NCBI GenBank assembly: GCA_028571685.1
Contig: CM053143.1
Coordinates: 194,749,829 to 194,813,828, forward strand
DNA from: Heterohyrax brucei
Taxonomy: Eukaryota > Chordata > Mammalia > Hyracoidea > Procaviidae
DNA: 64,000 bases
Direction of reading: 5' to 3'
In this document: positions 1-64,000 of the stretch, one piece after another
Layout of the letters: the number at the start of each line of letters is the position of its first letter
How positions within the stretch are numbered: the first letter of the stretch is position 1
The notes under the pieces: model-generated
The model's database searches: none
The model's input: only the letters and a program-made list of their open reading frames with translations
Told to the model about the DNA's origin: nothing
Program-made: the position numbers and the translations under genes

Positions 1-112
1 AAAGGTCAGTAGTTTGAGCCCACCAGTATCTCCTTGGAAACCTGATGGAGCAGGTCACTGCTGTCCTATAAGGTCACCATGAGGTGGAATCACCTCAGCA
101 CTGAGGAATGTG
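1..112 (+). mobile_element. AfroSINE, 5' part cut by window edge
   Basis: The window opens inside an AfroSINE. The tRNA-like B-box region ('ggtcagtagtttgagccc') is followed by the conserved body (caccag..ctccttggaaacc) and the tail with 'tcctataaggtcacc'. The same order of blocks recurs in every plus-strand copy in this window. Confidence 0.8.
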
Positions 113-1741
113 ACTACATGTGGGACATCACGACCAATCCTTCTCCCATAGTTCTGAAGCTGCAGGAAGAAGTTTGTGAAGTCCAACTTCAGAGCTGCTT
201 CTTTATCCTACTTTGTTTGAGGAGAGCTGGTTGCTTTTTAAATGCTGTAGCTATCATATTGCTTTTTAAGTCATTTTGAATTGGCTAATTGTTCCTTCCC
301 CTATCTCTTCCTGATTTTATTTCTTCATTCAGAAATTGTGGAGTGACAGATATTAATAAAAATCAAGAGCTGCTTCAAGCTGATATTACATCCTAACAAG
401 TTTCCCTGTCTAGACACCGTCTCTGGATTTAAATTTCCAAGAGGAATCCTCCATTAAGGGTTTTGCTGGAACTCTCCCAGTGACAGAGACAAATGAGAGG
501 CTGGTTTTCACGGACAGGGGATATTGTCTGCAGGCTCTGGAACATATGGTCTGTATTCTGCCTATCGTGAACACCTCAAGAGATGTCAGAACACCTTTGG
601 ACATTTTAAAGCTTACCCCCCCGCCGCCCCTGAAACTCTTTATCAGAACTGTAACTACTAAGACAGGACCGTCTTGGCCCAACTGGATCCAGAGACATTC
701 CTGTGGCATTTCCAACTGCATTAAATCCAAGATGCTCTGGGTAGCTTTTCACAGGGCAAGGAGGGATAGTTATTGTTTGGGAGATCTGTGTATTTGGGTT
801 TGGGGGAGATGCATTTCCATCCCTTTCTGCTTGACCTCATCGGAACATCTGTGGGCAGACCTCCCTCCCAGTCACCAGACATTTGTAACTATTTGTTCCC
901 TCAGTTTGTTTCCGTGTGGCTTACCACTGGAGATCAACCTGCGGGCACCTGGTACCATCTCCTGACACAGTTTCCTGAGTTTTGGACTCCATACATTGCC
1001 AGCTCTGATGAAGATGCTAATGAGCCCGATTGAGGGCTGCCGCAGGGGAAGCAGCCTTGGGTTGTGACACTGGTCCTCTCCGCAGGCTGGGAAGCCCACA
1101 GCACCCCTCCCGCCACCAGGTCTCCTGCTGGTCTCCCCTTCCTTGGTAGGGTGAACTCTTCCTCCCCATTCTGGAATTGGCTTCTTTTAAGGCACAGCTG
1201 ACCAGTTGCCTCAGCTGGCCCCAGCTGCCCTGTTTGCGCAGCCCTGCCAACCATCTGGGCGGGATTTACAGGACCGGGGTGGCAAAGGCCACACACAAAC
1301 ACTAACGAGTTCACCGACAGTTTGGCTAGCAGCTGCGGCATTCAAGCACGACGCCAGCAGGATTCCCATTTGCCAAGACAGACAATTTTAATTAAAAAAG
1401 CCTTCATAAATTTCAAAAGACTGAAGTTTTACAGAGTATGCTCTCTGACCACAGGAAAACTAAGAGAAATCAAAATTTTTAAAAAAAGATATATAGGAAA
1501 AAATCTCCAAATTAAACAGACTTCTAAAAATCCATTGGTCAAATAATTCACCAAAAACAAAAACAAAATAGCAGAAAATAAAAACATAACGTCTCAAAGT
1601 TGTGTGATACAACTAAAACATGCTTGCAGTGAAATTTATTTCTTTAAATGTGTGTAGGAGAGAAAAATTGTTTAAAATCAACAGTGTAAACTTTTACGTA
1701 ACAGGCAGGAATGCGTATGACACGAGTTTTGTTGTCACTGT
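113..1741. other. Stretch without a recognised gene or repeat
   Basis: No long frame with protein-like composition and no repeat I can name. It is AT-rich at 240-400 and 1380-1620. Open frames on both strands are short and overlap each other, as expected by chance. Confidence 0.5.
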
Positions 1742-2926
1742 TGTCAGGTGCCGTCGAGTTGGTGCTGACTCACAGCGACCCTACAAACAACAGGATGAGA
1801 CCCTGCCCGGTCCTGCACGATGTCCACAACTGTTCTTATGCTGAAGCCCCTTGTTGCGGCCTCTGTGTCAATCCATCTCATCGAGGGTCTTCCTCTTTTT
1901 TGCTGACCCTCCACTCTCCCAAGGACGAGGTCCTTCTCCAGGGGCTGATGCCTCCTGACAGGTCCAAAGTACGTAAGATGAAATCTCATTATCTTTGCTT
2001 CCAAGGAGCACTCTGGTTATAGTTCTTCCAGAACAGACCTGTTTGTTCTTTTGGCAGTCCACGGGACAGTCAACATTCTTCTCCAACACCAGAATTCACA
2101 AGCATCAGTTCCTCTTCTGTCTTCTTTGTTCATTGTTCAGCTTTTGTGTGCATATGATTGAGAATATCGTGAGAATACCATTGAGAATACCGGTTGAGAA
2201 TGTCGTGGCTTGGCTCAGGCGCACTTTGGTCTTCAAGGTGACGTCTTTACTTTTCAGTACTTTAAAGAGATCCTTTGCAGCAGATTTTTCCACTGCAATG
2301 CATCTTCTGATTTCTTGACTGTTGCTTCCATGGGTGCTGATTCTGGAATCAAGTTAGAGGAAACCCTTGACAGCATCAACCCTTTCTCCATTTATGATGA
2401 TGTTGTTTACTGGTCCAGTTGGGAGGATTTTTGTTTTCTTGATGTTGAGATGCAATTCATACTGAGGGCTGTAGTCTTTGATCTTCATCTGTGTTTCAAA
2501 TCCTCTTCACATCCAGCAAGCAGGGTTGTGTCATCTGCATAACACAGGTCGTTAATGAGTCTTCCTTGAATCCTGATGCCTCGTTCTTAATTCATTTAAC
2601 CCAGGTTCTCAGATTATTTGCTCAGCATACAGATTGAAGAGGGTAGCAAAAGGCTAAAAGTCTGACACACACACCTTTCCTGACTTTAAACCACACAGTG
2701 TCCCCCTATTCTGTTTGTACAACTGCCTCTTGATCTGTGTACAGATTCCTCATGAGCACAATTAAGTGTTCTGGAATTCCCTTTCACTGCAATGTTGGCC
2801 ATAATTTGTTATGATTCACACAGTCGAATGCCTTTGCGCAGTCAACAAAACACAGGTAAACATCTTTCTGATATTCTCTGCTTTCAGCTAGGATTCATCA
2901 GCAATGATATCCCCCTGGTTCCCTGT
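1742..2926 (-). pseudogene. RTE-clade LINE, 3' part of reverse transcriptase and tail, dead
   Basis: On the minus strand this reads into the second half of an RTE reverse transcriptase. The catalytic YADD box is visible at 2530-2541 (reading LCYADDTTLLA), and the region near 2820-2870 encodes the KAFDCVNH-like block typical of RTE. The 3' end (1742-1800) is the AfroSINE-like tail, as expected because the SINE shares its 3' end with this LINE. Stops and frameshifts are frequent. It continues at 3460-4140 beyond an inserted LTR. Confidence 0.85.
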
Positions 2927-3459
2927 TGTCTCAGTCACTTGGTACTGTTCTAACAGAAAATACCATGAGTGGATGGCTTTAACAAACAGAAATTTATTTC
3001 CTCACACTGAAGTAGGCTAAGAGTCTGTCTCAATCAGCTGGTACCACCCTAACAGAAAATGCCATCAGTGGACGGCTTCGGGAAGAGAAATGTATTTGTC
3101 ACAGTCCAGTAAGCTACGAATCCAAGTTCAGTTTAAGAAATCACCGCAGTCTGGTAGGCTGAGTCCAAACCCAGTGAGAGCATCCTGGCACAGGAACCTC
3201 AGGTCCAAAGGACATGCTCTGCTCTCAGTGCTGCTCTCCTGGTGGTGTGAGGTTCCTGACTGTCTCTGCTCACTTCTCTCCCTTCTGTCCCGCAAGCTGT
3301 AGCCTGAGTCCCACCTCACCAATACAGCTGCTACCCATTCTCCCTCATCAACATCAGAAGCAGGATTCACAACACATGAGAGGAATGCCTCAACACTGGG
3401 AACAATGACACAGCCAATTCCAGACACACATGGGGGGGGACACAATTCAATCCATGACA
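2927..3459 (-). mobile_element. Solo MaLR-type LTR, minus, inserted in the RTE
   Basis: It begins 'tgtctcagtcacttgg' and ends 'caattcaatccatgaca', which is the reverse complement of a MaLR LTR (TG..CA, start 'tgtcatggattgaattgtg'). It interrupts the RTE reading. The LTR tip occurs twice, at 2927 and again at 3026, so about 99 bp is a partial duplicate. The family resembles mammalian MLT1/MST LTRs; the subfamily is not determined. Confidence 0.8.
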
Positions 3460-4140
3460 CACGCTCTCACCTGAATCCAGCTTGAATTTCTGGCAGTTCT
3501 CTGTCAATATACTGTTGCAACTGCTCTTGAATGATCTTTAGCAAAAATCTGCTTGTGTGTGAGATTAATGATAATGTTTGATAATTTCCGCATTCTCTTG
3601 GATCACCTTTCTTGGGAACAGGCATAAATATGGATCTCTTGCAGTCAGTTGGCCAGGTGGCTGTCCTCCAAATTTCTTGGCATAGATGAGGGAGCATTTC
3701 CAGTGCTGCATCCATTTGCTGAAACACTTCAGTTGATGTTCCATCAATTCCTGGAGACATATTTTTCACCAGTGCCTTTGGTGCAGCTCCAACTTCTTTC
3801 TTGAGTACCATCACTCCCTGATTATACACTGCCTCTTGAAACGGTTAAACATCGGCCACCTCTTTCTGGTATGATGACTCTGTGTATCTTTTCCACCTTT
3901 TGATATTTCCTGAGTCATTTAATATTTTCCCTGTAGAATCCTTCACTATTGCAACCAGAGACTTGAATTTTTTCTTCAGTTCTTTCAGCTGGAGAAATGC
4001 AAGATGTGTTCTTCCCTTTTGGTTTTCCATTTCCAGCTCTTTGCACATGTCATTATAATACTTTACTTTGTCTTCCTGAGCCGCCCTTTGAAATCTTGTG
4101 TTCAGCTCTTTTACTTCATCCTGCCTTCCTTTTGCTTAGC
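3460..4140 (-). pseudogene. RTE-clade LINE, N-terminal reverse transcriptase region, dead
   Basis: Minus-strand frames of 120 aa (3467-3829) and 67 aa (3845-4048) carry RTE reverse transcriptase landmarks, including SPGIDGTSTEVFQ and PVPKKGDPRECGNYQ. These match the finger/palm start of non-LTR RTs. The two frames are separated by a stop near 3845. This is the 5' continuation of the copy at 1742-2926. Confidence 0.88.
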
Positions 4141-4350
4141 CAGAACAACACACGGGATGCAGGCCACACCCCGAAGGAAAGTCCTCTTACAATGGACTGG
4201 CTGCTCAAGGCAGATCTCGTCCCAGAGTTCATTACATGATATCAGATCTTATCATGAGGTGGCTACATTATGGAAGACCAGTCAGTTCAGTGTCTGCCAA
4301 GTTACATCATGACAGGAGAACCAAGCCACTGAGACGCATGGCCGAGCCAA
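4141..4350 (-). mobile_element. LTR fragment, unnamed ERVL/MaLR-like family
   Basis: Blocks 'caggccacaccccgaagg', 'gactggctgctca' and 'atggccgagccaa' recur in the same order in the element at 8555-8955. That fits a shared LTR family in reverse orientation. Identification is by cross-comparison within the window and by general resemblance only. Confidence 0.5.
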
Positions 4351-4434
4351 AGGTGAGTCATAGCTTTAACTATCACGACTACATAACTACGCAAAATTTT
4401 ATTTTGTGAGTGTCTCTCTACAAAGACATCAGCT

Positions 4435-5460
4435 TTAGATGGCCTCACTGAACTTACAAGGAAAAAAAAAAACCTAACACAGATTGTTTCAGGAAAGAGA
4501 AGAGGATAAATGAATGTTTGAAATCCACTTTTGGTGGCTACATAATCCCAGCACCCAAACCAAAGACAACACAAGGAAAGAAAACTACAGGCTAGTGTCT
4601 CTAAGCAACATAAGTACAGATGTTAAAGAAAGTACTAGAAAATCAAATTCAGTAATGCCCAAAAAGAACACTGTATCATGATTTATCCCAAGAACACAAG
4701 GTTGGTGCAAGTTTGAAAATTAACCAATGTAGTTTGTCATGTCCACACAATGAGAAGAAAAATGACATTTCAATAGAGCCACAAAAATCAGTCAGCAATA
4801 CTCAGTGTCTGCTCCCAGCACCAATTCCCAGCAAACTGGGAATCGAGGAAATTCCTCCTTCACTTCATAAAGAGCATCTACAAAAAAAATCCATTAACAC
4901 TGTTATACTTCACAGTGAGTGCCTTGATGTATCACGACCACCCCCACCCCCACCGCCACCCCCACCCCCACCACCATGACCACCACGCCCAATATCATCC
5001 TCAGCATCATCACCACGACCACTGTGACCACCCCTATTCCCACCACCAGGATTGGGAACAAAACAAAGATGGGTACAATCACTACTTCCATTTGTTACTG
5101 TGCAGGAGACAGCGGTAATTCAATATGATGGGCGGAAATTGAAGACATGTATGTTAGAAAGAAATAGAACTTTATCTTTGCAGCAGCAGCAGCATGACTG
5201 TTTACAATGAAAATTATAAGGAATATTTAAAAATCTACTAGACTTAATGAATGCATTATGCAAGGCTGCAAGATACAGCATCAGTACACACAAATCGATA
5301 GTACTTTTCCACACTAGCATTTGGAGGTTGATTTTTTTTTTTTACAACTGGAAAATGAAATAAAACCATTTTAAATACTTTTTGGAGTGATATAAAAAGT
5401 AGATACAAATCTAAGGAAACAGAAGCCACTGGTCTGTATTTACCTGGAGCAGCAGAGGAT
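4435..5460 (+). pseudogene. L1 ORF2 fragment (reverse transcriptase), dead
   Basis: Nucleotide blocks follow L1 ORF2 order: 'gaaagaaaactacaggc' (RT start), 'aatcaaattcagtaatg', 'atttatcccaagaacacaag', 'aaagagcatctacaaaaaa', then after a simple-repeat tract 'attgggaacaaaacaaagatg' and 'aaatctactagacttaatg'. All frames are interrupted. The segment that would encode the catalytic region is replaced by the CCACCC-rich tract at 4937-5035. Confidence 0.75.
4937..5035 (+). repeat. CCACCC/CAC-rich simple repeat inside L1
   Basis: A pyrimidine/A tract of CACCCC and CAC/CAT trinucleotides translates as poly-His/Pro in one frame. It sits between two recognisable L1 ORF2 blocks, so it replaced or expanded within the LINE. 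Confidence 0.85.
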
Positions 5461-5464
5461 GCAG

Positions 5465-5579
5465 GAACATTAGGAAGAGGAGGAGGGAATGAAGGCACGG
5501 CTAGTCGCCTCCGTCAACAACTGCCTCCCATGCCATGAGACCCGGACTGGGTGATGCCCAGCTACCGCTACTGAACAGG
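5465..5579 (+). mobile_element. L1 3'UTR, left part, split by the provirus
   Basis: The blocks 'aacaactgcctccc', 'ccatgagacccggactgg' and 'gatgcccagctaccgctac' correspond to 12400-12450 in a second copy of the same afrotherian L1 3'UTR. The sequence resumes after the provirus at 7689. The gap from ORF2 at 5460 suggests an internal deletion or two adjacent L1 fragments. Confidence 0.75.
5574..5579. repeat. 6-bp target-site duplication, left (aacagg)
   Basis: The hexamer aacagg directly precedes the 5' LTR and recurs exactly at 7683-7688 after the 3' LTR. Six base pairs is a duplication size used by betaretroviral integrases. Confidence 0.95.
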
Positions 5580-5608
5580 TGTTGGGAGCTCATGGAGACT
5601 GCGCCACC

Positions 5609-5629
5609 AAAATGGCGCCGACCGGAAGG
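5609..5629 (+). promoter_or_regulatory. YY1-like and ETS-like sites in LTR U3
   Basis: AAAATGGCG at 5609-5617 fits the YY1 core (AAnATGGCG), and CCGGAAGG at 5622-5629 fits the ETS core. Both are repeated in the 3' LTR. Occupancy is inferred from motif match only. Confidence 0.45.
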
Positions 5630-5736
5630 ACCGCGCCCTGCCTTAAGCCCTCACCACGGCAGTGTCTGCCCAGCAACTAAGCCAGCTCATCGCCCATTGG
5701 ACAGTACCCATCCTATCGGCGCCTCGCTCCCTTTGG

Positions 5737-5743
5737 TATAAAA
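5737..5743 (+). promoter_or_regulatory. LTR TATA box
   Basis: TATAAAA sits 16 bp upstream of the polyadenylation signal. Transcription would be expected to start about 25-30 bp downstream, near 5765-5772. The same box lies at 7510-7516 in the 3' LTR, where it could drive downstream host sequence. Confidence 0.85.
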
Positions 5744-5845
5744 GCAGTGGTAACAGGAAATAAAGTGTTCCGCTTCTCGTCTCCTGCTGAAACAGTGTCT
5801 CGGTCCTCTCCTTTGCGGGCAAAGGGGAACTTGGGCTGCGACATC

Positions 5846-5863
5846 TGGCGCCCAACGTGGGGC
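5846..5863 (+). promoter_or_regulatory. Primer-binding site, tRNA-Lys1,2 type
   Basis: tggcgcccaacgtggggc follows the LTR after a two-base spacer (tc). It is the 18-nt complement of the tRNA-Lys1,2 3' end, the primer class used by Mason-Pfizer-type viruses and HERV-K. Confidence 0.93.
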
Positions 5864-5950
5864 CTGAAGCGACCCTCACCGCGGGGACGCCCGGACAGGA
5901 CGCTGACTGCCCTTTGTGGGTCCCGGAACGCCTCACTCGGACTATCAAGG
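5864..5950 (+). other. Leader between PBS and env start
   Basis: Only 87 nt separate the PBS from the env ATG. No gag frame or long packaging leader is present. The join of leader to env, with CAG ending at 5898, would fit either a genomic deletion or a reverse-transcribed spliced env RNA. Confidence 0.7.
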
Positions 5951-6488
5951 ATGGATCCGCAGCTACGCAACCCGTCAGTACTGCTGCTGATACTGTGGAT
6001 CCCCCTCCTGGGAGCAACGGAGGGGGCAGATGAGTATTGGGGTTTACTAGACACCCTGCCCCTACCAATCCCTGTTCATCATACATCTCCGCTCCTACCC
6101 CGCTTCTCTACCACCAATTACTCTCTGCAACTTCCAGCCGTTCCTATGGATGAAAGTATTAGCCCAGAGCAGCGCCCCCTTAATGTCACCCTGAAAGGCC
6201 TGCTCTGCTTCACGGTATGCCGCAACTTATCGGACCTGACAACAGATGGCCACTCCTGTGTCACCTTTTACCTTCCCCCCCACTCCCGTATGTGTTCAAC
6301 TCCCGTTCATGTTCCTGCTTCACAACGGTTCCCAAACAAGCTCTATTCAGTGCCGCAACAGCACTTGCTTTTACTCTCTTTGTTGGAATGCTACTCTCTT
6401 TCAGACGGCGATAGTCGCCAGACTGCCGAGATATGTCCCTTGGCCTGTGAAATCCCCGTCGCCAGCCGAACTGTGGAGATCCAAGCGT
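5951..6488 (+). pseudogene. env: Broken env: signal peptide and shortened surface (SU) part
   Basis: The ATG at 5951 is chosen because it begins a clear signal peptide (basic/polar start, hydrophobic core about residues 10-22, Ala/Gly-rich cleavage region); the frame opens at 5747, but that upstream part lies in LTR and PBS. N-glycosylation sequons occur in both frames. The reading frame changes partway; the shift falls close to a seven-C run at 6275-6281, after which cysteine/sequon-rich SU sequence continues in another frame up to an RSKR furin-type site (6477-6488). About 175-180 residues is far below the several hundred usual for SU, so a deletion or an atypical SU is likely. Not functional as written. 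Confidence 0.85.
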
Positions 6489-7166
6489 GATTTCGGCCTC
6501 ACTGCGGCGATCGTAGCCGCCGTCACAGCCTCCGTAGCTGCAGCCGCTACTGCCGCTGTGGCCTTCACCCAAAATATTGAAACTGCCACCGTTGTTAATA
6601 GCATGGCGCAAAACACTGCTAATGCTCTCCAGACCCAGGCGGCTGTGAGCGACCACGTGTTGGGGGCTATCCATATCCTGAATCACCGTATAGACTTGGT
6701 ACAAGAACAATTGGATTCTCTGGTTCAAATCACCCAGTTGGGGTGCGCATGGCGCCTCCCCTCCCTGTGTGTGACCTCGGTACATTTCGACAATATCTCC
6801 CGAGCTGCTAACCTATCCCGCCTCCTTTCGCATCAACTGTAAACCAATTGGTCTCAGCGCATGGAACTGCTCCTAACCCAGTTGCATACAGAGATTGTAC
6901 GGGTTAATTCCACCAGGGTAGATCTTGCCATGGCGACCTCGTTGCGTGATTGGTTGAAGGGTGCGCTCGGCTTCCTCCAGCAGTGGGCGGGCACCGGTCT
7001 TTTGGGGGCTGCTTTGCTGGCAAGCGTGTTATTTCTTGTTTTGTGGATAAGAAGACGGTCCCGACAACAAAGCGTCCGTTATAGTCTACTTGTTCAGGCA
7101 TTTGCCCACACCGCCGAGCGCGATCCATCGGCTCAGGTGTGGCTGTCTCTATTGGATCGCTCCTAG
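6489..7166 (+). pseudogene. env: Broken env: transmembrane (TM) subunit
   Basis: After RSKR come an Ala/Val-rich fusion peptide, a heptad-like helical region, a C-x7-C loop (CAWRLPSLC), a membrane-spanning stretch (about 6990-7049) followed by basic residues (IRRRSR), and a short cytoplasmic tail. The total of about 225 codons is normal for a retroviral TM. An in-frame TAA at 6840-6842 interrupts the ectodomain and the frame continues beyond it. The loop lacks the CX6CC motif of gamma-type Envs, pointing to a beta-type Env. Confidence 0.88.
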
Positions 7167-7189
7167 CCTCGACCCCCTGAACAGAGGGA

Positions 7190-7320
7190 GGTGTAGCCAA
7201 TGACGGGCAACCTCCTCTGGGAAAACTACCAACCTAAGACAGGGAGCACACCTTGCTGTGTGCCACCCCCATGACGGGTAAGGAGTTCTTCCGCAGAGGA
7301 TGACCTAAGACAGGCAGCCT
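7190..7320 (+). promoter_or_regulatory. CTE-like RNA export element (type D retrovirus type)
   Basis: Four boxes lie in order: atgacgggcaa (7200-7210), cctaagacagg (7233-7243), atgacgggtaa (7271-7281), cctaagacagg (7304-7314). Both like pairs are exactly 71 nt apart. This is the box content and order of the constitutive transport element of Mason-Pfizer/SRV-type viruses, whose two internal loops bind the host exporter NXF1 (TAP) and move unspliced RNA to the cytoplasm. The position between env and the polypurine tract is also that of the viral CTE. Function here is inferred; the first box has C for T at one loop position. Confidence 0.85.
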
Positions 7321-7340
7321 CGCCTACCCTTACTAAAACA

Positions 7341-7352
7341 AAAGGGGGGAGA
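7341..7352 (+). promoter_or_regulatory. Polypurine tract
   Basis: The purine run aaaggggggaga lies immediately before the TG of the 3' LTR and is preceded by an A-rich stretch. It is the expected plus-strand primer site for reverse transcription. Confidence 0.92.
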
Positions 7353-7531
7353 TGTTGGGAGCTCATGGAGACTGCGCCACCAAAATGGCGCCGACCGGAA
7401 GGACCGCGCCCTGCCTTAAGCCCTCACCACGGCAGTGTCTGCCCAGCAACTAAGCCAGCTCATCGCCCATTGGACAGTACCCATCCTATCGGCGCCTCGC
7501 TCCCTTTGGTATAAAAGCAGTGGTAACAGGA

Positions 7532-7537
7532 AATAAA
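7532..7537 (+). terminator. Proviral polyadenylation signal
   Basis: AATAAA in the 3' LTR, 15 bp after TATAAAA (7510-7516). It would define the proviral transcript end in R. Confidence 0.85.
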
Positions 7538-7554
7538 GTGTTCCGCTTCTCGTC

Positions 7555-7682
7555 TCCTGCTGAAACAGTGTCTCGGTCCTCTCCTTTGCGGGCAAAGGGG
7601 AACTTGGGCTGCGACATCACTCCTGCTGAAACAGTGTCTCGGTCCTCTCCTTTGCGGGCAAAGGGGAACTTGGGCTGCGACA
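7555..7682 (+). repeat. 62-bp tandem duplication at the LTR end
   Basis: Units 7555-7616 and 7621-7682 are identical 62-mers joined by tcac. The 5' LTR has one unit only. The first two bases of the linker (tc) equal the spacer between the 5' LTR and the PBS. Confidence 0.95.
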
Positions 7683-7688
7683 AACAGG
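7683..7688. repeat. 6-bp target-site duplication, right (aacagg)
   Basis: Exact match to 5574-5579. Confidence 0.95.
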
Positions 7689-8100
7689 TTAATCAAAGAC
7701 CCCATAGCAGAATCTTGATCAAAACAAGGAGAACACAAAACAGACCTTCAGAGCTGTGGAGGGTGGATGAACCCCTGGAACTATCGTCATGGCATAATCT
7801 ACCCCTGAAGTCTCGAGGAACAGCATTTTAGCTTAGCTAGGTCCGCCTTGAGTATCACTTTTCTAAAAATGATCTGTATGGGATCGACCTGACAGCAGAG
7901 ACTTGAAAGATTACATAGGAGCCCTAGGGGCGGTAAGTCTGTGTTAGCAGGGGAGGAACAGCTCAGAAAAGGAGGGTGAGATGGCTGCCCAACTTGAAGA
8001 ATGTTATCAGTGTCATGAATTGTGTACGTAAGAATCTGTTGGTGTATGTTGGGTTGTGTATATCCTCAACCACAGCAAAACAAATGAAATAAAAAATTCA
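7689..8100 (+). mobile_element. L1 3'UTR, right part
   Basis: It continues the L1 3'UTR interrupted at 5579: 'gagctgtggagggtggatg', 'ggaactatcgtcatgg' and 'aacttgaagaatgtt' align with 12550-12600 and 13370-13400. It ends in an A-rich tail near 8090 ('aatgaaataaaaaattc'). Confidence 0.8.
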
Positions 8101-8282
8101 GAACATTGCTCAGTGAAATTAAAGATCTACATAAATGGAAAGAGATGCCATATTCATGCATTGCAAGGCTAAATACTGTTACGTATTTCTTTTCCCCCAG
8201 GAGATGTATGGCAGGGACTGACAAACCATTGCCTACAGGCTGCTTCCTGTTTTTCTAAAGAAAGTTTTATTGGAACATAAAC

Positions 8283-8445
8283 CAAATCCTGTGCTATAGA
8301 GTCAATTTCGACTCCTAGAGACCCTATAGAACAGAGCAGAACTAACCGACAGAGTTTACAAGGAGCGCCTGGTGGATTTGCTCTGCCAACCTTTCGGTCA
8401 GCAGCCGCAGCACTTAACCTCTGCACTGCCAGGGTTTCCTTACTG
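8283..8445 (-). mobile_element. AfroSINE, minus
   Basis: The reverse-complement SINE runs from the tail ('gactcctagagaccctatag') to the tRNA-like head ('aacctctgcactgccaggg'). It is inserted in the hAT remnant. Confidence 0.9.
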
Positions 8446-8554
8446 GCCCACAGCCATGCTCAGTCTGTTGATGCTGATTTTGTGCTATAGAGGCCGAGTT
8501 AAGCAGTCGTAATAGAGACCATATAGCTTGCCAAGCTGAAAATATTAACTAACA

Positions 8555-8955
8555 CGTCTTTGTCTGGGTTTTCTAGAGGAGCAAAACCAGTGCAGTGTAT
8601 GCAATACATAGAGAAATTTACTTCGGTGAAAAGGCTCACAATGCGGTGGGGGCTAGAGCGTCTCAAGTCGGTGAGTCGGGCGCAGGAGGGTGCTCTCAGC
8701 TGGCTTCCACCCCCAGAACCGGAGGTCGGGCATCAAGGAGCAGGCAGGTCAATAGAGCAGAGCGACCTTTGCCAGAAGGTCCGCGGACGCCCTGGAGGCA
8801 GGCCACACCCCCAAGGTGTGGCAGGCCACACCCCCTCTCCTTTCAGCTGATTGGCTGCTCACATCCCATCCCAAAACAGAGGGTGATTGCACAATATTTG
8901 TCAGACCACTGAGCTCACGACCTAGCCAAGCTGACATGCGACCTTAACCACCACT
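8555..8955 (-). mobile_element. LTR-like repeat, unnamed ERVL/MaLR-like family
   Basis: It starts 'tgtctgggttttctagagg' and ends near 'gcgaccttaaccaccac'. The internal blocks 'caggccacacccccaagg' and 'ctgattggctgctca' are shared with 4141-4350. Assigned by this internal comparison. Confidence 0.55.
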
Positions 8956-8989
8956 CATGTCCTTGAAGAAAAAGTTTGCCGTCCTTAAA

Positions 8990-9950
8990 CTGTCGACGTC
9001 AGACAATCCCAATTAAAATCTCAAATTGACTTAGTTATTACTTTCATCGTATCAACTTTTGGACTTCTAGCCTCTAAAGCACGAGAAAATAAATGACTGT
9101 TGCTCAAGCCACCCCATGGCGATGCTCCTGTCACAGCAGCAGATGACAGAGACAGGAGCTGAACTAGGCCTCCCTAGGATCCGTTTTTGCCTTTTATAAA
9201 AATCTCCGGTGGGAGGCGCGGTGCACATTCCTTGCTTTGCTGTTGTGGAGATTTCCATCCCACTCTCGGGCTGGGAGGGAGAACCCTCAGTTCTTATGTT
9301 CTCCATCCCCTTTCCCGGTAGGCCTGAGCAACATCTGAAAGCCATCGTCGCAGAAATAGCATGGACAAAGGATGGCTGGGAGGCCAGGTGGGTCGGACAG
9401 TGGGGCTTCCAGCACGAGGTGGCAGGTGGTGGAGACGGAGCAAGGGAGAGTGGAAGGAGAAGGTGGCCTGGCCAGTGAGAGAGCAGGAGGGCTGGACCCC
9501 TTGGAATGCTGATTGGACCGTCATTAGGTCACGCCATGAAAACCTCTCCTCTGGTCACCTGGAAGAGCCTCTGGGACCTGTCCTCATTCCTGAGCTGTCT
9601 GCCTTCTGTGTCCCTGTTCCACTGTGAGCTTCTACTGGGCGGGGAAGGGACTTAGGGTCTGTTCTGCCCCTGACCTTCAGTCCAGCACTGGTCCCTGGTT
9701 ACCATGGAGCATTCCTCAGGGTTGGGCTTTGCCTGCTGTCCCCAGCTGCTCCAGCCCACAATGGGAGTGCAGCCGTAGGGCACAGACGCTTCCCAGAAAC
9801 GGCTGCTGACTGTGCTTCTAATGAGCCCTCCACCCCGCGGCCTCGAGCTATCCTATCTGCTGTTTCTCCATTCTCTGTAGAGCGGAACTGAATTCTCAGG
9901 AGAAGGAGAGAGAGAGAGAGGTGGTCTTCTCACGGGCTAAGGGGACTGAG
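8990..9950. other. No gene or repeat recognised
   Basis: Moderately GC-rich, single-copy-looking sequence with short chance frames only. A brief (GA)n run lies at 9899-9920. Confidence 0.5.
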
Positions 9951-9953
9951 TCT

Positions 9954-10085
9954 GTTTCATAGTCCTCCCAGCAGAAACTGTGGCTACTTCTTATGTAAAT
10001 TAATCTTGAATAATTGTCTAAAAACTGATGACTTAAGATCATTATTCATGCATTTGCAACGTGAAGATCAAGGTTTTGCAAGATT
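9954..10085. other. AT-rich candidate conserved non-coding element
   Basis: An island of homeodomain-like words (gtaaattaat, gaataatt, cattattcatgcat) sits in GC-richer flanks and resembles no repeat in the window. Conservation cannot be measured here. Confidence 0.3.
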
Positions 10086-10469
10086 CTTTCATCCACCCAG
10101 CATTTGAGGAGGTTTGGGGAGCAGAACACCCGCTCTGCACCAACCTCATTCAGGTGCAAAGGTGCTGGGATGTGTGGACCAGGCTCCTGTCCTCAGACAC
10201 GCAGTCACCATGGAGACAGACAGAGACACAGATGAAGGTGCCGGGGTGGGGTGAGTCCAGAGACTGGACTGGGGGGAGGCTCTGGGGAGCAGGGGAGAGG
10301 AGAGAGGGAGAGGCCCCTAACACTCGCGTTGTTCCCACGTTCCAGTCTGCACCCCTGCCTCTGCGCTCAAGGACTCCCCACGCCTCTCTCTTTGAGAGGA
10401 GAGTCTCCTCAGTCTTCATCACCTCACTGCATGCATCCTACTTTGCACTGGAACCCGGAAGGCGCTTCT

Positions 10470-10565
10470 CTCTGCCCTCCTAAAACCTCTACCCATTGCT
10501 GGATGCCCAGCTCAGGTGCTTCCTCTTATGGGAAGCCTTCATCTGAACCAGGTTCTGTGCTTGCA
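10470..10565 (+). mobile_element. L2 fragment
   Basis: 'gcccagctcaggtgcttcc' and 'gggaagccttcatctgaacc' follow the L2 3' block in which CCAGCTCAAATGCCACC precedes GGAAGCCTTCC. Confidence 0.55.
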
Positions 10566-10804
10566 AGCACCAGAAACCAATCCTGACTAACCAGGCAAGG
10601 AGCTCCCTAGAAGACCACCGAGGACCTGAAGGACTTGGGGAAGGGCTGGAGACCACGCTTTGGTAGGGAGGACACTGACCCAACTCCAGGTGCCCCCCTC
10701 CCAGACTTTGGGGAGAGAGAATCTGCCTCTTGGGTGTTGAGTCTGTGCTGACCCATGGTGCTGGGGGAAGGTGGGGAGGGCCACAGAACAGCAGACCCAC
10801 CAGA

Positions 10805-12107
10805 AGTGACCCAAACAAACCACAACCAGTTGCCAACCTGTACATCTATGGTCAACTGATTTTTGACAAGGAGCTAAGTTCATTTAGGAGGGGGAAAGAG
10901 AGTCTTTTAAATAAATAGTGCTGGGGAAAGTAGATTTCCACAGGCAGAAAAATGAAACAGGATTCTTGCTTCATACCACGCACAGTTCAAAATGGATTAA
11001 AGGCCTAATTGTACAAATCCAAACCATGAAATTCTCATAAGAACAAGTGGGCACAATCCTGTCAGGCCAACTTTCAATAACGGATTATCCGATGCAGTAG
11101 CAACAGCAAGCGGCAGAGGATAAAATAAATATGTGACGCCTCACAGAGATTAAAAACTTGTGTTCATCAAAAGACTTAACCAAAAAAGTGAAAAGATACG
11201 CTACTGACTGGGAGAATATCATTGGAAACCACATAACGGGAAGAATCCAATAATCAAAACACCTCTGAAACTTTAACAACTTAATGCCAAAAAAACAACT
11301 CGATCACAAAATGGGCAAAGGACTTAAACGCAAACTTCACCAGGGGACATTCAAATGGCCACCAAACACAAGAAAAGATGCCTGGATCGTCAGTCATCCA
11401 CTAGAAGCAAATCAAAAACCACAGTGAGATGTCATTTCACCCCCTCTAGAATAACTACGCTAAAAAAATTAACAATAATAACAAATATTGGTAAGGATGT
11501 GGGAAATTGGAACCTTGATCAGTTGCTGGTGAGAATGCAAAATGGTACAGTTATGGCAGAAAACAGTGTGGCACTGCCTCTAAAAGCTAAATATAGAACT
11601 GCCACTTGACCCAGCAATTCCACTTCTAGGTATATACCCCAAAGACTGGAAGCAGAGGCTCAGACGGAGACCTGTGCACTTTTCACAGCAGCCGAAAGGT
11701 GTGGACAGCCTGAGACCCCAGCCGCGGGTGGATGGGTAAAGCAGAGGTGGACCGTGCACACGCAGGCTGTCACTCACCCAGGAGGGGAAGGAAGCCTGGA
11801 GAGACGCGGGAGCAGGGGTGGGACCATAGGACTTCACGCCATGCGGAATCGGTCGGTCACAGAAGGACAAAGGCTGCATGACTTCAGTTACATAAAAAGA
11901 CGAGAGACCAAGGTACAAGGACCAAAAATGGTTCATGGTCACCAGAGGTGGAAGGGAGGGGGAGAGTGGCTATGGGGAGAGAAAAATCAGTGACGGAAGG
12001 TGAGGCTGCACAGCCGGTCGCTGTAATCGCCGTCAGTAAGTTGTACACTTGTAAAAAGCTGAAGTGGCAAAAGTTGTGTGATAACAGCAACGACAAAAAA
12101 AAAAAAA
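10805..12107 (+). pseudogene. L1 ORF2 3' end, 3'UTR and poly(A), dead
   Basis: L1 landmarks appear in order: 'ttgacaaggagctaagttc', 'atggattaaaggcc', 'gacattcaaatggccacc', 'agtgagatgtcatttcacc', 'cagcaattccacttctagg', then the 3'UTR ('ggttcatggtcaccagagg') and an A14 tail at 12094-12107. The ORF2 C-terminus is shredded by stops. It is an older-looking mammalian L1 with a long poly(A). Confidence 0.85.
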
Positions 12108-12119
12108 AGTAGCTGCTGA

Positions 12120-12685
12120 GGCTGCTCACATACAGTCAGACACTTCATGGGACCTGGTTCCTTGGTTTGCAGGTTTGGGGTCACGGTTTCACAGGAAATC
12201 ACCGTTTACTGGCCTAATAAAGTGTTTAGTACTTCTGTTCTACTTCCTGGTTCAGTGCTAGTGCCTGGGGTCTTATAAGCTTGTAAGCGGCTATCCAAGG
12301 CACCGCTGGTCTCTATCCATCTGGGACAACACAGGGAGAAGGAGAGCCAGGAGGGGGAGGGGAACAGGGAGTGTGTGTCAATTTGCTCCACAAGCAACTG
12401 CTTCCTTTTCCATGAGACCTGGACAACTGGATGGCACCCAGCTACCATTAGTTACTGAACATTTTGATCAAAGATTGCATAGAAGAATCCTGATCAAAAG
12501 GGGGATGATGCAGAACCAATTTCCAAATTCTCATTGATTCCAACTTTCTGGAGCCGTGGAGGGTGCATGTACCCTTGGAACTATTGCCTTGATGTAATCC
12601 TTAAATATTAAAAATATCCTCTGAAGACTTCTTGAAATCAAAGAACAGTTTAGCTTCACAAGTAAAAGGTCTGCTTTGAGCATTA
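12120..12685 (+). mobile_element. L1 3'UTR, left part
   Basis: It belongs to the same afrotherian L1 3'UTR as 5465-5579/7689-8100, with 'gcctggggtcttataagc', 'ccatgagacctggacaac' and 'tggagccgtggagggtgc'. It is split by a mariner-derived MITE and resumes at 13250. Confidence 0.78.
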
Positions 12686-13249
12686 TGAGGACAGCCAACT
12701 AAGTTTGTGATCTCATCCTAGAAAAAGTGCTGCGCACCTCACTGCTGAGTATCACCATGGTGTCCTTCAAAGGACTCCCCTCAGGAAGCTGTGTCCTGAC
12801 ACCAGTGCCTAGTCCGCCCTTCAAAGCAATGTTGAAACTCTTTTTCTCAAACAGCCATCACGGCTGTCATCATACTACCTTTGATGTCCTGAATGTCATC
12901 CAAACGTCTTCCTTTCATATTTCTTTTATCCTGAGGCAAAGAAAAAAGTCTTTGGGGGTCAGATCAGGTGAGTAGGGAAGGTGTTCCAATACAGATTTTT
13001 GTTTACTGGCTAAAAACTCCCTCAAAGAAAACTACACAATTAAGTCTGTGAACTTGCCACCATGCCATCATGCACAGTGGCTGTTCCAAATGCATTCCAA
13101 AATTGCTCTGAAGGGTGGACTTGGTGCTGGCGTCAGCACGTAGGTTCCCAAAGGGAGCGCGTGGAAGGTGACCATAGGGACATTCAACAACAATGTCCAG
13201 AGCACTTAGAACAGTTCAGTGGGCAGATTGAACTGTCAGACCTCTTTTG
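12686..13249 (-). mobile_element. Mariner-derived palindromic MITE, copy 1
   Basis: A TA target precedes the element (12684-12685), whose ends (tgaggacagccaactaagt; gaactgtcagacct) match copy 2 at 35325-35885. The minus strand encodes the end of a mariner transposase around PDLTPKDFF, the third catalytic-Asp region of D,D34D mariners. The last roughly 180 bp is an inverted copy of the first 180 bp, flanking a unique middle with an internal TIR-like word (acaattaagtctgtgaac). Confidence 0.85.
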
Positions 13250-13490
13250 TAGGCTCTCTTAAGAACTAGTCCATATAGGATCAACAGTAACTGGAAAGAT
13301 TAGACAAGAAGCTTCAGGGGCAGGGATTTATGTAATAGGGTAACAACTCGGAAAAGGAAGGGGTGGGGGGCTGCACAGCCTGAGGAATGTAGCGAAAGTT
13401 GCTCAATTGCACGAGTAAAGACTGTTGCATTGGTGCAGACTTTGCTGTGCGCATTCTTGACAACAAAAAAATTAGTAAAAATTTAAAGAA
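13250..13490 (+). mobile_element. L1 3'UTR, right part
   Basis: It resumes with 'cttaagaactagtccatat', 'aaagattagacaagaagc' and 'ctgaggaatgtagcg', parallel to 7855-8080, and ends in an A-rich stretch (ttagtaaaaatttaaag). Confidence 0.78.
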
Positions 13491-13497
13491 AACCAGT

Positions 13498-13702
13498 CAT
13501 AAACCAGATGCCTTCAAGTTAGCCTTGACCCGTGGTGACCTCAAGTGTGCCAGGGCAGAACTGTGCTCTGTAGGGTCTTGGTGAGTGATTTCTTGACTTA
13601 GATCTCAAGGCCCTTCTTTCAAAGGACCTCTGGGCGTCTCAACCCTCCAGTCTCTGGCTCAGCAGGCAGGTGGGCTAACCACAGGCAGCACCCAGGGGCT
13701 CT
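13498..13702 (-). mobile_element. AfroSINE variant, minus
   Basis: A diverged copy with the longer middle ('cccttctttcaaaggacctc') seen also at 21745-21922. The tail word 'gacccgtggtgacctcaag' and the head 'ggctaaccacaggcagcac' are recognisable. Confidence 0.65.
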
Positions 13703-16525
13703 TTTTCTCTCTGGTGCCAGAGAACCCTTGGCCTGTTGCAAGGGGGACAGCTGCTACACCCCTGGGCCCCAGGCCGAGCCTCTCTGCTCTGACTCCCATT
13801 TGTCAGCAAACCGACTTTCTCGTGGCCCCAAGCAGAAGCGGCTGTAGGGTGCCCTCGGCCACAGCCTCCAGCCCACAGACACCCTCAGACCTAATTGCGC
13901 GGTGCCTGCTTTGAAGGACGAGCCTTCCCACAGTTGGGACCCTGATGTAGGCAAGGCCCCCTCCAACCTGTCATCAGTAATTGAGGGCGAATTAATACTA
14001 CTAAGCAGAGTCTCATGGAGAGGGGTGGGCATGAGAAACGGGACGGCCAGCAGGACCTGCGGCCCTCTGCCGGCTTTGAATTCTGCTGATGGAGCTCATG
14101 GGACATTGGGCAGAAACCTGATCCCCAGCTAATTGCAGGGGCAGCTTTTCCCAGGGCCCTCCTGCCCTGGTCCCTGCCACACTGTGTGTTCCACCTGTCT
14201 GCATGTAACTTCTCACACCCCCAGCACATGAAAGGGGTGCAGTGGGGGAATACCCCCGTGCCCCGTTCCGAGCGCCCTACCGCCAGCCCGCGGCCCGCAG
14301 CCCCTGTTTGGAGAAAGCTTCCTAGTCTCCTCACGTCTTTCCCCTCTCATCCTGCTGCCACGCAGCACCCCAGGCCACCCCTCGGGCCTCCGGGGGGCCC
14401 ACACTGGGGTTACTGGCTGTGGATTTGGCACCAGTGTGTGGCAACCCACGGACTACATTGCTGCAGCCGGAGCCAGGCCCACAGTGATGGTCACGCGTGA
14501 GCCCACTGTCACAGCCGCTGGGCCAGTCCCTCTCCCTGGGGGGTCTCCCTCACCCCTTCAAGTCTGGATTTCAATCCCTGTCTGCTGTGCCTGGGCTGGT
14601 TCTCGGCCCTCTCGGGGTGCCCTGGGGGAACAAGACGCAGTGCCCTCCAGCCTGTGAACAAGCCCTGGAGAAGAGGAGGTCGAGGCCTGACCCCTGCCCT
14701 TGCGGCAACCTGGCTTAACTTCCTGTCATCTCAGAAAGGAACGACACTTCAGTGCAGTGAGGACTGACCACCTCAGCCCCCAACCACAGCCCACCAGCCA
14801 GCCGTGGTGGGATTCATGTTGCAGGGGTCCTTCCACCTCTGTCATCCAGGACGGAGCAGGAGGTGGAAGAGATAAAACCACAATTTTTAAAGGCAGACAC
14901 ACCTTGCCCGGACCTTCTCCAAGCCCTCTTCTTTGTCTGACCCTCAGGAGATGTGAAGTGGGTGACACCAAGCCCTCTGAGCTTGGTGACAGGGGATAGA
15001 CATCAAGTGGTCTGCTCCAGGACACGCGAACTGGACAGGAGAAGCGTAGTTTCGCCCCACATCCGCAGCTCTTTCCAAAAGCAAATTCAGCAGGATGCTA
15101 CCAGATAGGAAATTCCAGAAGTTTCTAGAAGACTCTGCCTCTCCCACTGAGGGCCAGGCACAACCCACTGGAGATGACAAGGTGAGTTTGTAGCCCCAGT
15201 TTTTGTGGGCTTCTGATGGGGTCTTATGGAAAGATCTAGAACACAGGCTGGTCAGAGTGGCTGAAGGGTCAAGACTTGAGGGTGTGAGACGTACCTTGTG
15301 GCTAAGAGGACAAGGGCCATCAGGAAGGCAGCTTGCAGCTCAGGAGGAGGTGGCCTGGGGTGGAGGCACCCCTTTGAGAGCAGTGAGCCCCTGCCACTAG
15401 GAACAGCCTCCTGGGGTGCCCTGGAGCAGGCTGTGTCCCTAAGCACCCCCATGATATCCCGCCCCCCTGTCCCCATGCTGCGAGGTCTCCTTGGGTGTGC
15501 ATGCCCGATCCCTGGCCCATGACAGCCTTCCTCTTTAGCACATGGGCCCCTCAAGTCCCAGATGGGTGGCCTTTGCCAGGTGCTCTGTGCTCACCATGGG
15601 TTCACAAGTGCTTCCTGCCCTCTTCTCATGTGTGCGTGTCTCTGTGTGTGCACATACACGCAAACAGACACACAGGCTCCCACATGCTTCCCAGGCTTAG
15701 CCCCCACTGACATGTACCACCACTATGCTGGGGCTGGACACTGGCAGGTCCCACTGTGGGGCATCACAGAGAGGACTGGGGTAATGCCAGCCTCAGTGAG
15801 CGTGGGGATGACTAGACGGATGGATGGGCAGAGACTTAATCTTGATGCAGTGTCCTGGGGATGTCCTGGGGTAGGAGGGCCCAGCATCAGCATAAGAGAT
15901 TGGTCCCACTCATTCCTGGGGAGGGGACCAGGATTCAGGATACAGTGGATGCTGAAAAACACCCCCAGCCTGGTCATGCTGACCACCTGTCTCATTTATT
16001 ACATGGGGAAACTGAGGCATGAGGGCCACACCCCTCAGGATGGTATGGTGGTCACAGCTGATGGGCCAGCATCCTAGTCTCTTCCACACAGGGCTCCTGT
16101 GGATGGCACAGGCTCCTTCTCCCTTCCCCCTCCCCCCTGGAGCCCCCATCAGAGGACCCACCAGGTCTGAAGGGCAAATGCAGCCTCCTCTTCTTCTGCT
16201 GGAGGTGAGCTGTGAACAGAGCCCTGGGCCTCCTAGCAGCCAGGGCGACTCATGCACTCAGAAAGGTCACAATCAAGTGCAGCGGTTGTCAGCCTCTTTC
16301 GGACCCTGACACCCAAACAGGGGCTTAGAAAGAGGCCTCGGCAGTACTCAGGACTCCACATGGTGTCCTGGGGTGGGGGGTGCTGGCCGCTCCCTGGACT
16401 TGGAGAACGGGACCGTCTCATGTCCGCACACGCACAAGCCAGGTAGTCACCGCACGCTGCTGTGTGCTCAGGGTGCCGGTGTGCTGAGCAGTGCTGTGTG
16501 GCTGAGCACGAAGGCCCGCCAGGTG
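13703..16525. other. GC-rich stretch without a gene
   Basis: No protein-like frame is supported: frames up to 171 aa (15562-16077) overlap opposing frames and have no recognisable domain. An AT-rich island (ttgagggcgaattaatac, about 13975-14000) and short CA words near 15650 are the only texture. A faint MIR-like block lies near 15990-16030. Confidence 0.5.
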
Positions 16526-16529
16526 GGGA

Positions 16530-16567
16530 AGGGGCGCCGACCGGGCGCCGACCGGGCGCCGACCGGG
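16530..16567. repeat. 11-bp tandem repeat, three and a half units
   Basis: Unit ggcgccgaccg repeats three times with a partial fourth. The array is CpG-dense within otherwise CpG-poor sequence. Confidence 0.9.
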
Positions 16568-16789
16568 CAGCTGTGCCTCCCAACTCCCAGCCTGTCATCA
16601 CGTCTCCAGGGCCAGACAGGAGGCTGTGGTCAGGAAGGGACACCATGGCTGACATAGTGGTGGGTTGCCCCTTGTGCAGACCCCAACCCCAGCTCCCCTG
16701 GGGTACTGGAGCTGGAACAACCTGGCAGCGCAGCCCACTGGCTGGGACGGGAGGGGCTCAGACAGGGCTGTGGGTGACTTCCTAATCCC

Positions 16790-16890
16790 CATAATAATCC
16801 TCTGATGGGGTTATCACCCCCATTATGCAGACGGGAAAGCTGAGATGGTTCAAGTACTGTCCAAGGCACGTGAGCGAGGGGGCCATGGCT
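16790..16890 (-). mobile_element. MIR SINE fragment
   Basis: 'cataataatcctctgatgg' and 'cccccattatgcagac' followed by a gaaagctgag word give the reverse MIR core (ATTATCCCCATTTTACAGATGAGGAAACTGAG). Confidence 0.7.
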
Positions 16891-17868
16891 CCTGTTCTGC
16901 CCGGCTATCTCCAGAGGTGGCATTCGGGACCCTGCACCTTTGTCACTTTGTAAAGCTGTTGACTTGACCATTACATAGAAAACAAAGCAAGCCAGACCTA
17001 AGGAACTAAGTGCTGAGGTGGAAAGAGACGCAGAGTAGGATGTTTTAATATGGTCACTCTCAGATGAGCTGGTTAGGGGCAGCCCAGGACACCAGTCCCA
17101 CCCAGAGCCTGGCCCTTCCGCCCAGTTCTCCAGTTCTCTGGCCTGAAGTCACTTTAGCGTGGTAAGTGCAGGCCGCCTCACTGGAGTCCTCGGCCTCCAG
17201 GAGCCCCTCAAGGCTCCCAGTCTCTGCACCCCACAGAGGAGAAGCCCATCCCAGCTCTCTGCTCATTTGTAGAGCAGAGACGATAGACGTTATCCAAGTC
17301 CAGTGGTGGTCAGAGTCCTCTGATCTGGCTCTCTGCCCTGGGAACACCCCTCCCCAGTAGCTCTGCAGTCCACTGGGGTAGGGTGGGGGGAGGATGTTGT
17401 CCCCTCCATGCCACGTAATAACATACATGGCCCAAGTCTGAGATGTCACTTTAAGGACGCGCCTGACCCAGGCCTTGGTGCTACAGTGGCATCGTATGAA
17501 GGCTGGGCAGTGGGGAAGGGAGACGGAGGAAGAACGAAGGCCTGTGAGCTGCGGTGCTGGCGAAGAATATGGAATGTGCCAGGACTGATGCCTACAGAGT
17601 GACCCCCCGGCAGCCTTTCTGTTCCACAGGTCTCCACGCAGTGCAGCCAAGCTGAGGGGAGGGCCACCGACAACTCGTTATTCCATTTCCACAAATAAAC
17701 GTAATTTTAAATGTCAGTCTAAGATTGCCATCCCCCTTCCTCAAGCCCCTCGGGGTCCCTGCCTTGTCTGTGCTACTTCTAGGTGCTGGTGTAGGGCCTT
17801 GCCCCTTCAGCTCTCCTCCCCCACAACACACATACTACTCCACTGTCATAGGATCTGATTTCAGTGCT
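16891..17868. other. No gene recognised
   Basis: Frames on both strands (for example 196 aa at 17060-17650 minus) have no recognisable domain and overlap each other. A short AT-rich patch lies at 17665-17725. Confidence 0.5.
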
Positions 17869-17869
17869 C

Positions 17870-18245
17870 CTCTGAGCTCACCTCAGGACCTTTGCACATG
17901 CCCCTCACCTGCCTGGAACACGCTGCACCCTTGTGCATCCCCACCGTGCGCTGGTCCAGTGGGACCTACAGAACCCCCTCCCCTCGTGAGCGTCTTGTAG
18001 CCCCCTCCCCTGGATGAGGTCTCTGTGATGTTCCTTTTCCAGAAGACTCCCGACTCCTCCCCACACCTCCAGATCAGACCCAGGGAGCCCCTTCCTGTTG
18101 TCCCCCAATGAGGCTTCTGCATATCTTTCTGCTCTACCATGAGCTCCATGAGTCTAGTGTCAGCTCTGTCCTAGGGTCTTGGTGCCTGGCACAAGGTCCA
18201 GCTCAAAGTGGGGGCTCATTTCTGAAGGAAGACCCCTTTCTCCAA
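17870..18245 (+). mobile_element. L2 3' end
   Basis: Landmarks in order: 'cctcaggacctttgcacatg', 'cctgcctggaacacgctgc', 'catgagctccatgag', 'ggtgcctggcacaaggtcc'. The span and order match the mammalian L2 3' region. Confidence 0.75.
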
Positions 18246-18795
18246 GACGGGTGGGTCTGCTGTTCCGGCGGTCTGCAGGGTTCTCAGTATTCTTCACCGA
18301 CAGCCCAGTTCAGATGCACCCCTTCCCCCTCGGTCTTCCTTTCTCTCTGCCCAGCTTCTGCACACGTTCGAGGAGAATGAAGCCACCATGGCTCAGGTCA
18401 GAAGCCGACAGCTGGAAACCAGGAAGCGCTGCCCCATGGAGGGGTCCGCCTCCAACCTGCTGTGTATGCACCTCTCTGGACCAAGAGGACAAAGGCTCGC
18501 CTCCACCGCCGGGGTCCCCATCTGCAGAGGGGCCACGACCCCAGAGGCCACAACACAGCCTGGCACATGACCAGCCAGGATAGTCTTTTTCCAGGATAGG
18601 CTCTGGAAGAACTGGTAGAAGGGTCTCAGGTGGGAAAGTTTCTGGAAAGGCAGAAAACAGCAGGGACAGAGACCTAGAAGCCAAGCATGCTGGAGGTAGC
18701 TCATGTCAGCTGGCAGGGGCTGACTGTGGGAATCTGTGCCCAGTGGCCTCAACTCAGTGACAGTGTGATGCTGGAGAAGTGTTCACAGAAGAGAG
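18246..18795. other. No gene or repeat recognised
   Basis: GC-rich single-copy-looking sequence with short overlapping frames only. Confidence 0.45.
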
Positions 18796-18796
18796 G

Positions 18797-18970
18797 ATGG
18801 GTGGATGGGTGGATGGGTGGACATACACAGAGGTAGATAGATGATGGATAGGCAGGTAGGTAGGTAGATAAACAGGCAGACAGACTGACAGTGAGACAGA
18901 CAGACAACAAATAGTGGGTAGGTGGGTAGATGGTCAGACACATGGACAGGTTGATAGACAGGAGAGACAA
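18797..18970. repeat. GGAT/TAGA/CAGA degenerate tetranucleotide tract
   Basis: Consecutive runs of gatgggtg, gtaggtag, tagataga and cagacaga. They create the repetitive C-terminus of a 312-aa minus frame (18749-19687) that is not a gene. Confidence 0.85.
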
Positions 18971-19685
18971 AACAAGGGAGCTGGGCAGGGCACTGCTGTG
19001 TCCGTCAGGGTCTCCCTGGCTGATTTCCAGAGGCAGCCCAGCAGGCCTTTTCTCTGGGTCTGGCTGCGTCTGGAAGCTCTGTGGAAACAAACCCATCGTG
19101 GGTGACCCCGTGTCTGAAGTACCAGTGGCCACCACAGCGCGCCAGGCCGACGAGCGAGGGGGAGTAGTTACACCACAGCAATGGTCAGAAGCCGAGGCTG
19201 CTTTTCCTCCTGGGGGGCTGCTCTGGCTCCCGGCTGCCTGGAACCAGGAAGTGTGCTGACTACAGAGAAAGGTAGCTGTCGTGGAGTGACGGCGGGGGTC
19301 TGGGTTGGCCTGAGACGTACTATGCCAGTCTGTGTGCTCTTCTCCCTGGAGCGCGCGGGCACTGCTGTCGTCGGACCCCCAAAGGCATCCTAATTCCAGA
19401 TGTGCTGAGTCCACCTCCCGCTGCCCTGGCCAGCCCCTGCCAGCACTGCTGACCCGCAGTCCCCCCGCACCTGGAGGGCACAGCACCCACCCCGTCACTG
19501 CAGCAGTCACCCTTCCCGCCCTCCCGGCCCGCCTCTGCTCGTGTGTCTGTAGGCACTCCCCAGCCGTGAGAACTTCCCAGCTGAACTTCATCAGGGCTGA
19601 ACTCAGCATCCCTCCAAGACACTTCGGATTTTTTTTAAAAAAAAAGCAGAAAAGGGAGTGAAAAAACCACCTGAGCAGGCACTTC
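18971..19685. other. No gene recognised
   Basis: GC-rich single-copy sequence, with a short A/T run at 19630-19645. Confidence 0.45.
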
Positions 19686-19689
19686 ACAA

Positions 19690-20155
19690 TTATCCTTTGA
19701 AATTAGAATATTCAAGCAGCTGTTTCTGTTTTCATCCTGCCCTGTTCTCTCTCTCCAATCCCGAGAAATTAGTCCTAAAGTCATTATTCACCTAATCACG
19801 CTAATAGTCTCACATCCGATCTGCCCTCTGTCCAGACGGGAGGGTTCCCCACGTATGTCAGCACACTTCCTTCCCGCCGATCCATAATTAAGTGGCATCT
19901 GTTCTAATACAAGTTAAACATCGCAGTTGACTTTATTTTCTTTCTGCTGCTCCTCGGGGTCCCGGGACCGGGAGATAAAGTGAAACACATTTGCTTCCGA
20001 GGAGGAGGAGGGGACAGGGGACTGCCTCTCTGGAAACATGGCCCATCAATCATAACTGATTACAAATTCGTCACCTTGAATCAATTTCTGTTCACAAGTT
20101 CAAAGGGCGCTGCGAGCTCGGGGCTATCGGGGACGCTCTACATGTGGAGAGGATT
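19690..20155. other. Candidate conserved non-coding element / enhancer
   Basis: A repeat-free block rich in developmental transcription-factor words: cctttgaa, cagctg, cctaatcacgctaat, cataattaag, gagataaag, catcaatcataactgatt and ttgaatcaattt. Its AT-rich, motif-dense texture contrasts with GC-rich flanks and with transposon debris. Being an enhancer is inference. Confidence 0.4.
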
Positions 20156-20290
20156 AGCGCTTGATCGAAGGCCTCCCTGGGACGGGGAGGCGGGTCCGGG
20201 GCGCGGGCGGGGGGCAGGGGCGGTTGGCGACACGGATCGTATTAACCTTCAAAAGTGGGCCCTCCACGCGGCGTGGAACTCAGACCTAGG
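20156..20290. other. Small CpG-dense patch
   Basis: G+C-rich with clustered CpG ('ggcgggtccggggcgcggg', 'ccacgcggcg'). It is too short for a standard CpG island but directly abuts the candidate enhancer at 19690-20155. Confidence 0.4.
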
Positions 20291-20464
20291 GCTCCCTCGG
20301 AGTCCACAGTGGGGGCGTCTGGCTGGGGAGGTTCCCACACACCTCAGGGTGGGAGGAGAGGGAGAACCAAAAATCATCGTGTGCAGCTTAGTCAAATCGC
20401 CTGGCAATGGAACTTCTGAGATCCAGAATTTTCTTTAAAACAATTGTCTTGAAGGAGGCTAGGT

Positions 20465-20605
20465 AGAATGTTTGTGTGTGCATGTGTGTGTGCGTGCATG
20501 CATGTGTGTGTGTGTGTGTGCTCGCACGTGAGAGAGCAAAAGAAAGAGAGAGAGAGAAGAAAGGAGAAGGAGAAAAGTGGGAGACAGACAGACAGACACA
20601 GAGCG
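20465..20605. repeat. (TG)n then (GA)n and (CAGA)n microsatellites
   Basis: A TG tract interrupted by CA (20468-20522) runs into gagagaaagaga and gacagacagacag. Confidence 0.9.
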
Positions 20606-21742
20606 ATGAAGGCAGAGGGGGTGGAAGGGAGAGGAATTGCCACCGGACGGGACCCTGTGGTGACCCTGCCTTCTGAAGAGCTGTGAGCGTGCAGCAGTGG
20701 CTTATCCTCCTCCAGGAGGGAGCCCCAGATTTGACTGCAGCCAGGGCATCCTGTACGCAGCCCCTTTCCCCCCGTCTGTCAGTAGAGGCTGGACAGGTTT
20801 CAGCAGATCGGAGGCAACCCTGCGGGTCACGGTGGCCCAGCCCCAAACCCACCCTGGGGACAGTGCAGGACTGGGGAGCCATTCTTCGTGCTGGGGTTGC
20901 TGCGCGTCAGGCAGACCCCGTGGCAGCTGGCATGCACACACTTTCCCTTCCAGTCCCCAGCTTTCCATGAGTCCCTGAGAGATGCCCATTCTGGAGCTGT
21001 ACGAAGGGAGAACTTTTCAGGGTGCCCCAGGGCCAGGGGTCTGGCCAGGCGATCAGGGTGACACGGTGGGGGAGGTGGGGGACTAGGCTTTGCAGCTGGT
21101 GGAGACAGTCACCCCGGGCCACAGAGGAGGCCTGGAGTTGGTGGCGGTCAGGGTCACCGCTCTTCCCTCCTCTGAAACCTAAACGGATCCTAGAGCCAGG
21201 AGAGGACTGTACTTCCCCACCGCCCCTGCCCACGGTAGGCCCAGTGTCTCCTGCGCACAGGGAAACTCCGACGGCCCCGGGCCCGGGTGGGGGAAGGCTG
21301 GACTCCCGCGGGTCAGCCTGGCTGTCAGAGAGAAAGTTCTGGGCACAGCCCAGCACAGCCCTCAGCGGGTCCCCTGGGCTCGTCCCGCCCACTGTGAGGG
21401 AGAACGCAGCCCCTGGGCAGGCCGAGGGCTCACAGCCAACTCAAGCAAAGCGCCCACAGGGTCACTGCCCACGGTCAGAGGCTGTGTGGCCCAGCGGGGC
21501 CCGGCACCCGGGTCTCACGCTGGCTGTGAGAATGTGCGTCTAGACGCCTGCACTGGTTCACTGTTCTCTCATCCTCTGCGTGAGCAGGGAGTCAAGTGTC
21601 CGGGAGCCAGCTCTTCTGGGCTGAAATTGCAACACCCCCGCCTTTGCCCGTGTTGAGCCCTGGGACCCCTGGTTACAGCTCAGGGGACACGCACAGCCGT
21701 CAGGAGTGGTGTTAGAAGGCCACATCCTGCGTTGCTGGTTTC
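20606..21742. other. No gene recognised
   Basis: GC-rich. Frames up to 173 aa on both strands have no recognisable domain and shadow one another. Confidence 0.45.
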
Positions 21743-21744
21743 CG

Positions 21745-21922
21745 TTGAGTCCGTCCCAGCTGCCGGTGACCCTGTATGTGCAGAGCAGACCCGCTCCATG
21801 AGGGTGTCAAGGCCACGACCTTCTGGAGAGAGAGGTGCCCAGGCCTGTCTTCTGAGGCGCCTCTGGGTGGGCCCGCACCACCACCCTTCCTGCTGGTGGC
21901 CCAATGCTTAACTGTTTGTGTT
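21745..21922 (-). mobile_element. AfroSINE variant, minus
   Basis: 'ggtgaccctgtatgtgcaga', the variant middle 'ccaggcctgtcttctgaggc' and 'gcgcctctgggtgg' identify the longer AfroSINE form seen at 13498-13702. Confidence 0.7.
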
Positions 21923-22605
21923 GCTGGGAACTCGAAAAGGACTGCTACTGTGGACTTGTTCTGTAGATGAGGAAACTGAGACGGGGGTGGGCCGTCAAGA
22001 TCGCTCTTTAACGGCATGAACATGATGATGCTGGCTGGCCAGGACCTCCAGCCAGGCCCACCTGTGCGGCCCCTGCCTGCTGCTGCCCTGCAGACTTCCC
22101 TCCTGGCTTCGCGCACCCCCGGAACCGAAGACGGGCTGCAGGAGGCCAGCCGGGTGGGTACTGCCGCTTAGCTCCCAGTGGTACCAACAATGCCAGAGCC
22201 CAGAGCTGGTGCGGCACAGGGCGAACAACTTCATGCGTGGGTGGGCTGCGCCCGGTCCTCACCCCTCACTCGCCCAATGCCCAGGGCCCACCAAGGTTTC
22301 CCCAGGACAACTGTGAACACGGAGACCTAGATGTTGTCCCTACGGGCCCCTGACCACTGGAGACAGGCCCAGGCAGGGGTGAGGCAGGGGCGGAGGGAGA
22401 ATCAGGCCTGGGCAGGAACAGGGCAGGGGCGGAGGGAGAAGCTGGCAGACGGGCAGCACCCTCGGTGCACCGGGCCGGAGCTGAGGGCCTCGGGGACGCC
22501 TCCTTTCCCCAGCTGCAGAACTTCTGCTTTGAACAAAATGCTGGGGGCACACGGGCTTTGGACAGCAGCCTAGAAGTCGATGGGCTGATGAAGCAGGGTA
22601 TCTGG

Positions 22606-23003
22606 GGCCCTGGTGGTGCAGAGGTTAAGCGCTTGGCCGCCAACCAAAGGGTGGCAGTTTGAACCCAGCCAGCCGCTCTGGGGAGAAGGGTCTGCCCATC
22701 TGCTCCCGTAAAGACTAAAACCTACAAAGCCGTCCCCACTGAGTCAATCGTGAGTCACAGCGACCCTACAGGACAGAGCAGAACTGCTCCACAGGTTCCC
22801 AAGGTGGCAGTCTTTGGGACAGCAGACCCCACAGAGGGGCTGGTGGGTCTGAATGGCTGACCCCGCCGTCAGTGACTGAGCACTTAACTGGGTACCACCC
22901 AGGCTTCTGTAAAGGTGACAGCCGAGAAAACGCTCTGGGGTGTTCTCCTCTGTCACGTGAGGTCACTGTGAGTTAAAATGGGCCTGACAATGCCCAGTGA
23001 CAA
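22606..23003 (+). mobile_element. AfroSINE, plus, carrying a nested AfroSINE
   Basis: The head 'ggccctggtggtgcagagg' and 'gcttggccgccaaccaaagg' lead to 'taaagactaaaacctacaaa'. The copy resumes at about 22913 and ends 'ggcctgacaatgcccagtg'. An opposite-strand copy occupies 22735-22905. Confidence 0.8.
22735..22905 (-). mobile_element. AfroSINE, minus, nested
   Basis: It begins 'cactgagtcaatcgtgagtc' then 'agcgaccctacaggacagag', and ends near 'ctgagcacttaactgggtac'. Lying inside the plus copy, it makes an inverted pair. Confidence 0.8.
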
Positions 23004-23950
23004 CCGTGTACCCCAGCAAGCCCGCTCCAAGCTAGAGGACCCAAAGGGGTGAAAACTCGTCCACGCACGGACACGCGCACAGACACTCAAGGCAGCAGGA
23101 CTGTAACAGCTGGAAGGCAGAAACAACCCGGGGAGGAGGTGAGTGGAGCGTGGCCCCCACCTGCTGGAACAGTATTTGCCCCTGAAAGGCTGGCATCCTG
23201 ATACCCACGTCCAGTTACAGCTGGAAGCCCAGGCCCACTGAACGTGGGAGTCCATAGGTGTGGATTGTCCAGATGGGACGAATCCATGGAGATGGGTCAG
23301 CAAGTGCCAAGGGCAGGGGTGGTGAGGGAGAGAGGTAACGGGGTGACATGGTGACCTACAGTGGCCAGCAGGGAGGACTGCAGGGGAATCTGTCATAAGG
23401 GGAGGAAGCTGTCAACAGCCCATTTTCCAGATGAGAAGGCTGAGGCTCGGGAGGTGATGGTGATTTCTGGGTGACAAGTGGACCCCAGTGGCAGGCATGC
23501 CAGGCCAGTTGGGGGCCAGTTCTGAGGCCAGACACAGCAGGGCAGGGAGGAGGTGGGCCCAAGAGCCCCCCCACTCCACTGGCAGACCCCTGCCCCAAGC
23601 CCCGGGACCTGTGGCTGCGTCCACCTAGCTCCAGCTGGCCTGCATCATTATGTGTTTTTTGGAGGGCCTCCTGTCACCTGTGGTCGTTCATCTCACAGCC
23701 CAAGTGCAGCTGAGAGCCAGACCAGTGCCCACAGGTCCATGCAGGCTGGGGGAGGGGCCGGCGGGTGGGTGTGGGCTAACACGACAAGCTTCACAGGTCA
23801 CCCTCCAAAGCAGGACCCCCTGATGAAGAAAGCGGACACCACTGAAAACACGGCCACCAACCAGGACCATGCAGAGAAATGGGTGAATGGCCTGGCTGTC
23901 TGCTTCCAAACCCAGCCAATGAGAGGTCTGCGGATCACAGCGGTCCCGTC
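23004..23950. other. No gene; one MIR trace
   Basis: 'cccattttccagatgagaag' at about 23418-23440 is a reverse MIR core. The rest is GC-rich sequence with short frames. Confidence 0.45.
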
Positions 23951-23954
23951 CCCA

Positions 23955-24041
23955 ACAGAGGTAGGCGAGGCACAGGACCGGACAGCGTTTCCTTCTGTTT
24001 TGTGTGGGGTCGCCACGCATTGGAGGTCACTGGATGGCAAC
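23955..24041 (+). mobile_element. RTE 3' end / AfroSINE tail
   Basis: 'gcacaggaccggacagcg' followed by 'tccttctgttttgtgtgggg' and 'tcactggatggcaac' matches the shared RTE 3' terminus. Confidence 0.7.
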
Positions 24042-24677
24042 TGTCTTGGTCACCTAGTGCAGCTGTGACAGAAACATCCCAGGTGGGTATCTCAGTCACC
24101 CAGTGTTGCTGTAACAGAAATACCACAGGTGAATGTCTGAGTCACCTATGCTGCTGCAACAGACATGTGACGTGTGGATGTCTCAGTCGCCTAGTGCTGC
24201 TGTAACAGAAATGCCACAAATAGATAGCTCTAAAAACAGAAATTTCTCCTTTCGTGGTCCAGCAGGCTGAACATCCAGAGCCAGGATGCCGGCTCCAGGG
24301 GAAGGCCGTCTCTCCCTGCTGTCTCCGGGGGAAGGTCCCTGGGACGCAGCAGCCTTCCCTTGGCCTGGCACCTCGGAACCAAAGGACGTGCTCTGTTCCT
24401 GGCACTGCTGTCTTGGTGGCATGCGGTCCCCATGTCTCAGCTCTCTGTTCTTCCTTATCTCAAAAGAGATTGGCTCAAGATACTATCCAGTCTTACAGAT
24501 CTCATCAGTATAGCTGCCATTCATCCATCTTATTAAATCGTAGTAGTAAAATTTACAAGACGTCGGAAAATCTCAATGAATGACTGGTGGACAATTACAC
24601 AATACTGGGAATCATGGCCCAGCCAAAATGATATACTGGGGTCAAGGGGGGAGGGGGACACAATTCAATCCATGACA
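24042..24677 (-). mobile_element. MaLR LTR, minus, with four-fold repeated tip
   Basis: It ends 'caattcaatccatgaca' and contains 'gctctgttcctggcactgc' like other copies. Its first 46 bp (tgtcttggtcacctagtgc..) recurs at about 24088, 24134 and 24178 before the LTR body continues. Confidence 0.85.
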
Positions 24678-25158
24678 GTCACTGGCAACAGTGGCCACCC
24701 CAGGAAATGAAGCGCACCCTAACTGGGTCAAGAGGAAGACTCGGCCTGGAGTAGTCTGGGAGGCCTACCTGGGCTTGCTGAGGGGCAGATTAGGGACTCT
24801 GAGTGGCCCCCCAGGGTAAGACAGAGCAAGGAGATATGTGACCTTTCCCATCATGCCTCTCAAGGTCGTCATCTGGACACGGGGTTGGGGACATTGCTGC
24901 TTCCCTCACAGACCCGGGAGGCAGCCAACATCTGGGCAGCACGCCTCCGCCTACCTCTGCCGGGCAATGTTTACTTTGTAACTGATTAATTTGACCATTG
25001 ATTTTTTTTTTTAATTGAATTTTAAATGGTCTGTTAACGGCATTTCCAGCTCCTTGTTTAGAAGGTGTCTGTGTGGACAGAGCAGAGGACTGCGGATGTG
25101 AGAGGGGCAGCGGGGGATTCACAGCAGGTGCCGTCTCTCTGAAGACAGCAGGTTCCTC
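24678..25158. other. No gene recognised
   Basis: Single-copy-looking, with an AT-rich patch and a T-run at 24980-25030. Confidence 0.45.
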
Positions 25159-25159
25159 C

Positions 25160-26012
25160 CAGGTGCACGTGTGTATAATGCGCACGGGTGTCAGTGTTCT
25201 GTGAGTGTGTGTATGTCTTGGTGTGTTCTGTGTCTTTATATGAGTGTATGCATATGCGTGTTGCAGGCATTTATGTGTACACGTGAGTATGTAGCTTGTA
25301 TGTGTGTGTATGCATGGACGTGTATGCACACATGTGAGTGTATGTATGTATGTGTGAGCATGTATGTGCATGTGTGCATGTGCACATGCATGTGTCTGTT
25401 AAGCACTGTAAGCCAAACAAAATAAAACCTGTTGCCATCAAGTTGATTCCAACTGACAGCGACCCCGCAGGGCAGAACAGAACGGACATATGGGGTTGTG
25501 TTAACACGTGTGTCTGTGTGTTTGTGTGTGTATGTGTTCACAGGTATGTGTGCATGTGTGAGTGCATATGTATGCATTCAAATGTCACACACTCATACCT
25601 GCACATGTGTGTATCTTCACATGTGTCTTCACATATGTATATTACACAAATGTGTGTCAACTAAACATGTACGTGTGTGGGTGAATATTATACATGTGTG
25701 TTCACACATGCACACATGTATACCGTCAGTACACATGCCTTGTGTGCATGTGCACATGTGTGTTTACTTATGTCTATGTGTGACTATGTGTACATGTGCA
25801 TATATTTATATTGTACACATGTGTTTATGTGTGTACATTGCATGTGCAGACCCACACACACATGTGTTCATATACATGCATGTGTGCACACATGCAAGTG
25901 TGTATTACACATGCGTTCACACGTGCATCTGCATATGTGTAGACCAACACATGTCAGTGTGTGTGTATGTGTGAGTACTTGTGCGGGCACATGTGCTTCT
26001 ACATGTGTGTAA
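25160..26012. repeat. 850-bp alternating TG/CA/TA tract
   Basis: It is nearly all alternating purine-pyrimidine words (tgtgtgtatg, acatgtgtg, cacacatgca). It is interrupted only by an AfroSINE piece at 25427-25490. Many short frames arise from it and none is a gene. Confidence 0.9.
25427..25490 (-). mobile_element. AfroSINE tail fragment, minus
   Basis: 'gttgccatcaagttgattcc' and 'gacagcgaccccgcagggca' give the conserved SINE tail in reverse; the head is missing. Confidence 0.8.
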
Positions 26013-26115
26013 GAGAATACAGCTCCTGAATCCTCAGGTGCCTTCCCTTCTCCCAGAAATCCTGCAGCCTTGGTTTCCCTGTGACTCTCACCTGTGCCAT
26101 GTGTGGTGTCAATGT

Positions 26116-26637
26116 GTCATGGGTTGAATTGTGTCCCCCCCGAATGTATGTAGCCATGTGGCTGGGCCATGATTCCCAGTACCTTGGGACTGCCCTCCAT
26201 TTGGTGGTTTTCCTAAACTGTATGTTAAAGGATTAGGATGGGGCTGTAAATCCCTTCACAGAATCACCTCCCTGCTCCACTGTAAAGGGACTTTCCCTGG
26301 AGCATGGCTTGCCCTACCCTTAATCCTTTCCTCCTACAAGAGATAAAAGGAAAGAGAAACAAGCAGAGAACTGGGAACCTTGCACCATCAAACAAGCAGC
26401 ACTGGGAGAAGAGCCCATCCTTCAGACCTGAGGTTCCTGCACCAAGATGCTCCCTGGACAAAGACTGATGCAATACCGGACTTTCCTCTTGAGCCGACAA
26501 GGGGAAAGGCTTCCCCTGGAGCGGACACCCTGAATATGGACTTGCAGCCTACCGGACTGTGTAAGAACAAACCTTCGTTTGTTAAAGTCATCCACTCTGA
26601 GGTATTTCTGTTACAGCAGCCCTAGCTGACTAAAACA
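26116..26637 (+). mobile_element. Solo MaLR LTR, plus
   Basis: It begins tgtcatgggttgaattgtg and ends ctagctgactaaaaca. The flanking pentamers caatg (26111-26115) and taatg (26638-26642) agree at four of five bases, consistent with a 5-bp target duplication. Confidence 0.88.
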
Positions 26638-26642
26638 TAATG

Positions 26643-27765
26643 ACACTTTGCACATGTGACAGCCTGCAGAGGTGGTGGCTCTACACGGCATTACCGAGAC
26701 CAGTATGGCGGTCAGAGTCGGCGTGACTGCCCTTGAGAATGCCACAGAGAATACAGGGGGTGCAGGGAGGCACACTGCCTGCTTGACACCAGACGCAGGA
26801 GAAGCTAGGTCCGAGTCAGCAGGCCCCGGGCTCGGGCCGCTTCTGCCGTGTGGGCCCCACCCCGGAGCCCTGACACAGGGTCTATAAATGTCCCCGTGGT
26901 ACCAGAGCAGCAGCGACCGGAGGCCAAGCTACCCCCAGGGTGCAGAGCTCACAGGCCCCCTCCCCTGCAGCCACCCCCAGCTTCCCCACCTTGCTCCCCC
27001 AGGCCCCGGCCATCTTTGAAGTTGGCTTTCAAATCTGACGGTGCTGACCCCACTCCCGGTGCTCAGGGTGACTCTACTGCTCCTGCCTTTCAGAAAAGCC
27101 TGTGACTCGAGGGCAGATTCCTGGAGCCATCAGCCCAGCAAGGCCCAAGCAGCTGGACTGGGCCCAAGCCAGTCACAAGTGCTCTGTGAAACCGTAGTCA
27201 CGTCTGCAGTCCTGGAGCAGGCGGCCTCAGCTTGGGCAGATGGTAGACAGTTCTGCCTTCTTGTCAGTGTGCCCCTCTCCCCTGCTGACCACTTTGCTCT
27301 CCAGGGCCGTGACCCCTAGCTTCCCCAGACCTAGCTCCTAGGCCCTATCCGCGGAGGTGTCTGTACCATGGTCACAGGGAGTCCACAGTCCTCATCTTGC
27401 AGGGTCCTCTGTGGGGTTACATGCTGCTGACCGCCCCCCAAGACCCTCTCCTTCCTTCCTCCCAGTGCTCTGTCCCCGCAGGTCTCTTCTCTCCTGGTGC
27501 TCCTTCTCCATCTCCGGTGTAGATCCGCGGACTCGGCCAGCTCCTAAACGCTGGGGTTCATGGGAGCCGACCAGTCTCTGCTCCCCCATCTCTCTCCATA
27601 CACCAGGAGACATTTCACCCTCCCTCAAGACTTCTCCGTCTAGGCAGCTCTGCTGGGTTCCGGCTGCTCCTGGACACTCCCACCTGCTGTCCTGCTGACC
27701 CTCTGATTCACCAAGTCTAGATCAGAATGCCCTGTCTCTACCCCAGCCCTCCACATACATCCCCT
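26643..27765. other. No gene recognised
   Basis: GC-rich single-copy-looking sequence; frames up to 113 aa lack domains. Confidence 0.45.
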
Positions 27766-27769
27766 TCCA

Positions 27770-27965
27770 CCAAAACCAGGTGCAGTGAAGGCATTTTTGA
27801 CTCCCAGCAGCCTGTGTGTGCAGAGCAGAACTGTGTGCCACAGGGCTATCAAGGCCACCACTGACAGGAGCAGACCCTCGGGCCTGCCTCCTGAGGCTCT
27901 GCCAGGTGGGGACTTGGACCCCTAAACGTGGGGCTGGCAGCTGAGGGTGTTCATGGGATGCACCG
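27770..27965 (-). mobile_element. AfroSINE variant, minus, diverged
   Basis: Weak but ordered blocks: 'gtgtgtgcagagcagaactg', 'gcctgcctcctgaggctctg', 'ccaggtggggacttggaccc'. It resembles the longer variant at 21745. Confidence 0.5.
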
Positions 27966-28309
27966 CCCAGGAGCTCCATCCACTCCCCCTCCCTGAATTC
28001 CCACTGCCCCCCATCTGGTTAGCAGCACATCCTGTGGCCTCTTGTCCCTCTTCCTAGCTCTTGCTTCACCTTGTTCCCCCCGGTCCCCTCTGCCCTGTCC
28101 ACTCTCAGACCCCCACAGCGGCTCCTCCTGCCTCCCCCTGGGTCACTGTTCTCCACTGTCCCAGCACAGTGGCTTCTGGCAGTGATGGAGAAGCTCAGGG
28201 CCAACCTACACTCTTGGAGGTGGATGGGGATCGAACCCTGACCCCCCAGAACTTGTACTGAAGCCCCAGCCTTTGCACCTGCTGCAGGTAACCTGTTTGC
28301 GCATCAAGC

Positions 28310-28577
28310 AGGGTGGGTCGTAAAACTAATCCCTTCTGGGTGGTCTCCTAGAAACGGAACAGCACGGACACAGAGCCACAAACCCGGGGAAGACAGATGC
28401 TGAGGAATGCCCGGGATGGCTGGCAGACACCCAAAACTGGGAGAGAGGCCCATGGGAGGTGTCGGCATGGGTGAGACTCTGATTTGAACTTTCAGCCTCC
28501 AAAACTGTGAGAAAACACATTTCTGCTCTGTAAGTGACTTGCTTGTGGTATTCTGTTACAAGAGCCCCAGCTAATGA
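28310..28577 (+). mobile_element. MLT1-like LTR 3' part, plus
   Basis: 'tttcagcctccaaaactgtg' then 'gcttgtggtattctgttaca' gives the typical end of an MLT1-class LTR. Confidence 0.7.
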
Positions 28578-28980
28578 AGCAGAGGCCTCAGGAAGTCTTT
28601 GAAGCCATGAGGACTTCCAATAGAGGATGTCAGACAAGTGGAGGCACAAGGAAGTGCGTCCAGCCCTCGGCACTGTCCCTGGGAGGGACTCACTGAGGTC
28701 TTAAGGTGCTGAAGGATAAAGAAACTAAAGAGACATAGCCGTTGAAAACAAGAGCGAGGGTTAGCACCACAGCACCAAGAGAGGGATGTGATGTTCAAAG
28801 CCCAGCAGAGGGGGAGCCCTGGGGAACACGTCAAGTCCTGACTTGGGGCCCTAGAGGGGTACCTGCAAACAGTGGAGGTGATGCAGAGGGCAAAACAAGA
28901 TCGCAAGGGCTGCAACCCAGCCGCAGGTAAGCTTGTCCCCTGATTGGGTTGTGGCTGTCTGTCCCACTCTGTTTCCTGCC
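28578..28980. other. No gene or repeat recognised
   Basis: Single-copy-looking; opposing short frames only. Confidence 0.4.
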
Positions 28981-28984
28981 AGAA

Positions 28985-30072
28985 GACAAGTGAACTCTCT
29001 CGGGGGGAACAGAACACCATCCAGAGCATCTGCGATAGGTTGTGTACAGTGCCTCACACAACCAATTACAAGTGACTACACAAAATAAGAAACAGAACCT
29101 AGACAGAAAACAGGCAACAGGATGACAGACAACCCAGAAATGGTAGTTATCAAATCCGTAATTTAAAATAACTGTGAATAATATGCTCGAGAAAACAGAT
29201 TAGATAGAGATGGAGAATTTTAGCAGAGAACAAGAATCTGCACTTAAAAAAAATTGATCGAATTCCCAGAACTGAGAAGCCTAAAAACCGAAATTAGAAA
29301 CTCGCTTGATGGACTCTCCAAAGTAGTGGGCTGAGCAGAAGAGAATGAACTGAAAGGCAGAAAAGTAGAAAATCTCTCTGCGACACAAAGGAGACCAAAA
29401 AGGACAGACAGTACGTATGAGAGTGAAAAAAGACTTAAAGGGCAGGATGAAAAGGTCAGACATAAACTGAGACCCAAGGGAGAAAATGAGGGGAAAGCAA
29501 GACTTAAAGAAACAATGGCTGAGAATTTTCCAAAACCGAAGATGAACACCAACCACTGATTAAAAAATAACTTAGAAACCCCAAGCAGGATGATTGCAAA
29601 GAAAGCTACTTGTAGGCACATCATAGGGAAGCTGCTGAAAACCAAAGACAGAGAGAAGCTACAAAATGCTTCCTGACAAAGAAGACATGTTACCTTCCGG
29701 GGGCTGGGGAGTGGCAAGAAGACGTGCAGCTGATTTCTCAACAGAAACAACGCCAGGGTTAAAACAGCAATGGGTGAAGAAGCTTCGCAAGCCCAGAGTT
29801 GTGCACTCAGCAAAATGCCCATCAGGAGGGAGGCAAGATACAAGCATTTGCCAGGAAACCAGAGCTGAGAGACGCTGTTAGCAGGCTTGCGCTAAAAGGA
29901 ACACTGCAGAGAAGTCTTCAAGCAGAAGAAAAATTATCTCAGAGTCAAAAACAAAGTGCAGAAAAGAGTGGAAAAGAACAGAAAGGGTGGGCAAATCTAA
30001 ATAAATGTAGGTTGCACAAACATTAGTAAATTTAAAAATACACACAGAATTAAAAGGAATTACAATCACATC
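28985..30072 (+). pseudogene. L1 ORF1 region, dead
   Basis: Ordered L1 ORF1 and post-ORF1 words: 'acagattagatagagatgg', 'gctgagaattttccaaaacc', 'ccccaagcaggatgattgc', 'gcacatcatagggaagctgc', 'gctgatttctcaacagaaac', 'ctaaaaggaacactgcagag'. Multiple stops in every frame; an ancient L1M-type copy. Confidence 0.8.
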
Positions 30073-30380
30073 CTAAAGTTAGGAGAGGGTAAGTTCAGGC
30101 ACCGTGTTCTCAGATCCTGCATTGACTGGGAAACGGCAGAAGCACTGGTTTACTTACTAAGTTAATTAACCAAGAGCACTGTGGGGTCTGTGTGATGCTG
30201 TTCTCGCCAGCTGCTGTGGAAGGTCCCTACACGGAGCAGTCCCGTCCAGCCAGTCCCCTAAAACGACAAGTCTGGGGTCTCCAAGCAGCACCGCAAAAGG
30301 CAAACCCGTAGATCTGCGTCTGTGAAACTAACAGCCTAGAAAACCTGACAGGCAGCTAGCTCCATCGTGCAGCACACAGG
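30073..30380. other. No gene or repeat recognised
   Basis: Short unassigned sequence between L1 debris and the MaLR element. Confidence 0.4.
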
Positions 30381-30587
30381 GTCACTGTCTTAGTTACCCA
30401 GTGCTGCCCTAAAGGCAATACCACAAGTGGATGGCTCTAACCAACAGAAATTTATTTGGTTACAATTTAGGAGTCCAGAGTGCTCCTTCTAGGCAATGGC
30501 TTTCTCTGCTGGCTCTGGAGGAAGGTCCTTGTCTCTTCAGCTCTTGCTCACCTGTTTCATCTCTTTTATGTATCTCAAAAGAGGCTG

Positions 30588-32272
30588 CAATGCCTGATCT
30601 CCATAATCTATAAGATACTACAAAATATCAATAAGAAGAAGATAAACCATTCAATTAAGCGATGGGCAAAGCAGATGGACAGACACTTCACTAAAGAGGA
30701 GATCCAGGCAGCCAAAAAACACATGCGGACATGTTCACGATCTTTAGTTATTAAAGAAATTCAAATCAAGACAACAATGAGATACCATCTCACCCCAACA
30801 AGATTGGCCATGATCCAGAAAACACAACACAACAAATGCTGAGAGGCTGTGGAGAAAGTGGAACCCTCCTACACTGTTGGTGGAGTTGCAAAATGGTCCA
30901 GCCTTTTTGGAAAGCAATCTGGCGCTTCCATAAAAAAATGGATATTGATATGCCATTTGACCCAGTAATTCCACTACTTGGAATATATCCTACAGAATCA
31001 AGGCCTTTCACACCAACGGACACAAGCACCAGAATGTTTATGGCTGCACAGTTCACGATAGCAAAAAGATGGAATCAACCCAGATGCCCAACAACAGAAG
31101 AATGGATAGGTCAACTATGGTACACATACTCAACGGAGCACTACACAATGATAAAGAATAACGATGATTCCAGGAAACATCTCCTAACCTGGTTTCAACT
31201 GGAAGACATTATGTTGAGTGAAAGTAGTCAGCAACAAAGGGACAAATACTGTATGAGACCTCTACGATAAGATCTCAAAAACAGACTTGTGTATAGAAGA
31301 AAAGACTCTTTGACAGCTACAAGGGAGGGAAAGGAGGAAGGGTGAGGGGGGGAGGGTTTAGTTTAGATAGTTGTTAGAAATCTAGTTGGGAGAAAGCGGT
31401 GATAGCACACATTAGAAACAAGAACAACATTAAGTGGACTTCAGCATAACTTGAGTACTCCTTCCATCTTAACCCAATATTGCAAGGACAGAGTAGCTGG
31501 GGCGGAGGGCAGGGGACCACGGTTTTAGGCGAAATTGAGGCCAATTGACACAACTAGCATTTTGCTAAGAGAGCTCTCTGCACCCCACATTGGTGAGTGG
31601 TGTCTGGGGTCTTAAAAGCTGCCAGGCTGCCATCCGAGGACACAGCAAATGGTCCCAAGTCAGCAGGAACGGATGCTCACCGAAGACCAAAATGGCATGC
31701 GGTAAAGACAACCCAGAAGACACAGAGACCCACAAGAGTGGGTGCCTACATCGACTTGGGACCGGAAGAAACGGATGGTGCCCGGCCAGCACCAGTGATA
31801 GCCACAATGGAGCTCACAGAGAGGATTCTAACTGGCAACACAAGAATAAAAGGGGGTGCATCCTGAGATCTCCACTAAAAGACCTCAATTGATGGTTCAG
31901 TGGTTTCGGGGTTCCCCTGAGAGCATGGCCCCTGGCCCTGATGCTGCCCTTACCCATAAATTATAATGAAGGTCCACTCTTTGGACAGGAATGGATTGGA
32001 CTTGGCAATGCAGAGTGACCATATATTGGTTGCACTTTATGGTTCTATACATCTATAGGATATCATCCTGCTGACCTCTGGCTGGAGGAAGGAGAGCGGG
32101 TGGAGAGGAGGGGAAAGGAGACTGTTGGGAAGACGAGACATGTATGGAGCAGAGAGGAATAGTGTGCAGTCACCGGACAGGGAGAGCAGTGGAAGCTGCA
32201 TATAGGTGGGCATGTAAATTTATATGGGAATTTACATTTTCACTCAGTCATGTTAAATGAAAAACTTTTTAA
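30588..32272 (+). pseudogene. 5'-truncated L1 with 11-bp target duplication
   Basis: It encodes the ORF2 C-terminus (30600-31270, with one frame change near 30838): MRYHLTPTRLA, TLLHCWWSCKMVQPFWKAIW and LEDIMLSESSQ are typical of L1. The 3'UTR runs to an A-rich end at 32272. The 11-mer aaaagaggctg flanks it exactly (30577-30587 and 32273-32283) and starts with AAAA as expected for L1 endonuclease cleavage. It is one of the less decayed LINEs here. Confidence 0.9.
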
Positions 32273-32365
32273 AAAAGAGGCTGATTCAGGATACACCCTG
32301 TACTATTCTGGCCTCATTAACATAGCAAAGACAACCCATTATCAAATGGGATTATAACAGGTATT

Positions 32366-32530
32366 CACAAAAAAACATACCCAGTGCTGTCTAGTCAATT
32401 CTGACCCATAGCGACCCTATAGGACACAGTAAAAGTCCCATAGAGTTTCCAAGGAGCGTGTGGTGGATTAGAACCGCGAGCCTTTTGGTTCAGTCACAGC
32501 CCTTAACCATTGCACCACCAGGGTTTTCAC
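32366..32530 (-). mobile_element. AfroSINE, minus, nested in MaLR LTR
   Basis: From 'ccagtgctgtctagtcaatt' through 'ccatagcgaccctatagg' to 'aaccattgcaccaccaggg', well conserved. Confidence 0.9.
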
Positions 32531-32592
32531 CACAGGCATTGAGGTTAGGATTTTCAACATGTATTTTGAGGGGATATAAGTCAATCCATAAC

Positions 32593-34202
32593 ATTCCACC
32601 CTTGCCCCCTCAATTCATGTTCTCACCACATGTGAAATACGTTCACTCCATCACATCATCCCAAGTCTTAAATTGACCCCAAATTCCAAATGCCACCTTC
32701 TCAATCATCTAAATCAAATATGGGTGAGATGGTAGGCATATCCTATCCTGGGGCAAAATTCTGTGTTCTCTGTGAACCACGAAGTCTAGATTTCAAGTCA
32801 TCTGCTTCCAGATACAATGGTACAACAGGCACAGATGAGTCATTTTTATTGCAAAGGGGAGCCACTGGAGAAAAAGAAAGGAAAACCGGGCCCAAGCAAG
32901 TCCAAAACCCAGCAGAAAAAATTATACTAGCTCTCAAGTCTTGAGAATAACCCTCTGTTCTCTGAGACAATCTGGGCAATAGATCTGCCCTCCAGATGCA
33001 GTGTACTGGGCATGCTTTCCAGGTTCCAGATGAAAGCTCTCTAGCGGTGGGCTTCAGCTTCGCCTTCTGTGCCTAACAAGTTGGTGACTCTCCTCCCTCA
33101 GCTTTGGGTGGCCTCGTTTTCTTAAACCATCTGAATGGTGACCTCACCCCCCTCACCCCCAGCATTCCCTGTTCTTCTACTCCTTGGGCATGGCAGCCAC
33201 CTCCCCACCCCCAGCTTTGAGTGGCAGCTTCATTCCTGTGGTATACCAGAATGGCAGACCTACCCTCTAGAAATGAGTTGGCAAAGATCTGACTGTGATA
33301 TCCAGGAAGCTGTGGCCCTACCCTTCAAGACCGTGGAGACCGTGACCCCACTCTTTGAAACTGGGAAGTCTCTGCTTCCTGTGCTTCTTCTGACAGTTCT
33401 GCTGGTCTCCGAGCTGCTACAGGGATGGTCTTTTCCTTTTCTTGGAGGACAGCAGTTTAGTTCATTTGTCCTGTTTCCCACCTGTAGAATTCCATGACAA
33501 CAGTTTTCTTTCCTTTAATCTTTTCCCTGTCCTCTTCTGTCTAAGCTGATGGGTTTTCTGCTGTGGTAGTTGGTTATATGCATCAGTCACAGACTTCCTC
33601 TCTTTAGCACAAGATTGTGTAGCTGTTTTCTTAGCGAACATTCTAGGACATGCATCCTTAGTTTGCATAACAGAATTTTCCCGAATTTTAAGTTTTGCTT
33701 TCATTTTGCATGGTTCACTTTTAAGTAAATCTTTTGCCTCCCATATTTTACTATAAACAGCAAGAAGAAACCACATGGCCCCTTTTAAGATTTTGCTTAG
33801 AAGTCTCCTCAATCAGATATCCAAATTCATCACCTACAATAATTCAGACAAGTTTTTTGACACTGCATAAAAAGCATCGCCCTTCCTCCACTGTCCAATG
33901 ACATGTTCATCATTTTCTTACCATTGGATAGTCACATTTCTGGGAACATTCTGTTGCTGGTATCGCAGGTGTCCTCTAAGATGCTGACGCTTCCTCTACA
34001 GCTCTCTTCACTTACTTCTGAGCCCCACCTGAACCGCCTTCAGCATCCATAATTCTACCAACCATCTCTTCAAGGTTATCTAAGCTTTTGCTATCAGATA
34101 CCTCAAAACTCTCACATCTCTGGTCATTACCCAGTTTCAAAACCACATCCCACACTTTAGGATACCTGCTAGAACGGCACTCCATCTTCCAGTACTAAAC
34201 TC
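32593..34202 (-). mobile_element. MaLR internal region
   Basis: It starts with a pyrimidine-rich block (ttccacccttgccccctc), the reverse of a polypurine tract beside the 3' LTR. The right end (gcatccataattctacc, acccagtttcaaaacc) matches the THE1/MLT internal type in reverse. A 120-aa frame at 33135-33497 has no recognisable domain. Confidence 0.7.
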
Positions 34203-34586
34203 TGTCTTAGTTATCTAGTGCCGCAATGGCAGAAATAAATCAAATGAGTTGCTTTAACAAGCCGAAATTTCTTTTCTCATGGTTTAGTTGGCTACCGTGT
34301 TCAGCAGAAGGCTTTCTCTGTCTGTTGGCTCTGGAGGAAGGTCCTGGTCTATTCAGTTTCTGCTTCCCTGTTCCTTAGAGATCTCCGTGTGTTTTGGCAT
34401 CTCTCTTAACCCATCTTGGCTCTGTTCTCTTGTGCAATCTCTTTTGCATCTCAAGAGAGATTGACTCAGAATATACCCTACACTAAAGTTACTTCATTAA
34501 CAAACTAAGATAATCATTATGACCACAGACAGAGAGGTTAAGATTTACAACACGTATTTTGGGGTGATGTAATTCAATTCACTATA
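34203..34586 (-). repeat. 5' LTR of the MaLR element
   Basis: tgtcttagttatctagtgc to attcaattcactata, parallel to the left LTR. Confidence 0.85.
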
Positions 34587-34915
34587 GTCATCATGAGAAT
34601 CTCTCTGATAGCCAGTAGGTAAAGCAACTAATAAGTTCAATGAAGGGGAAAACTGACCACAAATACTTGATTAATGTAAAAGAAAACAAGAAGGAAGTGA
34701 AGAAAAAACATAAAAAAGTGAGAGAGAGACAACAAATAGGAAGATGGTAGATATAATTACCTCAATAATTACGTTAAATGTGAATTGACTTACACACTTA
34801 AAGAAAAACATTTAAAAATATGCTACTTAGAAGTAATACATCTAAATATACAAGGATGCAGACAGGTTTGAAGAAGAGAAAGATACCCTGTACCAACACT
34901 CATCCACTGAAAGCA

Positions 34916-35100
34916 TATCTGTTGCCATCCAGTTGGTTCTGACTCATAGAAACCCTGTAGGACAGAGTAGATCTGCCCCATAAGGTTTGCAAGCTGTAAT
35001 CTTCATGGATGCAGACCGCAGCAACTGCTTCCACACAACAGCTGGGGCCTTCAAACAGCTGGTCTTTGGGTTACATTAACCACTAAACCACCAGGGTTCC
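34916..35100 (-). mobile_element. AfroSINE, minus
   Basis: 'tgttgccatccagttggttc' and 'cctgtaggacagagtagatc' give the tail; the head is 'accactaaaccaccagggtt'. Inserted in L1. Confidence 0.9.
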
Positions 35101-35324
35101 TTCCACACAAACACGGGCTCTCCTTCCCTAGGGCTGGTGTAGCCGTACTAGTACCAGACAGAGCCATCTGTAAGACAAGATTTATTGCTAAAGACAGAAA
35201 CATAACAAAAGGCAATTTCTTCAGAAGTATAAATCACTTGTGTACATAACAATATAGCTTCAAAACACATGAAGCAATAACTGACAATATCAAAAGCAGG
35301 AACAGATCGGGTTCAGTCCTAGTA

Positions 35325-35885
35325 TGGGGCCTGACAATTAAGTCTGAGAACTTAATTGTTCTGAGTACCACAGACCTTGTTGCTGAACATCACTGCAGTC
35401 ACCTTCGAAGTACTGCCCTTGGGAAGCCATGAACTGATGCCAGTGTCTAGTCTACCCTTCAAAGCAGTTTTGGGACGCTTTCTGGAATGGCTGTTGTGCA
35501 CAGTGGCCCTGTGGCAGATTCACAAACTTAGTTGTATAATTGTCTATAAGGGAGTGTTTAGCCAGTAAACAAATAATGGTATTGGAACATTCTCCCTGGT
35601 CCCTTGATCTGGCCCCTAGTGACTTTTTTTCTTTACCCCAAGATAAAGGAAATATTGAAAGGAAGATATCTGGAGGACATTCAGGACATCAAGAGTAATA
35701 TGATGACAGCTCTGATGACCATTCCATAAAGAGTTCCAAAATTGCTTTGAAAGGTGGCTTAGGTGCTGGTGTCAGTGCATAGTTTCCTAAGGGGAGTACT
35801 TGGAAGGTGTCTGTAACCATATTCAGCAATGAGGTCTGTAACACTTTTTCTAGGATGAGTTTGAAAACTTAATTGGCAGTCCTCA
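35325..35885 (+). mobile_element. Mariner-derived palindromic MITE, copy 2
   Basis: A 561-bp element between TA dinucleotides (35323-35324, 35886-35887) with TIR-like ends (tggggcctgacaattaagt; acttaattggcagtcctca). The left ~180 bp is an inverted copy of the right ~180 bp. The middle encodes LDLAPSDF (35603-35626), the third-Asp motif of mariner transposases. It has the same architecture as copy 1 in the opposite orientation. Confidence 0.88.
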
Positions 35886-35960
35886 TAGGCAACAAGGACA
35901 CCACTCCATCAGAACCTGACAGAACAAGCAGACAGGACAACAGTCAGGATAGGGGTGAGC

Positions 35961-36445
35961 TAAACAACCTTCCTCATTAACTCGACTTACTGACTTACAA
36001 CATTGCTTTCAACAAACACAGGATGTATGTTCTTTCCATGGGCTTGTGGAACATGTCCTTTCTCCATGTGCTGCCAGCTAGTCTGGTCCCTCTTCTGCTT
36101 AGATCTCTCCACCACTTTCTGTTTAGCACAGGCGTGAGTTCTGTGACCTAGACCCAATCCTCCTGAGCCCCATCCCTGAGCCCTTCCAAACCATCCCCTA
36201 GGCATCAGCAGCCACCCTGCCACAGAAAGAACAGCCTCGTGCAACCGTGGGCTCCTGGATCCCATCCCTGAAAAGAAGAGTCAACCCTGCACAGCTGTGA
36301 GATGCCGAGTGACAGCCACCCACCACCCAAACCCGTGAGAGATTGCCACTTCACTCTGACAAAACGTGGAAGGTCGTACGCTCACATGAAATCCTGCCTG
36401 TGTGACCTTGTCCCAGTTACCTCTGAGCCCGACTTACCACTCCCC
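35961..36445. other. No gene recognised
   Basis: Single-copy-looking; frames to 92 aa lack domains. Confidence 0.4.
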
Positions 36446-36447
36446 TT

Positions 36448-36850
36448 CAGTTCTTAGTGCTGCTGTAACAGGAATCCCAAGAGGCAGCAGCTTGAAAGAA
36501 TAGAAATGCATTTTCTTACAGTTCAGGAGACCAGAAGTCCAACTCCATGGTGTGAATCTAGGGGAAGGTTCTCTCTCTGTTGCTCTGGGGTAGTAGTCTG
36601 GTTTCTTACAGCTTCTATTCTTCCATCCTGGGCAGTCTCCACACTTGTCCCTCTTCCCTGACATGGGCTCCCGAGTCTCATCTGCTTTTCTTATATCTCA
36701 GAAAGGGTTAGGGTGAGCCCCACCCTCTGCTGATACGGGCTGGTTATCTTAACAGTGAAAACCCTGTTCCCGGAAAGGATCCATCCACAGGTACGGACAT
36801 TAGGATCCCAACACATGTTTAGGGGCACACAGTTCAGTCCCTTGCTTGCC
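36448..36850 (-). mobile_element. MaLR/MLT1-like LTR, minus, diverged
   Basis: 'cttagtgctgctgtaacagg', 'cagttcaggagaccagaag' and 'ggggcacacagttcagtccc' follow the reverse LTR order. Confidence 0.72.
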
Positions 36851-37230
36851 CAGTCACAGACACATTGGCCTCTGTATGTCCCCTGACCACGTAGGGCACA
36901 ATCTTAACTGAGAGGCTTAGCCCTGGTGACTTTTGCCTGGAAGACTCTGACACCGGGTGACTTGCTCAGTAACTTGATGGTGTTATTCAAATACGATGCT
37001 AACATGAGGCCATTCTGACCACCTGGTGCCAGCGATCCCCCACTGTTCCGCTTTCCACCGCCCTTCTTGGGTCATGGTATACATGTGATGTCTGCTGTCT
37101 TTACTGTCTGTGTCTTGCTGGGTGTACATGCCATGAGCCAGGACTGTGGTTTCTCGTGGTCTAGCACACCTGGAGCCTGGAGCAGTACTCCCCTAAACTT
37201 GTGAACAGATCAAAGAAGAGGCCCTGAAGT
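36851..37230. other. No gene; possible L2 trace
   Basis: 'tacatgccatgagccaggac' near 37120 is L2-like but weak. Confidence 0.35.
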
Positions 37231-37232
37231 GT

Positions 37233-37630
37233 GTTGTTGTCCCGTGATTGGCACCCCGCAGTCAACACCAGTTCACAGCAGCCTTGCTTCTAACTGAACA
37301 GCACGTTGCTCGGCCCATACCACCCTCACAGTCCTTACTGTACCTGAGCTCATTGTCGCAGCCACCGATCAAACCGTCTCACTGAGGGTCTTCCTCATCT
37401 TCCTTGACCCTCTACCTTAGCATGTATGGTGTCCTGCTCCAGGAACTGGTCCCTCCTGATGATGTGCCCAAAGCACATGATGTATAGCCTCGCTGTCCTC
37501 GCTTCTAAGCAGCTCTCTGGCTGTACTTCTTCCAAGACAGAGTGATTCATTCTCCTGGCCATCCATGGTATATTCAACATTCTTGCCAACACTGTAATTC
37601 AAAGGCACCAGACACACGAGGCTGGTCACT
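37233..37630 (-). mobile_element. RTE 3' end, minus
   Basis: Parallel to 1742-2100: 'ctgagggtcttcctcatctt', 'actggtccctcctgatgatg', 'ctggctgtacttcttccaag', 'catggtatattcaacattc'. It encodes the RTE C-terminus in reverse with stops. Confidence 0.82.
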
Positions 37631-38985
37631 GTCACCCCCACAGGGAGGCCTGGCCCAGAAGCCTTCTGGTCTGTTGGTTACTTTTCTTTTCCATCAGAGG
37701 CGTGAGGGTATTTTCTTCCAGGATCATTCTCTCTGTCTCTCAATGTCTGTCGGCTTCTGTCGCTCAACCCTCATCAAACACGTTGACTCACACTCACAGA
37801 CGTGAACATGGTAATGCGTGTTGAGCTTTGTATCTGGCTGTAAGTCTTTCCTTCTGGAAAACGTGCAGATTTTCTTCTTCAGTGAATTTATTTTTGTCAT
37901 CACTCAGGGGATGAAATAAGGGCCTGCTCCCCCAAAAGCAGACCCACTGGCCCATTTCCCTGGACAGTGACTAATGGCAGAACCAGGCCCAGACCCTGGG
38001 TGTTGCATGGATTCAGGCCAGTCCGTACCACCCCACGTCTACCCATGCAGCCAGCCAGTGCAGGACTCACAAAGCACTGGAGTCTCTGCATGAAGGTCTG
38101 GGTCCTGGTGTGGATAATCAGGTGTCCCAAACAGGGGACAGAGCTGGCAACCTGAGGGGTTCCAGGATTCCCTGGGGCTGCAGGGCTGTGCTGGTGATCC
38201 ACAGGGTTGCAGGTGGGCAGGGCAGGGCACAGGTGAGTCACCGCTTCCCTCTCCAGGGGTCATAGGGGTCATGACTCATAGAAGAAGCTACTCAAGAAGC
38301 AAAAAGTGGGAGATGCCAAGAATGAAGGATCGGGACCATCTTGCCAGACCTTTGCTTGAGAGCGGGCAGTTTGTCTGTTGGGGGAAGAAGGAGGTAACTC
38401 ATCTCTGTCGGGGCCTCTTCTCCACCACACCAGACACTGGGTATGTCAGCCTTTGGTGCAGGGTCCAGTCCTGCAGGGAGGTGATATCACCCCCATTTTA
38501 CAAATGAGAAAGCTAGATGTGGAGACAGGAAGGTAGGCAAAGTCCACGGCCTCAGACTGGTCAGGGTGAAGCAGGGGAGGGAGCCCTCCTGGAGCCAGCT
38601 CCAGCGTCACCTCTTTGCACCAAAGGCCCTGAGCCGAGAACCCACCACCAGCCAGTCCGGAGTCCACGCCTCACACCTCCAGCGCCCCAGTCTCTGTGCA
38701 CAGACACGGCGACTTGCTCCCTGCGCACACAAGCCTTCTCTTAGGCCACCAGCCTACGCAGGTGTCCTTCCTCTCTTCTTTGTCTGCTTGATTCTGGTGA
38801 GTGGGATCACGTGTCCAGGGAGCTTCCCCCGACTCCCCTGGGCTGCGTCAGGGGCCTCTCATGCTCCCAGTGTACCCTAGGACAGGCCAGGTGAGGTGCA
38901 CCCCCAGTTCATCTTTATGTCTCCTGCGCTTGGTTGGGTGTTCCTCGGAGTCCGAGGTTCTCGGGTTCAGGGGTCGGCATCTGTC
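37631..38985. other. No gene; MIR trace
   Basis: 'cacccccattttacaaatga' at about 38490-38510 is a reverse MIR core. The rest is unassigned. Confidence 0.4.
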
Positions 38986-38989
38986 CCCC

Positions 38990-39475
38990 CACCGTGTGTC
39001 CCTCAGTTTGTCATATGGTGGGGGCTTTTGTGCTGCTGCCATCCTGGACACTTTGCCATTGGTATTTTCATCGGTGGACAGGTTTCAGCTGAGCTTCCAG
39101 ACTAAGACAGACAAGGAATTGTGAATTTGAATTCTGACATGGGTGAAGAATGTTGAATATACCACAGATTTCCAGAAGAATAAACAAATCTGTCTTGGAA
39201 GAAGTCCAGCCAGAACGGTCCTTGGGAGCAAAGCTGGTGAGACCTATTTCACATACTTTGGAAGTATTGTCAGGAGGGACCTCTCCCTGGAGGACATTAT
39301 GCTTGGTAGAGCCGAGGGTCAGCGACAAAGAGGAAGGCCCTCAACAGGAGGGACTGACACAGCGGCTGCAACGATGGACTCAAGCTTAAAATGATTTTTG
39401 TATAAGACCTGGTAGCATTGCCCTCTGAAGCACATGGGATTGCTATGAACCAGAACTGATACAACCATGCGAGAT
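38990..39475 (+). mobile_element. Internally deleted RTE (5' end joined to 3' end)
   Basis: The RTE 5' block ('cagtttgtcatatggtgg', 'ggtggacaggtttcagctg', 'gcttccagactaagac') is followed within a few bases by the 3' ORF end ('gaatgttgaatataccac') through to the tail. An 83-aa frame (39143-39394) is the RTE C-terminus. A similar 5'-3' join occurs at 59885-60400. Confidence 0.75.
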
Positions 39476-39486
39476 AACACCCGCCT

Positions 39487-39532
39487 CTGGCCTAGCACAC
39501 AGTAGGTCCTCAGCAAATGTCTTCAGTGTGAA
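39487..39532 (+). mobile_element. L2/MIR 3' terminal fragment
   Basis: 'cctagcacacagtaggtcct' plus a cagcaaatg end give the common L2/MIR 3' terminus. Confidence 0.55.
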
Positions 39533-39607
39533 TGAGTCTTTTAAAATTAAATTCTTTTTGACTACTCGTGTGCTAAATGACCCCAGCCATCTGCTTCTTA
39601 ACGCACT

Positions 39608-39673
39608 CTGCACACACAAGCACACACGCACATGCCCGCATACACAGACACACACACACACACACACACACAA
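39608..39673. repeat. (CA)n microsatellite
   Basis: About 22 bp of uninterrupted CA after degenerate CA words. Confidence 0.92.
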
Positions 39674-39879
39674 GACAAACTTGGCATCTGATTTTAAGCA
39701 TTTCCTTCTGGAAAGTGCATGGATGTTCTTTTTCAGTGAACTTATTCTCTGTCACTTAGGGGATGAGGTAGGTGCCTGCTCCCTGAAAACTCAGACTACA
39801 GACAAGAATCTCCGTCTTCATGTCTTTAGGGGAGTCATTTCCACAAGAACACAGGGCAGAGTGGGATCAGCCTGCAGAG

Positions 39880-39970
39880 AAGGGGTCTAGAGAGGGTGAA
39901 GGGCTTGCCCAGGGTCATACAACCAGCCAGGACAGGCTTCTAGCCCAGGGGCTTTCTGCTAAGCACTACC
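39880..39970 (-). mobile_element. MIR SINE fragment
   Basis: 'gggcttgcccagggtcatac' and 'caaccagccaggacaggctt' correspond to the reverse MIR block with CTTGCCCAAGGTCACAC. Confidence 0.65.
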
Positions 39971-40039
39971 CTCTCCCCAGTGGCAGTGCTTAAGGAAATG
40001 TAAGTTATTGTTAGTATGGGAAAATAAACATTATCTTCC

Positions 40040-40240
40040 TTTTTTTAAGTTTCCTTTAGTTGTCATTGTTGAAAAGGCACACAGCAAAACATACACCAAT
40101 TCAACAATTTCTATGTGTACAATTCACTGACACTAGTTACATTCCTAAAGTCGTACCACCGTTGTCCTCTTTTTCTGAAATATTCCTCCTCTGTAAACGT
40201 GAGCTCACTGACCCCAAAGTTTCTTCTCTCACCTTTCAAG
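40040..40240. mobile_element. Ancient LINE 3' fragment, unassigned
   Basis: 'gtgtacaattcactgacac' and 'taccaccgttgtcc' match a block common in old mammalian L1-type 3' ends. Family is not certain. Confidence 0.35.
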
Positions 40241-40289
40241 CTGCCGTCGTCAACTTGATCTCACGCAGCTGTGGACAGAGTCCTGGTTT

Positions 40290-40425
40290 ATTCAGAGTGG
40301 ACCGCTAACCGAAAGGTCAGCACCTCACATTCACCAGCCACTCCTTGGGGACCCTATGGGACAGTCCCACTCTGCCCTACAGCACTGCTGTAAGTTGGAA
40401 TCTTCTTGACAGTGACCCAATCTCT
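40290..40425 (+). mobile_element. AfroSINE, plus, diverged
   Basis: 'cgctaaccgaaaggtcagc', 'ccagccactccttggggacc', 'ctgtaagttggaatcttctt'. Confidence 0.72.
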
Positions 40426-40735
40426 TAACCAAAGGTGACTTTTCCTTTTGAGAAATTACAGAATATACTGAAAGTCAACCTTGGGAAAATAACTTAAGAA
40501 GGAGAAAACATTGTCTTTGGCGATGTCTTTAAAACTCTGCTGTACAATTTGGGATCGTCACAACAGGACCGACAGCACACTGCCACAAGGAAAGGAAATG
40601 GTTAACTCTGCCAGTCGTGTTAGACTTGGTGGAAAGCGCGCCACATAGCGGTCATGTGGAGGAATGCAGGGCAGAGGGGCAAGGGCCATCAAGGGGGCGG
40701 GGAAGGTGAGAACTTATTTATACAAAGCATGTTCC

Positions 40736-41470
40736 AGATATATAGATGACGCAACCCTGCTTGCTGGAAGCTAAGAGGACGTGAAACACTGCTGAGGACC
40801 AAAAGCCACAGCCTTCAGTATGGACTGCACCTCAGCATCAAGAAAACAAAAATACAGCTGGACCAGTCAGCAACGTCATGTGGACAAAGGAACAAGGTTG
40901 TCAAGGGTTTCATTTTACTCAGACCCGTAATCAATGCTCATGGAGCCTGAAATCAAGAAATCAGATGATGTATCGTACTGGGCAAACCTGCAACAAAAGG
41001 CCTCTTTGAAGTGTTGAGAAGCAAAGACATCTCCATAAAGACTAAGATGTGCCTGACCCAGCTATGGTATTTTCAATCCCATCACATGCATGACAAAGCT
41101 GGACAATGACTAAGGAAGCCGGAGGAAGAACTGATGCCTTTGAATTAAGGTGCTGATGAAGAATTTTAATGTGTCGTGGACGATAAAAAAAAAGTGAACA
41201 AATTTGTCTTAGAAGAAGTCCAGCCAGAGAGTTCCTTAGAAGCAAGGGTGGCGAGACTTTGTCTCAGGTTCTTTGGACATGTTATCAGGAGGGACGCATC
41301 CCTGAAGAGGGACGTCATGCTTGGTAGAGGGGAGGGTCAGCGAGACAGAGAAGGATCACGAGCGAGACGGACTGGCACGGTGGCTGCGAGGGGGGCTCCG
41401 GCGAGCAGACTGCGAAGGGGTACGGGACGGGACGGCGTTTCCTTCTTTGTTCATGGAGCTGCTGTGGGTC
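40736..41470 (+). pseudogene. RTE 3' third, plus, dead
   Basis: It begins just downstream of the YADD region (tagatgacgcaaccctgctt reads DDATLL), and runs through 'cttcagtatggactgcacc' and 'cagccagagagttccttag' to the tail. Frames are broken; the last (41176-41478) is the RTE C-terminus. Confidence 0.82.
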
Positions 41471-41599
41471 ACAAGTGACAGGCTAGTACCTACCAACAAC
41501 ATGCACACATGCGTGTATGCAGAACGACCCGGGAGGCACAGGAGTCAGCACTCTGCCAACACACCCAGCCGCCCCTCTGGAGGGGGACTTCGTGATGCG

Positions 41600-41692
41600 C
41601 TCCTGTAAAGGGGTCAGCCTAGGAAGCTCCCCTCTGTCACACAGGGTCACTAGTTGGAATCGACTCGGCAGCACCCCTCAGCAACAACGTAC
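41600..41692 (+). mobile_element. AfroSINE tail fragment, plus
   Basis: 'tcacacagggtcactagttg' and 'gaatcgactcggcagcaccc' give the conserved SINE tail. Confidence 0.7.
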
Positions 41693-42035
41693 AAAATAAC
41701 ACATGTCCTGGAAGAGAATTTTGAACATACAGAAAAGTATAAAAGAAAAAAAAATCTCCCATGGAATTCTCCCAACTCGGAAAGACACTATTTTTCTCTT
41801 ATTCTCTCTCAGTGCTGCTCTCTTCCTGTGTCTGTGTGAGAGCTAACACAGAGCTGCAGTAAAAAAGGATAGAGACAAAGGGAGAAAGAGAGGCAGATGG
41901 ACAGGCCCAGAGGCACCGGCTGGCCATGGCCTTGGAGGGTCCCTGCTTCTCTTTTGGAGGGTGGTAGAGTCAACGTAAGCACTGAAGTGCTCGCAACAAA
42001 TTCTTTTGCTGCAGTTTGGGCGCAGGTGACACTGG
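41693..42035. other. No gene; possible ancient L1 trace
   Basis: 'gaacatacagaaaagtataa' (about 41730) is an old LINE 3' word also near 59222. The rest is unassigned. Confidence 0.35.
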
Positions 42036-42039
42036 GTCA

Positions 42040-42250
42040 AAGGCAGGGATGGGCAGTCTGTGGTCTGTGCGCCAAACCCGGTCTGTCACCTATGTCGGTA
42101 AATACGGTTTTATTGGCACACAGCCACAACCCCTTGTTGACGCCTTGTGTGTAGCTACTTTTCCACAGTGGCAGAGCTGAGACAGAGAGCACACAGCTGC
42201 AACAGCCCAAGCCAGTCTCTACCAGACCCTTGACAGAAGGCACCTACCTA
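42040..42250 (+). mobile_element. hAT-type DNA transposon remnant
   Basis: 'ggcagtctgtggtctgtgcg', 'cggttttattggcacacagc' and 'tttccacagtggcagagctg' parallel 8205-8550. Confidence 0.6.
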
Positions 42251-42274
42251 TCTGGTTACCCTATCCACAGTCCA

Positions 42275-42995
42275 TGCCCACTGCCCATTCATCATTCAGT
42301 CCTCCACCCATCTGTCCATCTTACCCACCATCCATCTACCCACCACCCATCCACACATCCATCCATTCATTCATCCATCTGTCCACCATCTAGCCATCTA
42401 GCCACCTAGCCACTACCCACCACTCACCCACTCACCACTCACCCATCCATCATCTATCCATCTAGCCACCCCCCACACCACTCACCCATCCATCCATCAC
42501 CCATCCATCCATCATCCATCCATCCATCATCCACTCATCCACCCATCCATCCATCCATCCACCCATCCACCCACCCACCCACCCACCCACCCACCCATCC
42601 ACCCACCCATCCATCCACCCATCCACCCACCCACCCATCCACCCATCCATCCATCATCCATCCATCCATCATCCACTCATCCACCCATCCATCCATCCAT
42701 CCACCCATCCACCCACCCACCCACCCACCCACCCACCCACCCATCCACCCACCCACCCATCCATCCACCCATCCATCCACCCATCCACCCACCCACCCAT
42801 CCACCCATCCATCCATCATCCATCCATCCATCATCCACTCATCCACCCATCCATCCACACACCCACCCATCCACCCACCCACCCACCCATCCACCCATCC
42901 ATCCATCCATCCATCCATCATCCATCATCCATACGTCCATACGTCCATCCATCATCCATCCATCCACCCACCCACCCACCCACCCATCCACCCTT
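42275..42995. repeat. CCAT/CCAC tetranucleotide array
   Basis: Over 700 bp of ccat, ccac and catc words. Longer blocks repeat with a landmark 'ccactcatcc' at 42531, 42672 and about 42835, a loose 140-165-bp higher-order unit. All frames read as Trp/Met/Asp/Gly or His/Pro/Ser/Ile runs. Confidence 0.92.
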
Positions 42996-44315
42996 TGATC
43001 CATGGATTTATATAATGAACATGCCTTGAGTAGTCACCTAGTTCTGGACAACTTCCCTTCTTCACCCAGTTAATGCCCACCCTGAAATCTCCCTCAGGAG
43101 TCTAAAGGAGAGCTTGGAAATTGAAGACACTCACAGACTGTCACGCTGCAGTGACTACAGTGACCACACCAAGGCCCCTCAAAGTCACAGTGGAATCACC
43201 TTCCTCTCAGTGCACCTTTGTCTCTTCCCTGACAAGTTTTACAGCACCCTGGGACTGTCCTTCCTCCTGGGGGCTGGATGAGCCAGAACCAGAACAGATG
43301 GAGTGAGGAGGGCATGTCCCTCCTTCCGTCCCACCAGTCCATCTGCTGAGGCCTGAAAACCAATCCTGAGAAAGAAAGGCCCAGCCCAGCTCAAAATGGA
43401 AAACAGAAGCCAGGCGGCTGGAGCGCGGCAGGCTGAGACGGCCAGGATCAAAGGCAGGCTGGCTGCCCACCCACTCCAGCGTGAGTCTGGTTATCAAGTT
43501 TGCACGTGGCATTGTCTCTCTTGCTCTCTGTCCTGCAGGGAGAAAGGAAGTGGCTGGGCCCAGACAGTGCACCCTGCTTAGCGGGTGATGCGCCCAGCTT
43601 GGCAGGTGATGCATCAGGCTTAGCTGGTGAGAATGGTGACCCAGTCTGCCTGCTCTGCTCTCGCTCCTGCCTCCATGTAGGCCCAGCTGGGGCACCGTGT
43701 GTGAGTGCCCACTCTAAGCCCAGGTCTATTCTCAGGGCTAGCTGCCTGCTTGACAGCTCGGTCCAGCAGTGCCAGCCAGCATCTACCTCAACCAGCGCCT
43801 CTGTGTCGACACCGTGTGTGTCCCATACAGCTCTGCTCCACAGTGTTTTCAGTGGCTGGTATCTCAGAACTAGATGGGGAGGACTCGAGAGTCACAGTCT
43901 TTGAGTAGCTGAATACCTTCACCATTTGTGTGACCTGGGCCTCTGTACACACTTCACCCAACAGGAAAATAAGCCACTTGCCCAGGTTCCTCAGCTGGAA
44001 CATGTCAGAGCTGGGCCCAGCCGGCTGAAGCCAGCACTCTTTTGGGTACGTAATGCTACTTCTTGTAGCCCAGAGCTACCGAAGAGGAGGTAATTTGCGT
44101 GGCTGAGACCCTGGTTTGAACTTCTGCTCTAGACTTTGTTCTCCAGAGCCACCCTCTTGCCCTTGGGTCACAGCCTCACTTGGAGACTAAGATGCACACT
44201 TTGCAGTCTCAGAGAGCTGCTTGTCTCCAGGGGAGATAGAAATTAGGGAGCCATCACCACACTGCCATCCACCCCAGCAGAGGAGCTCCAAAACCTGAAA
44301 TACCAAGGCATGGCA
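42996..44315. other. No gene recognised
   Basis: GC-rich, single-copy-looking. Frames up to 162 aa (43207-43695 minus) overlap opposing frames. A MIR-like patch lies near 43970-44025. Confidence 0.45.
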
Positions 44316-44317
44316 GT

Positions 44318-44470
44318 CCCGCCTAGCCTGACTCCCGGTCACCCTGTATCACAGAGCAGACCTGTGCTCCATAGGCTGTCTCCGCTGTGACCTCCCCAGA
44401 AGTGGATCACCAGCCTCTCTTTTCCTGCATTCCGGGTGGGTTTGACCTCATAATTCTCTGGTCAATGTTC
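44318..44470 (-). mobile_element. AfroSINE, minus, diverged
   Basis: 'cccggtcaccctgtatcaca', 'gagcagacctgtgctccata' and 'gggtgggtttgacc' in order. Confidence 0.6.
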
Positions 44471-45045
44471 GAGACTAAACCGTTAGCTCCACCCAGGGAA
44501 GTGGAGACTCTCACTGTGAGCTCGGCCCCATCGGCTGTTCATCCCAGTTCGCACCTTTCTGTCCACACAGGTGTCCTGGCTTGGTCGTTTACTTCTCCTC
44601 TGGGGACCTCTGTGGCTCAGTCACTGCAGCTGGGTGTCACGTGTCACAGTGGGGTTTGCCCCATCTGTTTACTGTTTCCCCTGCCCCCACTGGCCCCTCC
44701 ATGCAGTCAGGTGGGGTGGGGGCTCTGTCAGCCTCCCCCCCAGCTGAGTGACAGCTAAGGCAGCAAGACAGATGGCAGCATCTTGGCCGTGGCCTTCCCC
44801 ACCCTGGTCCTCGTCCATTATCGGCCGAGGATGCTTGTCATCACGTTTGGGTGGAAATCAGAATCAAATGTTGTGCTGACTTACACCATGGTGCTCCTTT
44901 ACACAGCGGCAGAGGAGCTCGGCTTCCAGAGTCTCCGGCGGTGTTGGCCACCAGCCCCGTGAGGCTCCAAATTTTCCAGTCAGGACTTGTGAGGATCCAT
45001 AGGGTTAGGTCACAATCATGGGGCACACCATTCCTATACCCTCAG
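44471..45045. other. No gene recognised
   Basis: GC-rich; short frames only. Confidence 0.4.
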
Positions 45046-45047
45046 AA

Positions 45048-45890
45048 CTCAAGCTCACTGCTGCCAGCTCCATTCTGACTCACGGTGACCCTAGAGGACA
45101 GAGCACGACTGTCCCACAGAGCTTCCAAAGCTTCAGTCTTTAAAAGGGCAGACTGCCATGTCTTCTCCCACGGAGTGACTGGTGGGTACAGACTGCCGTG
45201 TCTTCTCCCACGGAGTGGCTGGTGGGTACAGACTGCCGTGTCTTCTCCCACGGAGTGGCTGGTGGGTACAGACTGCCGTGTCTTCTGCCACGGAGTGGCT
45301 GGTGGGTACAGACTGCCATGTCTCTCCCACGGAGTGACTGGTGGGTACAGACTGCCGTGTCTTCTCCCACGGAGTGGCTGGTGGGTACAGACTGCCGTGT
45401 CTTCTCCCACGGAGTGGCTGGTGGGTACAGACTGCCGTGTCTTCTGCCACGGAGTGGCTGGTGGGTACAGACTGCCGTGTCTTCTGCCACGGAGTGGCTG
45501 GTGGGTACAGACTGCCGTGTCTTCTCCCACGGAGTGGCTGGTGGGTACAGACTGCCGTGTCTTCTGCCACGGAGTGGCTGGTGGGTACAGACTGCCGTGT
45601 CTTCTCCCACGGAGTGGCTGGTGGGTACAGACTGCCGTGTCTTCTGCCACGGAGTGGCTGGTGGGTACAGACTGCCGTGTCTTCTCCCACGGAGTGGCTG
45701 CTGGGTACAGACTGCCGTGTCTTCTGCCACGGAGTGGCTGGTGGGTACAGACTGCCGTGTCTTCTCCCACGGAGTGGCTGGTGGGTACAGACTGCCATGT
45801 CTTCTGCCACGGAGTGGCTGGTGGGTACAGACCACCCACCTTCTTCTCTGCTGCTGAGCGCTTTAACCACTGCACCATCAGGGCTCCTGT
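45048..45890 (-). mobile_element. AfroSINE, minus, expanded by an internal minisatellite
   Basis: The tail ('ctcacggtgaccctagagga', 'gcttccaaagcttcagtc') leads into the array; after it the head resumes ('gagcgctttaaccactgcac', 'catcagggctcc'). The SINE therefore spans about 840 bp instead of the usual 160-200 bp. Confidence 0.9.
45151..45829. repeat. 40-bp minisatellite, 17 units
   Basis: The unit begins gactgccgtg and ends ggtgggtaca. Starts fall every 40 bp from 45151 (one unit is 39 bp). Units carry tctccc or tctgcc; from unit 10 to 17 the two alternate strictly, implying a recent 80-bp dimer expansion. Because 40 is not a multiple of 3, several frames on both strands stay open, giving chance frames of 200-290 aa. 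Confidence 0.97.
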
Positions 45891-45894
45891 CTGT

Positions 45895-46217
45895 TCACTT
45901 AGCTTTGTATAATCCACTCAGTTACCCAGGAGGAAAGGTGACGTGACCTTTACCTCACATGGGGTGCAGGCAGAGGCCCAGGGAGGGAAGCCGGGGTGGC
46001 TGTTGTTTCGTCAGATCTGGCCCAGAGCTGAGCGTTCCCAGCTTCTCCCACGGCCTTTCCTGACCGCCCACCTCTGGGTGACCCTGGTCCCCTCTCCAGC
46101 CCTCCTCACTCCCAGTGACCTGCCCAGTCACTAGTTGCTCACCTCCCAGGACAGGCTGCCTTCTTCCTGCAGGCATTCTTCAATCCCCTGCCTCCTCACC
46201 GTGCAGGCTTCTCTCTG
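45895..46217. other. No gene recognised
   Basis: GC-rich; short overlapping frames. Confidence 0.4.
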
Positions 46218-46772
46218 TGTCGTGCACTGAACTGTGTTCCCCCCAGATCTGTGGGACAATCTGGCTGGGCCACGACTCCTGGTACGTCATGGTTGTCCTC
46301 TGTTTTGTGATTGTAATTTTAGTATATGTTGTAAATCCTAATTTCTGCCTGTGGTTAATAGGGCAAGATTGGACTATGTTACAGAGGATTGGGAGGCGTG
46401 TCATACCCTTCCAAAGGTCACAGTGTTAAGGGAGTTTCCCTGGGGTGTGGCCTGTGCCCCCTTTGGTCTCTCAGGAGATAAAAGGGAAGGGAAATAAGTG
46501 GAGAGTGGGAGACCTCACACCACCAAGAAAGCAGTGCTGGGAGCAGAGACATCCCTTGGACCTGAGGTGCCTGTGCTGAGACGCTCCCAGACCAAGGAAG
46601 ACAGGTGCACATTAAGGACCTTCCTGCAGAGCCAATAGGCAGAGCGAGGCCTCCCCTGGAGCTGGTGCGCTGCCGTCAGACTTCTAGCCTGCTGGACTGT
46701 GACAGAATAAACTTCTCTTTGTTAAAACCATCCACTTGGGGTCTTTCTGTCATAGCAGCACTAGCTAAGACG
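46218..46772 (+). mobile_element. Solo MaLR LTR, plus
   Basis: tgtcgtgcactgaactgtg to agcagcactagctaagacg, with 'gagataaaagggaaggg' and a late aataaa ('acagaataaacttctc'). No clear target duplication. Confidence 0.85.
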
Positions 46773-46884
46773 TTACCTGTTTGTTGTTGACCGACTAAAG
46801 GAATCCATCCATGGGCAGTTCTACTGTTACGTCCGCAGAGGCTGAGGAGCAGGTGAGAAAGCCATGGTTGGGCGTGGAGCCTGT

Positions 46885-46982
46885 GCTGCGGCAGGAAGCG
46901 GAGACCAGAGTGTGGATCCCAGCTTTGCAGCAGCCAGCTGTGTGACCATGTCTGAGTCTCTAAACTTCTCTGTGCCTTAACT
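46885..46982 (+). mobile_element. MIR SINE fragment
   Basis: 'tgtggatcccagctttgc' then 'gctgtgtgaccatgtctgag' and 'cttctctgtgccttaac' in MIR order. Confidence 0.7.
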
Positions 46983-46984
46983 GG

Positions 46985-47415
46985 GTCTGTGTCTCCCAGG
47001 ACCGCCGTAACAAAGTAACGTAAACTGAGTGGTATAGAAGAACAATGATCGATTATCTTGCAGATCTGAGGCTGGGAGTCTGAATTCCAGGCATCCCAGG
47101 GCCGCCTGCTCGCTCTGTGGGCTCCAGGGGAAGGGGCTTCCTCGTCTCTTCCAGCTTCTGGGAGCCCTGGGCACTTCTTTTACATGTTTCCTCACATGGT
47201 GTCTGTCTGCCCACTGTGTATCTCCGTCTCACGTCTGTTCTCCACTTTATAACACACCTTTCAGAAGAGATTAAGGCGCAGCCTACTCAGACATGACCTC
47301 ACTGACCTAACTGTAACATCTTCAAAGAAAGACCCTCCTGCCAGACAAGGCCACATTCTTAGGTACAGATGAGAGGATTTCACACAGCTTTTAGGGAAAC
47401 TCAATCCAGGGCCTA
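46985..47415 (-). mobile_element. MLT1-like LTR, minus
   Basis: 'ccaggaccgccgtaacaaag', 'cagatctgaggctgggagtc', 'cctcacatggtgtctgtctg', 'aggatttcacacagctttta'. Confidence 0.72.
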
Positions 47416-47825
47416 ATAAGCTTCATTACCTGCCCAACAGAACTGAGAAGCCCTGCCCAACCCCCCTTCTCAGCTGGCATGATGAGCTGGTGAAGTGAGA
47501 CAATGACCAGTGAACGGCCAGCCGTGAAAAGTTGGTGTCATTACTCACGATTAATCAGCCACTGTCCGGGAATTCCAGGTCTTCCCCCCAACCCCAGATG
47601 CCGCGGTGAGCCCACAGGAGACACACAAGCCCCGCCCAGTCTGGTGCCCACCACCCCCTCCAACCTCAGCACTTTCTGTCCTCAGCCTGCTGCCCACATC
47701 CCATCGACCCACGGTGGACCATAAAACATAATGCACGACACTTGTTCAACTACAAAGCATCCAGAAGAAAACAAAGAGGGACATGTACGCTAACCCTGGG
47801 TTGTTACGCTATTGCTGTTGTGTGT
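47416..47825. other. No gene recognised
   Basis: Unassigned, moderately GC-rich. Confidence 0.4.
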
Positions 47826-48460
47826 GGTGTGGTTGAGTCAATTCTGAATCATAGTGACCCCAGGTGACATGGTGCTCTAGGTTGCTATCTGTCATGGATT
47901 GCACTGGGTCCCCCCAAAAATGTATGTATTGATTTGACTCTACTATGAGTCCCAACATGGTACACTTCCTCCCATGTGCTGTGAATCCTGCCTCTGTGAA
48001 GCTGATGAGGGAGAACGGGCAGTAGTTGTGCTGGTGAGGTGGGACTCAGGCCATCAGCTGTGGGACATGAGGGAGAGAAGGGAGCAGAGGAAGTTGGGAG
48101 CCTCACACCACCAAGAAGGCAGCACCGAGAGCAGAGTGCATCCTCTGGACCTGCAGTTCCTGTGCCGAGATGTTCTCACTGGATTTGGACTGAACCTACA
48201 GACTGTGATAATTTCTCTTAGTGAGTGGACTTGTAACTCATAAATGGGTTTGTGGCTTACCAGGCTGTGACAATAAGCTTTCTCTTCATGAAACCATTCA
48301 CTGATGGTATTTTCTGTTAAAGTAGTACCAGACAACTAACACACCGTCTCTACAGAAGCAGATGCCCAGGTCTGTGCCCTACAAACCTGGGGGTGGTCCA
48401 GACAGCCCGTCTCTCAGTTAACAGCTGAGCACTTAAACATTGCACTACCAGGCCTCCTTC
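47826..48460 (-). mobile_element. AfroSINE, minus, split by an LTR
   Basis: Tail 47826-47889 ('ttgagtcaattctgaatcat') and head 48344-48460 ('acatgcactaccagg'-type end) flank a MaLR LTR. Here a MaLR-type LTR lies inside a SINE, the reverse of the nesting at 32366. Confidence 0.75.
47890..48343 (+). mobile_element. Solo MaLR LTR, plus, inside AfroSINE
   Basis: tgtcatggattgcactggg to accagacaactaacaca. Confidence 0.85.
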
Positions 48461-48489
48461 CAGTGATTACAAACGAGGTAGATTTCTAA

Positions 48490-49330
48490 TAGAATACAAA
48501 AGGACAAACCTCAAAAGAAAAATACTGGTAAGTTGGACTTTATAAGAATTTAAAACTTTTGCTTAACAAAAGAAGCTAGCCAAGAAAATGAAGGCAAGTC
48601 ACAGACCCAAAGAGAACATTTGCAAAATATATAGCTAACGAAGAACTTGTACCCCATATATACTTTGTGTGTGTTGTTGTTGCTACTGTTTGTTAGGTGA
48701 CATCTGTCGGTTCTGATTCAGGAACCCCATGGACAACAGAATGAAACATCACCCCGTCTTGCACCATCCTTGCAACTGATGCCATGTTTGAGCTCACTGT
48801 GGCAGCCACTGTGTCAATCCATCTCCTTGAGGATCTTCTTTCTTTATTATATTTTTGCTGATCCTCTTCTTCACCAAGTAGGGTCTATTTTTTTAAACTC
48901 TGACAAATGGATGACAAAGAACCCAGTTTAAAACACTGACAAGAGGTCTGAACACACATCTCACTAAAAGATAAACAAACTGTCAATAAGCACATGAAAA
49001 GATACTCAACATCATTAGTCTTTAGGGAAGTTCAAATTAAAACCACAATGACATGTCAGAAACACCCACAAGAATGGATACAATTAAAAAGGCTGACAAT
49101 AGCAAATGTTGGTGAAGACGTAGAGCAACTGGAACTCCTGTATATTGCTGGGTGAATTGCCAATGGTCTAGCCTGTTCGGAAACTCATTTGGAAGTTTTT
49201 TAGAAAGTTAAACATATTCTTATCTACTGTATGTCCCATGACTCCTCTCCTCTTTATTTGCACATGAGAAAAGAAAAGCATACACACACACACAAAAACA
49301 TCCGCTCAAATGCTCACAGCAGTGCCCTCC
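48490..49330 (+). pseudogene. L1 ORF2 3' region, dead, split by RTE
   Basis: 'aatttaaaacttttgcttaa', 'agagaacatttgcaaaatat' and, after 48890, 'ctttagggaagttcaaatta' and 'acatgtcagaaacacccaca' follow L1 ORF2 C-terminal order. Confidence 0.75.
48676..48885 (-). mobile_element. RTE 3' end, minus, nested in L1
   Basis: 'cttgcaccatccttgcaact', 'cagccactgtgtcaatccat' and 'gctgatcctcttcttcacca' match the reverse RTE 3' region at 1780-1930. Confidence 0.82.
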
Positions 49331-49379
49331 CATGAGGGCTGAGTAGGGTCTGTTTTTTATAATTTTTCATTTATACATA

Positions 49380-51938
49380 TATAATGTGCCTAGCCTCATA
49401 GGTCTGCCAGTTCGCCACACTGTAGGGGCTTACCTGTTGCTGTGATGCTGGAAGCTATACCACTGTTATGTGAATAACACCCAGGGCACTCACAGGAGGT
49501 AGGTTTCAGCTGAGCTTCCAAACTAGACAGACTTGGAAGAAGGAGGTGGCAGTCTCCTTCTGAAGAGAATTAGACAGGGGAAACCTTATGAACAGCAGTG
49601 GAACATTATTTGATATAGTATGGAAAGATGACTGGGGAAGAGCTGCCTCCTCAAGGTAGAGTCAACCTCAACCACATGGGTGGAGTCAGACTTTCAGAAC
49701 CTTCATTTGCTAATGTGCCATGACTCAAAATGTGAAGAAACAGCTGTAAACATCCATGAATAATTAGAACCTGGGATGTACAAAATACGTATCATCAAAA
49801 ATGAAACAAAATGCTCGAACAGTGATATCCTAGGCATCAGTGAGCTGACTGGCCATTCTGAGTAAAACAACCATATGGCCTGCATTGCAGGGAGGACACC
49901 TTGAAGAGGAATGGTGTTGTATGCACCATCAAAAAGAACATTTCAAGATCTTGTCTGGAGTACAACACTGTCAGTGATAGAATAATATTCATACAGTTAT
50001 CAGGAAAGTCACTTAATACAACTATTATCCAAATTTACACAGTAACCATGAAGGCCAAAGACAAAAATACCGAAGATTTTTTTTACCAGCTTTTGTAGTC
50101 TAAAAGTGACAGAATACATCATAATGATACGTTGATAATTACTGGTGATTGGGATGGGAAAATTGGAAGCAAAGAAAATGCATTGGTAGTTGGAAAATAT
50201 GACTTTGATGACAGAAATGATGCTGGAGATCTCATGACAGTGTTTTGCAAGACTGACAACTTCTTCATTGCAAATAACTTTTTTTCACCAGCCTAAATGG
50301 TGACTGTACACCTGGACTTTGCCAGATGGAATACACAAGAATCAAATCAACTACATCTGTGGAAAGAGACGATGGAAAAGCTCAGTATTATCAGCCAGAA
50401 CAAGGCCAGAGGCCAACTGTGCAACAGACCATCAATTGCTCATATGTTAGCTCAAGTCAAAACTGAAGAAAATCAGAACAGGTCCATGAGACCAAAGCAC
50501 GACCTTGAATATACACCACCTGAATTTAAAGAATAGATTTGACACATTAAACACTAATGACCAAAGGCCAGACGAATTGTAGAAGACATCAAAGACATCA
50601 TCCATGGAGGGAGCAAGAGGTCATTAAAGACAGGAAGGAAAGAAAAGACCAAAGTGGGTGTCAGAGGAGACTCTGAAACTTGCTCTTGAACGTCGAGTAG
50701 CAAAAGGAAAGAAAGATGAAGGAAAACCACTGAAGAGAAGATTTCAAAGGGCGGCTTGAGAAGATAAGAGAAAGTATTCTAATGACATGTGTGAAGAGCT
50801 GAAAATGGAAAGCCAGAAGAGAAGAACACTCTGCATTTCTCAAGCTGAGAGAACTGAAGGAAACATTCAAGCCTCAAGTTGCAACCGTGAAGGATTCTAC
50901 AGGGATAACTTTAAAAGACTTCAGGGAGCATCAAAAGAAGATGGAAGGGATGCACAGAGTCATTATAGTGGAAAGAACTGGTGCGTGTTCGGCCCCTCGG
51001 AGAAGTAGCGTCTGATCAGGAACCAGCGGCACTGAAGGAGGAAGCTCAGGCTACGGTGAAGGCACAGACAAAAAACAAGGCTCCAGGAACCGAAGGCTTT
51101 GACCAGGTTTCCAACTACCGATTCTTCTTCATTTCCGGTTTTCCCATTCCAATCACCAGTAATTATCAATGCATCCTCATGACATGTCCCACCCATCGCA
51201 GACTTCAAGTCAATTGAGATGTTTCAACAAACAGACTCAGTGCTGGGAGTGCTCATCTATGCTAAAGAAATTTAGAAGACGGTTATCTGGCCAAGCGACG
51301 GGAAGAGATCCATATTTATGCCCATTCCCCACAAAGGTGAGTCAGCTTCGGGTAAACGCAGATACTATCCAACAGTATCATTAATGTCACACACAAGTAA
51401 AATTCTGCTCAAGATCCTTCTAAAGTGGCTGCAGTGTGCACTGACAGAGAACTGCCAGAAATTCAGGCCAGATTCGGAAGAGGATGTGGAACTAGGCATA
51501 TCATCGCTGATGTGAGAAGGATCCTCACTGAAAGCAGAGAAGTACCAGAAAGACATCTGCCTGTGTTTTATTGACTGTGCAAAGGCATTCAACTGTGTGG
51601 ATCATAACAAGTGATGAATAATGCTGCCAAGAACAGGAATTCCAAAACACTTAATTGTGCTCGTGTGGAACCTGTACATAAATCAAGAGGCAGTCACCCA
51701 GGAAGAACCAGGAGATACTGTGTGACTTCAAGTCAGGAAAGGTGCATGTTGGGGTTGTGTCCTTTCACCGCACCTGTTCAATCTTTATGCTGAGCAAATA
51801 ATCCAGGAAGCTGGACTGTATGAAGAAAGGGGGATCAGGATTGGAGGAAGTCCCCTTAACAACCTGCATTGTGTAGAAGACACAGCCTTGCTTGCCGAAA
51901 GCATAAAAGACTTGAAGCTCTTGCTGCCGAAGACCAAA
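49380..51938 (+). pseudogene. Near full-length RTE LINE, dead
   Basis: It starts at the RTE 5' end ('tgctgtgatgctggaagct', 'ggtttcagctgagcttcc'). The AP-endonuclease block is at 50130-50280 (ITGDWDGKIGSKENALVVG, with the conserved GDW motif). The RT region spans about 51010-51900 (KAFNCVDH near 51577-51600; DIICP-type block preceding). Stops and shifts break every domain, so it is dead. An inverted scrap of its own endonuclease interrupts RT at about 51107-51190. It ends by abutting an opposite-strand RTE tail. Confidence 0.87.
51107..51190 (-). mobile_element. Inverted RTE endonuclease scrap inside the RTE
   Basis: The minus strand reads DALIITGDWNGKTGNEEESV, the same endonuclease block as 50130-50190 on plus. 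It is embedded between plus-strand RT sequence on both sides. Confidence 0.85.
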
Positions 51939-51939
51939 A

Positions 51940-52105
51940 GCTCACAGCAACCCTGTACACAACAGGCCCAAACGGTGCTCAGTCCTGCACCGACCTCCCA
52001 AGTGTTACGCTCGCGGCCTTTGGGGCAGCCGCTGCATCTGCCCATCTCACTGAAGGTCCTCCCGCTGTTCACTGACCCTCCACTTCACCAAGTGGTAGCA
52101 ACAAC
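51940..52105 (-). mobile_element. RTE 3' end, minus
   Basis: 'agctcacagcaaccctgtac', 'cggcctttggggcagccgct' and 'tgttcactgaccctccactt' are the reverse RTE 3' end. Confidence 0.7.
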
Positions 52106-52222
52106 GGGTTGAAGCCTAACATGGCTTGTGAGGTCGGTGCAGGATGGGGCAGTGTGTCCTTCTGTTGTACACAGGGTTAGATGAGTCAGCACGGAGCAGA
52201 CAATCCCTGACACTGTACCTGG
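52106..52222 (+). mobile_element. RTE/AfroSINE tail, plus
   Basis: 'tgtgaggtcggtgcaggatg' and 'gttgtacacagggttagatg' are the sense RTE terminus. With the preceding feature it forms an inverted pair. Confidence 0.6.
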
Positions 52223-52321
52223 CAACCACCAGTGTTGGAATGAGTCCTGGGCAAGTGAGACAGAGCAGCTGTGATGATGATCTGGAGGAGGCCAGGGGAC
52301 TGGCTACCACGGTGACCGGGG

Positions 52322-52510
52322 GTCCTGGGCGCTACAAGCAGCTAACATGCTCAGCTGCTCACCACAACGTTGGTGGTTGGATTCCCAAGGGCCCTTGGAA
52401 GGAAGGCCTGGTGATCTACTTGTGAAAAATTAACACTGAAAACCTCATGGACCACCGCCCTGCTCTAACACACACCGGGTCACTGTGCTGTCTCTGGCAA
52501 CGGATACTGG
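52322..52510 (+). mobile_element. AfroSINE variant, plus
   Basis: 'gctcagctgctcaccacaac', 'ggaaggcctggtgatctact', 'tgaaaacctcatggaccacc'. The 'aaggaaggcctggtgatcta' block marks the longer variant. Confidence 0.6.
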
Positions 52511-52800
52511 GAAGGCGGTGACCGGATCAACCTTTGTCTCTCAAGCGTGGTAAGAGCACTGGGTTGGCTGAGGGTCATGTCCACAGTCAGCACCAAGGAC
52601 AGTTCCCAATAAGTTTCCCTTTGGCCCACCTTCTCCTCTCCGTGAACGTGCCTGGACCCTTGAGCTCTCAGACGGGGAGAGTCCTGACTGACTTCTACTG
52701 CGTCATGGTCTACTGAGGGTCCTGTGGTCTATCGGATTGTGGCACTCCATCTGCAGCAGGGGCATTGAAGTTATTTTATTGACATGGTACCAAGGATGGG

Positions 52801-53341
52801 TGTTGTACACTCAACTGTGTCCTCAAAAAATGTGTGTCAGCTTGGCCTGGCTGTGATTCCCACTACTGCATGGCTGTGCAGCCTTTTCTGATCTGATGCG
52901 ATTATCTCACGTATTAGAAATCCTGACCTCTGTGATGTTAATGAGGCAGGATGAGAGGGATTTATGTTAATGAGGCAGAATGACAGGGATCTATGTTAAC
53001 GAGGCAAGACACAGTCTATAGGATTAGATGGCATTTGCAGTCAATCTCTTTTGAAATATAAAAGAGAAATGAGCAGAGAGGAACCTCCTTCCACCAAGAA
53101 AGAAGAACCAGGAGTAGACACCCTATGGACCTGGGGTCCCTGCACTGAGAAGCTCCTAGACCAGGGGAAGATTGATGACAAGGACCATCCCGCAGAGCTG
53201 ACAGGCAGAGACAGCCTTCCCCTGCAGCTGGCACCCTGAATTCAGACTTCTAGTCTCTTACAATGTGAGAGGATGGATTTCTTTAGTAAAAGCCATCCAT
53301 GTGCGGTACTTCTATCCCAGCAGTACTAGGTAACCAAGACA
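52801..53341 (+). mobile_element. Solo MaLR LTR, plus
   Basis: tgttgtacactcaactgtg to actaggtaaccaagaca, with an internal duplicated phrase 'tttatgttaatgaggcag' / 'tctatgttaacgaggcaa'. Confidence 0.87.
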
Positions 53342-54716
53342 GCCAAGGACAGCAGGGTCATGCAGAACAGATCTTGCCTGTTCTGGTGGGGACTCTTCTG
53401 TCCCCTGAGGAGTACTGTTCTGGGCGCAGAAGCCTTGACTTGGGGACTGAACTTCAGAAAATTATATTATGTCTATTGGTGCCAAAGTTGCTGGGTGAAT
53501 TTGAGGCTAGAGCACCCTGGGGCTCGCGAACTGCGACAGGAGGGTTTTCCAGCTCTCTCCCCCAGCCCACCCTCCAGACATGGGCTGAGGACCAGGTCCT
53601 GTGTGTGGGGAGGAGGGAAGAGGGCCTCTAACAAGTTTGAGGGTACACACGGCTGCCATCAGCTCTGTGACTTCACAGCACCCTCACCCTCTCTGAGCTG
53701 GGATTATCCAGTCACAAAGCAGACAGAGCAGCCCCCACTTCAGCTGGCCACTGAGGGGTGGCAGAAGGTGGCCTCCTGACTTGGGATCCCACCCGCATTC
53801 TCTCCCTCCTCCCTCCTGTGAATAACCTGCAGTCCATCAGCTTGGAGGACAGAGTCCCTGAATGGCAGGGGCTGGTGGGGCGGCAGTGGCTTGAGGTGTG
53901 CTCCCTTCCTCGTCCAAGACTATCTCTTCCCAGAAACGGTGCTAAATTTAGGCAAGCGTTTTTTTCACTCTCTGATCAGGCAGATGACGGCAGTGCCGAG
54001 AACTGTCCAAGCACTGGCCGGGGGGATGGCCCAGGAGCAAGCCAACTGCAGCAGGGGAGCAGTCGAGAGCTTCGGTGGCCCCTCAGAATCAATTGCTGAC
54101 AGGTTGTTCCTGGAACAGGTGGACCAAGAGGTCTTTGATTTATGTGCTTGGTTGGGCTCTGGGTGAAACTTGGCAGAGCAGATCAGTTTCTCATTCAAAG
54201 CCTTAGGCACCAATTTTGGTGACGCTGGTTGCAGTTCCCTCTCTGTCGACACTTTCCTTGTCTGCCGACTCCCCGCTTCCATGGTCCATCTCCCCCGTCC
54301 CTTCCTGCCGTCTTTTCTCTGCTTCAGGCGGGGACACCTTTTGGTCTCACATACATGACCGAACTAAGAAACACTTTGACTGAGGTGAGCTCTAAGAGGG
54401 GCTTCAGATCTCAGTTAAAAGGGGGAAGTGGTCTTTTAAAGCAGCCTGCTGGCTCCCTCTTCTCTGTGAGTGCCGGCTGAGGGGTGGAAACGGTGAGTCT
54501 CTGCCCACTGCCACCCAGGGGGCATCTTGTTCCCGTGGTGATTGGGATGCAGGAGGTCCCAAGCACCTTCTCTGCAGCCTCAGCATCACCCGTCAGTCAG
54601 GGCAGTGGGGCCGGCCATACCCAACCAGCTTCCTGCTCCAAAGACCCAGAATGCTGAGACTCCCCCACCTCCTGGTGGGATCCATCGGGAAATGTGTAGG
54701 AGTAAAGCAGGGTTGT
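53342..54716. other. No gene recognised
   Basis: Single-copy-looking. Frames up to 139 aa overlap each other and show no domain. Confidence 0.45.
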
Positions 54717-54770
54717 TGTCTTAGTGTCTCGGTCAGCCCAAAGAAAATTATCACCGAGTCGGCAGCTTTA

Positions 54771-54941
54771 GGAGCCCTGGTGGCACAGTGGTTGAGAGCT
54801 CAGCTGCTAACCGAAAGGCTGGCAGTCTGAATCCATTAGCTACTCCCAGAAACCTTACGGGGCAGTTTCACTTGTCCTATAGGGTCACTATGAGTTGGAA
54901 TCGACTCGGTGGCATTGAGTTGCTTTGTTTGTTTGGGGGGT
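54771..54941 (+). mobile_element. AfroSINE, plus, nested in LTR
   Basis: ggagccctggtggcacagtg to atgagttggaatcgactcgg, well conserved. Confidence 0.92.
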
Positions 54942-55020
54942 ATTTAAAAGAACAGGAACTTACCATCACATAGCTCAGGAGACCAGAAGTCCAGATGCGC
55001 GTGTCCACAGGGCCCTGCCG

Positions 55021-55661
55021 TCTCTGTCCCAGGTCCAGGTGTCCGCAGGGCCCTGCCGTCTCTGTCCAGGTCCAGGTGTCTGCAGGGCCATGCCGTCTCT
55101 GTCCCAGGTCCAGGTGTCCGCAGGGCCATGCCATCTCTGTCCAGGTCCAGGTGTCCACAGGGCCCTGCCGTCTCTGTCCCAGGTCCAGGTGTCTGCAGGG
55201 CCCTACCATCTCTGTCCCAGGTCCAGGTGTCCACAGGGCCCTGACGTCTCTGTCCAGGTCCAGGTGTCTGCAGGGCCCTGCCGTCTCTGTCCCAGGTCCA
55301 GGTGTCCACAGGGCCCTGCCGTCTCTGTCCCAGGTCCAGGTGTCCGCAGGGCCCTGCCGTCTCTGTCCCAGGTCCAGGTGTCCGCAGGGCCCTGCCGTCT
55401 CTGTCCAGGTCCAGGTGTCTGCAGGGCCCTGCCGTCTCTGTCCCAGGTCCAGGTGTCCACAGGGCCCTGCCGTCTCTGTCCCAGGTCCAGGTGTCCGCAG
55501 GGCCCTGCCATCTCTGTCCCAGGTCCAGGTGTCCGCAGGGCCCTGCCGTCTCTGTCCAGGTCCAGGTGTCTGCAGGGCCCTGCCGTCTCTGTCCCAGGTC
55601 CAGGTGTCCGCAGGGCCCTGCCGTCTCTGTCCCAGGTCCAGGTGTCCACAGGGCCATGCTG
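55021..55661. repeat. 37/38-bp minisatellite, 17 units
   Basis: The unit begins tctctgtccc and ends agggccctgccg. Twelve units are 38 bp and five are 37 bp (starting 55059, 55134, 55247, 55398, 55549), in total 641 bp. The first partial unit (54992) is part of the LTR. Frames up to 284 aa across it are artefacts. Confidence 0.97.
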
Positions 55662-55888
55662 TCTCTGTCACCGCTGTTGACTCTGGAGAAGATTCCTCTT
55701 TGTCTCTCTCACTGTCTGTAGCCCTGGGCATTTCCTGATGTCCCTAGGCTTGTAGCTGAATCCTCACATGGTGTGCCCCCATCAGGTGACTGTCCTTGGG
55801 TCCTATTTTCTTTTCTCTTGTATGACACCCTAGATAGATCAGGCTAAAACCGGCTCTGCTCCTCAGGACCTCATTAACAAAACAGATA

Positions 55889-56035
55889 CTGAAACCAAAC
55901 CCATTACCTTTAAGTGGGTTCTGGCTCACTGCGACGCTGTAGGGCAGACTAGAACTGCCCACCTGGCTTCTGAGGAGCTGGAAAACTGCTGACTGGTTCA
56001 CCGCCAAAGCCCTTGACTACAGCACCAGGCCTTCC
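55889..56035 (-). mobile_element. AfroSINE, minus
   Basis: 'attacctttaagtgggttct' tail, 'actgcgacgctgtagggcag', and the head end 'ctacagcaccaggccttcc'. Confidence 0.8.
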
Positions 56036-56212
56036 ACCGGGACAGAGGAGAACTCTCATCGTCTAAGCCACGTCACTCGCACAAGCTCAGGCTTCAACAC
56101 GTCTTTCTGGGGACAGGATGCCATCCATGGAAGCTGTTATCTCTGGACAACACCCCTCAGGCCTGGCCCTTTAAGTCATTGTCAGACGCACAGCACATCC
56201 GGAGAGGAGATG

Positions 56213-56300
56213 CTGTCACCATTTCAGATGCGAGGCTCAGAGAGGTCAGACGACTTTGGCCTGGTTACAGCCCGAAGATGGGGCTGAGCTGGCATCTTAG
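56213..56300 (-). mobile_element. MIR SINE fragment
   Basis: 'caccatttcagatgcgaggc' and 'gaggtcagacgactttggcc' in reverse MIR order. Confidence 0.6.
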
Positions 56301-56619
56301 TCCAGGCCTGTGTGAAGCCACAGTCTTTGCTTTCCCATGAACCTCCTGTCCACTCTGTAGACACCTCCCTCATCGCAGGTCCTGAGACAGTGCTGGCAGG
56401 GGAGCAGGATGGCTCCTGGCTCAAAGGGCCGTTGTCCAGAGGGGATGGCACCTCAGCAGGAAGACAGTGGTGCACTGAGCAGGGCTCCCCCAAGTTCTTT
56501 TTAAAGGGTTTTTACAAGGAACACACAGTACTCATCTCATCCAGCACTTTAAGTCGTTCTGAAGTGGGCTGCTTGCTCTGGGCTGTCACACTGCTGGGGG
56601 GATGCCTTTCCCTGGGAAC

Positions 56620-56690
56620 CTGTTATTCACTCAACAGCAAGCCTTTGCTGAGCACTTGCTGTATACACGGCACTGTGCTAGGGCCTCCGC
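56620..56690 (-). mobile_element. L2 3' terminal fragment, minus
   Basis: 'tattcactcaacagcaagcc' and 'gcactgtgctagggcctcc' are the reverse L2 terminus. Confidence 0.55.
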
Positions 56691-56699
56691 CCTCCCCAG

Positions 56700-58135
56700 G
56701 GAATTCCCCGGCCCCGTGTGGAGGCAGGCAGACCCACGGCAGATGCCCACGGGTGCCTGTGGGATCGGGCAGGAACTTCCATCTTCATCCAAGGTTGTGG
56801 ACACAGAAGAAAACCATGTCTATGCCCCACGGTACCAAGACCGCCCGTCTGTCGGTTTGTGGTACCGTGGCAGCTCTCACGTGGTCCTGCGACACAGGAT
56901 GCTACGCCCTCTGAATTTCAAACACCAGCAGCTTCACCCACGGTAAGGTTTCAAGGGAGCATCAAGCCTACGACAGACTAGCAAGAAAGACCAGGCTGTC
57001 TACTGCTGAATGTCAGCCAGCGGGGACCCAGCAGGTCACGACAGAACGCAGTCCATATGGTGCTGGAAGGCAGCCGCCTGGGCTGTAAGGCCCTCAGACC
57101 CACACAGGCTGCAGGAGGGGACGTGAGCAGACCAGCAGTCGTGAGGACGGTGCGGCAACAGCGATGGCCCGGCTGCTCGTGGGTCACCAGGAGCTGGCGC
57201 TCACTTGTTGGTGACCATCAGAAATAACAACACTCAGCAAAGTCAGAGCCTCAGGACCCCTAAACTGGACTGCGTGAATTGCCTCAGTTTGCTGAGAAGC
57301 CCCCCTGGGTTGCCCACATCGGGACCACGTGTGCGGCTGAGAGTGAGGTCCCCCTGTCAGAAAGCACTGACTCCACTCTGCAGCGATGTGGGGGGATGGT
57401 GGGACGCAGTGGGGGGAGGGTGGGACGCGCTGGCCCTGTTTCCAACCCTATTGTCTTTGGCCTCCAAGCACTCACGGTGGTGATTTACGGGCCCTGGTTA
57501 ATTGGGGCGGTCATCGGACGGGCTGGAGTCATGGCCAGCGATCAAGGAGCTGCCATTCATTCTAGGAGACAGCAAGTGGGCAGTTTAAGGGCACTTCAGA
57601 TGAATCCTCCTGGGAGGTCAGCCCCTCCGTCCCTGGGACCAGTCAGAACTCACCCTGCTGCGGACCAGACAGACAGACAGACAGAACCAGGCGGGGGAGT
57701 CAATGTGGGCGTGGCTGGGTAAGCTGGTGGTGGGCACGCAGGCCCGGGGTCAGAGGGGTGGGGACAAACTCAGGGCAAGATTTTGAGCACCTTCAAGGCA
57801 AAGGGGAAAATCCCCTGCTCCAGGGCAGGCTGGCAGAAGCCCAGCTGGGGTGAAGGAAGCGCAGAAGAGGAGGCACTGGATCCACTGTAGCCGTGCTGAC
57901 AGGAAGTCACTGCCAGCTCAGCTCCGCGCAGACCCTTGCAGCCCTAAGTGAGACCCCGGTAGATCACGTTGTACCATTGTTAATCAGAACATAACCTGAA
58001 GCGTCGGACAGGGACGAGGAGGAAATGGGCCTGGGCAGTCAGCATCTCCCTGCTGGAAACGAAGCAGCCTGGCTCGACAGCCTGACAACAAGGCTGAAGG
58101 CCCCTGGCCCCCTGAGCGCGGCTGCCAGGGCTGGG
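56700..58135. other. No gene recognised
   Basis: GC-rich; frames up to 147 aa lack domains. A short (AGAC)4 run lies at 57667-57684. Confidence 0.45.
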
Positions 58136-58139
58136 CTCC

Positions 58140-58440
58140 AGGCTTAGTTAAACTGTTTTGATCTCCCATAAATCCTCGTAAGCTACTTTAAGGCTCATTA
58201 GACCCCTCAATTGCCATTTAAGTGTTTTTCTCTGCACTAACTGCTTCTTGTTAAATAGTTTGACATTTATGCGTCTAGACGTGGCTTGTTTGGATATTGA
58301 TTTGGGCCCGAATGATAAGGAGGAGAGGCAGCAGCCTGCGTTTTGCTGTCATAGGCAGTGGCCATATATCTCAGTGAAGTGGATTATTCCTTTATGGCCC
58401 TGCACTGGAGTGAGCTTGAAAACCAGAGTCCAGAAGAGGC
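58140..58440. other. Candidate conserved non-coding element
   Basis: An AT-rich block in GC-rich flanks with dense factor-like words: ttagttaaactg, gctcattagac, caattgccatttaagtg, gttaaatagtttgac and ggccatatatctcagtg. It resembles no repeat in the window. Confidence 0.38.
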
Positions 58441-58674
58441 TGTACCCTTCCAAACAGCACCCCGCCTCTCTGGGGAAGATGTTTAAAAGCGAGACAGGAG
58501 AGACACAGCCCCAAGTGGGCCTCCTGGCTTTGCTGAGCTTGTTCACTCTGGGGGCCTCGCTCTTGGACACCCGGGTGGTGGCTGTGGGCACCTGGAGGCA
58601 GCTCAGCCTGTTGCAGCCTCTTGAGATGGCCGGGCCTGTCACACTCCCAGGCCTCTGTACTGCTCTCCTGGATT

Positions 58675-58770
58675 GCAAATGCCCTTCTTTCCTCCGTCTT
58701 GTAAACTCCTGCTCATCCCTCAGGACCCCAAGCAAATGATCCCTTCTTGGGAAGTCTTTGGTTTCCCGAT
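58675..58770 (+). mobile_element. L2 fragment
   Basis: 'aactcctgctcatccctcag' then 'cttcttgggaagtctttgg' fit the L2 block. Confidence 0.55.
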
Positions 58771-59450
58771 GATGCATGCGGCGATGTAGCCCCCGACCCA
58801 GGGGCTCAGACTTGGTCAGCCAGTCCCTCCTGCCCGGTGTGTAGATGGACTGGTGTGTGACCCGCCCAAGGCCACGCAGAAAGCAGGACAAGGAGCTGGG
58901 CCCGAGACATGGAACATCAGCCACCAGGCCAGCCCCCTTCCCACCGTGCTTTCTGGATCCCCCACCCAGCTGACACCAGGCTGTGGACCGTCTCATGATC
59001 TCCCGCAGCAGACACCACCGGAGGGGCTTGTGACCAGAGGACGAAATCTCTGATCGATACCGAGAACCCCGCGGTGCCACGGCCCTGCCAGCAGCAGGAG
59101 TCACGCTCCCAGGAGCCCAGGGGAGCCCGGGGGTCTCTGTGGGGGTCTCCTTCCCTCTCCCCTCCCCGCTTCTGCCCCCTCACTGCTCCCCTTTCCTCTC
59201 CTGTTCTTCAGAGCACGTTTGAAAGTACAGAAAACACAGTGGACCAAACCTCCCAGGCACCTACCGCCTGGACTCGATGACGATGCCCGTTTTATCGCTC
59301 TGTCAGTCGTCTCCCCGGATCCAGTGCCGCGCCAGCCACTGTTGTCCGTCCAGCTGTGCTTTCCTTCTGCAGACACGGACGTTCTGCGTTGCGTGCTGTA
59401 AAGTGTACACAAAGTGCGGGTGTTTATTTTAGTGGTCCTGGAGGGTTTCA
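58771..59450. other. No gene recognised
   Basis: GC-rich. An old LINE-like word (gaaagtacagaaaacac) lies at about 59220. Confidence 0.4.
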
Positions 59451-59451
59451 C

Positions 59452-59608
59452 TGGGGCCCCTGTGGTGCGGTAGTTAAGTGCTCAGCGGCTAACCAAAAGG
59501 TCAGCAGTTTGAATCCACCAGCCTCTCTTCAGAAACCCTGTGGGGCCATTCTACTCTGTTCTATAGAGTCTCTAGGAGACAAAATACACTCAACAGAGAC
59601 AGGTTTGA
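59452..59608 (+). mobile_element. AfroSINE, plus
   Basis: ggggcccctgtggtgcggt, 'gtttgaatccaccagcctct', 'tctactctgttctatagag'. Confidence 0.9.
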
Positions 59609-59884
59609 TTTTTGTTTTTTAAGTATTTCGTTAAACAAATATTGTTCAATTTTGTTTACCTGTTCTTCTGCCGGCAGGCATTTCAGCTGTTGTCATGTTG
59701 GACGGGGACAGACCGCTGCCTCCAGCCTCAGGCACGTCCCCTGGGGTGCTTCAGAGTCTTTCGGGGCCAGTCCAAGAGTGGAATTTTCGCACACTGGATG
59801 TGGCCGGCTTGCCCGCCAGCGCGGCTGAGCCGGGTTCCCAGCTGCCGGACCTGCTTTCTAGGTCTCACATGCCCCTTCCACCAC

Positions 59885-60400
59885 CGTCTGTCGCCTTGTG
59901 GTGCTGTGATGCTGGAAGCCATGCCGCCGGCATTTGGGCTACGGAGCAACCTGTGAGAGCTGGGACCCACGGGACGGCCTGGCGCCCCCACGTCCCGTGT
60001 GTTTCTCGCCGTGGGCAGCACTGCCTTTACCACCCGTCCATCTTGTTCTGGTCGGAAACGTCGGCGTTCTGCTCCTCTGACGGATTCCTGCCGTGCCCAG
60101 ATGACCGTCTCCACAGGTTTTGCTGTCCTGCAGGGTCACCATGTTGGACGGGTCCCCGTGCAGCTTCCCGACCAGGGCTGGTGACACAGCCCCAGGGACC
60201 TCAGAGAGTCATCCAGCGAGAGCCCTGTGGAGCGCAGCGGAGTCCGATCGGCTGCCCTGCTGGGCGCACGTCATCGTCCCTGGAGGAGGAAGTCACGCTG
60301 GTGCAGCAGAGGACCGTGAGGGAGAGGGACACCCACGGCGGGGTGGCCCAGGGGCCACAGCCAACACACTGCTGACTCTGCGGAGGACGCTCAGGGTGAC
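59885..60400 (+). mobile_element. Internally deleted RTE, plus
   Basis: The 5' block 'gtggtgctgtgatgctggaag' shortened to its core (tgctgtgatgctggaagc), then after about 170 bp of unassigned sequence 'gcagcttcccgaccaggg', then the 3' ORF end 'cgcacgtcatcgtccctgg' and 'agtcacgctggtgcagcaga'. CpG-rich and diverged; same 5'-3' plan as 38990-39475. Confidence 0.6.
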
Positions 60401-60507
60401 CTTTTGTTCTGTCATACAGAAGCTGACGGGACAGCAACCCTTTGTCCTTCTGTGACGTATCAGTTATTCATCTAGGTAACTGTCTATCATCTGTCAACTA
60501 TTTCTTC

Positions 60508-60706
60508 ATCCACCCATCCATTCATCCACCCACCCACCCACTCACCCATCCATCCACCCACCATCCACCCAACCACCCACCCATCCACTCATCCACTCAT
60601 CCACCCATCCACCCATCCACCATCCCCCATCCACCCATCCACCATCCCCCATCCACCCACCCACCATCCACCCATCCACCACCCCCCCATCCACCCACCC
60701 ATCCGT

Positions 60707-60737
<31 letters not shown>

Positions 60738-61150
60738 CCCGTCCACCCACCCATCCATCCATCCACCCACCCGTCTACCCGTCCACCCACCCACCCACCC
60801 AACCATCCATCCATCCAGCCACCCACCCACCACCCACCCACCTACTGGCTATTTATCCGTGTAGCTGTCTACTCTCATCTGTCTGTGCATCCATCTGCCC
60901 ACCCGTGGCGTATCTCGCTGTGTAGCTCTCTGTCTCTTCTTTGTCATCTGTACGTCTACCCGTCTAGTTACCTGGCTAGCATTTCTTTCTATCTAGTATC
61001 TGTGTCTTCTCTGTCATCTCTCTGTCCATCCACTCTTGTATCTTCCTATGTCGCTATCTGTCCATCTACTCTCCGTCATCTGTCTGTTATCTACCTACTG
61101 TCCGTCTGTCTCTCCCCATCCACCCATCTGCTCACTGCCAGTCTCTCTGC
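60508..61150. repeat. CCAT/CCAC array decaying into TCTG/CATC tract
   Basis: Near-perfect ccaccc/ccat words to 60845, then degenerate tctgtc/catctg words to about 61150. Frames read as His/Pro/Ser/Ile runs. Confidence 0.9.
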
Positions 61151-62757
61151 CCCTCACCCACCAGATTCCCTGCTTGCCTTTGTCCCCACTGAGTCACAGC
61201 AGTGGCTCCTGTATTCTTGACACTAATCTTCTCTCTGATACACACACCACAGACATCTTCTGTCTGTTCCTTTTATCTTTTGTCTGACAGGCCACTTACG
61301 TTTCTGACGCACCAGCCGGCCCTGGATTATAAACAAGTCTGGCTTTAAGTTGACTCTGCGCCTGTCTGAAGGGTGAGCTGTGATTGGCATCCAACCTCAG
61401 TTAGTCGAACGTTTCCCTAGCGTGTTCTGTATCGTGTACCTTTCTATGCAGATACCTTAAAATGTCTTTATCACACTGATACAGTGACAATAATAGCGAT
61501 GTGTCACGCACAGCACCCTCTGGTCATTACCCACCACCGTGGGCACCTTCTCCACGGCTGAGGACGTGCCCACAGGGCAGATGTTCTCCACCAGACTCGG
61601 AAGACTCTGTTCTGTAAAATCTTTTAGACCAATTGCGAATTTCACTGTAGACTCTAAACTAAGAAAACCTGTGTTGTGACACCAGGCTGCATTTCCCTGG
61701 GGTTTTCAGCCCCACTCAGAAAGTGCAGGGAGGGTGGGGGTGTGCGCAGGGTGGCGCAGGCACCCGACAGAGGATTTCTTCATCACCTCCTCGACACAGC
61801 CGTCAACCCCACACACCCGCTATGAGTCCCCTGCCTTGGGGTGCAAGGGAAAGTGCCTCTGGGGACCTGGTGAGAGCAAGCTGGCGCCCGCACTTGGAGA
61901 AGAGGATGCCCAGGGAAGGGCAAGTCCCAAGCGCTCTAGGATCACAGAAACCACACAGAAATATGGAGGTTGGGGGTGGAAGACCGGCCCCAACTCCAGC
62001 CACCGGAAGTCGAAGAACCGCCGTGGTAGTGAGGCAGGGGTAGCGGAAGCCCAGAGTGGGTGCTGCGAAGGCCCTGGCGTCACAGGACAGAAGGTCTGGT
62101 GGGATGGGGTTCGGGAACTCAGTAAGGGGACGCTGGGACAGCCCTGGCAGCACAGGACAGAGGGCCCAGAGGGGCGGGGTTGGGGAGGCCGGTAAGAAGC
62201 TGTCGAGGAGGTCCAGCCGTGTACTCAGCACAGCAGACTGATCAGCTGCACTTTGGAGAACACGTGGCGTGTGGCACCCTGACTGCCATCTGGCACTGCC
62301 TGCAGGCCTGCCACAGGCACAGAGTGTCAGTGCCTGGCACATGTGGACAGTGGGGCCCCCCTTTCTGGGCTCTGAGGGAGGGGCCTGGGGGCTGCCCAGT
62401 GGCTGATGCAGACCATGGCTGGGTTCACCCTATCACAAGCCACCACTTGAAGGCCTGCCCCTAGGAGAAGGGTGCCCCTTGTGGGACCCCAGGGACCAGA
62501 CGCGGAGTCAGTTCTTTCTGGCGGGCTTTGTGGGGGCTGGTTTGTAACCATGGGTTGTTGGTAAACCAGACATCTGTAACCAGGGACCGCCTGGAGGGAA
62601 CTCCCTCTGCCTCTCCTTTGGGAGCAATCCTACCTGTGTCCTGACTCAGAGCGTCCCCAGGCTCTGAAGCCAGCCTGGAGCCTTCTTCCTATGGTTAGTT
62701 TTCTGCCCTGAGACTTTTCATCCGTCCAGAAGTTTTGCAGAAGGCATGAATCTAACT
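61151..62757. other. No gene recognised
   Basis: GC-rich in its second half. A diverged tandem pair (ccctggc..cacaggacaga) at about 62072 and 62143 is visible. Frames to 179 aa lack domains. Confidence 0.45.
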
Positions 62758-63195
62758 GGGGTTGAAACAGCATTGCATTCCTAGGCTGGATCTTGCTTGT
62801 TCACAGTGTGTTTATTTCTAGTCTTCTGCTAGGTTTAATTTACTAATTTCTCATCTCACGTGTGTCCACACGTGTGTGTAAGTCCTCACTGTTCTGGGCG
62901 CCCCTGGCAGCTTTGGTGCCCGGGTGTATCGCCTCATCCAGTGAGGTGGCTGGTGTTGTCTTCTGCTCTGTGAAAGTCGGAATGAGGTCCAGCTGTTTCT
63001 GCTACCTGCAGAAGCATCAAAGAGTGTGTGTAAGACGGCCCAAGACTACCCAAGTTTCTATGGTTGGGAATTTCTTATTTCTCCTTATACAAATTTTGAT
63101 AACATGTCTCTCTTCTGAAAATGTACCTATTTCTTCTAGGTTTTCAAATCCATTGATACAAAGTTTTTCCTAATAGTTTCTTCTAATCTTACAGC
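62758..63195 (-). mobile_element. L1 ORF2 fragment, minus
   Basis: 'acagcattgcattcctaggc', 'tctgctaggtttaatttact' and 'atttcttctaggttttcaaa' are the reverse of the L1 ORF2 RT region. Confidence 0.65.
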
Positions 63196-63212
63196 ACCTG
63201 GTGTCCTTATCA

Positions 63213-63305
63213 GAGGCCCTGGGGGCACGGTGGTGTTCTGTTCTGCAAGGGTCACCAAGGAGTCAGAGCCTAGTACGCTCCAGCCAACAACCAGGACAGC
63301 ATCAG
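63213..63305 (+). mobile_element. AfroSINE, plus, internally deleted
   Basis: Head 'ggccctgggggcacggtgg' joins directly to tail 'gcaagggtcaccaaggagtc' and 'ccaacaaccaggacagc'. Confidence 0.65.
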
Positions 63306-64000
63306 CACCAGCAGAGGGTGGGAGGGGTAGGTACACCCCAGCGGGCAATGGAGTGACCTCTGAGCAGTGTAGAGGGGACCGTGTTTCCCAGGAAGGAAAG
63401 AGGCAGCTTCCTGGTGCACACGAGTTGTCACCCAGCTATCCCTGCTGTGAGCACCAAGGTTGTGGGTCCCAAGGTTTACTGAGCCCCTCCTCCCCACGTC
63501 CCCAGCCCCCTAGCCAACGAGAGCCACCAGCTGGAGGTCAGAGGTCAGAGGTCACTCTGACAAAGGTTTAGCTGGCGAGGCAAGCAAAAGACGGACCACG
63601 CTGAGATACTCAGGCCCTGGTAGGGGCAGAGGCCCTTCTGACAGAGAACTTCAGTCAGCGCACCTGTCCTGCCCCCCACCACCTCACCAGAGACCCTTGG
63701 GACCAGAGTGCCTTATTTAGAAACCTGCAGGACACAGCCATCTGTATGGACGTGTTTCCTTGGTGGGTGGGAGGGAGTGGTGAGCAGAGAGGCTGGCTGC
63801 AGTGGCTGGGGACAGAGGAGGGGGCAGAGGAGGGGGCAGCGTCTCCCTGTGACACGGTTACTTCTGGTCTGCTCAGCCCTGTGGGGCTTCTCAGCATCCA
63901 GCTGGCTCTGACTGCCTCTGACTTAGGGCAGGTCCCTCAGCCCCGTGCATGTCAGTAGGTAGGTTTGGTTGAGGCCACCACTGACCACTTGCCGTGAAGT
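63306..64000. other. No gene recognised
   Basis: GC-rich; holds the half-site cluster at 63535-63554 and no domain-bearing frame. Confidence 0.45.
63535..63554 (+). promoter_or_regulatory. Triple AGGTCA half-site, two overlapping DR1
   Basis: AGGTCA occurs at 63535-63540, 63542-63547 and 63549-63554, each separated by one G. AGGTCA-n-AGGTCA is the DR1 motif bound by RXR heterodimers, HNF4 and COUP-TF. Could be chance repeat slippage. Confidence 0.45.

Follow-up and report, generated by a model that had tools for sequence, protein, structure and literature searches.

How a provirus young enough to keep two identical long terminal repeats (LTRs) came to have no gag, pro or pol is the question raised by the 2103-bp element at positions 5580-7682 of the 64-kb stretch of DNA analysed here, called the window. 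The evidence set out below makes it very probable that this provirus was made from the singly spliced env mRNA of a betaretrovirus-like endogenous retrovirus (ERV) family and not from its genomic RNA. Such an mRNA would have been reverse-transcribed and then inserted by integrase, with the Gag-Pol for copying the spliced RNA presumably supplied in trans by unspliced copies of the family.

The window copy has complete LTRs, a primer binding site (PBS), a polypurine tract, and an integrase-type 6-bp target duplication, with all stranded features on the plus strand. Its 5′ LTR (5580-5843, with TATAAA at 5737 and AATAAA at 5759) and regular 264-bp 3′ LTR (7353-7616) agree at 264 of 264 bases, start with TG and end with CA, and the element is flanked by a perfect duplication, aacagg, at 5574-5579 and 7683-7688. 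The 5′ LTR is followed by the dinucleotide TC (5844-5845) and by the PBS (5846-5863), an exact TGGCGCCCAACGTGGGGC that we take to be of the tRNA-Lys1,2 type, while the polypurine tract (7340-7352) adjoins the 3′ LTR. Only 87 nt (5864-5950) separate the PBS from the first env ATG, namely a 35-nt leader exon (5864-5898) and the 52-nt 5′ part of the env exon (5899-5950), so there is no room for gag, pro, or pol. A search of the window for repeats of the LTR and of 5844-6900 returned one 17-nt match (E 0.49) and no second copy, and Rfam and tRNA scans of the window gave nothing.

Relatives of the element were sought in the host assembly (3.49 Gb, 62 contigs), which was searched piece by piece. The first look gave 518 candidates for the LTR with leader and 271 and 242 for two pieces of env, with identities up to 100%, and the best 40 per search, those closest to the window, were scored. 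The recurrence of the same LTR and env elsewhere at this identity excludes chance. Unspliced copies carry gag, pro, and pol, and pieces of two of them contain the Pfam domains Gag p10, p24, dUTPase, protease, G-patch, RT, RNase H, and integrase, all of which are missing from the window copy. Across pieces of eight copies, the frame is uninterrupted for gag (589 codons) in three, for pro to the end of the piece in seven, and for the pol piece in six. Some copies have an LTR start only ∼2.7, 3.0, 3.3, or 4.1 kb from env, compared with 5.4 kb (places paired by nearness), which shows that the family does undergo internal deletion.

These copies are betaretrovirus-like (class II) in having p10 and p24, and a dUTPase and a G-patch beside the protease, RT, and integrase, and the 6-bp target duplication and TG..CA LTR ends are likewise those of a class II ERV; HERV-H, compared below, belongs to a different ERV class. 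The ten best-scoring Gag matches, scored among the 7995 candidates sharing most words, are 37-46% identical, and the named ones are mostly rodent ERV-K-like or "IgE-binding protein-like" genes. One of the ten, at 40%, is from Rhynchocyon petersi, an afrotherian; the placement of the host itself in Afrotheria comes from a SINE resemblance. Likeness to rodent IAP / ERV-K type families is seen in Gag, among these ten matches, and in piece B of Env described below (46-53%), at low identity throughout; the PBS of the family is presumably of the Lys type and that of the rodent families of the Phe type.

Comparison with unspliced copies accounts for the missing stretch. Their leaders read GGACAG|GTGAGCA in 22 of 22 places (6/6 and 16/16), and cagtctgtatcttcccacag|GACGCTG precedes env in 22 of 22 distinct places, counting repeated reads of a copy as one place and omitting L038, whose anchor is not exact; the acceptor itself reads cttcccacag|GACGCTG. 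In the window, the leader exon ends in GGACAG and is joined exactly to the acceptor side, GGACAG|GACGCTG, at 5898/5899, and the GT-AG stretch with gag-pro-pol, ∼5.1 kb in the eight copies with both ends seen, is missing. The donor matches eight of the nine positions of the splice-donor consensus used for scoring, and no other site does so in 20,808 positions of gag-pro-pol (eight pieces, four near-identical copies, ∼5 kb of distinct sequence). A loose acceptor rule was passed by 181 of the same 20,808 positions; acceptor-like sites are therefore common, and the acceptor alone is weak evidence. Judged from these sequences, the gap behaves as a GT-AG intron whose two ends are probably used as splice sites. 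With both sites present in unspliced copies and joined exactly in the window, splicing best explains the loss of gag-pro-pol. A different junction, AAG|GATGG at 5949/5950, was also considered and is ruled out, since the assembly copies place the boundary at 5898/5899.

The spliced junction is found at two places in the assembly at up to two mismatches, compared with 118 sites for the unspliced donor pattern at up to one mismatch, some copies carrying the latter twice, 71 bp apart. The second place is on another contig (C13), where the copy is flanked by a separate duplication, AGCAAG; its two LTRs are identical, and the 3′ one has the regular 264 bp. Its env stretch and that of the window disagree at seven sites. 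In an alignment from env to the polypurine tract of 23 copies (the window, the second spliced copy, and 21 unspliced copies), no site was found in the env stretch where both spliced copies agree against most others, and the private bases over 1454 nt number two in the window (6108 and 6886) and four in the second spliced copy. The PBS of the two spliced copies differ by one base, perhaps reflecting two tRNA primers. This difference was rejected as proof of separate parents, as each form also occurs among unspliced copies, and the primer tRNA can itself be the template for a PBS. These data agree with two separate splicing events; a common spliced ancestor is also possible because the family is nearly uniform.

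The main competitor for the junction itself is an internal deletion, in which reverse transcriptase switched templates between short repeats in genomic RNA and happened to hit the splice sites. Each side of the junction contains the 5-nt word ACAGG, so a deletion at this microhomology in the course of reverse transcription would yield the same sequence, and the deletions in other family copies show that such losses happen. Yet one breakpoint falls on a strong donor and the other on a polypyrimidine-CAG acceptor, both rightly placed to express env, the same junction occurs in two insertions, and only two of the 139 shared words of at least 5 nt in two compared 400-nt stretches could be read as GT-AG, which together leave this explanation quite unlikely. 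Still less credible, to the point of being almost negligible, is a processed copy of a retroviral transcript made by LINE-1: it would give a spliced structure, but the element has U3 at its 5′ end and U5 at its 3′ end, a right end without poly(A), TG..CA ends, and an exact 6-bp duplication of the same length as in 10 of 10 sampled family members.

A different possibility concerns what followed the origin from spliced RNA, with which it is compatible: that the two copies belong to a defective, non-autonomous lineage that a helper has spread, the second copy being a descendant or parent of the window copy. The shared junction would follow naturally, and in so uniform a family no informative site speaks against a common spliced ancestor. 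Against this stand the count of two junction places to 118 donor-pattern sites, the failure to find any allele peculiar to the spliced pair together with their two and four private bases, and their differing PBS, though a PBS is rewritable in each round; the lineage is accordingly considered improbable, if less so than a chance deletion. The original prediction had held that a helper provirus probably mobilised the element and that many copies with the same deletion would be found. The first part survives to the extent that open gag, pro, or pol frames in some copies make proteins in trans plausible, but the two junction places do not support a helper-propagated non-autonomous family, and the many copies did not materialise.

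The env gene that remains is itself defective. Piece A (5951-6490) comprises a likely signal peptide, identified by eye, and the start of the surface subunit (SU); piece B (6240-6842) holds the end of SU, a cleavage-site-like motif, again recognized by eye, and the transmembrane (TM) ectodomain, and closes with a TAA stop at 6840-6842; piece C (6843-7166) contains the remaining TM and the tail. Residues 30-94 of piece A match residues 12-76 of P0004, a 539-residue relative, at 46%, and the same frame has no match beyond ∼6233, while piece B covers P0004 residues 240-430. Relative to P0004, ∼150 SU codons are absent, and the reading frame changes in the stretch that holds this gap, 6233-6276. 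Piece B (6240-6839) hits PF00517 in Pfam at E 6e-06, below the family cutoff, and solved HERV-K TM chains weakly (E 5.7e-06), and is 46-53% identical to proteins of Jaculus, Cricetulus, rabbit, and one further source; with 51-53% identity to three ERV Env proteins, the TM is related to class II Env. Piece A alone has no Pfam family and a single match in PDB (E 0.14). In a viral contig collection, searches with P0004 and with the PBS pattern gave nothing, and one contig there, L001, was set aside as a relative, its open reading frames resembling, in our reading, a phage structural gene.

The env defects are not decay of the window copy, since the 22 other copies in the 23-copy alignment share them: the stop is present in 23 of 23, and 6220-6300 is identical in 23 of 23. 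A second splice within SU as an event of the window copy was rejected, because all 40 scored places, the best 40 of a larger first-look candidate set, match straight across 6100-6500, which makes the SU gap a family feature. Slippage in a C run was likewise dropped as the source of the frame change, for which the SU gap accounts. Such a family-wide defect would fit spread within germ cells or the provision of Env in trans.

The right end of the element poses a separate problem. It lies at 7682, 66 bp past the regular LTR end, and the addition consists of TCA (7617-7619), in which the TC already seen at 5844-5845 is followed by a single additional A, and of a third copy, identical at 63 of 63 bases, of the LTR end 5781-5843 (7620-7682). 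The 3′ LTR carries it at its outer end, within the aacagg duplication, and it stands nowhere else in the element. The join of the 3′ LTR to the extra U5 occurs at one place in the assembly at up to two mismatches, and a single U5 was found at the end of 20 of 20 other copies with the end read (L018, L028, L038, and L049 are not among them). TC is the dinucleotide normally trimmed by integrase at the right end, and as it also follows the LTR on the PBS side, the inner end of the addition has the appearance of a viral DNA terminus before processing. The extra A resembles an untemplated base and the added piece may represent minus-strand strong-stop DNA.

On this basis, there is roughly an even chance that the addition records an end-of-template jump of reverse transcriptase. 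In the last step of synthesis, the plus strand would reach the terminus of the minus strand (..GACATC) and receive one untemplated A. The enzyme would then jump to a spare molecule of minus-strand strong-stop DNA, so that the right end alone gains a second U5 piece, and integrase would trim the outer end afterwards. The change would be confined to the 3′ LTR because the jump is made by the completing plus strand. Counting against such a jump, the TATAAA at 5737 would by the usual spacing place the transcription start upstream of 5781, and the strong-stop DNA would then have to be incomplete. The model is built on one copy and on a presumed transcription start. A later tandem duplication or an assembly artefact, leaving no trace of reverse transcription, is the less probable reading but a serious one, given the tandem arrangement of the U5 pieces, their 63/63 identity, and the single occurrence of the join in the assembly; plain tandem duplication of the LTR end, however, does not explain the TCA, whose TC is the dinucleotide found after the LTR at the PBS side, nor that the outer end stops exactly at aacagg. 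Retroviral reverse transcriptases do add untemplated bases and switch templates, according to the accessible part of PMC6885630, and among the open papers listed for such an end, none reports one in an inherited provirus, as judged by titles and parts of abstracts. The right end may preserve a reverse-transcription error in an inherited provirus.

More tentatively, and with less than an even chance of being right as a whole, these observations can be joined in one scenario, in which an env-defective ERV family multiplying in germ cells would repeatedly copy spliced mRNA along with genomic RNA, giving two separate spliced insertions, one of which would have preserved a reverse transcriptase jump to a strong-stop DNA. 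An older splice or deletion, fixed in the founder, may itself account for the SU gap shared by all copies compared.

Proviruses from spliced RNA have a few precedents. In the accessible part of PMC5441053, the RSV H-19 provirus is described as arising by integration of spliced v-src mRNA, and a related title on LTR, v-src, LTR appears in the visible references of PMC5086612. As in a provirus of the H-19 type, the junction in the window lies exactly at the donor and acceptor of unspliced copies, but H-19 derives from an avian sarcoma virus in a transformed mammalian cell line, whereas the present element derives from env mRNA of a betaretrovirus-like ERV and is found in a genome assembly. Mouse Mtv proviruses without the rem intron, presented in the available portion of PMC11998498, are an inherited betaretroviral deletion exactly at viral splice sites; as characterized there, the spliced segment lies inside env and the proviruses are otherwise full-length where examined, whereas the window copy has lost everything from gag through pol. 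Germline copies made from a spliced ERV transcript are also described for HERV-H (Goodchild 1995, as cited in that portion of PMC11998498); according to the same citation, they used a cryptic splice site, unlike the window provirus. The deleted betaretroviral proviruses of SERV-K/MER11 are presumed, in the part of PMC11379458 at hand, to be co-packaged with replication-competent ones, and the deletions reported in it are common to 32 and 60 proviruses, whereas the present gap occurs at two places and between splice sites.

Packaging and reverse transcription of spliced HIV RNAs are on record (PMC1868081), and JSRV makes doubly spliced env mRNAs (PMC3185594), but genomic insertions of spliced retroviral RNA are described as rare (PMC11998498). 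No provirus from spliced RNA was found in the available text of PMC12992720 or PMC3185594, and among the open papers listed on the subject, judged by titles and parts of abstracts, no inherited provirus from a spliced env mRNA was recognised besides the H-19, Mtv, and HERV-H kin. What this locus offers is a gap exactly at splice sites, for which the same genome supplies many nearly identical unspliced controls, and a frequency of spliced-RNA insertion that can be measured, as two junctions to 118 donor sites, some copies having two of the latter.

The age of the insertion was estimated from the LTRs at assumed rates in substitutions per site and year. With 0 of 264 differences, the 95% upper bound for the window copy is 2.6 to 5.7 My at 2.2e-9 to 1e-9, rising to 11.3 My if the rate is 0.5e-9. 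Its CpG observed-to-expected ratio, 0.71 in the element compared with 0.33 in the remainder of the window, is a second sign of youth and independent of the LTR comparison. Ten unspliced copies, the best-matching places and not a random sample, show 0, 0, 0, 0, 1, 0, 2, 0, 0, and 0 LTR differences per 264 bases (8 of 10 identical), all ten with perfect 6-bp duplications, and their mean, 3 differences in 2640 bases, translates into an age of roughly 0.3 to 0.6 My for rates between 2.2e-9 and 1e-9. These data support recent activity of the family. The original prediction is confirmed as to a young provirus with identical, intact LTRs and target duplication, no gag, pro, or pol, and a broken env, and supported as to recent integration and a recently active family. 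For the host, the element points to a family with recent activity and possible polymorphism.

Across the 23 family copies compared, the sequence at 6233-6276 of the window is identical, and it contains both the SU gap in env (∼150 missing codons) and the accompanying frame change, near ACAG|ATGG. This common gap may stem either from an ancient deletion or from a splice internal to env that became fixed.

Upstream, the primer binding site occurs in two forms that are separated by one inserted G, as seen when window positions 5846-5863 are compared with family copies L003 and L090-L105. The form carried by the window was found in 10 of the 22 unspliced leaders read (L004-L009, L099-L102) and the other form in the remaining 12 (L090-L098, L103-L105); the second spliced copy, unlike the window, carries the latter. 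Two lysine tRNA isodecoders perhaps served as primers, giving rise to the two forms. In part of the family's unspliced copies in the host assembly, the splice-donor stretch is present twice, 71 bp apart, as at C2:21786507 and 21786578, forming a tandem repeat at the donor.

Clusters of family copies lie on contigs C18 (∼27-32 Mb) and C11 (50.42-50.45 Mb). Within clusters, some copies have an identical 5′ flank (L004 and L005, TTTCTC) and some are regularly spaced at 12.7 kb; the clusters are probably segmental duplications that carried the provirus along.

Other repeats in the window include long tandem arrays at 42328-42990 (4-bp unit), 45149-45832 (40-bp), 55001-55669 (38-bp), and 60507-60842 (8-bp), and SINE-like copies at 8282-8445, 32381-32526, and 59473-59607, which are mutually ∼75% alike and presumably resemble AfroSINE.
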